A program made the translations under genes and the position numbers. Under the pieces are notes generated by a model. It did no database searches. It was not told where the DNA came from and worked only from the letters and a program-made list of their open reading frames with translations. This document shows, piece by piece, positions 1 through 40,401 of a stretch of DNA of 40,401 nt; positions within the stretch are counted from its first letter, which is position 1; each line of letters starts with the position of its first letter. Source of the stretch: Bacillus sp. ISL-41 (lineage in GTDB: Bacteria; Bacillota; Bacilli; Bacillales; Cytobacillaceae); assembly GCF_018613235.1 (NCBI RefSeq), contig NZ_JAGGQP010000009.1, forward strand, positions 1 to 40,401, read 5' to 3'.

Positions 1-18
1 CGTTCGAGGACTTAACCA
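1..18 (+). rRNA. 23S rRNA, 3' end only
   Basis: The first 18 bases match the conserved 3' terminus of Bacillus 23S rRNA (TCGAGGACTTAACCA). Only the tail of the gene lies in the window. The 5S rRNA and tRNA array downstream in the same direction confirm that this is the end of an rRNA operon. Confidence 0.85.
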
Positions 19-23
19 AAAAC

Positions 24-145
24 GAAAAGTGTAGGCGACTGTTCAGCCTCGACAAGTGCTGGAGGGCCAGCAGTTGAAGTCGTTCTTTGACTTCAGCGGA
101 TGGACCGAAGCAATCTCGAGAGGCTAGGAGCCGAAACTGGACAAT
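24..145 (-). repeat. Interspersed Bacillaceae-type repeat in the 23S-5S spacer
   Basis: Read on the minus strand this begins GTCCAG, runs through CTAGCCTCTCGAG and a GCTTCGGTCC motif, and ends near CTACACTTTTC. The same end motifs occur at 26720-26805 and 28721-28758 in this window. This copy looks the most complete. It contains internal inverted repeats, such as GAAGTC paired with GACTTC, and would fold in the precursor rRNA. No ORF is present. Confidence 0.6.
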
Positions 146-239
146 AATTACTCGTTTCTCTTGAATTCTTCTTACACATTATCTAGTTTTGAGGGAATAA
201 AAGCTTTTCATTAAGTGAAAAACTTTCTTAAATTTTCTC

Positions 240-267
240 TTGCAAAATGCATAAAAGACAGTATAAT
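240..267 (+). promoter_or_regulatory. Sigma-A promoter in the 23S-5S spacer
   Basis: TTGCAA (240-245) and TATAAT (262-267) are separated by 16 bp, and the predicted start lies about 15 bp before the 5S gene. A 7-bp inverted repeat (AAAGACA / TGTCTTT) brackets the -10. The promoter could make the 5S-tRNA part independently of the main rRNA promoters. It is predicted from sequence only. Confidence 0.55.
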
Positions 268-288
268 AGATATTGTCTTTAAAAAAAT

Positions 289-405
<117 letters not shown>

Positions 406-472
406 AGGATGCATTTTCATCCAATCTTCAAAGATGTGGATCGCGTATCCAAGTCGGAGAAATAATCATTAT

Positions 473-547
473 TCCGCAGTAGCTCAGTGGTAGAGCACTC
501 GGCTGTTAACCGAGCGGTCGTAGGTTCGAATCCTACCTGCGGAGCCA
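473..547 (+). tRNA. tRNA-Asn (GTT)
   Basis: Cloverleaf with a TCCGCAG/CTGCGGA acceptor stem, anticodon GTT in CTGTTAA, GGTTCGAATCC T-loop, and encoded CCA. First tRNA of the array. Confidence 0.98.
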
Positions 548-551
548 ATTT

Positions 552-643
552 GGAGAGCTGTCCGAGAGGTCGAAGGAGCACGATTGGAAATCGTGTAGAC
601 GGTCAACGCTGTCTCAAGGGTTCGAATCCCTTGCTCTCCGCCA
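552..643 (+). tRNA. tRNA-Ser (GGA)
   Basis: 92-nt class II tRNA with a long variable arm, anticodon GGA in TTGGAAA, GGAGAGC/GCTCTCC acceptor and encoded CCA. Confidence 0.97.
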
Positions 644-659
644 TAGAAACTTTATATCT

Positions 660-734
660 GGCCCCTTGGTCAAGCGGTTAAGACACCGCCCTTTCACGGC
701 GGTAACACGGGTTCGAATCCCGTAGGGGTCACCA
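660..734 (+). tRNA. tRNA-Glu (TTC)
   Basis: GGCCCCT/AGGGGTC acceptor with one G-T pair, anticodon TTC in CTTTCAC, and encoded CCA. Confidence 0.97.
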
Positions 735-737
735 AAT

Positions 738-813
738 GGAGGATTAGCTCAGCTGGGAGAGCATCTGCCTTACAAGCAGAGGGTCGGCGGTTCGATCCCG
801 TCATCCTCCACCA
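738..813 (+). tRNA. tRNA-Val (TAC)
   Basis: GGAGGAT/ATCCTCC acceptor, anticodon TAC in CTTACAA, and encoded CCA. A short hairpin (TTTTCAC gaa GTGAAAA) follows at once. Confidence 0.97.
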
Positions 814-844
814 TGATTTTTCACGAAGTGAAAATAATCTTCAA

Positions 845-868
845 TTATTACCGTCGCGGGGTGGAGCA
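845..868 (+). repeat. Duplicated 5' part of the tRNA-fMet gene with leader
   Basis: These 24 bases are repeated exactly at 985-1008, where they form the leader and first 14 nt of tRNA-fMet. Here the sequence leaves the tRNA after the D-stem and runs into about 116 bp of non-tRNA DNA (869-984). That DNA contains pairing segments GAGCAA/TTGCTC and CCGATC/GATCGG and an AGCTT/AAGCT hairpin. It is a tRNA fragment, not a functional tRNA. Confidence 0.75.
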
Positions 869-994
869 ACGAGCGTTACTTCACTGTATGAACTGCGAGT
901 TGTACCGATCGAGCAGCAGCTTGAATAAGCTTCCTGAGATCGGGACAGTCATTGCTCTCAAGGAGCATGCACAAAACAATATCTTTATTACCGT

Positions 995-1068
<74 letters not shown>

Positions 1069-1071
1069 TCT

Positions 1072-1147
1072 GGTCCCGTGGTGTAGCGGTTAACATGCCT
1101 GCCTGTCACGCAGGAGATCGCCGGTTCGATCCCGGTCGGGACCGCCA
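1072..1147 (+). tRNA. tRNA-Asp (GTC)
   Basis: GGTCCCG/CGGGACC acceptor, anticodon GTC in CTGTCAC, and encoded CCA. It almost abuts tRNA-fMet. Confidence 0.97.
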
Positions 1148-1156
1148 TTTTCATTA

Positions 1157-1185
1157 AGTGCTCAGTAGCTCAGTTGGTAGAGCAA
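1157..1185 (+). repeat. Duplicated 5' part of the tRNA-Phe gene
   Basis: The stretch from 1157 resembles 1290-1318 (leader AGTG plus the first 25 nt of tRNA-Phe) with one base missing and one substitution. After GAGCAA it enters about 105 bp of hairpin-forming DNA: GCAAGTTGC pairs with GCAACTTGC, GACC with GGTC, and CCTAAAC with GTTTAGG. The complete tRNA follows. The layout is the same as at tRNA-fMet. Confidence 0.75.
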
Positions 1186-1292
1186 GTTGCTCACATCTCC
1201 GAGTAAGCTTCTGCGGCAACTTGCGAGAAAGACCGAAGGTCATTCGAGCAAAGGACCTAAACAAGTAAAGGTTTAGGATGCAATATTATAGT

Positions 1293-1368
1293 GGCTCAGT
1301 AGCTCAGTCGGTAGAGCAAAGGACTGAAAATCCTTGTGTCGGCGGTTCGATTCCGTCCTGAGCCACCA
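1293..1368 (+). tRNA. tRNA-Phe (GAA)
   Basis: GGCTCAG/CTGAGCC acceptor, anticodon GAA in CTGAAAA, and encoded CCA. B. subtilis trnD, from memory, has tRNA-Thr after Phe. Here the 71 nt before tRNA-Tyr contain no tRNA. Confidence 0.97.
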
Positions 1369-1439
1369 TATATACAATACCTGGCTATTCAGGGAATTTG
1401 AGAAAATGGGTTTTTTAACATCAAAAAAGATGTTATAGT

Positions 1440-1524
1440 GGAGGGGTAGCGAAGTGGCTAAACGCGGCGGACTGTAAATCCGCTCCCTCAGGGTTCGGCG
1501 GTTCGAATCCGTCCCCCTCCACCA
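1440..1524 (+). tRNA. tRNA-Tyr (GTA)
   Basis: 85-nt class II tRNA with anticodon GTA in CTGTAAA, GGAGGGG/CCCCTCC acceptor and encoded CCA. A TAACATC/GATGTTA hairpin lies just upstream. Confidence 0.97.
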
Positions 1525-1532
1525 CTTAATAT

Positions 1533-1606
1533 AGGGGTATAGTTTAAAGGTAGAACGAAGGTCTCCAAAACCTTTGGTGTGGGTTCGATTCCTACTACCC
1601 CTGCCA
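1533..1606 (+). tRNA. tRNA-Trp (CCA)
   Basis: AGGGGTA/TACCCCT acceptor, anticodon CCA in CTCCAAA, and encoded 3' CCA. Confidence 0.97.
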
Positions 1607-1616
1607 ATTTTATAAT

Positions 1617-1693
1617 GGCGATTGTGGCGAAGTGGTTAACGCACCTGATTGTGGTTCAGGCATTCGTGGGTTCGATTCCCATCAGTCGCCCCA
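1617..1693 (+). tRNA. tRNA-His (GTG)
   Basis: The eight-pair acceptor includes the extra G(-1) opposite C73, the hallmark of tRNA-His. Anticodon GTG lies in TTGTGGT. CCA is encoded. Confidence 0.97.
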
Positions 1694-1733
1694 TTATAAT
1701 TCACAAATGTAATAATAAGAGCATATAATATAT

Positions 1734-1808
1734 TGGGCTATAGCCAAGCGGTAAGGCATCGCACTTTGACTGCGACATGCGTTGGTTCGAATCCAGCTAG
1801 CCCAGCCA
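1734..1808 (+). tRNA. tRNA-Gln (TTG)
   Basis: TGGGCTA/TAGCCCA acceptor, anticodon TTG in CTTTGAC, and encoded CCA. Confidence 0.97.
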
Positions 1809-1814
1809 TTTTTT

Positions 1815-1889
1815 GCGGAAGTAGTTCAGTGGTAGAATACAACCTTGCCAAGGTTGGGGTCGCGGGTTCGAATCCCGTCTTCCGCTCCA
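1815..1889 (+). tRNA. tRNA-Gly (GCC)
   Basis: GCGGAAG/CTTCCGC acceptor, anticodon GCC in TTGCCAA, and encoded CCA. Confidence 0.97.
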
Positions 1890-1898
1890 AAAATATAT

Positions 1899-1973
1899 GG
1901 CGGCATAGCCAAGTGGTAAGGCAAAGGTCTGCAAAACCTTTATTCACCGGTTCAAATCCGGTTGCCGCCTCCA
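1899..1973 (+). tRNA. tRNA-Cys (GCA)
   Basis: GGCGGCA/TGCCGCC acceptor, anticodon GCA in CTGCAAA, and encoded CCA. Confidence 0.97.
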
Positions 1974-2015
1974 CTAACTCATTAGTGGCAGCAAGAAAGC
2001 AAGACATTTTAATAT

Positions 2016-2100
2016 GCCGGTGTGGCGGAATTGGCAGACGCGCACGACTCAAAATCGTGTTCCTTCTGGAGTGTCGGTTCGACCCCGACCACCGGTACCA
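2016..2100 (+). tRNA. tRNA-Leu (CAA)
   Basis: 85-nt class II tRNA with anticodon CAA in CTCAAAA, GCCGGTG/CACCGGT acceptor with a terminal G-T pair, and encoded CCA. Confidence 0.95.
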
Positions 2101-2152
2101 CTTTTATTATAAACAGGATTTCCTGTTTTCTTTATTTCATAAAGATATGTAT

Positions 2153-2226
2153 GCGGGTGTAGTTTAGTGGTAAAACCTCAGCCTTCCAAGCTGATGATGA
2201 GGGTTCGATTCCCTTCACCCGCTCCA
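2153..2226 (+). tRNA. tRNA-Gly (TCC)
   Basis: GCGGGTG/CACCCGC acceptor, anticodon TCC in CTTCCAA, and encoded CCA. Last tRNA of the array. Confidence 0.97.
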
Positions 2227-2238
2227 TACATACGTGAC

Positions 2239-2290
2239 TAACGCAGTATGTCGTTTCCAGAAAACGATATGCTGCGTTTTTTCTTTTCTT
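2239..2290 (+). terminator. Terminator of the rRNA-tRNA operon
   Basis: A long stem (AACGCAGTATGTCGTTT with AAACGATATGCTGCGTT, one G-T pair) and short loop are followed by TTTTTTCTTTT. Confidence 0.93.
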
Positions 2291-2493
2291 TGATTTCACA
2301 GTGTTTGAGATAAACGTAAAAATTCTGCTTAAATTGAAAACGACCCTGAATTCTTTAAGAATAAGAGGGATTTTTCCGTTTATTTAATCTAAATCGTTGA
2401 ATATGTGTCTTATTTTTTGCAGTTAACCGGAAAGTCTCCGCTTATGAATACTCATACCTGCATGATAATCACCAATGAATGATCATCATCCCA

Positions 2494-2520
2494 AAAGAAA
2501 AAGGATGCATCAGCATCCCG
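2494..2520 (-). terminator. Terminator of the B3/4-domain gene, overlapping its stop
   Basis: On the minus strand GGGATGC TGA TGCATCC TTTTT forms a hairpin and T-run. The gene's TGA stop codon lies in the hairpin loop, so translation ends inside the terminator. Confidence 0.8.
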
Positions 2521-3178
2521 AAATTCTATATGTGCCTGATCCGCCATGGATTTGGATAAACATGTTCATTAGTGACTCAGTCATTTTTTGCATGCTTTCT
2601 GGAGAAGATGAAGGTCTTAAATAGACGATCTGCAGGGCGTTTGTTGTTTTTTCAGTAACTGCTGTCCTTTCTGAATCAACAAATGGACTTCCGAATGGTC
2701 CTTGTTCATCAGCAGAGATAATCAGGTTCGCCAGGTTATTAGTTCTTCCATTTAAACCTGTGTATTCTTCGTTTTCTTCTCCTATTTTAATCGTTACATT
2801 CCCCACTAGCTTATCACTGTCATAAACGCCTATTGGAATTTGATATTCAAGTGAGAAGAAATTATTTAAATCTATCGCGCTATGTAGGGGTTGGAGATAA
2901 TTCTGCTTTGCCACACGGCGGTAAAGGGCTTCCGCTGAGTGTCTGTAGCGGTTAGGATCCTTTCCAGTTGTTTTGAATATTGCCCGCCATTCTTTGATGC
3001 CTTCGAGATCGGTTACATTTTTTTCTAGAAGTTCGAAGTAAATAGATTCCTGGAAAAGCTGGAGCCTGCCTTTTAACATTTGCGGGGACTCGCCAACCTG
3101 GATGTCTTTATACTGGATGATTCCGACTGAAAATCCGGGAATTAGATCACAAATCGCCTTGGAAACTTGAATTTCCAT
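2510..3178 (-). CDS. B3/4 domain protein (PheT-like tRNA-binding fold)
   Basis: The 222-aa protein resembles the B3/4 domain of the phenylalanyl-tRNA synthetase beta chain (COG3382 type). Visible features are the central LYRRVAKQNYLQPL and IDLNNFFSLEYQIP segments and the glycine-rich GPFGSPFVDSERTAV region near residues 170-185. Stand-alone proteins of this type are thought to bind RNA or edit mischarged tRNA, but their substrate is not established. The ATG at 3178 was chosen because GGAGGTGG lies 6 nt upstream; the longer reading to 3217 has no ribosome site. It is monocistronic and divergent from queG, with about 100 bp between them. Confidence 0.8.
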   Translation of the reverse strand: MEIQVSKAICDLIPGFSVGIIQYKDIQVGESPQMLKGRLQLFQESIYFELLEKNVTDLEGIKEWRAIFKTTGKDPNRYRHSAEALYRRVAKQNYLQPLHSAIDLNNFFSLEYQIPIGVYDSDKLVGNVTIKIGEENEEYTGLNGRTNNLANLIISADEQGPFGSPFVDSERTAVTEKTTNALQIVYLRPSSSPESMQKMTESLMNMFIQIHGGSGTYRISGC

Positions 3179-3281
3179 TGATTCCACCTCCAAATCTGCT
3201 TTAAAATAGTTTATCATAAAAGTAATTTGCTTTTAAATTTATGGATTGAAATATAGATATCAAGCAGGAAGGAGGACACCT

Positions 3282-4439
3282 ATGGATACGGCAACCTTAA
3301 AGAAGGATATTATTGCTTACAGCAAAACGATTGGTATCGATAAAATTGGTTTTGCTGCTCCATCTGCCTTCGAAGAGATGAAAGTCAGGTTATACAGGCA
3401 GCAGGAACTTCAATATCAATCCGGGTTCGAGGAAAAGGATATTGAGAAGAGAACGGAGCCTTCGCTGATTTTTGACCGTCCTAAATCAATCATCTCGATT
3501 GCACTAGCTTATCCTTCAAAGATGAAGACGAAAGTTGTCAGCAAGAAGGGAGAACGGCGTGGAATCTTCTGCCGTGCATCCTGGGGGACGGATTACCACG
3601 CGGTCTTAAGGGATAGGCTGAAAAAACTGGAGGAATACATTGTATCGAAGGTACCTGATGCGAGGTTCAAGTCGATGGTCGATACGGGTGAACTTGTGGA
3701 CAGGGCTGTTGCCGAACGGGCAGGGATAGGCTGGAGCGGCAAGAACTGTTCGATCATCACACCGGAGTTCGGTTCATATGTTTATTTGGGTGAGATGATC
3801 ACGAATATTCCATTTGAACCGGATACGCCAATGGAGGATCGCTGTGGCAGCTGCAATAAATGTGTGGATGTCTGTCCGACTGGAGCCCTTGTACAGGGAG
3901 GGCAGCTGGATGCGCAAAAATGTATTGCCTTCGTGACACAAACAAAGGGCTTTTTAGCAGACGAGTTCCGTGAAAAGCTTGGCAACCGTTTATATGGCTG
4001 TGATACTTGCCAGACAGTTTGTCCTGAGAATAAAGGAAAGGATTTTCATTTCCATGAAGAAATGGAACCTGACCCTGAGATTGCGAAGCCCCTTCTTAAA
4101 CCTTTACTAAGCATAAGCAATCGGGAGTTCAAAGAAAAGTTCGGACATGTATCTGGTTCATGGCGGGGGAAAAAGCCTATCCAGCGTAACGCAATCATTG
4201 CCCTTGCGCATTATAAGGATGATACAGCAATACCTGAATTGATCATGGTAATGAAGAATGATCTGAGACCAGTACTCAGAGGGACGGCAGCATGGGCACT
4301 TGGGAAGATTGGCGGTGCTGAGGCGTTGGAGGCTTTGAAGCTTGCTTCTGGTGTCGAGAACGATGAGGAAGTACTAAATGAGATTCAGAAGGGCATGGAT
4401 TTTTTCATGGATAGCTCAGAGACGAATATAACTGTGTAG
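3282..4439 (+). CDS. queG: Epoxyqueuosine reductase QueG
   Basis: The enzyme reduces epoxyqueuosine to queuosine at tRNA wobble position 34 using cobalamin and two [4Fe-4S] clusters. The 385-aa product has the VDTGELVDRAVAERAGIGW segment with the catalytic Asp near residue 133, a first cluster motif CGSCNKCVDVCP from residue 188, and a second, CDTCQTVCP, near 240. A C-terminal HEAT-like stretch (ALAHYKDD...AAWALGKIGG) is typical of the Bacillus form. The start is the ATG at 3282 behind GGAAGGAGG; an upstream in-frame ATG at 3246 lacks a ribosome site. It is followed by its own terminator. Confidence 0.95.
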   Translation: MDTATLKKDIIAYSKTIGIDKIGFAAPSAFEEMKVRLYRQQELQYQSGFEEKDIEKRTEPSLIFDRPKSIISIALAYPSKMKTKVVSKKGERRGIFCRASWGTDYHAVLRDRLKKLEEYIVSKVPDARFKSMVDTGELVDRAVAERAGIGWSGKNCSIITPEFGSYVYLGEMITNIPFEPDTPMEDRCGSCNKCVDVCPTGALVQGGQLDAQKCIAFVTQTKGFLADEFREKLGNRLYGCDTCQTVCPENKGKDFHFHEEMEPDPEIAKPLLKPLLSISNREFKEKFGHVSGSWRGKKPIQRNAIIALAHYKDDTAIPELIMVMKNDLRPVLRGTAAWALGKIGGAEALEALKLASGVENDEEVLNEIQKGMDFFMDSSETNITV

Positions 4440-4441
4440 GA

Positions 4442-4472
4442 AGGATGGATTTTATAAATCCATCTTTTTTTA
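4442..4472 (+). terminator. Terminator after queG
   Basis: GATGGATTT/AAATCCATC hairpin with a TATA-centred loop and a seven-T run. Confidence 0.88.
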
Positions 4473-4526
4473 TGCGTGAAATCCTGGAACGCTTCATAAA
4501 TATGAATGGTGAAGGGAGAGATGAAT

Positions 4527-5420
4527 ATGCGTGAGCAACTGCAGGAACTGTTGGAACAGCGTGTCCTTCAATGTGTTTCCATGCCGAGGAATCAATTGCA
4601 CGAGTGTCCAAGTATAGAGCAGAAAAAGCAGAGTTTTGCCAACAGATCTGCTGAAATTGTAAAAGCAAAGGCAAATGGCAGGGTTGAAGAAAAATTTGAA
4701 GATAAAGAGAATGCCTCGATTTTATATGAGGTTCATTTTCAGTATTTGATCAAGCAGCGGGGTCTATTTTACATGGAGGAGGAAGTGGAGAAGAGGCAGG
4801 CGGAATTTTACAAGGGGGTACTGGTAAAGGATGAAAAGCTAAATGAGATCAGAGAGTCCTACGGCAGCGATGAAGCGTTGCCTGCTTTTGCGCAGCAGGA
4901 GGGAGACCGGGAGAGGAAGGGCTTCAGATACGACAGGCTGAAGGCCGTCCAGTATGCAGAAAGATGGTGGAATGACTACAACCCTGCATATAAGAAGTTC
5001 GAGGTTGATTGTACAAACTATATCTCACAATGCCTGCATCAGGGTGGAGGGCCGATGCGCGGGTATCCAAACCGCAGCAATGGCTGGTGGATGCAGAATG
5101 ATAACTGGAGCTTCAGCTGGTCAGTAGCCAATGCGATGCGCTGGTACATCCCAGGGTCCAAGCTGGGCTTAAGGGGGAGAGAAGTAAACGGTGCTGAAAA
5201 ACTAAAGCTTGGTGATGTCATCTGCTATGATTTTGAGGGAGATGGCCGTTTCGACCATACTACAATTGTTACGGGACATGATGCTGATGGCATGCCGCTA
5301 GTCAATGCTCATACGTATAACAGCCGGATGCGATATTGGGCTTATGAGGATTCGACTGCTTATACCCCGAATATTAAATACAAGTTCTTTACGATTACGG
5401 ATGATTACGACGATATTTGA
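4527..5420 (+). CDS. Amidase-domain (Amidase_6) protein
   Basis: The 297-aa protein has two parts. The N-terminal ~140 residues are charged and helical. The C-terminal half is a putative amidase domain of the Amidase_6/CHAP-like kind: NYNPAYKKFEVDCTNYISQ with candidate nucleophile Cys162, a tryptophan-rich middle, then GDVICYDFEGDGRFDHTTIVTG with a candidate His, and VNAHTYN. Such proteins may act on peptidoglycan amides. No signal peptide is seen, so cytoplasmic or spore-related action is possible. ATG 4527 follows AAGGGAG by 8 nt; ATG 4521 is also possible. It stands alone between queG and trmL. Confidence 0.82.
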   Translation: MREQLQELLEQRVLQCVSMPRNQLHECPSIEQKKQSFANRSAEIVKAKANGRVEEKFEDKENASILYEVHFQYLIKQRGLFYMEEEVEKRQAEFYKGVLVKDEKLNEIRESYGSDEALPAFAQQEGDRERKGFRYDRLKAVQYAERWWNDYNPAYKKFEVDCTNYISQCLHQGGGPMRGYPNRSNGWWMQNDNWSFSWSVANAMRWYIPGSKLGLRGREVNGAEKLKLGDVICYDFEGDGRFDHTTIVTGHDADGMPLVNAHTYNSRMRYWAYEDSTAYTPNIKYKFFTITDDYDDI

Positions 5421-5453
5421 TGACTAAATGACACTCATACGGCGCCATTTCTT

Positions 5454-5481
5454 TTGCTGAGAAGGAGTGTAGTGGTATAAT
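5454..5481 (+). promoter_or_regulatory. Sigma-A promoter of trmL
   Basis: TTGCTG (5454-5459) and TATAAT (5476-5481) with a 16-bp spacer, giving a leader of roughly 25 nt before the trmL ATG. Confidence 0.65.
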
Positions 5482-5510
5482 AGCTTTAGTTTTTAACAGA
5501 GGTGAAAGTC

Positions 5511-5990
5511 ATGGCATTGCATGTTGTATTATACCAGCCGCTCATACCGGCAAACACTGGCAATATTGCCCGCACATGTGCTGGTACCGATACCGAGCTT
5601 CACTTGATCAGGCCGTTGGGATTTTCAACGGATGACAAGATGTTGAAGAGGGCGGGTTTGGATTACTGGGATCATGTTAAGATTCACTATTATGATTCGC
5701 TTGAGGATTTTTATCAACAGAACGAGGGCGGAGAATTCTTTTATGTGACCAAATTTGGCAAGAAGGCGCATTCCGATTTTGATTATAGTGCAGCTGAAAA
5801 GGATTTCTTTTTTATTTTTGGCAGAGAGACGACAGGACTTCCTAAAGAAGTGATCGAAAACAATATGGAGACATGCCTGAGGCTGCCTATGAATGAAAAT
5901 ATCCGTTCTTTAAATCTGTCTAATACGGCCGCGATTTTGATTTATGAAGCGCTTAGGCAGCAGGACTATCGCGATTTGCGTAAATACTAG
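5511..5990 (+). CDS. trmL: tRNA (cytidine(34)-2'-O)-methyltransferase TrmL
   Basis: A SPOUT-fold methyltransferase that methylates the wobble ribose of tRNA-Leu. The 159-aa protein matches the family length and shows the three SPOUT motifs: PANTGNIARTCAGT near the N-terminus, FIFGRETTGLP around residue 100, and LPMNENIRSLNLSNTAAI toward the C-terminus forming the SAM-binding knot. ATG 5511 follows AGAGGTG; an in-frame GTG at 5502 lies inside that ribosome site and is rejected. Single gene with its own promoter and terminator. Confidence 0.95.
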   Translation: MALHVVLYQPLIPANTGNIARTCAGTDTELHLIRPLGFSTDDKMLKRAGLDYWDHVKIHYYDSLEDFYQQNEGGEFFYVTKFGKKAHSDFDYSAAEKDFFFIFGRETTGLPKEVIENNMETCLRLPMNENIRSLNLSNTAAILIYEALRQQDYRDLRKY

Positions 5991-6016
5991 GAGGCCTTTT
6001 CAGGTCTCCTTTTTGG
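5989..6016 (+). terminator. Terminator after trmL
   Basis: GGAGGCC paired with GGTCTCC (one G-T pair) across a TTTTCA loop, followed by TTTTT. Confidence 0.8.
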
Positions 6017-6121
6017 CATGCCTATGTGCCAGCTGGTATTTTGAAGACGAATGAGTACTTTGCCGTGAATGAAAATGTTACTTTTCAGGTTATACATATT
6101 CCAGAAGGAGTTGTTATTTAA

Positions 6122-6871
6122 ATGAACCAGGTAATCGAGACTCTCTTACAGCATCGTTCGATCAGGCGTTTTACGGATACACCGCTGGATCGAGAACAAA
6201 TTGAAGCAATTGTAAAAAGTGCCCAGGCGGCATCTACTTCGAGCTTTATCCAGGCGTATACAATCATTGGTGTTACGGATCAAAAAAAGAAGGACAAGCT
6301 CGCTGAAATTGCAGGGAATCAAGCTTATGTTGCGGCAAATGGACATTTCTTCATTTTCTGTGCGGATCTTCACCGCCATAAGGTCATAGCAGAGATGGAA
6401 GTGTCAGATCTGGATGACTCGATTGAGAGTACAGAGAAATTCATGGTTGCCTTGATCGATGCTGCTCTGGCAGCCCAGAACGCCGCTATTGCGGCCGAAT
6501 CCATGGGATTGGGGATTTGCTATATAGGCGGAATACGGAACGACCTCGAGGCGGTAAAGGAGGTTCTGAAGACACCAGAACATGTTATTCCGCTGTTTGG
6601 CATGGCAGTAGGATATCCTGACCAGGACACGGACGTAAAGCCGCGTCTGCCTCTCGAGCATGTGTATATGGAAAATGAGTACCAACAGGACAGGGGTGTG
6701 CTTGAAAAGCAGCTCCGCGACTATAATACCACTACTTCAGAATACTACCGGGAAAGAACCGGAGGAAAACGTGAGGATACCTGGACGGAACAGATGGCAA
6801 AAATGCTTGGGCGAAAATCAAGGATGTACATGAAGGAGTTTGTGGAAAAACAGAATTTGAATAAAAAATAA
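6122..6871 (+). CDS. Oxygen-insensitive NADPH nitroreductase (NfsA/NfrA type)
   Basis: FMN-dependent, two-electron NADPH reductase of nitro compounds, quinones or flavin. The 249-aa length fits the NfsA/NfrA family. The N-terminal HRSIRRFTD motif binds the FMN phosphate, AASTSSFIQAY is the following FMN segment, and the ESMGLGICYIGGIRN motif lies near residue 135. B. subtilis NfrA1 and NfrA2 (YcnD) are the nearest known relatives, and I cannot tell which is the orthologue. The C-terminal TSEYYRERTGG helix is typical of the NADPH-using group. AGAAGGAG precedes the ATG by about 10 nt. Monocistronic. Confidence 0.93.
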   Translation: MNQVIETLLQHRSIRRFTDTPLDREQIEAIVKSAQAASTSSFIQAYTIIGVTDQKKKDKLAEIAGNQAYVAANGHFFIFCADLHRHKVIAEMEVSDLDDSIESTEKFMVALIDAALAAQNAAIAAESMGLGICYIGGIRNDLEAVKEVLKTPEHVIPLFGMAVGYPDQDTDVKPRLPLEHVYMENEYQQDRGVLEKQLRDYNTTTSEYYRERTGGKREDTWTEQMAKMLGRKSRMYMKEFVEKQNLNKK

Positions 6872-6884
6872 TCATAGAAAAGTA

Positions 6885-6918
6885 AAAAAGCTGCCAATCG
6901 GCAGCTTTTTATTTTTTG
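6885..6918. terminator. Bidirectional terminator after the nitroreductase gene
   Basis: AAAAAGCTGCC aatc GGCAGCTTTTT followed by a T-rich tract. The converging small gene at 6909-7004 ends within the T-run, so the same hairpin can serve both strands. Confidence 0.9.
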
Positions 6919-7004
6919 TTGACTCCCGGCTTATCATCGTAACCGCCTGTGAAAATAGCAGCTAGAAATGCAATACTTACGCCTATAATTAGGATTAGTT
7001 TCAT
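6909..7004 (-). CDS. Small membrane peptide, 31 aa
   Basis: This minus-strand ORF begins MKLILIIGVSIAFLAAIF, a single hydrophobic helix, and ends with a short charged tail (GGYDDKPGVNKK). A strong AAGGGAGG ribosome site lies 9 nt before the ATG, and the gene ends on a shared terminator, so it is probably real despite its size. I recognise no family. The helix-plus-polar-tail layout is common in small Bacillus membrane proteins. It has its own upstream region shared with the divergent prkA. Confidence 0.6.
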   Translation of the reverse strand: MKLILIIGVSIAFLAAIFTGGYDDKPGVNKK

Positions 7005-7208
7005 GTATGTAAGCCTCCCTTTTTATCGTTTTGTTCATATAGAAATCATTATATCCTATTATGCTGCAACTGTGAAGGATGGGCTTATTTTTTCCTTTAG
7101 GAGGTAAAAAAGGACAATCATCCTTGCAGAACGTTTACGCATGTTCAAATTGTTTGCTGCATAGAATTTATTAATCGTCTCTTGATAACGCTAGATGGGG
7201 AGGTCCAT

Positions 7209-9104
7209 ATGGATATTTTAAAAAAGATTGAGATGTATCGCCAAGGAGAAGAGAAGCTTAAATGGGAAGGGACGTTCAGGGAATATCTTGAAATTGTGAA
7301 GGAACAGCCATGGGTAGCTCAATCGGCACATTCGCGTGTATATAATATGATCAAGGACGCAGGAATTGAAAAAGAAAAAGGCAAGAAGCGCTATTCCTTC
7401 TTCAATTCACAGTTATTCGGCCTTGAAGAGGCGCTGGAAAGGCTTGTTGAGGAATATTTTCATCCAGCTGCGAAAAGGCTTGATGTCAGAAAGCGGATTT
7501 TGTTGTTGATGGGACCGGTAAGTGGAGGTAAATCAACACTCGTCACAATGCTGAAAAGAGGGCTTGAGGCGTATTCACATACAGACAGAGGAGCAATATA
7601 TGCGATCAAAGGCTGCCCAATGCATGAAGACCCACTGCATATGATTCCGCATCATTTGCGCAAGGATTTTTATGATGAATATGGCATCAGAATTGAAGGC
7701 AATCTGTCTCCGCTTAATATGATGAGGCTTGAACAAGAGTATGGCGGCAGGATTGAAGATGTCATCGTGGAGCGAATCTTCTTCTCCGAGGATAAGCGGA
7801 CGGGTATCGGCACATTCAGTCCATCTGATCCTAAATCCCAGGATATTGCGGATTTGACTGGCAGCATTGACTTCTCGACCATCGCGGAATATGGATCTGA
7901 GTCCGATCCGCGGGCCTATCGTTTTGATGGGGAATTGAATAAGGCGAACCGAGGGATGATGGAGTTCCAAGAAATGCTCAAGTGTGATGAGAAATTCCTC
8001 TGGCACTTGCTGAGCCTGACGCAGGAAGGCAATTTTAAAGCGGGAAGATTCGCATTGATTAGTGCGGATGAGTTGATTGTCGCGCATACGAATGAAACTG
8101 AATACCGTTCTTTCATTTCCAACAAGAAGAATGAAGCCTTGCATTCACGTATCATTGTGATGCCGATTCCATATAACCTAAAAGTGACTGAAGAAGAGAA
8201 GATTTATGACAAGATGATCAGGGAAAGTGATGTAAATGATGTCCATATTGCGCCGCATACTCTGAGGGTGGCTGCGATGTTCACGATTCTTACGCGTCTG
8301 AAGGATCCTAAAAAGGGCGACATCGACCTGATCAAGAAGATGAGGCTTTATGATGGTGAAAGTGTCGAAGGGTATAACAGAGCTGATGTTGAGGAATTGA
8401 AAAAAGAGCATCAGGATGAGGGAATGAGCGGAATTGACCCTCGTTACGTCATCAACCGAATTTCTTCTACAATTATCAGGAAAGAAGTTAAAACAATTAA
8501 TGCTTTGGACGTCCTGAGATCACTTAAGGAAGGCCTTGACCAGCATCCGTCGATTACCGCCGAGACAAGGGAGCGCTACCTGAACTATATTTCTCTTGCC
8601 CGGAAGGAGTATGACGATATCGCCAAGAAAGAAGTTCAAAAGGCATTCGTGTACTCGTATGAAGAGTCAGCTAAAACCCTTATGGATAATTACCTTGATA
8701 ATGTTGAAGCTTATTGTAATAAGGCGAAGATGCGTGATCAGCTGACTGGCGAGGAAATCAATCCGGACGAAAAGCTGATGCGCTCTATCGAGGAACAGAT
8801 TGGCATTTCCGAAAATGCCAAGAAAGCTTTCCGCGAAGAGATTTTAATCAGGATTTCTGCCTATGCGCGCAAAGGCAAGAGGTTTGATTACAATTCGCAT
8901 GACCGCCTGCGGGAAGCAATCCAGAAAAAGCTGTTTGCTGATCTGAAGGATGTCGTTAAGATTACGACTTCCACGAAGACTCCTGATGAGACGCAGCTGA
9001 AGAAAATCAATAATGTCGTCGCCAGATTGATCGATGAGCATGGATACAACTCTACCTCAGCGAATGAATTGCTGCGGTATGTCGGAAGCCTGTTGAATAG
9101 ATAG
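7209..9104 (+). CDS. prkA: PrkA, AAA+ serine kinase/protease of sporulation
   Basis: The 631-aa protein has the same length, from memory, as B. subtilis PrkA. It has an N-terminal AAA-type ATPase domain with Walker A GPVSGGKST at residues 102-110 and a DFSTIAEYGSESDPRAYRFDGELNKANRG core. The C-terminal domain resembles a kinase-like fold. PrkA is an inner-coat/sporulation factor, described as a Ser/Thr kinase and later as an ATP-dependent protease. The ATG at 7209 lies 6 nt behind GGGGAGG; the longer frame to 7182 is not supported. The yhbH gene follows downstream, as in the usual prkA-yhbH gene neighbourhood. Confidence 0.96.
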   Translation: MDILKKIEMYRQGEEKLKWEGTFREYLEIVKEQPWVAQSAHSRVYNMIKDAGIEKEKGKKRYSFFNSQLFGLEEALERLVEEYFHPAAKRLDVRKRILLLMGPVSGGKSTLVTMLKRGLEAYSHTDRGAIYAIKGCPMHEDPLHMIPHHLRKDFYDEYGIRIEGNLSPLNMMRLEQEYGGRIEDVIVERIFFSEDKRTGIGTFSPSDPKSQDIADLTGSIDFSTIAEYGSESDPRAYRFDGELNKANRGMMEFQEMLKCDEKFLWHLLSLTQEGNFKAGRFALISADELIVAHTNETEYRSFISNKKNEALHSRIIVMPIPYNLKVTEEEKIYDKMIRESDVNDVHIAPHTLRVAAMFTILTRLKDPKKGDIDLIKKMRLYDGESVEGYNRADVEELKKEHQDEGMSGIDPRYVINRISSTIIRKEVKTINALDVLRSLKEGLDQHPSITAETRERYLNYISLARKEYDDIAKKEVQKAFVYSYEESAKTLMDNYLDNVEAYCNKAKMRDQLTGEEINPDEKLMRSIEEQIGISENAKKAFREEILIRISAYARKGKRFDYNSHDRLREAIQKKLFADLKDVVKITTSTKTPDETQLKKINNVVARLIDEHGYNSTSANELLRYVGSLLNR

Positions 9105-9109
9105 ATTTT

Positions 9110-9141
9110 GAGGACCTGCAGATTGCGGGTCCTTTTAGTTT
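9110..9141 (+). terminator. Terminator after prkA
   Basis: AGGACCTGC paired with GCGGGTCCT, then TTTTAGTTT. Confidence 0.8.
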
Positions 9142-9186
9142 ATGAAATCCTGATAGCGGGAATAGTACAGGCAAGAGGTGATAAAC

Positions 9187-9369
9187 ATGAGTGAAAAAGA
9201 ATTGCCAAAAGACTATGTCCCTAAAAATAGTTCCATGGCACGCAATGAGGAAGAAATCGAAAATCTAGGTAAGCAAATGGAACACCGTCGCACAGGTGAA
9301 GTATTGAAAGAAGACTATGATAAAGTACCGGATCCAATCCAGTTTGATAAAGCGAATGAAAAGGAATAA
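9187..9369 (+). CDS. Small hydrophilic protein between prkA and yhbH
   Basis: A 60-aa, very charged, lysine- and glutamate-rich protein (MSEKELPKDYVPKNSSM...) with no hydrophobic helix and no cysteine. AAGAGGTG precedes the ATG at 9187 by 7 nt, and a strong terminator follows directly, which together support a real gene. I do not recognise the family. Its place between two sporulation genes suggests, but does not show, a spore-related role. It lacks the conserved motifs of alpha/beta small acid-soluble spore proteins. Confidence 0.65.
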   Translation: MSEKELPKDYVPKNSSMARNEEEIENLGKQMEHRRTGEVLKEDYDKVPDPIQFDKANEKE

Positions 9370-9402
9370 CCTTTGCTGATAACGCAAAGGTTATTTTTTT
9401 TA
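9367..9402 (+). terminator. Terminator after the small hydrophilic gene
   Basis: AACCTTTGC/GCAAAGGTT hairpin followed by an eight-T run. Confidence 0.92.
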
Positions 9403-9726
9403 TGGCCATGACACTCTGCATATTGCTGATTATAATCATTTGCCCAGAAGTTGATGCCTGCGTCCAGGACAGTAGTAAATGCTGTCTTGGAAAAGAACTT
9501 ATCAGGAAAAAGGACAATAATGCTCAAAAGGGTTTCAAGATAAAATGGGCTTGTCCATCCATAGGAGAAAAGGTTAATTGTCAAAATTATTTGTAAATTA
9601 TTTTGTCTTCCTGCATAAGATAGAGTAATTACAATTCCCACAAGGGAAAAGTCCATCGGGATATTGTATGAAGGTATGTTGAATTATGTTACTGTCAAAA
9701 TGAAAATTTCAAAGGAGGGGTTGAAA
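9403..9726. other. Intergenic region before yhbH, no convincing gene
   Basis: About 320 bp of AT-rich DNA. Open frames exist on both strands (plus 9402-9596, minus 9315-9656), but neither has a ribosome site. The minus frame encodes a partly hydrophobic peptide and could be a decayed membrane-protein gene. AAAGGAGGGG at 9712-9721 is the yhbH ribosome site. I see no confident sigma-factor promoter. Confidence 0.4.
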
Positions 9727-10896
9727 ATGACCGATGAAAGCAGTCACCAGTTTGTGATTTCCCAGGAAGATTGGTCCCTCCACCGCAAAGGACATGATGA
9801 CCAACAGCGCCATCAGGAAAAGGTGCAGGAAGCAATAAAGAGCAATCTGCCTGATTTGATCACCGAAGAGAATATTATCATGTCCAACGGCAGGGATGTC
9901 GTAAAGATTCCAATAAGGTCACTGGATGAGTACAAAATCCGTTATAACTATGATAAGAACAAACATGTCGGCCAGGGGAACGGCGACAGTAAAGTAGGTG
10001 ATGTCGTCGCGCGTGATGGCTCCGGGCAGCAGCAAGGTCCCGGAAAGGGGCAAGGCGCAGGAGACCAGGCCGGTGAAGATTATTACGAAGCAGAAGTATC
10101 AATGATGGAAATCGAAGAAGCGTTATTTAAAGAGCTGGAGCTTCCTAACCTCAAGAAGAAGGAAGAACAGGAGCACCTCGTTGAAAATATTGAATTCAAC
10201 GACATCAGGAAGACTGGCTTGATGGGCAATATTGATAAAAAGCGGACCATGATGTCAGCTTACAAGCGGAATGCGATGACAGGCAAACCATCGTTCCACC
10301 CAATCTACAAGGAAGATCTTAAATTCAAGACGTGGAATGAGGTCGTGAAGCCCGATTCAAAGGCTGTTGTTCTAGCCATGATGGATACGAGCGGCAGTAT
10401 GGGACTGTGGGAAAAATATATGGCGAGGAGCTTCTTCTTCTGGATGACACGCTTCCTTCGCTCCAAGTATGAAACAGTCGAAATCGAATTTATCGCTCAC
10501 CATACAGAAGCAAAGGTAGTCTCCGAGGAAGATTTTTTCTCAAAAGGAGAAAGCGGAGGTACCATTTGTTCATCCGCCTACCGGAAAGCATTGGAACTTA
10601 TAGACCTGAAATACAATCCAAGCAAGTTTAACATCTACCCATTCCATTTTTCAGATGGTGATAACCTGACCTCCGACAATGCCCGCTGTGTAAAATTAGT
10701 AGAAGAGCTGATGAAGGTCTCCAATATGTTTGGTTATGGAGAAGTCAATCAGTACAATCGCCACTCGACCCTAATGTCCGCGTATAAAAACATTAAAGAC
10801 GATAACTTCCGTTACTATATCCTCAAGCAGAAAGCTGATGTATTCCACGCGATGAAAAGTTTTTTCAAACAGGAAGAAAACAAGATGTATGCTTAA
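9727..10896 (+). CDS. yhbH: Sporulation protein YhbH (DUF444, VWA-like)
   Basis: The 389-aa DUF444 protein carries a von Willebrand A-like metal site (DTSGSMG from residue 220) and the preceding [10 protein letters not shown] and [14 protein letters not shown] segments. A low-complexity Gly/Gln-rich linker (residues ~95-120) separates a basic N-terminal region from the VWA domain. In B. subtilis yhbH is sporulation-expressed and required for normal spore development; DUF444 proteins occur with PrkA and SpoVR/YcgB in many bacteria. ATG 9727 follows AAAGGAGGGG by 6 nt; upstream in-frame codons to 9664 lack a ribosome site. It ends on a strong terminator. Confidence 0.95.
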
Positions 10897-10899
10897 TAA

Positions 10900-10937
10900 A
10901 AAATCGGCAGGATAGAGCTCCTGCCGATTTTTCTATT
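10900..10937. terminator. Bidirectional terminator between yhbH and the C39-like gene
   Basis: AAATCGGCAGG/CCTGCCGATTT stem with T-tracts on both strands. It lies just after yhbH and about 50 bp beyond the converging C39-like stop. Confidence 0.88.
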
Positions 10938-10987
10938 TCATCATCGTTGTTCTCACGCTGGATAGGAACTCCAATATTAACAATCTA

Positions 10988-11788
10988 TTATTTTTCAATT
11001 CCAATCGCCTGGCTGCCCATCTGGATCCAGGCATTCTCGAATGGTGTCCGTGGCACGGTCTTATAACCATCGCTGGCAAGCGGATCGTTTATGTAAATAG
11101 ACTCCTCGTCATAGCCGACAATCAAAACACTGTGTTCCTTGTAAGTAATCTTCACATTTCCGGTATTTGTCTCCCAAACGGTAAATTCCGATTCAGGAAG
11201 CGGAGCGAAGGTGGAATTGATGATGACCCAAACTGGCGATCCAGTATCGATCAGTTCGTAAACTGAATCAATGGATTGGCCAGTAATGTCCTTGATTTTT
11301 CCAGGGATATAATTCTCTGCAAGCTTTGCTACAGGACCATGGTAAACGCCATATCCCGATTTACTGAAAGTATAGATATCGCCTACGAAGCCATCATATG
11401 GATTGCTGCGAACATAATTTGCGTCGCGGAATGGTATTTTATGTATCTGCTCAGCCAAGGTCATTTTATCGGCTGCGATTCCCTCATACTGCAAAAGCAT
11501 TGTTAGGCTGGTTACCTCACAGCCTCGTTGTAATTCGGGGAGCTGACTGATGTGCGGAACCCCTTCAATCATCTCTCTCTTCTCTGTATTGAAGAAATCC
11601 TTGAGAAATTCTTTATCTTCAATGGACTTTGTTATGGAATAAGCTTCAGTTCGGTTGATTTTTGGAGCAACTGATGCTTGTGTTTCTGCCGTTGGATTTT
11701 CAATCGATCGTAAATTTTCCGCTCCCAGATAGGTCGCCAGGAAAATGCCTCCAATGGATAGTGTTCTAATAAGCAACTTTCTATTCAA
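10988..11788 (-). CDS. Exported C39-like cysteine peptidase (YvpB-like)
   Basis: The protein is 266 aa from the chosen TTG. An N-terminal signal or anchor (LLIRTLSIGGIFLATYLG) is followed by a ~60-residue linker and a papain-like C39_2 domain. The domain has GVPHISQLPELQRGCEVTSL with nucleophile Cys90, EHSVLIVGYD with His219, and INDP with Asp235, a complete Cys-His-Asp set. B. subtilis YvpB is similar. The TTG at 11788 follows TTAGGAG by 8 nt and sits 40 nt below a good promoter. The open frame to 12022 runs past that promoter and cannot all be translated from it. ATG 11806 is the alternative. The substrate is unknown. Confidence 0.82.
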   Translation of the reverse strand: MNRKLLIRTLSIGGIFLATYLGAENLRSIENPTAETQASVAPKINRTEAYSITKSIEDKEFLKDFFNTEKREMIEGVPHISQLPELQRGCEVTSLTMLLQYEGIAADKMTLAEQIHKIPFRDANYVRSNPYDGFVGDIYTFSKSGYGVYHGPVAKLAENYIPGKIKDITGQSIDSVYELIDTGSPVWVIINSTFAPLPESEFTVWETNTGNVKITYKEHSVLIVGYDEESIYINDPLASDGYKTVPRTPFENAWIQMGSQAIGIEK

Positions 11789-11834
11789 AATATCGTCTCC
11801 TAACATTTCTCCTTCAGGCTGGGCATCTCTTACA

Positions 11835-11863
11835 ATTTTAACCAAAGTTCGACAATGATTCAA
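11835..11863 (-). promoter_or_regulatory. Sigma-A promoter of the C39-like peptidase gene
   Basis: On the minus strand TTGAAT (11863-11858) and TAAAAT (11840-11835) lie 17 bp apart. The predicted start is about 40 nt before the TTG codon. Confidence 0.6.
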
Positions 11864-12083
11864 TAGACTAATAGAATGATATTGGAAACCGGCTGGTAAA
11901 AAGGTAACTATCATAGCGTAATTAAAATAAAAAGTCCTTAAGTTTGAGTTTTTGGGAAGAATATTGGGGAATTTAGTAGTTGAACCTGAAGTGAGCTCCA
12001 GTAAAAAAAGAATTTCTGACATTCATCTTTTTGAATCTAATCGGTAATACTATCTCTGTTATGAGTACAATCTTTTTAAAAAA

Positions 12084-12098
12084 AACACAATTTGTGTT
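12084..12098. promoter_or_regulatory. Palindromic candidate operator upstream of opuD
   Basis: AACACAA t TTGTGTT is a perfect 15-bp palindrome, followed by GGGTAT, which resembles a sigma-B -10, about 30 bp before the opuD ribosome site. No clear -35 was found. Betaine transporter genes in Bacillus are often osmotically and sigma-B regulated; the binding protein here is unknown. Confidence 0.4.
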
Positions 12099-12137
12099 AG
12101 GGTATTAAAGTGCAAAGTTGACGAAGGGAGTTTTTTG

Positions 12138-13652
12138 ATGAAAAAGGATTCATCTGTTTTTTTCATATCGACAGGAATTTTGTTATTAATGGTTCTTTTC
12201 GGTGTGTTTGTTCCAGATAAGCTTGAATCAGTTACAGCCAGTATCCAGGCATTCATTACTGATTCTTTTGGCTGGTATTATTTAATTCTTGTTTCTGCTA
12301 TTGTCATTGTTTGTCTGTATTTCTTAATCAGTCCTCTCGGCAAAATCAGACTTGGCAAGCAGGATGACCGCCCAGAGTTTACTACCCTGACTTGGTATGC
12401 GATGCTTTTTAGCGCCGGTATGGGGATCGGGCTGGTTTTCTGGGGTACTGCTGAACCGATAAGCCATTATATGGTCTCTACACCAACTGGAGTGGAGGCG
12501 GGGTCTGACCAGGCAATCCGTGATTCAATGAGATTCACGTTCTTCCACTGGGGTATCCATGCCTGGGCCATTTATGGAATTGTTGCATTAGTTCTTGCTT
12601 ATTTCAATTTCAGACATGGAAAGCCAGGATTGATTAGTGCTACCCTCAGCCCTATTTTAGGCGACAGGACGAATGGTGCAGTTGGAAAAGTAATTGACGT
12701 GATTTCGGTTGTCGCGACTGTAGTGGGTGTGGCAACAACTTTGGGATTTGGAGCTGTACAAATTAACGGTGGACTTTCTTACCTATTTGGAATACCTACT
12801 GGTTTCGTCACTCAATTGTTTATTGTCCTGATTGTAACAGTATTGTTCATGATCTCTGCATGGACAGGACTTGGAAAAGGTATCAAGATTTTAAGCAATG
12901 TAAACATGATACTAGCTGCGGTATTGCTCGTTGCGATGCTATTTTTAGGACCCACCCAATTTATCCTGAACCTTTTTACCAACACAATTGGTACATACCT
13001 TCAAAATTTGCCGGCAATGAGTTTCCGGATTGCGCCTTTAAATGAAGATGTCCGTTCGTGGATCAACGGCTGGACTATTTTCTACTGGGCATGGTGGATT
13101 GCCTGGGCGCCATTTGTAGGGATTTTTATAGCTCGAGTTTCTAAAGGCCGTACGATCAGAGAGTTTGTATTTGGTGTACTCCTTGTACCTTCTTTGATTG
13201 GCTTCCTATGGTTTTCTGCTTTTGGAGGTTCAGCGATCATGCTTGAGCACGAAGGGATTGCGAATATTTCAGAACTCGCGACCGAAGAAGCGCTCTTTGG
13301 CGTGTTTGCCAATTATCCATTAAGTTCTTTATTGTCCATCCTGGCAATGATCCTTATCGGTACATTCTTTATCACTTCAGCAGATTCAGGTACATTTGTT
13401 TTAGGGATGATGACCACCAATGGATCTCTGACACCAGGAAACAGGATTAAATTCACATGGGGAATCATGCTGGCGGCAATTTCTTTAGTATTGCTGTACT
13501 CTGGCGGACTGCAGGCATTGCAAAATACAATGATCGTAGCTGCATTGCCCTTCTCCATCATTATGGCATTAATGGGATTAAGTCTAATTAAAGCCCTGAA
13601 TCAAGAAGCAAAAGAACTCGGAATTGGAAAAATTCCTAAACGCAAGCCTTAA
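12138..13652 (+). CDS. opuD: Glycine betaine transporter, BCCT family (OpuD-like)
   Basis: Sodium-coupled uptake of glycine betaine or a related osmolyte through the membrane. The 504-aa protein has twelve hydrophobic helices. The BCCT marker lies near residues 315-345: WTIFYWAWWIAWAPFVG followed by FIARVSKGRTIREF, with the tryptophan-rich betaine-binding helix. FSAGMGIGLVFWGTAEP near residue 95 is the glycine-rich TM3 region. B. subtilis OpuD is the best-known match; choline or carnitine transport by a paralogue cannot be excluded. The ATG follows AAGGGAG, and the in-frame TTG just before is not needed. Single gene with its own terminator. Confidence 0.92.
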   Translation: MKKDSSVFFISTGILLLMVLFGVFVPDKLESVTASIQAFITDSFGWYYLILVSAIVIVCLYFLISPLGKIRLGKQDDRPEFTTLTWYAMLFSAGMGIGLVFWGTAEPISHYMVSTPTGVEAGSDQAIRDSMRFTFFHWGIHAWAIYGIVALVLAYFNFRHGKPGLISATLSPILGDRTNGAVGKVIDVISVVATVVGVATTLGFGAVQINGGLSYLFGIPTGFVTQLFIVLIVTVLFMISAWTGLGKGIKILSNVNMILAAVLLVAMLFLGPTQFILNLFTNTIGTYLQNLPAMSFRIAPLNEDVRSWINGWTIFYWAWWIAWAPFVGIFIARVSKGRTIREFVFGVLLVPSLIGFLWFSAFGGSAIMLEHEGIANISELATEEALFGVFANYPLSSLLSILAMILIGTFFITSADSGTFVLGMMTTNGSLTPGNRIKFTWGIMLAAISLVLLYSGGLQALQNTMIVAALPFSIIMALMGLSLIKALNQEAKELGIGKIPKRKP

Positions 13653-13661
13653 TAATTAGTG

Positions 13662-13697
13662 AGGAGTCATTCCAGTTTATGGGATGGCTCCTTTTTT
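13662..13697 (+). terminator. Terminator after opuD
   Basis: GGAGTCATTCC paired with GGGATGGCTCC (G-T pairs allowed), then TTTTTT. Confidence 0.88.
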
Positions 13698-13706
13698 AAT
13701 TTGGTC

Positions 13707-13735
13707 TTTACATAATTGGCGAGGCTGTTTATACT
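13707..13735 (+). promoter_or_regulatory. Sigma-A promoter of the RND exporter operon
   Basis: TTTACA (13707-13712), 17-bp spacer, TATACT (13730-13735). The transcription start falls inside the 20-bp palindrome at 13738-13757. Confidence 0.75.
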
Positions 13736-13737
13736 TT

Positions 13738-13757
13738 ATGTAAGTAATTACTTACAT
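13738..13757. promoter_or_regulatory. 20-bp perfect palindrome, probable TetR operator
   Basis: ATGTAAGTAA|TTACTTACAT is perfectly self-complementary and covers the +1 region of the exporter promoter, ideal for repression. The TetR-family gene closing this operon is the natural candidate to bind it. Half-site GTAAGTAA with a TTACTTAC partner is typical in size for TetR operators. Confidence 0.75.
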
Positions 13758-13782
13758 TCATTAGTTTCAGGGGGGAAGGAAG

Positions 13783-15282
13783 ATGCTGAAAATACTTGGG
13801 TCATGGATGTCAAAACACCCGGTAAAAATAGTTTTATTAACGATAATGGCTGTTGTGCTTTTAGCTGCAGGGGCAAGTAACGTCCAAATGGCTACGGGGA
13901 ATGAGACACTGGTAAGCACTGAATCAATGGTTTATAAAAGCAACCAGCAGCTTGAAGAAGAATTCGGGGGAGAATCGATCATCATCGTTTATGAAGCAAC
14001 TGATGATAAAGATGTGCTAACGGTTGACAGGCTGGAACATATGAAAGGTCTTGAAGCAATCCTTAATACACAAAAACAGGTTTATAGCGTCATGAGTCCT
14101 GTTGTTCTGGTAGAAGAAATATCGTCTAAGCAAGCTGAGAAATATAAAGAAGGAATAGAAGAAGTTTCGGATGGCCTGAAAGATATGGGTGGAAAATTAA
14201 TAGAGATTGGAGATCAGATGGAAGCCAATGCTTCTGCAGAAGGACAGCTTCCAAACATGGCTAGCCAAATGCCGGAACTTAATCAGGGAATAGATAACAT
14301 GATTCAAGGACAGGAGAAACTAAAGGCAGGAACGACAAATCTTGTTAGTGGCTATTCTCAGTTTGGAGCCCAGACAAGAGATGCAGGGATGAAACTGAAA
14401 GAATTGGCTTCAAAATACAACGCAAATGACCCGCAACAGAAACATCAAGCAGAACAGGTTAATAAAATGAGCATCCACTTGATCCAGCTTTCTGAAAAAA
14501 TGCTGCAGGGAGCTGAGAAATCTGAGGCTCTCCCAAATGTTCCAGATCAAACAATCAAGAGTTTAAAAGGAATGGAAAGTGGATTATCAAAACAGCAAGG
14601 ACAATTTGAAGACTTCCAGGCAGGAAAGGCAAAGCAGACTGAAGATTTAAAGCAGCTCAGCAAAGGTCTGAGTGAAATGGGCACAAACCTGGTCGAAATC
14701 AGTGAAAAATTAACCGCGATGAATGATTACTCCGATACATTGAAACCAGGATTGCCTGTAAAGCAGGAAACTCTGGAATACATTGTTTATGATAATAATG
14801 GCAAGAGGAAAGATATTTTTAATGAAGTCATTATAAACGATCATACCATGATCATGATTGTGAAATTTGGCGGAAATGTTTCGGATGACTCAAAAAGTGA
14901 CATTTCAAAAACGGTTAAGTCATATTTGAATGAAAATCAAATAGAGTCAACAGATACAATGGTTTCCGGGAAGCCAGTTTTGGATGATGCAATCCGCTCA
15001 TCCATGAAGGAAAGCATGAAGAAAATGATGATGCTATCTATATTGTTCATGGTCATCATTTTATTTTTCACCTTCAATGTAAGTTGGCGCTTACTTCCAT
15101 TAGGTATCATTTTAATAGCTGTCATTGGTACGGTTGGTTTGATGGGCTGGATTCAGATACCAATAACCATGGTCTCTATGGCCGTTTTCCCGATTCTTAT
15201 AGGTCTTGGGATTGATTACGCAATCCAGTTCCAAAACAGGTATTCAGAAGAAATGGCAGATGAGGAGGATGACCATGAATAA
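13783..15282 (+). CDS. RND/MMPL-type exporter, N-terminal part
   Basis: 499 aa. TM1 (IVLLTIMAVVLLAAGAS) is followed by a large outward domain with a long helical, glutamine-rich coiled-coil insertion (about residues 115-320), then TMs from about residue 405. The protein ends just after the conserved FPILIGLGIDYAIQFQNRYSEEM motif. In intact relatives, such as HAE3-type RND proteins and B. subtilis YdfJ, that motif is followed without a break by the sequence that begins the next gene. So this is half of a pump. It is the first gene of the TetR-controlled operon, with GGGGGGAAGGAAG before the ATG. Confidence 0.85.
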   Translation: MLKILGSWMSKHPVKIVLLTIMAVVLLAAGASNVQMATGNETLVSTESMVYKSNQQLEEEFGGESIIIVYEATDDKDVLTVDRLEHMKGLEAILNTQKQVYSVMSPVVLVEEISSKQAEKYKEGIEEVSDGLKDMGGKLIEIGDQMEANASAEGQLPNMASQMPELNQGIDNMIQGQEKLKAGTTNLVSGYSQFGAQTRDAGMKLKELASKYNANDPQQKHQAEQVNKMSIHLIQLSEKMLQGAEKSEALPNVPDQTIKSLKGMESGLSKQQGQFEDFQAGKAKQTEDLKQLSKGLSEMGTNLVEISEKLTAMNDYSDTLKPGLPVKQETLEYIVYDNNGKRKDIFNEVIINDHTMIMIVKFGGNVSDDSKSDISKTVKSYLNENQIESTDTMVSGKPVLDDAIRSSMKESMKKMMMLSILFMVIILFFTFNVSWRLLPLGIILIAVIGTVGLMGWIQIPITMVSMAVFPILIGLGIDYAIQFQNRYSEEMADEEDDHE

Positions 15283-16672
15283 CAAACCAGAGAAGGCCCT
15301 ATATCAAACATTAACGCAAATGGTGCCGGCAGTTTTGACAGCCTTAATTGCTGCCGGGCTGGGGTTTATTGCTTTATACACATCTCCTGTGCCGATGATC
15401 CAGGACTTTGGCAAGATGCTGACAGTAGGAATGATCATCAGTTTTATAGCAGGAGTGTTTATATTAATTCCGATTTTATTCACTAGAGATCATTTCTTCA
15501 AAAAAGAAAGGAATAAAAAGAAACAAGTAAAATTTAGAAATAAGAAGGGAGACAGGTTCTTTAATTGGTTTACAAATAAACTGATTTTGCTGAAGTGGCT
15601 CATCCTTTTTGCTGCCTTCCTATCAGCAGGGCTTGGTATCTGGGTTGATTTACAAGCAGGGGTCGAAACGGATGTTGAAAAGTTTATGCCGCAGGATACA
15701 CAGGAGTTAAAGGATATTCATAAGTTAAGAGAAATTATCGGCAGTACCGATGAAATTTCGGTTGTCTATGAAGCTGACGATGTGTCATCTGCTGAGATAT
15801 TGGAGTGGGTAGATGGGATTACCGGAACAGTTAAAAGTGAATTTCCAGAAACCATTACAGATGCACGTTCAGTCACAACTGCCCTTCGACAGATGAATGA
15901 TGGGGAATTTCCTGTAAATCATGAGATAGAGGAATATTTGGCTGATATGCCAGAAGCACAGAAAAAGCTGTTAATTAATGAAGAAGGAACAAAAGGTGTC
16001 ATCACCTTGAGTATAGAGCACCTAGAGGCAGAGGAGCTTAAAGGTTTCATTGATGACTTAGCCGACTATTTTAAGGCGGAAGAATTAAAAGGAGTTGATA
16101 CAACGGTTACCGGAAAAGCAGTGCTGGATGTTGAGATGGTTACCGCATTGACTACTGGCAGGTATAAAATGACATTGCTCGGGATGGGGCTTGTTTTCTT
16201 TGGCTTGCTGTTAGTATACCGCCATCCTGTCAAAGCATTTATACCATTGCTGCCAATCGCCCTGATTGTCGGATGGTCAGGCGGAGCCATGTTTTTACTT
16301 GATATCAAATATACCCCGTTGACTGCCACATTGGGAGCATTGATTATCGGAATTGGCACAGAGTTCACCATACTGATCATGGAGCGTTTTTATGAAGAAC
16401 GGAAAAAAGGCAGAAACAGCAAGGAAGCCATCATGGTCACGAATCGAAAAACAGGGAAGGCAATCCTCGCATCTGCCTTTACCACAATCGGCGGGTTCAG
16501 CGCACTGCTGGTTTCCGATTTTGTCATCTTGAGCAACTTCGGCTTGATGACATTAATAAATATATCCCTGGCACTGTTCAGTACAATTGTAGTCATGCCT
16601 GCCATCTTGATTATTCTCGACCGTTTTGTGAAAATAAGACATGTAGGGGAGAAGGAATTACCAGTAAGCTAG
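15275..16672 (+). CDS. RND/MMPL-type exporter, C-terminal part
   Basis: 465 aa. It starts with the cytoplasmic loop and TM that normally continue the N-terminal part (PAVLTALIAAGLGFIALYTSPVPMIQDFGKML), then holds the second outward domain (about residues 120-280) and the last TM bundle with the duplicated GALIIGIGTEFTILIMERFYEE motif. The ATG overlaps the previous stop (8-nt overlap, different frame) and has GAGGAGG 6 nt upstream, so it can be translated on its own by coupling. Together the two chains make one complete RND protomer of about 960 residues. Lipid, surfactin-like or drug export is possible; the substrate is unknown. Confidence 0.82.
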   Translation: MNNKPEKALYQTLTQMVPAVLTALIAAGLGFIALYTSPVPMIQDFGKMLTVGMIISFIAGVFILIPILFTRDHFFKKERNKKKQVKFRNKKGDRFFNWFTNKLILLKWLILFAAFLSAGLGIWVDLQAGVETDVEKFMPQDTQELKDIHKLREIIGSTDEISVVYEADDVSSAEILEWVDGITGTVKSEFPETITDARSVTTALRQMNDGEFPVNHEIEEYLADMPEAQKKLLINEEGTKGVITLSIEHLEAEELKGFIDDLADYFKAEELKGVDTTVTGKAVLDVEMVTALTTGRYKMTLLGMGLVFFGLLLVYRHPVKAFIPLLPIALIVGWSGGAMFLLDIKYTPLTATLGALIIGIGTEFTILIMERFYEERKKGRNSKEAIMVTNRKTGKAILASAFTTIGGFSALLVSDFVILSNFGLMTLINISLALFSTIVVMPAILIILDRFVKIRHVGEKELPVS

Positions 16673-16682
16673 GGGTGGCAGT

Positions 16683-17246
16683 ATGAGGGACAAAACGGAA
16701 CAAATCTTGAATGCAGCAATGAAGGTTTTTATAAAAAAAGGACTACAGGCTACAACACAAGAGATTGCAAAGGAAGCAGAAGTGGCTGAGGTAACATTGT
16801 TCCGGAAATTCACCAATAAGCAAAACCTGTTTATTACAGTTATCAAGAATGTTCTGGAAAGACAATTTGATTCGCAAATTAACAGAATGGCAAAAACTGA
16901 GGATACTGAAGCCTTTTTGATAAAGATTATAGAAAATAGATTAGGCACATTGTCCAGAAATGCACCTATGGTTAAAATGCTTATATCCGAAAGCTTGATG
17001 GGGAATTTGGATGATGAAGTTGATTTACCTGACATGATATTTTCAAGTCTTGAAAAGGGTTTGGCACTGCATTTTGAGAATATGGGTCAAAAAGTTGATA
17101 CAGGTCTTGTTGCAAGGCACCTTGGGGGGATTTTCGTCAGCCAGGTTATCTTCAAAAATGATACCCCCTTTCATTTATTAAACGAGGAAGAAAAGATTGC
17201 CCTGGTTCGGAAGTATGCTCAATCAGTGATAGCTATTATTAAATAA
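16683..17246 (+). CDS. TetR/AcrR family regulator of the exporter operon
   Basis: 187 aa. The N-terminal helix-turn-helix (residues ~5-50: ILNAAMKVFIKKGLQATTQEIAKEAEVAEVTLFRKFTNKQNLF) is standard TetR, with the FRKFTNK recognition end. The C-terminal ligand domain is divergent. It starts 10 nt after the exporter stop with AGGGGTGG as ribosome site, so it is co-transcribed with the pump. It probably autoregulates through the palindrome at 13738-13757. Inducer unknown. Confidence 0.9.
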   Translation: MRDKTEQILNAAMKVFIKKGLQATTQEIAKEAEVAEVTLFRKFTNKQNLFITVIKNVLERQFDSQINRMAKTEDTEAFLIKIIENRLGTLSRNAPMVKMLISESLMGNLDDEVDLPDMIFSSLEKGLALHFENMGQKVDTGLVARHLGGIFVSQVIFKNDTPFHLLNEEEKIALVRKYAQSVIAIIK

Positions 17247-17257
17247 TTTCTCTGGAA

Positions 17258-17291
17258 GGGATTGGGTTAGCTCCAATCCTTTTCTTTTTAT
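17258..17291 (+). terminator. Terminator after the TetR gene
   Basis: GGATTGG gttagct CCAATCC, then TTTTCTTTTT. Confidence 0.87.
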
Positions 17292-17350
17292 AAAATGAAC
17301 TTCTAAGTGTTCTGAGGGAACTGAACATATGTAAAGGTTTGGTTATTTAT

Positions 17351-17407
17351 GAACATTTTGTTCTTTTTGAAAATGTAAATGTTTTCATTCGGATTTTTTG
17401 CTAGAAT
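17351..17407 (+). promoter_or_regulatory. deoR control region: palindrome, cre-like box, extended -10
   Basis: GAACA ttt TGTTC (17351-17363) is an inverted repeat close to the GAACAAAAT core of the B. subtilis DeoR operator. TGTAAATGTTTTCA (17374-17387) fits the CcpA cre consensus with one mismatch. TGCTAGAAT (ending 17407) is an extended -10. Together they suggest autoregulation and glucose repression of deoR. Confidence 0.5.
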
Positions 17408-17447
17408 AAAGGTATTGAATTTAAGTCATTTCCAAGGGTGATAACGA

Positions 17448-18386
17448 ATGGAAAAAGAAAAATTATTAAAAATAATTGAGGCAGCAAAGCTTTATTATTT
17501 ACTTGATTATAACCAGAATGATATTGCCAGGGAGTTGGGAGTTTCCAGGCCTACAGTGTCAAGGTTCCTGCAGATCGCGAAGCAGGAGGGTATCGTCGAT
17601 ATCAGAATCATGGACCCTACTGAGGATGTAGAAAATTTGTCAGCACAGCTTGAACAAAAGTTTGGGTTAAAAAAGGCAATTGTCACTCATATTCCGCAAT
17701 ATGAAGACAGTGTGATAAAAACATATCTCGGTGAGAAAGCAGCAGCCTTTTTAAATGAAGTAGTTGATCATGATGATATTATCGGTGTCACCTGGGGAAC
17801 GACGCTTTATCATGTTGCCTTGGAATTGAAGCAGAAACCGTGCAAGAATGTAAAGGTCGTCCAGTTGAAGGGAGGAGTCAGCCACTCCGAAACGAATACG
17901 TACGCGAATGAAATATTATATTTATTCGGCAAGGCCTTCAACAGCGCACCGCATCATCTCCCTCTGCCTGCAATTGTAGACCATGTCGTGGTCAAACAGG
18001 CGATGGAGGCGGACAGGCATATAAAAAAGATCCTGGAAATGGGGAAACAATCGAACATTGCGGTCTATACAATCGGTCCGATCAAGTCTGAATCCTTATT
18101 GTTCCAGTTAGGATACTTTACAGAAGAAGATTTGCAAGTCATTTATTCAAAAGCTGTCGGGGATATTTGTTCACGATTTTTTGATAAAGATGGAAAGGTT
18201 TGCAACGAGAACCTTGATGCTAGAACTTTAGGTATTGAACTTGAAGAGTTAAAGAAGAAGAAGTATTCAATATTAGTTGCAGGCGGAGCTCATAAAATTG
18301 ATGGTATTTATGGAGCTTTAAAAGGGAAGTATACAAATGTGCTTGTAACGGACCAATTTACTGCCAAATTTTTGTTGGATAAGTAA
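17448..18386 (+). CDS. deoR: Deoxyribonucleoside regulator DeoR (SorC family)
   Basis: 312 aa, matching B. subtilis DeoR (about 313). The N-terminal HTH (YNQNDIARELGVSRPTVSRFLQIAK, residues ~21-45) is followed by the SorC-type sugar-phosphate effector domain (ITHIPQYEDSV, IIGVTWGTTLYHV, VVQLKGGVSHSETN, ILVAGGAHKIDGIYGALKG). In B. subtilis it represses dra-nupC-pdp and is released by deoxyribose-5-phosphate. Here nupC follows directly, but dra and pdp are not in the window. The ATG is preceded by AAGGGTGATA, a moderate ribosome site. Confidence 0.92.
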   Translation: MEKEKLLKIIEAAKLYYLLDYNQNDIARELGVSRPTVSRFLQIAKQEGIVDIRIMDPTEDVENLSAQLEQKFGLKKAIVTHIPQYEDSVIKTYLGEKAAAFLNEVVDHDDIIGVTWGTTLYHVALELKQKPCKNVKVVQLKGGVSHSETNTYANEILYLFGKAFNSAPHHLPLPAIVDHVVVKQAMEADRHIKKILEMGKQSNIAVYTIGPIKSESLLFQLGYFTEEDLQVIYSKAVGDICSRFFDKDGKVCNENLDARTLGIELEELKKKKYSILVAGGAHKIDGIYGALKGKYTNVLVTDQFTAKFLLDK

Positions 18387-18429
18387 GGGATAAGGAAAAA
18401 GAAAGCCATAAGAAAGCCATAAGATACAA

Positions 18430-18470
18430 ACAAATACCCGATAGGTAGGAAGCCTTGCGGGTATTTTTGT
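18430..18470 (+). terminator. Terminator after deoR
   Basis: AAATACCCG ... CGGGTATTT with an inner AGG/CCT pair, then TTTTGTC. It separates deoR from nupC, so nupC is mainly driven by its own promoter. Confidence 0.85.
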
Positions 18471-18520
18471 CGAAAAGATGAAAAGGGATAAATTTCATTT
18501 TACATTTGTTCAAAAACTTA

Positions 18521-18626
18521 TTTACAAAAGTTCTTAACTTCTGATATATTTGCTATAGAAAGTTTGAGATAAACAAATGTAAACGTTTTATTGAAATTTT
18601 TTTCATATCATTTGTAAACGTTAACA
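18521..18626 (+). promoter_or_regulatory. nupC promoter with two cre boxes
   Basis: TTTACA (18521-18526) and TATATT (18545-18550), 18-bp spacer. Downstream, TGTAAACGTTTTAT (18578-18591) is a cre box with two end mismatches. TGTAAACGTTAACA (18613-18626) matches the CcpA consensus TGWAANCGNTNWCA at every position. Between them ATTGAAATTTTTTTCAT resembles the DeoR palindrome. The perfect cre sits about 60 bp after the predicted start, where CcpA acts as a roadblock. Confidence 0.7.
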
Positions 18627-18664
18627 ACATTTCAGCAAATATCACAACAAGAGGTGGGTCAACA

Positions 18665-19879
18665 ATGAATATCTTATGGGGTTTGATAGGGATTGCTGTC
18701 GTTTTGGGAATTGCTTTTATTTTCTCGAATAACAAAAAATCCATCAATTTAAGGACAATCCTTGGCGGGTTGGCAATCCAATTCATTTTCGCGTTCTTAG
18801 TATTGAAATGGGAAACAGGTAAGCTCTTACTGAAAAAGCTTTCACTTGGTGTCAATGAGATCGTCAACTATACGGACGCTGGTGTGCAATTCCTGTTCGG
18901 AGGATTATTCCAGGCTGAAAATATTGGCTTTGTATTTGCTTTCCAAGTATTAACAGTTGTTATTTTCTTCTCTTCTTTAATATCTGTGCTTTACTACCTG
19001 GGAATCATGCAGGTAGTTATCAAGATCCTGGGCGGCGCGCTTTCTAAATTGCTGGGCACGAGCAAGGCTGAATCACTTTCAGCAGCTGCTAACATTTTCG
19101 TAGGCCAGACAGAAGCACCGCTTGTTGTTAAGCCATATATCGCTAAAATGACTCAGTCAGAGTTATTTGCAATCATGGTTGGTGGTCTGGCTTCTGTTGC
19201 AGGTTCCGTATTGATTGGTTACTCATTATTGGGTGTTCCGCTAGAATACTTGCTTGCAGCAAGCTTCATGGCTGCTCCAGCAGGTTTGATAATGGCTAAA
19301 ATCATGATCCCGGAAACAGAAAAATCTGAGTCATCTGATGAACTGAAGATGGAAAAAGATACGGATTCAGTTAACGTGATCGATGCTGCGGCAAAGGGTG
19401 CTAGCACAGGTCTTCAGTTGGCATTGAATATCGGTGCCATGTTGCTGGCCTTCATTGCATTGATTGCCTTGATCAATGGGCTTCTTGGATTCGTTGGTGG
19501 ATTCTTCGGAGCTGGGAACTTAACTCTTGAAACAATCCTTGGCTTTGTTTTCGCGCCACTCGCTTTCGCTATAGGCGTACCTTGGGATGAAGCTGTAAAA
19601 GCCGGCGGGTTCATTGGCCAAAAGTTAATCTTGAATGAATTCGTTGCTTACTCTTCATTTGCACCGCAAATTGATCAATTATCTGCAAAAACAGTTGCAA
19701 TCATCAGCTTTGCTCTTTGTGGATTCGCAAATGTATCTTCAATGGGAATCTTGCTTGGCGGTCTTGGAAGCCTTGCTCCAAATCGTCGCGGAGACATCGC
19801 TCGCATGGGTGTACGAGCTGTTATCGCAGGTATGCTTGCATCATTATTGAGTGCAGCAATGGCAGGTATGCTTTTATAA
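18665..19879 (+). CDS. nupC: Concentrative nucleoside transporter NupC
   Basis: 404 aa, about ten hydrophobic helices, family length about 393-405. CNT signatures are visible: GQTEAPLVVKPYIAKMTQSELFAIMVGGLASVAGSVLIGY near residue 155-195 and EFVAYSSFAPQ plus ALCGFANVSSMGILLGGLGSLAP in the C-terminal half. It imports pyrimidine and other nucleosides with protons. It sits next to deoR, its likely regulator, and behind CcpA boxes. GAGGTGG precedes the ATG by 7 nt. Confidence 0.94.
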   Translation: MNILWGLIGIAVVLGIAFIFSNNKKSINLRTILGGLAIQFIFAFLVLKWETGKLLLKKLSLGVNEIVNYTDAGVQFLFGGLFQAENIGFVFAFQVLTVVIFFSSLISVLYYLGIMQVVIKILGGALSKLLGTSKAESLSAAANIFVGQTEAPLVVKPYIAKMTQSELFAIMVGGLASVAGSVLIGYSLLGVPLEYLLAASFMAAPAGLIMAKIMIPETEKSESSDELKMEKDTDSVNVIDAAAKGASTGLQLALNIGAMLLAFIALIALINGLLGFVGGFFGAGNLTLETILGFVFAPLAFAIGVPWDEAVKAGGFIGQKLILNEFVAYSSFAPQIDQLSAKTVAIISFALCGFANVSSMGILLGGLGSLAPNRRGDIARMGVRAVIAGMLASLLSAAMAGMLL

Positions 19880-19886
19880 AAATGAG

Positions 19887-19919
19887 AAAAGAGAGGGACT
19901 TGGTCCTTCTCTTTTTTTG
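19887..19919 (+). terminator. Terminator after nupC
   Basis: AGAGAGGGAC ttg GTCCTTCTCT stem followed by a seven-T run. Confidence 0.92.
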
Positions 19920-19965
19920 CATTGAGTTATAATAGTGGAAAAAGAACGGAAAGCTGTGATGATTT

Positions 19966-20721
19966 ATGTGTTTGATTTTATTTGCCTACAAAGTGCATCC
20001 GAAGTATAAGCTTATTATCGCTGCTAATAGGGATGAAGCATATGCCCGGGAAACTGCAACGGCTTATTTTTGGGAAGATGCGCCAGAAGTGCTAGCCGGC
20101 AGGGATCTTGAAAAAATGGGAACCTGGATGGGGGTTACAACATCAGGCAAGTTTGCAGCTCTCACCAATTATCGAGACCCAAGTGAAACGACCGTCGGGA
20201 AAAGAACAAGAGGTGAACTTGTTGCTGACTTTCTGAAAGGGCCAGTCAATACCCAGTCGTATTTTCTGGAGTTGGCTAATCGCCGTGAAGAATATCCTGG
20301 TTATAATCTTCTAGCAGGGGATTTGGATGAGCTCTACTACTTTTCCAACCGTGGAGGCCCGCTGCAAAAAGTGGAAGCTGGCGTCCATGGGGTCAGCAAC
20401 CATTTGCTTAACAGCGACTGGCCGAAGGTAGAACGGGGGAAGGCGGGACTTGCCAGCATTATTTCAGAAGGGCAACCTGATCTGGTTGACCGGTTATTTG
20501 CGCATTTGAAAAATGCCGACCCCGCGCCGGACCATATGCTGCCATCGACGGGGGTGTCGCTGGAATGGGAGCGATTATTGTCCCCTATGTTCATCAAAAG
20601 TGAAGGATACGGTACGAGAAGTTCCACCGTCATTTTAATGAATGAAAAAGAAATCCAATTTTATGAACGGGTGCATACAAAAGATCAGGTGTCGGACAAG
20701 GAATTTATAATAAGGCTGTGA
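19966..20721 (+). CDS. NRDE family protein (DUF833/TANGO2-like)
   Basis: 251 aa. It starts MCLILFAYKVHPKYKLIIAANRDE, the diagnostic Cys2 plus NRDE motif, then LAGRDLEKMGTWMGVTTSGKFAALTNYRDP, and the C-terminal GTRSSTVIL. Cys2 suggests an N-terminal nucleophile fold after Met removal. Eukaryotic TANGO2 is linked to acyl-CoA, lipid or haem handling, but the bacterial role is unknown. A TATAAT at 19928-19933 lies upstream without a clear -35. The gene ends on a terminator shared with the converging flavin oxidoreductase gene. Confidence 0.9.
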   Translation: MCLILFAYKVHPKYKLIIAANRDEAYARETATAYFWEDAPEVLAGRDLEKMGTWMGVTTSGKFAALTNYRDPSETTVGKRTRGELVADFLKGPVNTQSYFLELANRREEYPGYNLLAGDLDELYYFSNRGGPLQKVEAGVHGVSNHLLNSDWPKVERGKAGLASIISEGQPDLVDRLFAHLKNADPAPDHMLPSTGVSLEWERLLSPMFIKSEGYGTRSSTVILMNEKEIQFYERVHTKDQVSDKEFIIRL

Positions 20722-20723
20722 AG

Positions 20724-20761
20724 AAAACCAGACAACCGTGGATTCGGTTGTCTGGTTTTTA
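20724..20761. terminator. Bidirectional terminator between the NRDE and flavin oxidoreductase genes
   Basis: AAAACCAGACAACC/GGTTGTCTGGTTTT is a 14-bp stem with T-tracts on both strands; the two genes converge on it. Confidence 0.95.
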
Positions 20762-20762
20762 G

Positions 20763-21728
20763 TTAAGCAAGGTTATGAGCAACTGCGTTGTATTCTATTC
20801 TTAAGTTTTCTATGATTTTACGGACTGGTAATATGTCTTTAATTTCACTTACCCTTGCGCCAGCGAAAACCAGGCCATTTTCTACATCGCCGGAAACGGA
20901 GGTGAGCAGGGAGTCCAGTGTGCAAAATTGGTAGGAGCAATTTTTCAGGCAATCACGGCATTTTTTGATCCTGAGTTTATCTGAGGTGGTGATGAGCTTG
21001 GTGAAATGATTGGCAATGGCACGACCGTGCAGCCCAACTGTTGTTTTTACAAGCAATGTGTCTTTTTCAGTGGCTGAAACGTATTTTTCCTTGAAACTTT
21101 GCGGAGCGTCACATTCATCACTGGCTACAAACCTTGTACCCATTTGGACGCCCGAAGCTCCTAGGGACAAAGCCTTCGCGATATCAGCACCAGTCATGAT
21201 TCCTCCTGCAGCGATTACCGGGATGGACACAGACTCAACAATATCAGGGAGTATATCAAAAAGAGGCTTGTCAGTCCCAAGATGGCCGCCTGCTTCAAAT
21301 CCTTCAACTACCACAGCTGCAGCACCCAGGCGTTCCGAGATTTTTGCTAACTTTGCAGAAGATACAATAGAAATGACCGGAATGCCTGCTTGCTTTCCCC
21401 AGGAATACATATCTCTTGAGATCCCTGCTCCAGAAATAATGAAATCAACTTTTTCATCCAACGCGGCTTTCATTTTCTCAGCAAAATCGTTCATCGCAAA
21501 CAGGACGTTTACACCAATGTACCCATTGCCCTGAGTTAGCTCCCTGGCTTTTCGGATATGCAGCACCATCTCTTCTACCGCAATCCCTGTTCCGGATATG
21601 ATGCCAATCCCTCCAGCGTTTGCAACTGCAGAGGCCAATCCGCTAAGCGAGATACCTACCCCCATTCCACCTTGCATAATCGGGACTCTTGGAGCCATAT
21701 GGCCAATTTTAAGCTTCGGGAAATCCAT
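20763..21728 (-). CDS. FMN oxidoreductase, nitronate monooxygenase/FabK family
   Basis: 321 aa TIM-barrel flavoprotein. PIMQGGMGVGISLSGLASAVANAGGIGIIS is the FMN-binding start, VEGFEAGGHLGTDKP and IPVIAAGGIMTG plus GASGVQMGTRFVASDE are the phosphate-binding segments. An unusual C-terminal block, KCRDCLKNCSYQFCTLDSL (about residue 260 on), holds four cysteines in CxxCxxxCxxxxC spacing and may bind a metal or Fe-S cluster. Function could be nitronate oxidation, enoyl-ACP reduction or another oxidoreduction; I cannot choose. AAAGGGG lies before the ATG. Confidence 0.88.
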   Translation of the reverse strand: MDFPKLKIGHMAPRVPIMQGGMGVGISLSGLASAVANAGGIGIISGTGIAVEEMVLHIRKARELTQGNGYIGVNVLFAMNDFAEKMKAALDEKVDFIISGAGISRDMYSWGKQAGIPVISIVSSAKLAKISERLGAAAVVVEGFEAGGHLGTDKPLFDILPDIVESVSIPVIAAGGIMTGADIAKALSLGASGVQMGTRFVASDECDAPQSFKEKYVSATEKDTLLVKTTVGLHGRAIANHFTKLITTSDKLRIKKCRDCLKNCSYQFCTLDSLLTSVSGDVENGLVFAGARVSEIKDILPVRKIIENLRIEYNAVAHNLA

Positions 21729-21846
21729 GCTAAAAACCCCTTTCTGAATTTATTCTTTTGCAGTTTAACATGAACGATTATAAAAAGATGTGATTTTTAG
21801 CACCTGATACTATATTTAGGTATAAATATTTGGTATTAGTTTTGGG

Positions 21847-21881
21847 GCGAAAAAAAGACGCAGAATCTTAATCTGCGTCTA
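21847..21881 (-). terminator. Terminator after the aldo/keto reductase gene
   Basis: On the minus strand AGACGCAGA ttaagat TCTGCGTCT is followed by TTTTTT. It lies directly after the reductase stop. Confidence 0.92.
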
Positions 21882-21894
21882 ATGCGATATTTAA

Positions 21895-22725
21895 TTAAAA
21901 ATCGAAATTATCCGGATCTGGTCCTACACGCTCATTCTTATTTAAGCTATTCAGGCGGTCCATATCTTGGGCCGAAAGCTCAAAATCAAAGATATCTGCA
22001 TTTTCGATAATACGGTTTTCCTTAATCGATTTCGGAATCGTAACTACTTCGTTCTGCAAGTCCCAGCGCAAGATCACTTGTGCAGGTGACTTTTGATGCT
22101 TTTCTGCAATTTCGACGATAGTAGGATCTGACAAAAGCTCTCCCTGCTTTAAAGGAGACCAGGCTTCCATTTGGATACCCTCGGCTTTACAGAATTCAAG
22201 CAGCTCCGTCTGCGCTAAGTGTGGATGGTATTCAACCTGGTTGACCATTGGTTTGATTTCAGAATCAGCCATCAAATCTTTAAGATGGTGAACATGGAAG
22301 TTGCTTACGCCAATGGCGCGGACCCGGCCATCCTTATAAAGCTGCTCTAGTGCTTTCCATGTTTCTTTATATTTGCCGGCAACCGGCCAGTGAATCAGGT
22401 AAAGGTCCAGATAATCGAGCCCGAGTTTTTCCATGCTCGTCTCGAAAGCCTGGAGCGTTGACTCATAACCCTGGTCCGAATTCCAGACCTTCGTCGTGAT
22501 AAACAACTCTTCACGCGGGACACCAGCTTCCTTGATTGCCTGTCCGACGCCCTCCTCATTCCTGTAGACTGCAGCAGTATCAATACTCTTGTAGCCATTT
22601 CTAAGCGCTGCTTTAACAGATTCTACAACTTCAGACCCTTCCTGGACCTTGAACACACCAAGGCCAAACCATGGCATCTTGACACCATTATGTAATGTTG
22701 TTGTATCCTGGAGATTTTGTGGCAT
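21895..22725 (-). CDS. yvgN: Aldo/keto reductase, YvgN-type glyoxal reductase
   Basis: 276 aa, same length as B. subtilis YvgN and very similar by eye throughout. It has the AKR tetrad: Asp in SIDTAAVYRNEEGVG with Tyr, Lys in FITTKVWN, His in YLIHWP. NADPH-binding IPKSIKENRI lies near the C-terminus. YvgN reduces glyoxal and methylglyoxal. AAGGAGG is 7 nt upstream of the ATG. Monocistronic; an intergenic repeat array begins about 100 bp upstream. Confidence 0.95.
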   Translation of the reverse strand: MPQNLQDTTTLHNGVKMPWFGLGVFKVQEGSEVVESVKAALRNGYKSIDTAAVYRNEEGVGQAIKEAGVPREELFITTKVWNSDQGYESTLQAFETSMEKLGLDYLDLYLIHWPVAGKYKETWKALEQLYKDGRVRAIGVSNFHVHHLKDLMADSEIKPMVNQVEYHPHLAQTELLEFCKAEGIQMEAWSPLKQGELLSDPTIVEIAEKHQKSPAQVILRWDLQNEVVTIPKSIKENRIIENADIFDFELSAQDMDRLNSLNKNERVGPDPDNFDF

Positions 22726-22828
22726 ATCGTGCGCCTCCTTATCAATTCAAATCACAGTTATTTTCTCATATTTTTTAATTGCTAAAAAGCAATTGGCTTT
22801 CATGAGGTAAAAGTTTTTTTTAAGACAG

Positions 22829-23318
22829 CTTTGACCATGCTCTCGAAAAGGTGTCTGAAAAAAAGGAATCATGACAGGTTTGGGCCATTCACCAGAAAAG
22901 CTGTCAGAATAACGAGAGAATCGTGACAGGTTGGGGCTATTCATCAGCAAAGCTGTCAGAAAAACGGAGGAATCATGACAGGTTTAGTTCAGTGACCAGC
23001 AAAGCTGTCAGAATAACGAGAGAATCGTGACAGGTTTGGTTCAGTGACCAGCAAAGCTGTCAGAATAACGAGAGAATCGTGACAGGTTTGGGCCATTCAC
23101 CAGCAAAGCTGTCAAAAAAACGAAGGAATCATGACAACTTTAGTTCAGTGACCAGCAAAGCTGTCAAAAAAACGAAGGAATCATGACAGCTTTAGTTCAG
23201 TGACCAGCAAAGCTGTCAAAAAAACGGGGGAATCATGACAGGTTTGTCCCAGTGACCAGCAAGGCTGTCAGAATACCGAGAGAATCATGACAGCTTTGAG
23301 CCTACTATCTTCAATCCT
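22829..23318. repeat. 52-bp tandem repeat array, nine units
   Basis: A unit beginning at AATC(A/G)TGACAG recurs at 22869, 22921, 22973, 23025, 23077, 23129, 23181, 23233 and 23285 with a spacing of exactly 52 bp every time. Each unit contains AGCTGTCA ... TGACAG(C/G)T, an inverted repeat able to form a hairpin, joined by a variable AT-rich loop (GAATAACGAGAGAATC or AAAAAACGAAGGAATC types). The other segment reads TTTAGTTCAGTGACCAGCAAA or TTTGGGCCATTCACCAGCAAA. Units differ mainly at these two places. No ORF covers it, and it fills the 750-bp gap between the reductase and thioredoxin-like genes. Confidence 0.93.
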
Positions 23319-23482
23319 GTCTAATGTAGAAAGCAGTAATCAGGATTTCCAGCTCTGTCGGTAACCCAATCAGTTAAGAGTAAAAAAAGCGATAGGAAAA
23401 ATGACTTTTATATTCAAAATGAGGGTACATTTAAGATATAAAGGTAATTAAAAATGCGAAAATGGAAAAGGAGACGAAGGAA

Positions 23483-23710
23483 ATGATCATTAAAGTGTTG
23501 AGTCCTGGCTGCGATAAGTGCAAAAGTCTTATGGACAGCATCAATGTTGCTGTGAATGAAGCGGGGGTCGCGGCGGTAGTTGAAAGGGTGGAAGATAATA
23601 GGGAAATCGAAAAGTATAAGGTGAAAGGTACTCCGGCTTTGGTCATTGATGAAAAAGTTGTTTCTGCGGGAAAGCAGTTATCGGCACAGGAAGTGAAGAG
23701 CTTATTTTAA
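23483..23710 (+). CDS. Small thioredoxin-fold protein with CxxC
   Basis: 75 aa. MIIKVLSPGCDKCKSLMDSI carries a redox pair Cys-Asp-Lys-Cys near residues 10-13, and GTPALVIDEKVVSAG holds the thioredoxin-fold cis-proline (TP) near residue 52. It fits the thioredoxin_3 / redox-active disulfide family of short thioredoxins. Role: a thiol-disulfide partner of unknown substrate. ATG 23483 follows AAGGAG by 9 nt; ATG 23462 lies before that site and is rejected. It is followed by a terminator shared with the converging membrane protein gene. Confidence 0.85.
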   Translation: MIIKVLSPGCDKCKSLMDSINVAVNEAGVAAVVERVEDNREIEKYKVKGTPALVIDEKVVSAGKQLSAQEVKSLF

Positions 23711-23752
23711 ACAGATCAGGCCTTATCTTGTGGCCTGGTCTGTATTTTTTTC
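23711..23752. terminator. Bidirectional terminator overlapping a stop codon
   Basis: ACAGATCAGGCC/GGCCTGGTCTGT stem followed by TATTTTTTT. The minus-strand gene's TAA stop (23723-23725) lies in the loop. Confidence 0.88.
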
Positions 23753-24391
23753 AAGGAAAGCTTTAGTTGCCCATAATGATATCAGTAAAATTAGTTCGAA
23801 GCCGTTCGTGACCGCATCACTCTCAATTTGAATCTTCACGGCACTGCCTATACCCATCAAAATGACACCGACAGCCATCCATTTCCACTTCAGCTTTTTC
23901 CAGAGGATAATCCCGGCAAGCAGTAACGCAAGGGTAACACCAATAATCATAATTGGGGGGCCATGTGATCCGGCGGATTCATAGCTTAGTACTCCATACT
24001 TCCTGGCGGGCTCAAGATTAAGTCCGATGGTATTTTGGACAAGTTCTGCAATCATCATGGACAAAGTAAAGATACCTGCCATGATAAGTCCTGTACGTCC
24101 CTTCAGCCAACGGATTCCTGTCTCTCTGACCGCTTCCCAGGAAAATAAAATCAACAATGGAGTAAAGAATGCGTGAAACCAGTAGCGCATAACATTCAAG
24201 CCTTCTAAAAAGGAGCCTTTTCCAATTGTGCTCCCCATTGCGAGCACGAGATTGTCATATACCAGGCCAAATGTAACGAGCAAAAGAACATTCAACCATG
24301 AAAAAAATCCATACTTGATGGACAATTTTAATCCCCATAGGAATAAAAACAAGTATACGAGGGAATATAAACCGTAGATATAAGGGTCCAT
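23723..24391 (-). CDS. Multi-pass membrane protein of unknown function
   Basis: 222 aa with about seven hydrophobic helices (MDPYIYGLYSLVYLFLFLWGL, NVLLLVTFGLVYDNLVLAMG, YWFHAFFTPLLILFSW, GLIMAGIFTLSMMIAELV, PIMIIGVTLALLLAGIILW, WMAVGVILMGIGS, ELILLISLWATKAFL). I recognise no enzyme motif, though the RYWFHAFFTP segment with its His looks conserved. ATG 24391 has GGGAGG 10 nt upstream; earlier in-frame codons to 24460 lack a ribosome site. It stands alone and converges with the thioredoxin-like gene. Confidence 0.75.
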   Translation of the reverse strand: MDPYIYGLYSLVYLFLFLWGLKLSIKYGFFSWLNVLLLVTFGLVYDNLVLAMGSTIGKGSFLEGLNVMRYWFHAFFTPLLILFSWEAVRETGIRWLKGRTGLIMAGIFTLSMMIAELVQNTIGLNLEPARKYGVLSYESAGSHGPPIMIIGVTLALLLAGIILWKKLKWKWMAVGVILMGIGSAVKIQIESDAVTNGFELILLISLWATKAFLEKNTDQATR

Positions 24392-24595
24392 GAGCCACTT
24401 TCCTCCCTTCAGGTGTGTTACCATTGTTCCCTCAAAACTGGATGAGAAACATGTGTCCATGTTATTAACTTTTACATTGTTTTTAACAAATAAATCGTAT
24501 TCTTAAAAATTACTAATAGTCTTATAAGGCTTCTTCATATATCATGGGAAATGTAAGCATATTCATCGATATTTTTGACAAGAACAGGAGAAATC

Positions 24596-25441
24596 ATGAC
24601 TACATTAAATGACATTGCATGGGTAACCGACAGTACATCTGGACTTACTGAAGAATTCATAAAAAATAACCATATATACGTTGTGCCTTTAAGTATTATT
24701 TTTGGTGAGGAGTCTTATTTGGAAGGGGTAGATATCACTGCCGAGGATTTCTATCCAAAGCTGGCCGCATCAAAGGTCCTTCCGAAAACATCCCAGCCTG
24801 CGATCGGGGAGTTTGTGGAACTGTACCAGAAGCTTAAAGAGCAGTATAAGCATGCGATTGCGATTCACGCTTCGAGCGCTCTGACAGGTACTTTTCAATC
24901 GTCCGTCGCAGCTTCAAGCATGGTCGATTTCAAAGTCGATGTCATAGACTCTAAAATAGGTTCCTACCCACTAGGGCGCATGGTTGAAAAAGGGGTTGAA
25001 CTTCAAAAGCAAGGCAAGTCGTATACAGAAATTGTTTCCTATTTAAAAACGCTTCCTGATAAGGCCAATTTATACATGGCACCGGGAAGTTTGGAGCAGC
25101 TGCATAAGGGCGGTCGTTTATCGACCACTCAGGTGATCATCGGCAGCTTGATTAAATTAAAGCTGATTGTCAGGTTTGATGATGGCAAGGTAGTTCTTTT
25201 TGATAAAATCAGGACTGAAAAAAAGGTCAAAGAGCGCCTGTTTCAAATTCTTGAAGAAGCATCAAGCAATATTAAGGAAGCCAGTGTCATTCATGGAAAT
25301 GTAAAGGACTTGGCTGAGACTTGGCGTGCCGAACTTCAACAACGTTTCCCAGAAATATCATTTACAACAACCACTTTCAGTCCAGTGGCCGGTACACATA
25401 CAGGGCAGGGAACAATCGGGCTTGCCTGGATTAATGAATAG
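24596..25441 (+). CDS. DegV family fatty-acid-binding protein
   Basis: 281 aa, standard DegV length. IAWVTDSTSGLTEEFIKNNHIYVVPLSI opens the first domain, LPKTSQPAIGEF and HASSALTGTFQSS are the lipid-contacting motifs, and GRLSTTQVIIGSLIKLKLIVRFDDGKV and SPVAGTHTGQGTIGLAW follow. DegV/FakB proteins hold a fatty acid for phosphorylation by FakA; whether this paralogue works with FakA is not shown, as no fakA is near. ATG 24596 follows AACAGGAG by 6 nt. Single gene. Confidence 0.93.
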   Translation: MTTLNDIAWVTDSTSGLTEEFIKNNHIYVVPLSIIFGEESYLEGVDITAEDFYPKLAASKVLPKTSQPAIGEFVELYQKLKEQYKHAIAIHASSALTGTFQSSVAASSMVDFKVDVIDSKIGSYPLGRMVEKGVELQKQGKSYTEIVSYLKTLPDKANLYMAPGSLEQLHKGGRLSTTQVIIGSLIKLKLIVRFDDGKVVLFDKIRTEKKVKERLFQILEEASSNIKEASVIHGNVKDLAETWRAELQQRFPEISFTTTTFSPVAGTHTGQGTIGLAWINE

Positions 25442-25520
25442 TCGGGCAAAATAAAAGGCTGTTTCACATGATCTTTGCTTTTCGTACTTGTTCTAGAATG
25501 TCGCTAAAAAAAGGTGCCGG

Positions 25521-25628
25521 GGCTCTTTTCGAGGAGACTTCTGAATTAAGTTTTCTTTAATACTCGTAAAAACCCAGGTGCCGGTTTTATTTTTAGTTGT
25601 GAAAGAAACAAAGCTTACGAAAAGAGCC
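25521..25628. repeat. Inverted-repeat element, copy A
   Basis: Arms GGCTCTTTTCG (25521-25531) and CGAAAAGAGCC (25618-25628) flank 86 bp. The right arm extends as CAAAGCTTACGAAAAGAGCC. The left arm of the 28767-28861 element, read in reverse, is similar (CAAAGTTTGAGAAAAGAGCC). No ORF; MITE-like. Two AGGTGCCGG direct repeats lie at the left edge and inside. Confidence 0.6.
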
Positions 25629-25645
25629 TGATAAAAAAATCAAGG

Positions 25646-25681
25646 AAATCAGCCGGTTCAGGGCTGATTTCTTTTTATTGC
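25646..25681 (+). terminator. Terminator-like hairpin before the Gfo/Idh gene
   Basis: GAAATCAGCC ggttca GGGCTGATTTC followed by TTTTTATT, about 50 bp before the Gfo/Idh start. It may end degV read-through or act as a leader attenuator. Confidence 0.7.
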
Positions 25682-25728
25682 CCAGAATCATGTGTACACT
25701 TGAACTAAAAATTGGTGGGGGGATCATC

Positions 25729-26637
25729 ATGGTGAAAATTGGTGTCATTGGGTTAGGGGATATTGCCCAAAAAGCCTATCTGCCTGTTTTTGCAGAAAAG
25801 GGAGATATTGAGTTCCATCTTTATACGCGAGATCTTGCCAAGCTGAAAACCATTGGTGCTAAGTATAGGTTTTCAAAGATTCATCAAAGTCTGGATGAAC
25901 TCATTGAAAGTGGTATAAAAGGTGCTTTTGTACATAGTGCCACGGAATCACATCATGAAATTGTGAAACAATTGCTGCTGGCTGGTATACATGTGTATGT
26001 CGATAAGCCTATTGCCTATGAGTATGAAAAAGCAATGGAACTGACAGAGCTGGCTGAGGAAAAAGGCTTGATATTGATGACTGGATTTAACCGGAGATAT
26101 GCTCCGGTGTATAAAAAGCTGACTGAGTTGAAAGAACCAAATATGGTGATCATGCAGAAAAACCGGAAGGCATTGCCCGGAGAAATACGTCACTTCATTC
26201 TCGATGATTTCATTCATGTTGTCGATACACTAAGATTCTTATTTCCCTATCAAATCAAGCAGGTCAACGTGACCGGAAAGAAAAGTGGTGCGTTCTTGCA
26301 TCATGTTGTAATCCAGCTCCAGGCGGAAGAGGGAATCGCAATCGGGATCATGAACCGTGACAGCGGCGTTGTTGAAGAAAAGGTGGAGATATTCCAATCA
26401 AATGAGAAACGGACTGCCTTGAATGTCTCTGACCTTTTAGTCCAGGAAAACAGGATTGAAACAAGGCTGGGTGGAAGTGATTGGGAGCCGACACTCCACA
26501 AGCGCGGCTTTGAGCAAATTGTATTTGATTTCCTGCAGGCGGTCAGCAGCAATCAATCACCTTTAATAACGGCAAAGGATTCCCTGGAAACGCATCAAAT
26601 CTGCGAAAAAATTGTGAAAGAATTAGAGATACTTTAA
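25729..26637 (+). CDS. Gfo/Idh/MocA family oxidoreductase
   Basis: 302 aa. The N-terminal Rossmann fold (VKIGVIGLGDIAQKAYLPVFAEKG) binds NAD(P), and HVYVDKPIAYEYEKAMEL near residue 85-100 contains the family's catalytic-site Lys-Pro. A C-terminal alpha/beta domain follows (GFNRRYAPVYKKL, DDFIHVVDTLRFLFP with its His). The substrate is likely a sugar or cyclitol, but the sequence does not say. GTGGGGGG lies before the ATG at 25729. Upstream in-frame codons to 25678 overlap the terminator hairpin. Own terminator downstream. Confidence 0.9.
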   Translation: MVKIGVIGLGDIAQKAYLPVFAEKGDIEFHLYTRDLAKLKTIGAKYRFSKIHQSLDELIESGIKGAFVHSATESHHEIVKQLLLAGIHVYVDKPIAYEYEKAMELTELAEEKGLILMTGFNRRYAPVYKKLTELKEPNMVIMQKNRKALPGEIRHFILDDFIHVVDTLRFLFPYQIKQVNVTGKKSGAFLHHVVIQLQAEEGIAIGIMNRDSGVVEEKVEIFQSNEKRTALNVSDLLVQENRIETRLGGSDWEPTLHKRGFEQIVFDFLQAVSSNQSPLITAKDSLETHQICEKIVKELEIL

Positions 26638-26642
26638 TGCTA

Positions 26643-26676
26643 AAAACCCCGGTGCACGAATTGTACCGGGGTTTAG
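26643..26676 (+). terminator. Terminator after the Gfo/Idh gene
   Basis: AAACCCCGGT gcacgaattgt ACCGGGGTTT; only a short, T-poor tail follows. On the minus strand the stem leads into TTTTTAGC, so it may work better for the srrF-like transcript coming from the other side. Confidence 0.7.
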
Positions 26677-26719
26677 GTTCCAGTTAAGAAAGTATAAACT
26701 TGTTTGTAGTTAGATTAAT

Positions 26720-26805
26720 GTCCAGCTCCAGCGGCTAGCAAGTTTTCCTCCTTGAGTATTTTGCGATAAGCATCAGCTTTGATCAGCTAGAGGCCGTGCG
26801 CTTTT
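26720..26805 (+). repeat. Interspersed Bacillaceae-type repeat at the end of the srr-like operon
   Basis: Starts GTCCAGCTCCAGCGGCTAG and ends GTGCGCTTTT, the same ends as the copies at 24-145 and 28721-28758. Its right end supplies the stop codon (26804-26806) of the last operon gene. Confidence 0.55.
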
Positions 26806-28063
26806 AAAAGGATGGTTTGCCGTCTGCAGATATTTGGATAGCGTTATTCAAATAGAAGGTATTGGCATATCCCAGATCAGCAATCTTATTTATAACACCA
26901 GCTGCCCTGGCGCCAGATGCACAGTGAATGACGATGACGGCATTCTTATCTTTCGGAAGCTGGCTTGCGATAGCGGCCGGGTCGGCCAGGATCACACTGT
27001 CAGGGATATTCAGAGATCCCTTGAGAACACCGACCTTGGTTTCATCCTTCGAACGGACGTCAAGGATGAAGGCCCCGGCATTGATTTTGTTCATGAATTC
27101 CTCTGGATTGATTCCGCGGTTAACCTGGCCTTCGGCTACGTCAAAGCTTCCGCCAGAATTGGCAGTGCCGAATGTTGGCAAGGATTGGGCAGACCAGTCA
27201 GGAAGTCCTCCCGAATAGACTTTGACATTCGAATAGCCATTTTTCAGAAGTTCTTCAGCGACAGCATGGCTTTTATGGCAGCCGAATCCGCCGCAATAGA
27301 CGATCACTTCAGTTGCTTTATCTGCAGGTGCTGTTCCCAGATACTTCTGCGCGAACAGTGTATCATCTGCAAAGACCGCATTGGGGATATGTGACTCGAA
27401 ATACACCTTATACGGCCTGGCGTCAAGGATGACGAAAGGCGGCTTATCATCCCTTGATACATTGGCATCCATGATCAGCCCCTTAATATACGGAGCGGTA
27501 ACAGCCAGGTAATTGCCTGCTTTTTTCCATTCTGGCAGTCCTTCCTGGTAAACTTTAATATTTTTATAGCCTAGCTTCATTGCTTTTTGAGCTGAACTGC
27601 TGCTCAATTCACAGGTGACTCCGCCGCAGTAAAATATAAGAAGCTTATTTTTATCTTCTGGAAGCAGGGAGGCAAATTGGTCAAACTGTGAATCTGGAAT
27701 ATTGATTGCTCCATTGATATGTCCTTCATGGAAAACGGCTTCAGGACGGGAATCGACGATGACAAAGTCCCATTCCGATGGATATTGCTCGTAAGCTTTC
27801 CTCGCGGCGCTTACCTCTCCGGCGGAAGCTTTTAATCTCATCATATATTCAGTTCCAACGTAAGATAGGTTCTCCTTCAGTGGCACGGATTTTTTTTCGG
27901 GTACAGCTTCATCGCCAACCTTATAGATTGAAAGGTCTGCCTTCTGGTTAAAATCTGCAGCTGCATTCGAGACCGTTTTGGCTGAATCTCCGCCAGTACC
28001 GCAACCGGCAATGGCTATTCCGACGGTAAATATCAAACCTGCCAGTATAGTTTTCTTTACCAT
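26804..28063 (-). CDS. srrF: Triple-rhodanese lipoprotein (SrrF-like)
   Basis: 419 aa. A lipoprotein signal (MVKKTILAGLIFTVGIAIAGC) puts lipidated Cys21 outside the membrane. Three rhodanese domains follow with active Cys146 (FYCGGVTC), Cys257 (VYCGGFGC) and Cys381 (IHCASGAR). The first two loops have a second Cys five residues on, unusual for rhodaneses. It probably accepts or relays sulfane sulfur or selenium near the reductase. It is the last operon gene, 4 nt after srrD, whose end holds its GGAG site. Size and place match SrrF of B. selenitireducens (annotated rhodanese, ~45 kDa, from memory). The longer frame to 28129 overlaps srrD and lacks a signal peptide at its start. Confidence 0.8.
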   Translation of the reverse strand: MVKKTILAGLIFTVGIAIAGCGTGGDSAKTVSNAAADFNQKADLSIYKVGDEAVPEKKSVPLKENLSYVGTEYMMRLKASAGEVSAARKAYEQYPSEWDFVIVDSRPEAVFHEGHINGAINIPDSQFDQFASLLPEDKNKLLIFYCGGVTCELSSSSAQKAMKLGYKNIKVYQEGLPEWKKAGNYLAVTAPYIKGLIMDANVSRDDKPPFVILDARPYKVYFESHIPNAVFADDTLFAQKYLGTAPADKATEVIVYCGGFGCHKSHAVAEELLKNGYSNVKVYSGGLPDWSAQSLPTFGTANSGGSFDVAEGQVNRGINPEEFMNKINAGAFILDVRSKDETKVGVLKGSLNIPDSVILADPAAIASQLPKDKNAVIVIHCASGARAAGVINKIADLGYANTFYLNNAIQISADGKPSF

Positions 28064-28067
28064 GAAA

Positions 28068-28700
28068 CTATTCACTCCTTTCTTCACCAAGTTGTTCACT
28101 CCTGTATCCAAGTGCAGAGGAGTGGACAAGCTGGTTCACTATTTGTGTAATAGATATATAGAACAAGCTTGTATCCGACTTTTTCAATTCCAGGATGAAA
28201 TCGTCAAGCCAATCGAAATGGTCCGAGATAAATGATTGAATCTGATCCGATGTCCCATGTTCGAGCAAGAAAGCGAGAAACTCAAGCAGTAGGGTTAAAT
28301 GGTCTGGCATTGCCCGATATTCTTCAGGAAACTCAAGCTTGAATTGCCGGAACAGGTACTGGATATGCAGTGCAGGGTCTCCGTAGAAAAATCCTGTCTG
28401 TCTTGCAAATGAAACAGCCGCAGTGGGATCATCGGTCCATTGTTTGTAGAGTGATTCAATCGGCGGTGCGAAAGGCTCGGAAGGACCTAGAAAACAATGA
28501 ATATAGGTTTGTTTCATATTTTCAATGGAAGAAAAAGCATTTTCATAGGTTTCTTCCGTTTTTACAAATGGTGTCAGCTCTTCCAAAGCTACTCCACTCT
28601 TCAAAGCTTGATAGAGTTCAGTGGTCGGCGGCTTATAAAATTCTGCCAGCAGCAAAAGCGCATTGGACAGTCGCCGCTTTTCTTCAGTCATGGTGAACAA
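28068..28700 (-). CDS. srrD: TorD/DmsD-family chaperone (SrrD-like)
   Basis: 210 aa, helical, cytoplasmic. It belongs to the TorD/NarJ family of chaperones that fold molybdoenzymes and hold them for Tat export; MKQTYIHCFLGPSEPFAPPIESLYKQW and MPDHLTLLLEFLAFLL are the family's typical segments (E..FAPP..S.Y, PDHL..LEFL). It probably serves the SrrA-like subunit, which has a Tat leader. TTG 28700 is chosen because AAAGGGG lies 8 nt upstream; ATG 28691 is 17 nt away. The gene is separated from srrC by 255 bp that hold two repeats. Confidence 0.85.
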   Translation of the reverse strand: MFTMTEEKRRLSNALLLLAEFYKPPTTELYQALKSGVALEELTPFVKTEETYENAFSSIENMKQTYIHCFLGPSEPFAPPIESLYKQWTDDPTAAVSFARQTGFFYGDPALHIQYLFRQFKLEFPEEYRAMPDHLTLLLEFLAFLLEHGTSDQIQSFISDHFDWLDDFILELKKSDTSLFYISITQIVNQLVHSSALGYRSEQLGEERSE

Positions 28701-28720
28701 GTGATCAGCCCCTTTCCGTT

Positions 28721-28758
28721 TGTCCAGCTCCAGCGCTGGACAAGGCGCTTGCGCTTTT
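28721..28758 (+). repeat. Short copy of the interspersed repeat between srrC and srrD
   Basis: TGTCCAGC tccagc GCTGGACA is a perfect hairpin and is followed by AAGGCGCTTGCGCTTTT. It has the end motifs of the longer copies with the middle deleted. It lies about 20 bp upstream of the srrD start. Confidence 0.6.
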
Positions 28759-28766
28759 CTTTTCTA

Positions 28767-28861
28767 GGCTCTTTTCTCAAACTTTGTTGCTATTGACTAC
28801 AAAATAGGAGTGAATGACTTATGTTTCTTCACAAAATTAAAGCTTATTATGAGAAAAGAGC
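28767..28861. repeat. Inverted-repeat element, copy B, inside the srr-like operon
   Basis: Arms GGCTCTTTTCTCA (28767-28779) and TGAGAAAAGAGC (28850-28861) flank about 70 bp with no gene. The arms match copy A at 25521-25628. It lies in the srrC-srrD gap. Confidence 0.6.
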
Positions 28862-28902
28862 TTGCACACTTAATACCGAACTACAAAATGGATTTTTATC
28901 AC

Positions 28903-28928
28903 GTTAAAATCGGCTTTAGGATTTTAAC
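28903..28928 (-). other. Hairpin after srrC without a T-run
   Basis: GTTAAAATC/GATTTTAAC is a 9-bp stem about 28 bp after the srrC stop. No T-tract follows on the minus strand, so it is more likely a stability or processing stem than a terminator. Confidence 0.45.
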
Positions 28929-28955
28929 AACAATCTTTACAAAAACAGCCTTTTT

Positions 28956-30104
28956 CTACGAGGTTACATCCCCGTGCCTTTTCAGCTCTGTTGCTGGTTT
29001 GTGGTTGAGGATTCGCTCCAATAATTCACGCTGCAGGTACAGTAATGCCATGATGCCGATTCCGCCAATTATCAGGGCCCATTCAGACCAGGTTATACTG
29101 AAAAGATTGAAGGCGGTTTTTTCAGCTGGATTTTTGACGACTTTCAATGGAGTAACCTGTCCGGCTATTACCATATTGAAACGCATGAAGAAAATTCCTG
29201 TCAGGGACAGCAGACCGGCAAGCCCTAGTTTCATGGATGTAAGCTTTTGGGCTGAAACGATTAGCACAAAAGGTATGCCAACGGCCAGCGATATTTCCAA
29301 TACCCAATAGTTAAAACTTAAAGGTCCTGTCAGCAAAGCGAGCAGTGATTCATATTTACCCGGCACCTGTCCGTAGAGCCCGACGAAAGTCTTGCCGATG
29401 TAGATGATGACCATGACTCCCATCATCGACAAGCTAAGTGTCCTGAGGAACTTAACTGTTTCAAGGTTCTCACTCTTTTTCTGTTTTTCATGCAGATAGG
29501 CGCTGATAGAAGCCATTGCGATTCCTGAAAATACGGAAGTCAGAATGAAGTAAAGCGGTGATATCGGGCCGTTCCAGTACGGACGTGCAATGATGAAACC
29601 AAACAGGAACCCAATGCAAACCAGAGCGACTAAGGCAGAAGCAGCGGTCATGATGGCAAAAGGCCTGATCAAAGACTGATTGCCGCGAACGACAAACACT
29701 GTTAAGGAAACCAGCAGCATTAAATAGATCCCGTATAATGGTGCCATCCACCAAATTGGCGAGGTAAAGTTAGGTGTCAGGAAATAATGGATGAAGTTAA
29801 GCGGATTGCCTAACTCCACCAATAAAATCGCAAAACCGCTGACCAGGGAAAAGATGGCAAACATCAGCAATAATTTGCCGATTGGGATAATGGCTTTTAC
29901 ATGGAAAATATATCCCAATGCTGCGACCAGCAGCAGTCCAGTGCTGATTCCGACAAAGTATTCATACCCGGCGATCAGGATTCCCCATGGAATCTTATTT
30001 GTGGTTCCCATGGCATGTTCACCATGGATAAAAATATTGGCTGCTCCCGCCAGGCCGAAGAGAATGAAGGCTGCTGACAGAATACTCCATTTATTGATTT
30101 TCAC
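28956..30104 (-). CDS. srrC: NrfD/PsrC membrane subunit (SrrC-like)
   Basis: 382 aa with about nine hydrophobic helices. It is a PsrC/NrfD-type quinol-oxidising anchor: GYEYFVGISTGLLLVAALGYIF, ELGNPLNFIHYFLTPNFTSPIWW and the late RFNMVIAGQ motif are typical. It should take electrons from menaquinol and pass them to the ferredoxin subunit. It begins at GTG 30104, which has GGAGGTG 6 nt upstream; the in-frame GTG at 30113 is part of that ribosome site. It follows srrB after 15 nt. Size agrees with the ~43-kDa SrrC recalled from B. selenitireducens. Confidence 0.88.
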   Translation of the reverse strand: MKINKWSILSAAFILFGLAGAANIFIHGEHAMGTTNKIPWGILIAGYEYFVGISTGLLLVAALGYIFHVKAIIPIGKLLLMFAIFSLVSGFAILLVELGNPLNFIHYFLTPNFTSPIWWMAPLYGIYLMLLVSLTVFVVRGNQSLIRPFAIMTAASALVALVCIGFLFGFIIARPYWNGPISPLYFILTSVFSGIAMASISAYLHEKQKKSENLETVKFLRTLSLSMMGVMVIIYIGKTFVGLYGQVPGKYESLLALLTGPLSFNYWVLEISLAVGIPFVLIVSAQKLTSMKLGLAGLLSLTGIFFMRFNMVIAGQVTPLKVVKNPAEKTAFNLFSITWSEWALIIGGIGIMALLYLQRELLERILNHKPATELKRHGDVTS

Positions 30105-30119
30105 GAGATTCACCTCCGG

Positions 30120-30659
30120 TTATTTTTTAACATAGAAGATGCTTGGCTTCGTGCCTTTAGCTTCAAGCAATTGATAGACTTCATGTTTTGCCAGCTCCAG
30201 ATTCAGCTGGCTGTTTGGATCCTCCAGGTCTCCGAACAGCCGGACCTCGTTCATGCAGGTCGCCGAGCAGGCAGGCTGTTCGCCTTTTTCAAGCATTTCA
30301 GGACACCACCTGCATTTTTCCGGCAGGCGTTTTTCATTCAGCTGTCTTGCTTCATAAGGGCAGGCAGCCATGCAATATTTGCAGCCGATACATTTGTCAG
30401 CGTCAATTTCGACGATTCCATCCTCGCGTTTGTAAGTTGCCTGGGTTGGGCAGACAGAAACACATGGAGCATTGTCGCAATGCTGGCACTGTACTGGTAA
30501 AATCTCCATTTTTACATTCGGATAAGTTCCAGTCTCCAAAAATTCAAGTCGGTTATAGGAAACATCCTTACTAAGCTGATTGTGCGATGCACAGGCAATG
30601 TTGCACGCGTTACAGCCCGTACAGCGTTCCGGAAATACCAAAAGGCCGTATTTTGCCAT
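30120..30659 (-). CDS. srrB: Four-cluster ferredoxin subunit (SrrB/PsrB-like)
   Basis: 179 aa with four cysteine groups for four [4Fe-4S] clusters: CTGCNACNIAC near the N-terminus, CQHCDNAPCVSVCP, CIGCKYCMAACP and CRWCPEMLEKGEQPACSATC. The family is PsrB/PhsB/DmsB, the electron-transfer subunit of CISM molybdoenzymes. It has no signal peptide and would be exported by the Tat pathway as a hitchhiker with the catalytic subunit. The ATG begins 2 nt beyond the srrA stop, and the AGGAGG ribosome site lies in the srrA end. Confidence 0.92.
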   Translation of the reverse strand: MAKYGLLVFPERCTGCNACNIACASHNQLSKDVSYNRLEFLETGTYPNVKMEILPVQCQHCDNAPCVSVCPTQATYKREDGIVEIDADKCIGCKYCMAACPYEARQLNEKRLPEKCRWCPEMLEKGEQPACSATCMNEVRLFGDLEDPNSQLNLELAKHEVYQLLEAKGTKPSIFYVKK

Positions 30660-30660
30660 C

Positions 30661-32871
30661 CTAGTTGCCCTCCTTTGCCACGGTCACGACAACCTCTTGG
30701 GCCATTGTCGAGCCTGATAGAGGGTCTACCATGATTGGGATAAAATCATTAAAGTTCACGCCGACTCCGTTCGCCGTCCTGTTCTTAGGTGAAAATCCGC
30801 CATATGTGGAAGGGAGCCATACAGCTTCCGGATGAAGAAACTCGGTTACTTTTACCTGCACCTTTTTCTTGGCGATCTTGGATTGGACTATCACTGTATC
30901 TCCGGTCTTGATGCCAAGCTTCCTGGCTCTTGAAGCATTGAGCCACATATAGGTTCCCTGATACTTCTCTGATAGCTTCATCAGTTGTTCGATATTTGTT
31001 GTCATGGCATGAGAATGCCATGGCTGCTTTCCATGAATCAAGCGGAATTCATGGTCTTTATTTGGATCCGGCTCAACAAGCGGAGGAACCCAGACAGGAA
31101 TTCCAAGTTTTCCGTCAATCTTGAACAGGTCAGCAGAAAATTGGATTTTACCGGTTAGCGTAGGCAGTGCCGGTTTGCCTTTTTTCATTGGGAATCCTGG
31201 TTTGACGGTTGCCGGGAATTCTAATGTCCCTGCTTTTTTCAGCTGGCCGAATGTAATGCCGAGCGGAGCAATTGCTGCTTCTACTTCTTCTTCAATTGTA
31301 AAAGGGTACAAATCCTTATGGCCCATTGCATCGGCAATTCCCTTCAGCATGTCAAGCGTGTTCCTTGTGTCATACATCGGGTTGACGACAGGCTGGCGAA
31401 GGGCAAGCTGGGGGCTATCATGCGAAATATGTCCGGATACAGCCTGAGGATGCTCCAATCTTTCCAGATAATAATGCTCAGGCAGTATATAATCAGCCGC
31501 ATAGTAGCTTGTTTCATTCCAGTCGATGTTAATGGAAACTACCAGCTCTGCATCCTTGATCTTTTTTTGTTCTTTAGGATCCGGTGCAGTCCTGAGAGGG
31601 TTATAGTTACAAATGAATACAGCTTTAGCAAGTCCTTGTTGTACAAGTTGTGGCGTAATATGGGCGATTCCCCTTGAAGGTTCGACTGTCCGGTACTTTC
31701 CAGTTACTCCAGCCCCGTCAATGCGAGCGCCTTTTTCAGGCATATTTTCGATAGCTGGCAAGTCGAGATGTCCCAGCTGGAGGCTGGCAGAAGGCATCAA
31801 GCCGCCCTTTTCATAGAAGTTGCCGACAAGTGCATTTAGGATGATTCCCATTTGGGCCGTTTGCGTACTGTTAACATAATGGGAATGCAGTCCATGCCAG
31901 CCTGGCTCAATAAAGGCCTGCGGTGCATGTTTAGCAAAGTCTCTGGCAATTTCCCTGATTTTATCGGCTTTTATTCCCGTAATTGGTTCTGCCCATTCAG
32001 GGGAGTATTCCTTGTTCATGCGTTTGAATTCGCTGAAGCCATCCACGAATTTTTGGACAAATGTCTTATTGTAGAGATTTTCTGAGATTAATACATTTGC
32101 CATCGCAAGCCTGAAAGCAAGGTCCGTTCCCGGCCTGATGGGAATCCATTCATCTGCAATCTTCGCAATCTCTGAATACCGTGGATCGATGACGATCAAT
32201 TTGGCACCCTTTTCCTTTGCATGGGTGATGTGGTTCATGCCATTCGGGATGATTCCGCCGGCGAAATTCCTTCCTTCAAAAATCATGTATTTAGCATTTT
32301 TATGGTCACCGTTAAGGGAGGTGCCGGTCATTTGCAGCCATGCATTTGTTTTAGCGTTGAAGCAAGTGGAATACTGTGTCGTGAAGTTAGGCGAGCCGAT
32401 GGTGTCAAACAAGCGGTCGACATATGATTTCCGATGTGTGCCGTGTTCCAGCCATAACACAGAATTACCGGTATACTGCTTAACGATGCTATCAAGCTTT
32501 TCGCCGATTTCCTTGAATGCCTGGTTCCAGCTGATTGGTTCGAATTTCCCTTCACCAACCCGCTTCATCGGGCCTGTCACCCTGTCTTTAGAGTAAAGAT
32601 AAGCTGCCATTCCATGTCCGCGGGCGCAGATCCTGCCGCTTGATTTCAAGTGGATGGGGTGACCTTCGACCTTCCAGACCCGGTCGTTTTTCACATGGGC
32701 GATGATTCCACAGTAACTTGTGCAGCCATGGCAGAAGGTCGGGATCTTCTTCACGCTTTCTTCGGTTGCAGCTTTCTTATAGTCGTTGAAGCTGAAATAG
32801 GCTGGAACCGAACCTGCTGCGACAACCGTTGCTGAAGCTTTTAAAAACGTACGGCGCGATAAATTTGTCAT
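30661..32871 (-). CDS. srrA: Molybdopterin catalytic subunit, selenite/polysulfide reductase type (SrrA-like)
   Basis: 736 aa, ~80 kDa. The Tat leader has SRRTFLK at residues 5-11. One [4Fe-4S] site uses Cys47, Cys50, Cys54 and Cys82 (CHGCTSYCG...CARG). The likely molybdenum ligand is Cys170 in YSTCFNAKT, as in PsrA/PhsA. The C-terminal domain (DHEFRLIHGKQPWHSHAMTTN..., then LWLNASRARKLGIKTGDTV-like) is the cofactor-closing fold. It reduces an oxidised sulfur or selenium compound outside the membrane. Operon order and size fit the B. selenitireducens selenite reductase, but polysulfide, thiosulfate or tetrathionate are possible. ATG 32871 is preceded by AAAGGAG. Confidence 0.88.
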   Translation of the reverse strand: MTNLSRRTFLKASATVVAAGSVPAYFSFNDYKKAATEESVKKIPTFCHGCTSYCGIIAHVKNDRVWKVEGHPIHLKSSGRICARGHGMAAYLYSKDRVTGPMKRVGEGKFEPISWNQAFKEIGEKLDSIVKQYTGNSVLWLEHGTHRKSYVDRLFDTIGSPNFTTQYSTCFNAKTNAWLQMTGTSLNGDHKNAKYMIFEGRNFAGGIIPNGMNHITHAKEKGAKLIVIDPRYSEIAKIADEWIPIRPGTDLAFRLAMANVLISENLYNKTFVQKFVDGFSEFKRMNKEYSPEWAEPITGIKADKIREIARDFAKHAPQAFIEPGWHGLHSHYVNSTQTAQMGIILNALVGNFYEKGGLMPSASLQLGHLDLPAIENMPEKGARIDGAGVTGKYRTVEPSRGIAHITPQLVQQGLAKAVFICNYNPLRTAPDPKEQKKIKDAELVVSINIDWNETSYYAADYILPEHYYLERLEHPQAVSGHISHDSPQLALRQPVVNPMYDTRNTLDMLKGIADAMGHKDLYPFTIEEEVEAAIAPLGITFGQLKKAGTLEFPATVKPGFPMKKGKPALPTLTGKIQFSADLFKIDGKLGIPVWVPPLVEPDPNKDHEFRLIHGKQPWHSHAMTTNIEQLMKLSEKYQGTYMWLNASRARKLGIKTGDTVIVQSKIAKKKVQVKVTEFLHPEAVWLPSTYGGFSPKNRTANGVGVNFNDFIPIMVDPLSGSTMAQEVVVTVAKEGN

Positions 32872-32900
32872 CACTTCATACTCCTTTCTCTCATAAGCTG

Positions 32901-33953
32901 TTAACCGCAGCTGGCGGCTCCAGTTTCTGTCTCGAGTTTTGTGTTCAGCTGTTTCACTGGATAATTCTTAACCTTAATGTTGGAAATCGGTTGGATACCA
33001 TTGATAACTTCATTAGATGTCCATACTCTCATGCCATCTTTCATGGCATAGGCTTCATATCCAAGCATATTGAGAATCCTTGCTGCTTTACTGGATATAG
33101 TGCCATCATGGTCGATGAGAACAATCTTTTTTTCCGGAGACAATTTCTTTAACTGTTCAAGTTCTGCAAGTGATTCAAAGGCGATATTGATCGACCCGGG
33201 TAAATGGCCTGCAGCATATTCTTTGGCTGGCCTTAGGTCAACCAGCAAGAGTCCATTCGACTTATTCTTGATGGAATCCTGAATATCCACGGGTTTCATG
33301 ATCGGTGGAATACCTGATTTCAGATAATCATCGGCACTTCCTAAGATAGCAGCTGTTTCATCAGTGTATTGCTTGCTTGCAGGAGCTGGGAGATCATATT
33401 TCCCGGATATTGTTTCTGTTGTTTCTACTGGGAAATCAAATGGTTTCTGAGGAAGCGGTGTCCCCAAATTCGCATCGCTAGTCCAGCCTCCCATTCCATT
33501 TACCATTGGAACTGCGTCATAGCCAAGCATATTCCACAGCGCTGCTGTCTGACTTGCAGTATGGCCGCTGTAGCAAATGACAAGGATCTTTTTGTCCTTT
33601 GGCAGATTAGCAATCTGGTTTGGGTTAGCTGTCATATTATAAGGAATATTGACAGAACCTTCGATATGTCCGGCAGCAAATGCAGCAGTATCGCGGACAT
33701 CGACAATGAAGTATGACGGGTCGTAATTCAAGATCATTTTTTCAAAAATTTCTTCAGCAGCAAAAGACTCTGCTGGTTTTTTCAGATAAGCATCAGCAGC
33801 TTGCTGTACGACTGAAAAAACATTGAGCTGCTCACTTTGTCCATTTACTTTTGGCTGGGGTGCAGTTGAACTTTCCTGAGTACCACAGCCACCAGTGAAA
33901 GCCAGCATTGTGCCGGCCAATAAAATTAATGTTTTTTTTCCAAACAGCTTCAA
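32901..33953 (-). CDS. srrE: Double-rhodanese lipoprotein (SrrE-like)
   Basis: 350 aa, ~38 kDa. Signal peptide and lipobox LAFTGGC give lipidated Cys23. Domain 1 (about residues 65-160) has an active-site Cys127 in VICYSGHTASQ. In domain 2 (about 220-325) the matching position is Asp281 (LIDHDGTISSKAA), so that domain is not catalytic by the usual mechanism. The protein ends AASCG with an extra Cys two residues from the end. First gene of the operon; TTG 33953 follows GAGGTG by 5 nt. Place and size match the SrrE rhodanese recalled from B. selenitireducens. Confidence 0.82.
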   Translation of the reverse strand: MKLFGKKTLILLAGTMLAFTGGCGTQESSTAPQPKVNGQSEQLNVFSVVQQAADAYLKKPAESFAAEEIFEKMILNYDPSYFIVDVRDTAAFAAGHIEGSVNIPYNMTANPNQIANLPKDKKILVICYSGHTASQTAALWNMLGYDAVPMVNGMGGWTSDANLGTPLPQKPFDFPVETTETISGKYDLPAPASKQYTDETAAILGSADDYLKSGIPPIMKPVDIQDSIKNKSNGLLLVDLRPAKEYAAGHLPGSINIAFESLAELEQLKKLSPEKKIVLIDHDGTISSKAARILNMLGYEAYAMKDGMRVWTSNEVINGIQPISNIKVKNYPVKQLNTKLETETGAASCG

Positions 33954-34301
33954 AGCTCTCACCTCTCTGCTGGCGGGATCTGCCGCCAAAATATTGATTT
34001 GGAATAGAAAAAAACTGAAAGAATGTACACCTCCATCTACGTTGATGCCTATACTCCTATGGGTTTTATGTGTTGCAAAAAAAAATTAAGCGCTTAAGTT
34101 ATTTTTACCATCTGGGGTAAGTCTATTGCTGTGGAAATTCAGTTACTATTTTCGAGTATGAAAGAAGAAGTGAGGGGATTCACCTATTAATATTTTGAAT
34201 TTTTCGCACATTTTACACTTAAAACACAATCATGAATTTTGCGTGGAGAATTCTCGATGAAAGAAAAAAGTCCGCAACTGAAAGTGCGGACTTGAGACTT
34301 A
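33954..34301. promoter_or_regulatory. Control region of the srr-like operon
   Basis: From the gene outward (minus strand): a GGCGG/CCGCC hairpin at 33972-33987 in the leader; a weak promoter TTGCAA (34078-34073) with TATAGG (34053-34048), 19-bp spacer; a 12-bp perfect palindrome TTAAGCGCTTAA at 34086-34097; and an inverted repeat TTACC-N6-GGTAA at 34105-34120. The last two lie just upstream of the -35 and are candidate activator or anaerobic-regulator sites. No Fnr box (TGTGA-N6-TCACA) was found. From about 34123 to 34263 I see nothing clear. Confidence 0.4.
34264..34296 (-). terminator. Terminator after the purine permease gene
   Basis: Minus-strand AAGTCCGCA ... TGCGGACTT stem followed by TTTTTTC, just past the permease stop. 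Confidence 0.92.
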
Positions 34302-35594
34302 TTAAACATATATAAAATAACCAACAAACAAGAAACCCAAAACATACATAATTGGATGGACTTCCCTAAACTTGCCCATGCCAAGCATCATCAATGGATA
34401 TAGAATGAACCCAAGGGCGATTCCTGTTGCGACACTGAAAGTGAGTGGCATCATGATGATTGTTACGAATGAAGGGATAATCACTGCAAGATTGTTCCAA
34501 TTGATTTTACTGATTTCTGTTGCCATCAACGCACCGACAATGATAAGTGCCGGAGCGGTAACTTCCGGTGTGATGACTGAAAGGATCGGAGAGAAGAGCA
34601 TCGCCACGCCGAAGCAAGCAGCAATGATCACGGAAGTGAAACCGGTGCGCCCGCCGACCGCGATGCCTGCAGATGATTCAACAAATGACGCAGTTGTGGA
34701 TGTGCCAAGTACAGCTCCAGCAACAGCCGACCCTGCGTCCGCAAGAAGTGCACGTCCTGCGTTGGGAATCTTATTATCCTTTATTAGACCAGCCTGGCTG
34801 GCGACCGCAATCAGTGCTCCAGCAGTATCAAAGAAAGCAACAAACAAGAAGGTGAAAATGACGGCAAGGACATCTGGGGAAAATATATCTCCCAGATGAT
34901 TGAAGACGACACCAAAAGTTGGTGAGATGTCTGGGATCGAACCGACGATTGCTGTTGGTTTTTCAATCAAGCCAGTGAATATGCCAACGATTGTTGCAAT
35001 CACCATTCCATAAAAGATGCCGCCACTGATCCCTCGGACCATCATGATGACACTGACGATGAAGCCGAAAAGCGCAAGCAGGACAGGGCCCGATGTCAGG
35101 TTGCCGATTGAGACAAAGGTCGCTTCGCTACCAACGATGATTCCCGCATTTTTCAACCCGATGAAGGCGACGAAGAAGCCGATGCCCGCAGCGATTGCAT
35201 GCTTGAGATCCTGTGGGATTACATTAATGATTTTTTCGCGGATCTTTAAAAGACTGAGGATGACGAACAGGACACCCGCAATGAACACACCTGTAAGGGC
35301 GACTTCCCATTTGACTCCCATCCCGATGCTGACGGTAAATGTGAAAAATGAATTCAAGCCCATGCTTGGAGCGATTCCAATCGGGAAATTAGCCAGCAGG
35401 CCAATCAGCAGCGAGCCGATAATCGCCGAGAGTGCTGTAGCTGTAAAAACAGCTCCTTTATCCATGCCTGCCTGGCTAAGGATTAAAGGATTGACCACAA
35501 GAATGTAGGCCATCGACAAGAACGTCGTAATGCCGGCCAGGGTTTCTTGCCTATAATTTGTATTTCGTTCTGCGAATTGGAAAAAGTTTTTCAT
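34302..35594 (-). CDS. pbuG: Purine permease, AzgA-like NCS2 family (PbuG-type)
   Basis: 430 aa, about twelve hydrophobic segments. AzgA signatures are YRQETLAGITTFLSMAYILVVNPLILSQAGMD at the N-terminus, NFPIGIAPSMGLNSFFTFTV, FVAFFDTAGALIAVASQAGLI and GTSTTASFVESSAGIAVGGRTGFTSV. It imports hypoxanthine/guanine or adenine. The guanine-type riboswitch directly upstream supports a guanine/hypoxanthine role, as for B. subtilis PbuG. CAGGAGGACAGCACAT precedes the ATG. Confidence 0.93.
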   Translation of the reverse strand: MKNFFQFAERNTNYRQETLAGITTFLSMAYILVVNPLILSQAGMDKGAVFTATALSAIIGSLLIGLLANFPIGIAPSMGLNSFFTFTVSIGMGVKWEVALTGVFIAGVLFVILSLLKIREKIINVIPQDLKHAIAAGIGFFVAFIGLKNAGIIVGSEATFVSIGNLTSGPVLLALFGFIVSVIMMVRGISGGIFYGMVIATIVGIFTGLIEKPTAIVGSIPDISPTFGVVFNHLGDIFSPDVLAVIFTFLFVAFFDTAGALIAVASQAGLIKDNKIPNAGRALLADAGSAVAGAVLGTSTTASFVESSAGIAVGGRTGFTSVIIAACFGVAMLFSPILSVITPEVTAPALIIVGALMATEISKINWNNLAVIIPSFVTIIMMPLTFSVATGIALGFILYPLMMLGMGKFREVHPIMYVLGFLFVGYFIYV

Positions 35595-35624
35595 ATGTGC
35601 TGTCCTCCTGGTTGGTAGTTATAA

Positions 35625-35660
35625 TAAAAAAACTCCGGCAGTTTTATGCTGCCGGAGTAC
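35625..35660 (-). terminator. Riboswitch-controlled terminator
   Basis: Minus strand: ACTCCGGCAG cataaaa CTGCCGGAGT then TTTTTTT, between the aptamer and pbuG. A competing pairing ACAAGGGAC with GTCCCTTGT lies between aptamer and terminator, so the aptamer's P1 3' strand can be taken up in it. Confidence 0.85.
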
Positions 35661-35706
35661 CACAAGGGACAAATAGATGCCAAAAGAGATAGCAAATATC
35701 AAAGTC

Positions 35707-35775
35707 CCTTGTAGTCACGCCTTTTACGGTAGCATGGTAGAAACGTCCGAGCCATATTCTCGAACATATACAAGG
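35707..35775 (-). ncRNA. Purine riboswitch, guanine type
   Basis: On the minus strand P1 is CCTTGTA/TACAAGG. It encloses the purine-aptamer core ATATGGCTCGGACGTTTCTACC and CTACCGTAAAAGGCGTGACTA. The ligand-pairing base before the closing TAC is C (GACTAC), which marks guanine/hypoxanthine specificity; adenine switches have T there. Binding should favour the downstream terminator and switch off pbuG. Confidence 0.95.
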
Positions 35776-35804
35776 AAAGATTATAGATTTAAATAATACT
35801 AGAG

Positions 35805-35834
35805 ATAGTATCACGTGATTCATGGCAAGGTCAA
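35805..35834 (-). promoter_or_regulatory. Sigma-A promoter of the riboswitch-pbuG transcript
   Basis: Minus strand TTGACC (35834-35829), 18-bp spacer, TACTAT (35810-35805), about 30 bp before the aptamer. Confidence 0.65.
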
Positions 35835-36214
35835 TTGCAATTCATAAAGTTTATCTATTTGTTTTTTTCTGATTATTGGGATGTTACTGGAAGTTAGATG
35901 GTATAAATGTTTACGATTTTCCAAGTCGCGGAATTAAGCTCAAGTTTCACGGAATCGACCCTATTTTTCGCGGAAATCACCATGCTAGAATACACAGGAA
36001 GCTTGGAGCAGTATTGGGATTTAGGTGAAATCACCGCGTTATAGTCCTGAAATGTTAAAATCCCTGTATGGGTATCAAAAATCCCTTTGTTAAGGAGTTT
36101 TTGACAACTTTTTGACGAGAATATGTGAATAATAAATGAACTAAATGATAAAACACCCCTGTTTGGATATTAACTTACTATAATGATAGTGTAATCCAAA
36201 TGGAGGTGCCAATA
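35835..36214. other. Intergenic region with a threefold 21-bp repeat
   Basis: C(G/A)CGGAAT-type units start at 35927, 35948 and 35969, exactly 21 bp apart, ending near 35990. A TATAAT at 36179-36184 may be the -10 for the following gene, without a good -35. GGAGGTG at 36202-36208 is its ribosome site. No gene is apparent. Confidence 0.45.
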
Positions 36215-36535
36215 ATGAATGTAACAACGATTATTGAATTGGAAAATCGTGAAGTTGAAAAGATGGCTGGCGCAAAATTAGTATTTATACAGGAACAGAT
36301 TGATGCAAATATCGTGGAAACATGCGTTGATTGTTTTAAATATGAAGGTTCTGAAGATTGCCTGGATACAGATGACGCAATGCAAAAAGTTTTTAATGCA
36401 CTGAAGGCAGATGGACTGATCCCTGAAGCAGTGGAAGATTTTTCATATGAGATGCCTTCTTGTGAGAGATTAAGAAAAGATGTTTATGAAGAACAGGACA
36501 TGCCGCAAAAAGTGATTCTTAGCTTCGCTATATAA
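36215..36535 (+). CDS. Small Cys-containing protein of unknown function
   Basis: 106 aa, acidic. It has CVDCFKYEGSEDC around residues 37-49 and one more Cys in MPSCERLRKD near 88, which could bind metal or form disulfides. No membrane segment. GGAGGTG lies 6 nt before ATG 36215; ATG 36200 overlaps the ribosome site and is rejected. I do not recognise the family. It has its own terminator and precedes, but is not joined to, the 2-oxoacid oxidoreductase operon. Confidence 0.7.
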   Translation: MNVTTIIELENREVEKMAGAKLVFIQEQIDANIVETCVDCFKYEGSEDCLDTDDAMQKVFNALKADGLIPEAVEDFSYEMPSCERLRKDVYEEQDMPQKVILSFAI

Positions 36536-36540
36536 TAATT

Positions 36541-36577
36541 AAAAAGGAGTTCTTTCGGGGAACTCCTTTTTGAGTAG
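36541..36577 (+). terminator. Terminator after the small Cys-containing gene
   Basis: AAAAAGGAGTT ctttcggg GAACTCCTTTTT. Confidence 0.92.
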
Positions 36578-36638
36578 ATGAACAGTATTTTTTGCGAAAA
36601 ACGTGACTTTTATCAAAGAGAAGCATAGGGGAAATTTA

Positions 36639-36673
36639 TATAATGAAGATGTCATAAAATGAAAACGCTTTCA
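36639..36673 (+). promoter_or_regulatory. Promoter -10 and perfect cre box of the vor operon
   Basis: TATAAT (36639-36644) is a consensus -10; no good -35 is seen. TGAAAACGCTTTCA (36660-36673) matches the CcpA cre consensus at all positions and lies about +10 to +23, so glucose repression of this operon is likely. Confidence 0.75.
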
Positions 36674-36692
36674 ACGAGGGGGGTGGGGACCG

Positions 36693-37370
36693 GTGAAGAA
36701 AGGTGCGGACATCACCATCATTACCGGCCATTTTGGCAGCGGTAAAACAGAGATATCCATTAACCTGGCTTTAGAGGCAAGGAAAACAAATGCCAGGACG
36801 GCAGTTGCAGATCTGGACATTGTTAATCCATACTACCGCGCGAGGGACGCCCGGGATATTTTTGACCAACATGGAATAGAACTTATCGCACCAGCTGAAA
36901 GGCTTGCAGCCGCTGATTTACCGATTGTTCCTGGCGATATGGGCAGGGTGATATACGACGCTGCATATAAGCTGATTGTCGATGCTGGGGGAGACAAAGA
37001 TGGAGCGACGGCATTAGGGCAATTTTACAACGATTGGAATGAGATGAAGCCCGAGGTGCTGTTTATTTTAAATGCAAACCGTCCATATGTCAGTACTCTC
37101 GAGGGGGCAGTTGAGACATTGCAGAAAATCGAAGGTGCCTCCCGGCTGAAGATCACAGGAATCATCAATAACTCAAATGTAGGATCTGAGACGACACTTC
37201 AGGATGTGGAAAGAGGATTGACATTAAGTAAGAAGCTATCCGATTCGCTGGGGATTCCTTTGTTGTACACGGTGGTACCGCAGCATTTATCAGCTGAAAG
37301 TGCTGGAATTGAGAGGGAGTCCCAAGTAAAAGTGATTTCGAGGTATTTAAAATTGCCATGGGAAATGTAG
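36693..37370 (+). CDS. P-loop ATPase (MinD/CobQ-like) heading the 2-oxoacid oxidoreductase operon
   Basis: 225 aa. ITGHFGSGKTEISINLALEA (residues ~10-28) is a Walker A loop of GxxGSGKT type, AVADLDIVNPYYRARD is the switch region with conserved Asp, and FILNANRPYV plus IINNSNVG are NTP-base contacts. It belongs to the SIMIBI/ParA-like class. Its fixed place before the ferredoxin and oxidoreductase genes suggests a maturation or cluster-insertion ATPase, which is inference only. GTG start, preceded by GGGGGGTGGGG; it nearly touches the next gene. Confidence 0.85.
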   Translation: MKKGADITIITGHFGSGKTEISINLALEARKTNARTAVADLDIVNPYYRARDARDIFDQHGIELIAPAERLAAADLPIVPGDMGRVIYDAAYKLIVDAGGDKDGATALGQFYNDWNEMKPEVLFILNANRPYVSTLEGAVETLQKIEGASRLKITGIINNSNVGSETTLQDVERGLTLSKKLSDSLGIPLLYTVVPQHLSAESAGIERESQVKVISRYLKLPWEM

Positions 37371-37384
37371 AGGAGGCAAAAGCG

Positions 37385-37615
37385 GTGGAGCAGAGAGTTG
37401 TTTTTAACGAGGAGACTTGCAAATCATGCAAGCTGTGCGTGAATGCTTGTCCGACAAATGTGATTTATCTTGCTGATTACTTGAATGAAAAAGGCTACCG
37501 GCCTGCGGTTGTGACAGACCAGGAAAATTGCATCAGCTGTGGCAAGTGTGCGCAAATGTGTCCGGATTCGGTAATCACTGTCTATAGGCCAGAAAAGGTA
37601 AGGAAATCTGTATAG
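37385..37615 (+). CDS. 2x[4Fe-4S] ferredoxin subunit (VorD/KorD-like)
   Basis: 76 aa. Two cluster motifs, CKSCKLCVNACP (about residues 13-24) and CISCGKCAQMCP (about 48-59). It is the small delta-type ferredoxin subunit of 2-oxoacid:ferredoxin oxidoreductases. GTG 37385 lies 8 nt behind AGGAGG, which follows the ATPase stop; the ATG at 37358 overlaps the ATPase gene and has no ribosome site. Co-transcribed with its neighbours. Confidence 0.88.
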   Translation: MEQRVVFNEETCKSCKLCVNACPTNVIYLADYLNEKGYRPAVVTDQENCISCGKCAQMCPDSVITVYRPEKVRKSV

Positions 37616-37631
37616 CAAAGGAGATTTGACA

Positions 37632-38696
37632 ATGGGGAAAGTACTAATGAAGGGTAACGAGGTTATCGCAGAAGCTGCTGTCCATGCGGGCTGCAAGTAT
37701 TTTTTCGGCTATCCGATCACGCCGCAGAGTGAGCTCGTTGCCTATATGGCCAGAAGGCTGCCCGAGGTTGGCGGGTTATTTTTACAGGCGGAAAGTGAAG
37801 TAGCAGCAATCAATATGGTGTATGGAGCGGCCGGAACCGGTGTGCGTGTAATGACATCATCATCAAGTCCCGGATTCAGTTTGAAGCAGGAAGGAATCTC
37901 ATACCTGGTTGGCGCAGAACTGCCAGCCCTGATTGTGAATGTCGTCCGCGGAGGGCCAGGGCTCGGAAATATCCAGCCGGCGCAGTCGGACTATTTCCAG
38001 GTGACAAAAGGGGGAGGCCATGGTGATTATCATACGCCTGTGCTGGCTCCGTCAACGCTGCAGGAAATCATTGACCTTACAGAAGCGGCATTTGATATTG
38101 CTGACCGCTATCGGACGCCAGTCATCCTGCTTGGGGACGGCATGCTCGGACAGATGATGGAACCGGTTGAGTTCAAGGAGTTGAATGAAAGGGAGCCGGA
38201 ACAGAAGGAATGGGCAACGACAGGTACCCGCGGTGACGGCAAACCGAGAATTATTTCCTCGCTGGAATTGAATGCCGATGCGCTTGAAAAGCGGAATGAA
38301 CTTTTACAGAAAAAGTTTGCCTTGATTAAACAAAATGAAGTCAGATATGAAACGTTTGAGATTGAAGATGCCGATTATATTGTAACTGCTTACGGAACAG
38401 CAGCAAGGATTGCCATGAATGCAATTAATAAAGCGCGGAAAGAAGGGCTGAAAATCGGGATGATCCGGCCGATCACGCTCTGGCCATTCCCTGAGCAGCC
38501 GTTTATTGAAACACGTGATGGGGTGAAGGGTTACCTTTCTGTCGAGATGAGCGCAGGGCAGATGGTTGAGGACGTTAGACTTGCCGTAGAGGGCCGGGCA
38601 CTGGTTTCATTTTTTGGCCGTACTGGCGGGGTGGTCCCTACACAGGAAGAAATTTACGATCAAATTGTCAAACTGGCTGGGGGTGTGGAGGTATGA
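37632..38696 (+). CDS. vorB: 2-oxoacid:ferredoxin oxidoreductase alpha subunit (VorB/KorA-like)
   Basis: 354 aa. [29 protein letters not shown] is the typical pyrimidine-domain start, and [48 protein letters not shown] the catalytic-domain core. It joins the beta, gamma and ferredoxin subunits to convert a 2-oxoacid plus CoA to acyl-CoA, CO2 and reduced ferredoxin. Branched-chain 2-oxoacids (VOR) or 2-oxoglutarate (KOR) are the likely substrates. AGGAG precedes ATG 37632 by 8 nt. Confidence 0.9.
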
Positions 38697-38698
38697 CA

Positions 38699-39451
38699 AT
38701 GAAAACCGTATTCGAGAAAACGACTGGATTGACTGATAACCAGACCCATTATTGTCCCGGCTGTACGCACGGAATCATCCACAGGATGGTAGGCGAAGTG
38801 CTCGAAGAAATGGGCATCCTTGAAGAGACAGTTGGAGTCGCTTCGGTCGGATGCTCTGTGCTGTCTTATGAATATTTCAATTGTGATATGACCCAGGCAG
38901 CCCATGGGCGGGCCCCTGCTGTTGCAACAGGAATCAAGCGAGTACTTCCTGACCGCTTCGTTTTTACCTACCAGGGAGATGGCGACCTTGCTTCGATTGG
39001 GATTGCTGAGGCTGTCCATGCCGCTGCAAGAGGTGAAAACATTACCGTCATTTTTGTGAATAATGCGATTTATGGCATGACAGGTGGGCAAATGGCACCT
39101 ACTACATTGGTTGGCCAGAAAACGGCGACGACCCCATTCGGACGGGATGGAAGCATCCAGGGATTGCCGATCCGAGTGAGCGAAATGCTGTCAACACTGG
39201 ATGGAACAGCCTATATTGAACGGGTATCAACGCATGATGTACCGAACATCATCAAAGCGAAAAAAGCGATTCGCAAAGCATTTGAAACACAGAAGCAGGG
39301 AACGGGTTTCTCCATGGTCGAGGTCCTCTCCAGCTGTCCGACGAACTGGGGCCTTGATCCAAATGAATCGCTGGATTGGATCAAGGACAATATGGTGCCT
39401 GCCTATCCTCTTGGCGTGTATAAGGATTCACAGAAGGGGGATGTTCGCTGA
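38699..39451 (+). CDS. vorA: 2-oxoacid:ferredoxin oxidoreductase beta subunit, TPP-binding (VorA/KorB-like)
   Basis: 250 aa. Thiamine-diphosphate motif [39 protein letters not shown] (GDGD...NN), and N-terminal [14 protein letters not shown] plus ASVGCS. It binds the cofactor that cleaves the 2-oxoacid. ATG 38699 lies 7 nt after GTGGAGG and just past the alpha-subunit stop; ATG 38693 lies 1 nt from that site and is less likely. Translationally coupled. Confidence 0.9.
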
Positions 39452-39996
39452 TGGAGGAAATTTTGATTGCCGGCTTTGGCGGCCAGGGAGTCATGTCGAT
39501 GGGCCAGTTGATTGCTTATGCCGGTATGAAGGAAGGGAAGTTTGTATCATGGCTGCCTTCCTACGGGCCTGAGCAGCGGGGCGGAACTGCCAACTGTGCA
39601 GTGGTGGTCAGCGGGGAACAGGTAGGTTCACCACTAGTTTCAAGACCGACAACAGCGATTGTGCTGAATAACCCTTCATATGAAAAATTTGAACCGATGG
39701 TCAGGGCCGGGGGGTTATTAGTTGTAAACTCATCTTTGATTTCAAAAGTATCAGCCAGGACCGATATAAGAGTTTTAAATATCGATGCAACCGACAAGGC
39801 CAATGAGCTCGGCAATCCAAAGGTAGCAAACATGATCCTGCTTGGAGCTTTCCTTGAGGAAACGGGCACACTGTCTGATGACTCTATATTGGAAGCATTG
39901 AAAAAGGTCCTTTCTCCGGAAAAACATTCTCTATTGGATATTAATCGCCGGGCACTTGAGCTTGGACGATCGTTGACTAAGGCAACCGCGCCCTAA
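39451..39996 (+). CDS. 2-oxoacid:ferredoxin oxidoreductase gamma subunit (VorC/KorC-like)
   Basis: 181 aa. IAGFGGQGVMSMGQLIAYAGMKEGKFVSWLPSYGPEQRGGTANC is the conserved gamma-subunit opening. The ATG overlaps the beta stop (TGATG), so it is coupled. Last gene of the operon; a terminator comes about 110 bp later. In Bacillaceae such an operon suggests low-potential ferredoxin chemistry under glucose-poor or oxygen-poor conditions, which is inference from the cre box. Confidence 0.9.
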   Translation: MEEILIAGFGGQGVMSMGQLIAYAGMKEGKFVSWLPSYGPEQRGGTANCAVVVSGEQVGSPLVSRPTTAIVLNNPSYEKFEPMVRAGGLLVVNSSLISKVSARTDIRVLNIDATDKANELGNPKVANMILLGAFLEETGTLSDDSILEALKKVLSPEKHSLLDINRRALELGRSLTKATAP

Positions 39997-40106
39997 GGCA
40001 GAATCGGGCATATGGGGATCATTATTTAATAGTATGCAGAAGCCCGTATAGCGAAGTAAACGTAACCTGGCTAAATCTGTTACGGTTGAATAAATGTGTG
40101 TTGGAA

Positions 40107-40142
40107 CCCAGTCAGCATTGAATTGCTGGCTGGTTTTTTTGT
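40107..40142 (+). terminator. Terminator of the vor operon
   Basis: CCAGTCAGCA ttgaat TGCTGGCTGG with one G-T pair, then TTTTTTT. Confidence 0.9.
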
Positions 40143-40156
40143 TTTGCTTTTCCAAT

Positions 40157-40314
40157 GATGGAGACATGAAAAGGGGGCGATCATAAAAAAAAAGCGTCAT
40201 CCATATCGGTGATGGAGACACGAAAAGGAGCCAAACCCGAAAAAAGCGTCATCCATAGCGGTGATGGAGACACGAAAAGTAACTAATTCCGAAAAAAGCG
40301 TCAAGCCTGAATCG
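40157..40314. repeat. Second tandem repeat, about 52-54 bp, three units
   Basis: GATGGAGACA starts units at 40157, 40211 and 40263 (54 and 52 bp apart). Each unit continues CGAAAAG..., then an AAAAAAGCGTCATCCATA segment leading to the next. GCGTCATC can pair with GATGGAGAC across the unit joint. The layout AGCGTCA...ATA.CGG...GACA is loosely like the units at 22829-23318. No real ORF. Confidence 0.75.
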
Positions 40315-40352
40315 AAAAGCGCTGCCAGTTCTTCTGGCAGCGTTTTTTTCTT
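40315..40352. terminator. Terminator near the window end
   Basis: GCGCTGCCAG ttctt CTGGCAGCGT followed by TTTTTTCTTCTT; with A-tracts before it, it could also stop a gene entering from the right. Confidence 0.85.
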
Positions 40353-40401
40353 CTTATTAAAGGATAAAATTCCTTATTTCAAAAGCTCTAAAATCAACGC
40401 A

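Follow-up and report, generated by a model that had tools for sequence, protein, structure and literature searches.

The srr operon and its genes

Six genes on the minus strand of the DNA analysed here (the window: 40,401 nucleotides, a complete contig and one of the 57 that make up a 4.62 Mb genome) lie at 26804..33953 between ordinary housekeeping genes. The initial annotation took them for a complete srrEABCDF-like operon. All six open reading frames were found at these coordinates, free of internal stops and in the order claimed, and the ORFs, Pfam domains and the locus of strain MLS10 confirm the order rhodanese-A-B-C-D-rhodanese on one strand. The host is deposited as Bacillus sp. ISL-41, and we infer that its genus is Mesobacillus. 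The features are:

34268..34293, minus strand: terminator-like hairpin 3' of the purine permease gene; right cassette boundary
33954..34267, minus strand: leader/promoter region 5' of srrE, with stretches kept across six Mesobacillus operons (alignment)
32901..33953, minus strand: srrE, exported rhodanese protein (ORF, two Pfam Rhodanese domains), one domain active (CYSGHTA) and one degenerate without Cys; C-terminal end ...AASCG
30661..32874, minus strand: srrA, Tat-exported molybdopterin catalytic subunit with one 4Fe-4S site; Cys171 is the presumed Mo ligand
30120..30659, minus strand: srrB, electron-transfer subunit with four [4Fe-4S] clusters; 16 Cys
28956..30113, minus strand: srrC, NrfD-type membrane anchor and quinol site; PF03916
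28068..28691, minus strand: srrD, TorD/DmsD-type maturation chaperone; PF02613 (Nitrate_red_del)
26804..28063, minus strand: srrF, lipoprotein with three rhodanese domains (YCGGVTC, YCGGFGC, HCASGAR)
26647..26671, no strand assigned: CCCCGG...CCGGGG hairpin in the interval that separates srrF from the convergent oxidoreductase gene; left cassette boundary

Start codons were chosen from the sequence for srrE (TTG, 33953), srrD (ATG, 28691) and srrF (ATG, 28063), and a purine-rich stretch precedes the likely srrE start. The traits of Srr are present in the predicted proteins. SrrA has a Tat leader, one 4Fe-4S motif and the Cys ligand (Pfam: Tat signal, Molybdop_Fe4S4, Molybdopterin and Molydop_binding), SrrB has four 4Fe-4S motifs (Pfam: 4Fe-4S dicluster type), and E and F are exported or lipoprotein rhodaneses by Pfam and lipobox inspection, the lipobox of SrrF (IAGC) being good and that of SrrE (AFTGGC) non-canonical and weak. 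The Tat motif RRxF[LI]K is present in 28/28 SrrA. Cys171 aligns to residue 173 of the Thermus thermophilus enzyme 2vpw, likewise a Cys, and this is the position that we take to be the Mo ligand. Our promoter scan listed no minus-strand sigma-70-like site in 33954..34267, and over 10.6 kb it returned 12 sites where 18.0 were expected, so there was no excess.

Correspondence with the MLS10 operon

Genome G613 was taken as that of MLS10 (Salisediminibacterium (Bacillus) selenitireducens), since the gene-specific parts of both Bsel_2816 PCR primers, as given in the available portion of PMC3899277, match it exactly and sit one at either end of the homologous gene. Its srrE-A-B-C-D-F genes are collinear with the window operon and on the same strand, and the two share their domains and Tat motif, the Cys counts of B (16) and F (six) and the tail Cys of E. 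The gene order and near-equal product sizes that the initial annotation gave for MLS10 were therefore correct, and the loci are orthologous. Alignment of all six proteins gave BLASTP identities of 33-65 % (E 33, A 61, B 65, C 35, D 36, F 48 %). Masses agree to within 1 kDa for each pair: in the order A-B-C-D-E-F they are 81.9, 20.2, 42.4, 24.0, 37.8 and 44.9 kDa in the window and, by the same computation, 82.2, 19.9, 43.1, 24.2, 38.4 and 45.6 kDa in MLS10. These agree with the MLS10 subunit sizes quoted in the available part of a review (A 80, B 17, C 43, D 24, E 38, F 45 kDa; PMC12481199), with the published B of 17 kDa lower than both computed values (~20).

The six-gene arrangement is not a matter of chance, because its order is kept at loci of many genera as well as in MLS10 itself. 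All the characters of Srr that we looked for in the sequence are there, and by these the locus is a genuine and complete srr operon. The founding study of MLS10 reportedly drew its claim for Srr from proteomics and an active band in a gel rather than from a mutant, and the enzyme is said to be active on selenite and inactive on selenate, arsenate and thiosulfate.

Phylogeny and profiles of the catalytic subunit

In a tree of 71 proteins all 28 Srr rows, MLS10 SrrA included, fell into one clade (SH-aLRT 100). A tree of 37 proteins, for which 18 Srr rows were taken from the 28 and 15 paralogue rows from the 34, again placed its Srr rows in one clade (100/100, and 100 % of 200 bootstrap trees). 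A Bacillota paralogue clade, to which a second copy in the host belongs, was sister of the Srr clade in the rooting used, with support of 90 (71 rows) and 97/94 (37 rows). E. coli PhsA, Thermus 2vpw (Psr/Phs) and ArrA stood outside the Srr clade; deeper branching order is unsure because the branches of PhsA, 2vpw and TtrA/SrdA are long. The single TtrA/SrdA-type row was present in the 71-row tree only, and Wolinella PsrA in neither. The trees and the count of 28 loci omit Bacillus sp. ISL-45 (L069/L041; frameshifts in A and C), whose E and F were retained in the 20-row motif sets described below. Near-duplicate genus copies L038-L040 were left out, 17 paralogue loci (L016, L017, L043-L046, L055, L063, L081, L083, L090, L119, L122, L124, L125, L128 and L132) stand outside the trees, and L133 entered the 71-row tree as a fragment owing to an in-frame stop. 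The reading of the operon as Srr-like thus withstood a tree with the thiosulfate and tetrathionate reductase types represented by E. coli PhsA, 2vpw and the host's TtrA/SrdA-type protein.

PsrABC and PhsABC (Wolinella, Salmonella; Thermus 2vpw) resemble Srr in catalytic fold, in the Cys at the Mo-ligand position and in having Fe-S and membrane subunits, and PhsA and 2vpw form branches separate from the Srr clade. That the complex is a thiosulfate reductase of the PhsA type seems highly improbable to us. The PhsA model NF012032 was indeed the best NCBIfam match of SrrA, and the Srr residues K175, M182 and A317 are also found in E. coli PhsA; yet the match reached 430 bits of a 694-bit cut-off, E. 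coli PhsA lies outside the clade, though on a long branch, and the anchor is of the NrfD type, unlike the PhsC-type cytochrome b of the E. coli phs operon. Unlike the Srr loci, E. coli phsABC also has no rhodanese gene annotated in the surrounding 8.2 kb. Twelve positions set Srr apart from the Bacilli paralogues, for example K175 near the Mo-ligand Cys, and PhsA has the Srr residue at two of them (K175 and M182), A317 being additional. Trp326, at Thermus Arg332, is common to Srr and paralogues and is Tyr in L154. No substrate can be called from these residues, given those that PhsA or the paralogues share and the Tyr of L154. A candidate selenocysteine in one relative (G950, L198) was rejected: the sole in-frame TGA lies inside an insert, away from the Mo-ligand Cys, and a search there for a selenocysteine element gave no Rfam match at E <= 1.

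A reductase of another chalcogen or metalloid oxyanion (tellurite, tetrathionate, arsenate), or a broad detoxifying reductase, is likewise improbable. The genome whose locus is closest to that of MLS10 (G612) is presumably that of Bacillus beveridgei MLTeJB, a tellurite-respiring organism, which would favour such a substrate. Related clades reduce As and Se oxyanions, according to the available part of PMC10100899. Against this, SrrA scored 59.7 of 1750 bits on the TtrA model NF011567 and 152 of 1600 on the ArrA model NF041714, models that the host's own TtrA/SrdA-type protein (486.5 bits) and the presumed ArrA of MLS10 (1068 bits) also miss. The host, moreover, has separate enzymes resembling each of the two. 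Its ArrA-like protein scores 1127 bits; SF-1 has two such proteins and MLS10 the one at 1068, none exceeding the 1600-bit cut-off. A TtrA/SrdA-type operon (Fe-S, NrfD and catalytic genes) lies elsewhere in the host genome, its catalytic gene occurring in 21/21 genus genomes, and SF-1 has a further TtrA/SrdA-type protein (40 % identity). This scoring of own-genome proteins omitted two formate-dehydrogenase-like ones (L003, L006) with a stop in the stretch. The selenate reductase SrdBCA of SF-1 and TtrA belong to the same superfamily as Srr and, like it, reduce chalcogen oxyanions, but they differ in operon and in branch (71-row tree, one TtrA/SrdA-type row).

Rhodanese partners

A co-directional rhodanese gene lies close to srrA at 28/28 Srr-clade loci, and by HMM search a rhodanese gene was found within 7 kb at 2/34 paralogue loci, the HMM having been made from Srr rhodaneses, so that distant ones may be missed (L177, with two paralogues, was counted once, the second A of L073 was uncounted, and L191 offered only 1.4 kb downstream). 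The rhodanese of one of the two, L180, is on the opposite strand, and that of L198 is a single-domain lipoprotein adjoining the reductase. The rhodanese pair therefore goes with the Srr clade. The gene is immediately 5' of srrA in 26 of the 28 loci (exceptions L100 and L101), and a three-domain rhodanese gene follows 3' in 23; in two further loci, L150 and L153, it is split into two ORFs, L154 and L155 have a two-domain gene downstream, and L149 stops at a contig edge.

The cysteines of both proteins are strongly patterned. From the lipobox onward SrrF has exactly six Cys in 20/20 sequences: the lipobox Cys and those of YCGGxxC, YCGGFxC and HCA[STA]G[AV]R. The srrF of G214 shows a frame change where the last motif ends. 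Of the two rhodanese domains of SrrE, the first has its Cys in 20/20 and the second is without Cys in 19/20, the rows for L100 and L101 in this set being genes not upstream of srrA. The window SrrE has a presumed lipid-anchor Cys, one rhodanese Cys and one C-terminal Cys and no others, and in an alignment of eight sequences the only three invariant Cys were those of lipobox, active site and tail. The conserved C-terminal Cys, usually penultimate, is a new detail. It is present in 22/27 SrrE overall (17/18 with ISL-45 included; 5/9 of the upstream genes of L147-L155), and L147 and L148, with a single rhodanese domain, retain the tail.

Some parallels can be drawn as analogies: SoxY carries sulfur on the Cys of a C-terminal GGCGG (PMC6067878), Se can be bound 1:1 by a rhodanese in the form of a stable perselenide (PMC9369223), and the Geobacter ext cluster includes a rhodanese gene, extH, its porin ExtI being implicated in selenite and tellurite reduction (PMC5877670), all as described in the available parts of these sources. 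By such analogy, Srr could be more than a PsrABC whose substrate has changed, namely a reductase that depends on an obligate relay of chalcogen through two proteins. The SrrE tail (...AASCG) would reach the SrrA pocket like the GGCGG arm of SoxY and pick up Se0 as perselenide, and SrrE would hand the Se to the five active-site Cys of SrrF, which would nucleate extracellular Se0. We consider this proposal rather unlikely, and the absence of the tail Cys from 5/27 SrrE counts against it; if true, selenite respiration in Bacillota would be defined by the relay and not just by the Mo subunit.

The rhodaneses also bear on the main rival to selenite as substrate, namely that the complex respires polysulfide or S0, with SrrE and SrrF delivering sulfane sulfur to SrrA and selenite reduction being a side reaction. 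In Wolinella, Sud supplies sulfane sulfur to Psr. Sulfane sulfur would suit the rhodanese partners at least as well as selenium; their constancy at the Srr loci and the retention of the SrrF active-site motifs throughout the set are consistent with this, and among solved structures the Thermus enzyme of the SrrA family is the nearest. The host, however, already has the 42 % identical paralogue, and nearly every genome of the genus has a similar one, which suggests that the second enzyme has a different substrate. The carriers MLS10 and SF-1, moreover, both reduce selenite, and the MLS10 enzyme is named a selenite reductase in the available part of PMC12481199. We regard polysulfide or S0 respiration as possible, on the doubtful side.

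Distribution and insertion site

Matches in the Srr-clade range (51 % identity or more) occurred, host included, in 6/199 genomes of the order, 6/398 of the class and 10/398 of the phylum. Within the genus the operon is in 6/21 genomes and a ~40 % match, the paralogue, in 20/21. Srr-clade loci were found in M. selenatarsenatis SF-1 (contig NZ_BASE01000131.1; SrrA 96 % identical to that of the window), Bacillus sp. ISL-45, a Tepidibacillus decaturensis MAG, Salipaludibacillus sp. CUR1, S. daqingensis, Salisediminibacterium halotolerans and a UBA6259 MAG, plus one distant protein. The host paralogue (G000:C12, a D-A-B-C operon) and its Bacilli kin belong to the same enzyme family as Srr (42 % identity) but to another clade, with D preceding A, and we found no rhodanese gene in the 5.6 kb upstream of it or the 7 kb downstream. 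The host thus has a second PsrA/PhsA-type enzyme, whereas in MLS10 a second match at E <= 1e-60 is lacking; in the family of S. halotolerans, 7/35 genomes have a match at that threshold. A scan of viral contigs gave no relative, and among 72,556 plasmid records 1278 matched, every best place below 60 % identity (28.9-29.7 % among the 20 matches listed), with no close Srr copy.

The operon is flanked by genes for a DegV protein, a Gfo/Idh/MocA oxidoreductase and a purine permease with a purine riboswitch. The initial annotation was right to call these neighbours ordinary; within the genus, the cassette formed by the operon is accessory and confined to a single site. All six Mesobacillus carriers among the 21 genomes hold it between the same two genes, with an oxidoreductase-permease spacing of 7.3-7.7 kb, and in eight non-carriers that gap is 40-65 bp and contains a hairpin like that at 26647..26671 and little more. 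The two genes are not side by side in the remaining seven, some of which have them on different contigs or lack them at the thresholds used. A single gain in one genus subclade was rejected, as a tree of one gene (the TtrA/SrdA-type gene, 12 of the 21 genomes) requires at least three presence changes; this scattered presence suggests that the operon was lost or transferred at a fixed position. The G+C content is 45.6 % in the operon and 42.8 % in the rest of the window (RNA cluster excluded).

Proposed function

We think it probable that the operon encodes a membrane-bound respiratory selenite reductase of the MLS10 type, acting outside the cytoplasmic membrane. Selenite as the natural substrate is taken from MLS10, and quinol oxidation, the electron path and the location of the complex from the enzyme families. 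SrrC would draw electrons from menaquinol and pass them through the four [4Fe-4S] clusters of SrrB to SrrA, whose Cys-liganded Mo-bisPGD site would reduce selenite to elemental selenium, and SrrD would chaperone SrrA ahead of Tat export. The exported SrrE and SrrF may then, hypothetically, take up zero-valent Se, or chains of mixed Se and S, in the form of a Cys-bound perselenide and so remove it from the enzyme. The earlier caution that substrate cannot be read from sequence holds, in that selenite and polysulfide or S0 in the cell are not told apart that way.

This reading draws on the collinear MLS10 locus with its quoted subunit sizes, the single Srr clade, the constant rhodanese partners, the lack of a second match in MLS10 and the capacity of a rhodanese to bind Se, and also on the carriers. 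SF-1 reduces selenate to selenite to Se0, the second step being unelucidated in 2015 (PMC4319585). According to the available part of PMC12016495, Tepidibacillus, the genus of one operon-carrying MAG, dominated selenite enrichments. Against the reading, the same account has selenite accumulating in reactors where a Mesobacillus was dominant, one with SrrA and SrrB matches in its MAG; a further SrrA match was in a MAG of Anaerosolibacter, which was not thought to use selenite. SrrA matches there comprised Mesobacillus, Tepidibacillus and Anaerosolibacter, SrrB matches the first two and SrrC none, which could reflect the poor conservation of SrrC (35 %). The Mesobacillus and Anaerosolibacter matches may be paralogues like the 41-42 % identical one of the genus. 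The low identity of E, C and D to MLS10 (33-36 %) also counts against the reading, and the link between operon and selenite respiration amounts to two or three cases because few carriers have a known phenotype.

Significance

A respiratory selenite reductase has so far been identified only in MLS10, according to the available part of a 2025 review (PMC12481199), and a complete srr operon outside MLS10 is not described in PMC4319585 or in the available parts of PMC7331816, PMC10100899, PMC12016495, PMC11944866, PMC12481199, PMC8528874 and PMC12388498; the founding J Bacteriol 2019 paper may mention srr-like loci elsewhere. The idea that rhodanese genes beside srrA mark selenite reducers is an earlier one, for which the available part of PMC8528874 cites that 2019 paper, and our count tests their tie to the clade.

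The same operon is present in the bioremediation strain SF-1, whose selenite step stood unexplained, and in other Bacillota, and a gene for selenite respiration in Gram-positives is now directly testable. Its presence or absence at a single site in Mesobacillus provides a natural comparison among close relatives, and the cysteine layout of SrrE and SrrF a tangible lead on how the enzyme might release Se0.

Conserved and variable elements of the srr operon

Three features of the minus-strand srr operon and its flanks lie at these positions:
34080-34240 of the window, conserved leader blocks 5' of srrE
32904-32920 of the window, SrrE C-terminus with the conserved cysteine
26719-26733 (beside srrF) and 28721-28735 (srrC-srrD gap) of the window, two copies of an identical 15-mer

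The leader blocks are kept in an alignment of six Mesobacillus operons and contain the palindrome TAAGCGCTTA, which differs at one base in Bacillus sp. ISL-45; this conserved leader is a possible regulator site. The C-terminal cysteine (AASCG and variants) is found in 22 of 27 SrrE proteins, and persists in those of loci L147 and L148, which have a single rhodanese domain. The srrC-srrD gap measures 264 bp in the window, compared with ~30-170 bp in five other operons of the genus, as estimated from match ends, and the 15-mer that it shares with the srrF flank is possibly a dispersed repeat element. Apparent frameshifts affect srrA and srrC in ISL-45 (L069, 8001-11912) and srrF in genome G214 (L096, 13543-14804), reflecting either assembly error or decay.

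Genome G950 carries the following:
L198 7230-10832, distant PsrA-like operon

This operon includes a single-domain SrrE-like rhodanese lipoprotein, and its catalytic gene has one in-frame TGA, inside an insert; it may represent a halfway architecture. In UBA6259, a second, paralogue-type psrA-psrB pair lies downstream of the srr operon (L073, 15206-17912).

Putative oxyanion reductases in the window's genome and in SF-1

Further genes of this kind, and the srr operon of Mesobacillus selenatarsenatis SF-1, are located as follows:
L144 2856-8142 (window's genome, contig C33), TtrA/SrdA-type operon with Fe-S, NrfD and catalytic genes
L137 (window's genome, contig C23), ArrA-like protein
L138 and L141 (SF-1), two ArrA-like proteins
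L067 6919-13868 (L067 being NZ_BASE01000131.1 17805-36012), SF-1 srr operon

The catalytic gene of the TtrA/SrdA-type operon occurs in all 21 genus genomes; the substrate may be tetrathionate or selenate. None of the three ArrA-like proteins, nor the presumed ArrA of MLS10, reached the NCBIfam ArrA cut-off, a threshold that is possibly too strict for proteins from Bacilli.

SF-1 is a classic selenate reducer. Its srr operon is complete, with an SrrA 96% identical to that of the window, and is a candidate for the selenite-to-Se0 step of this organism.
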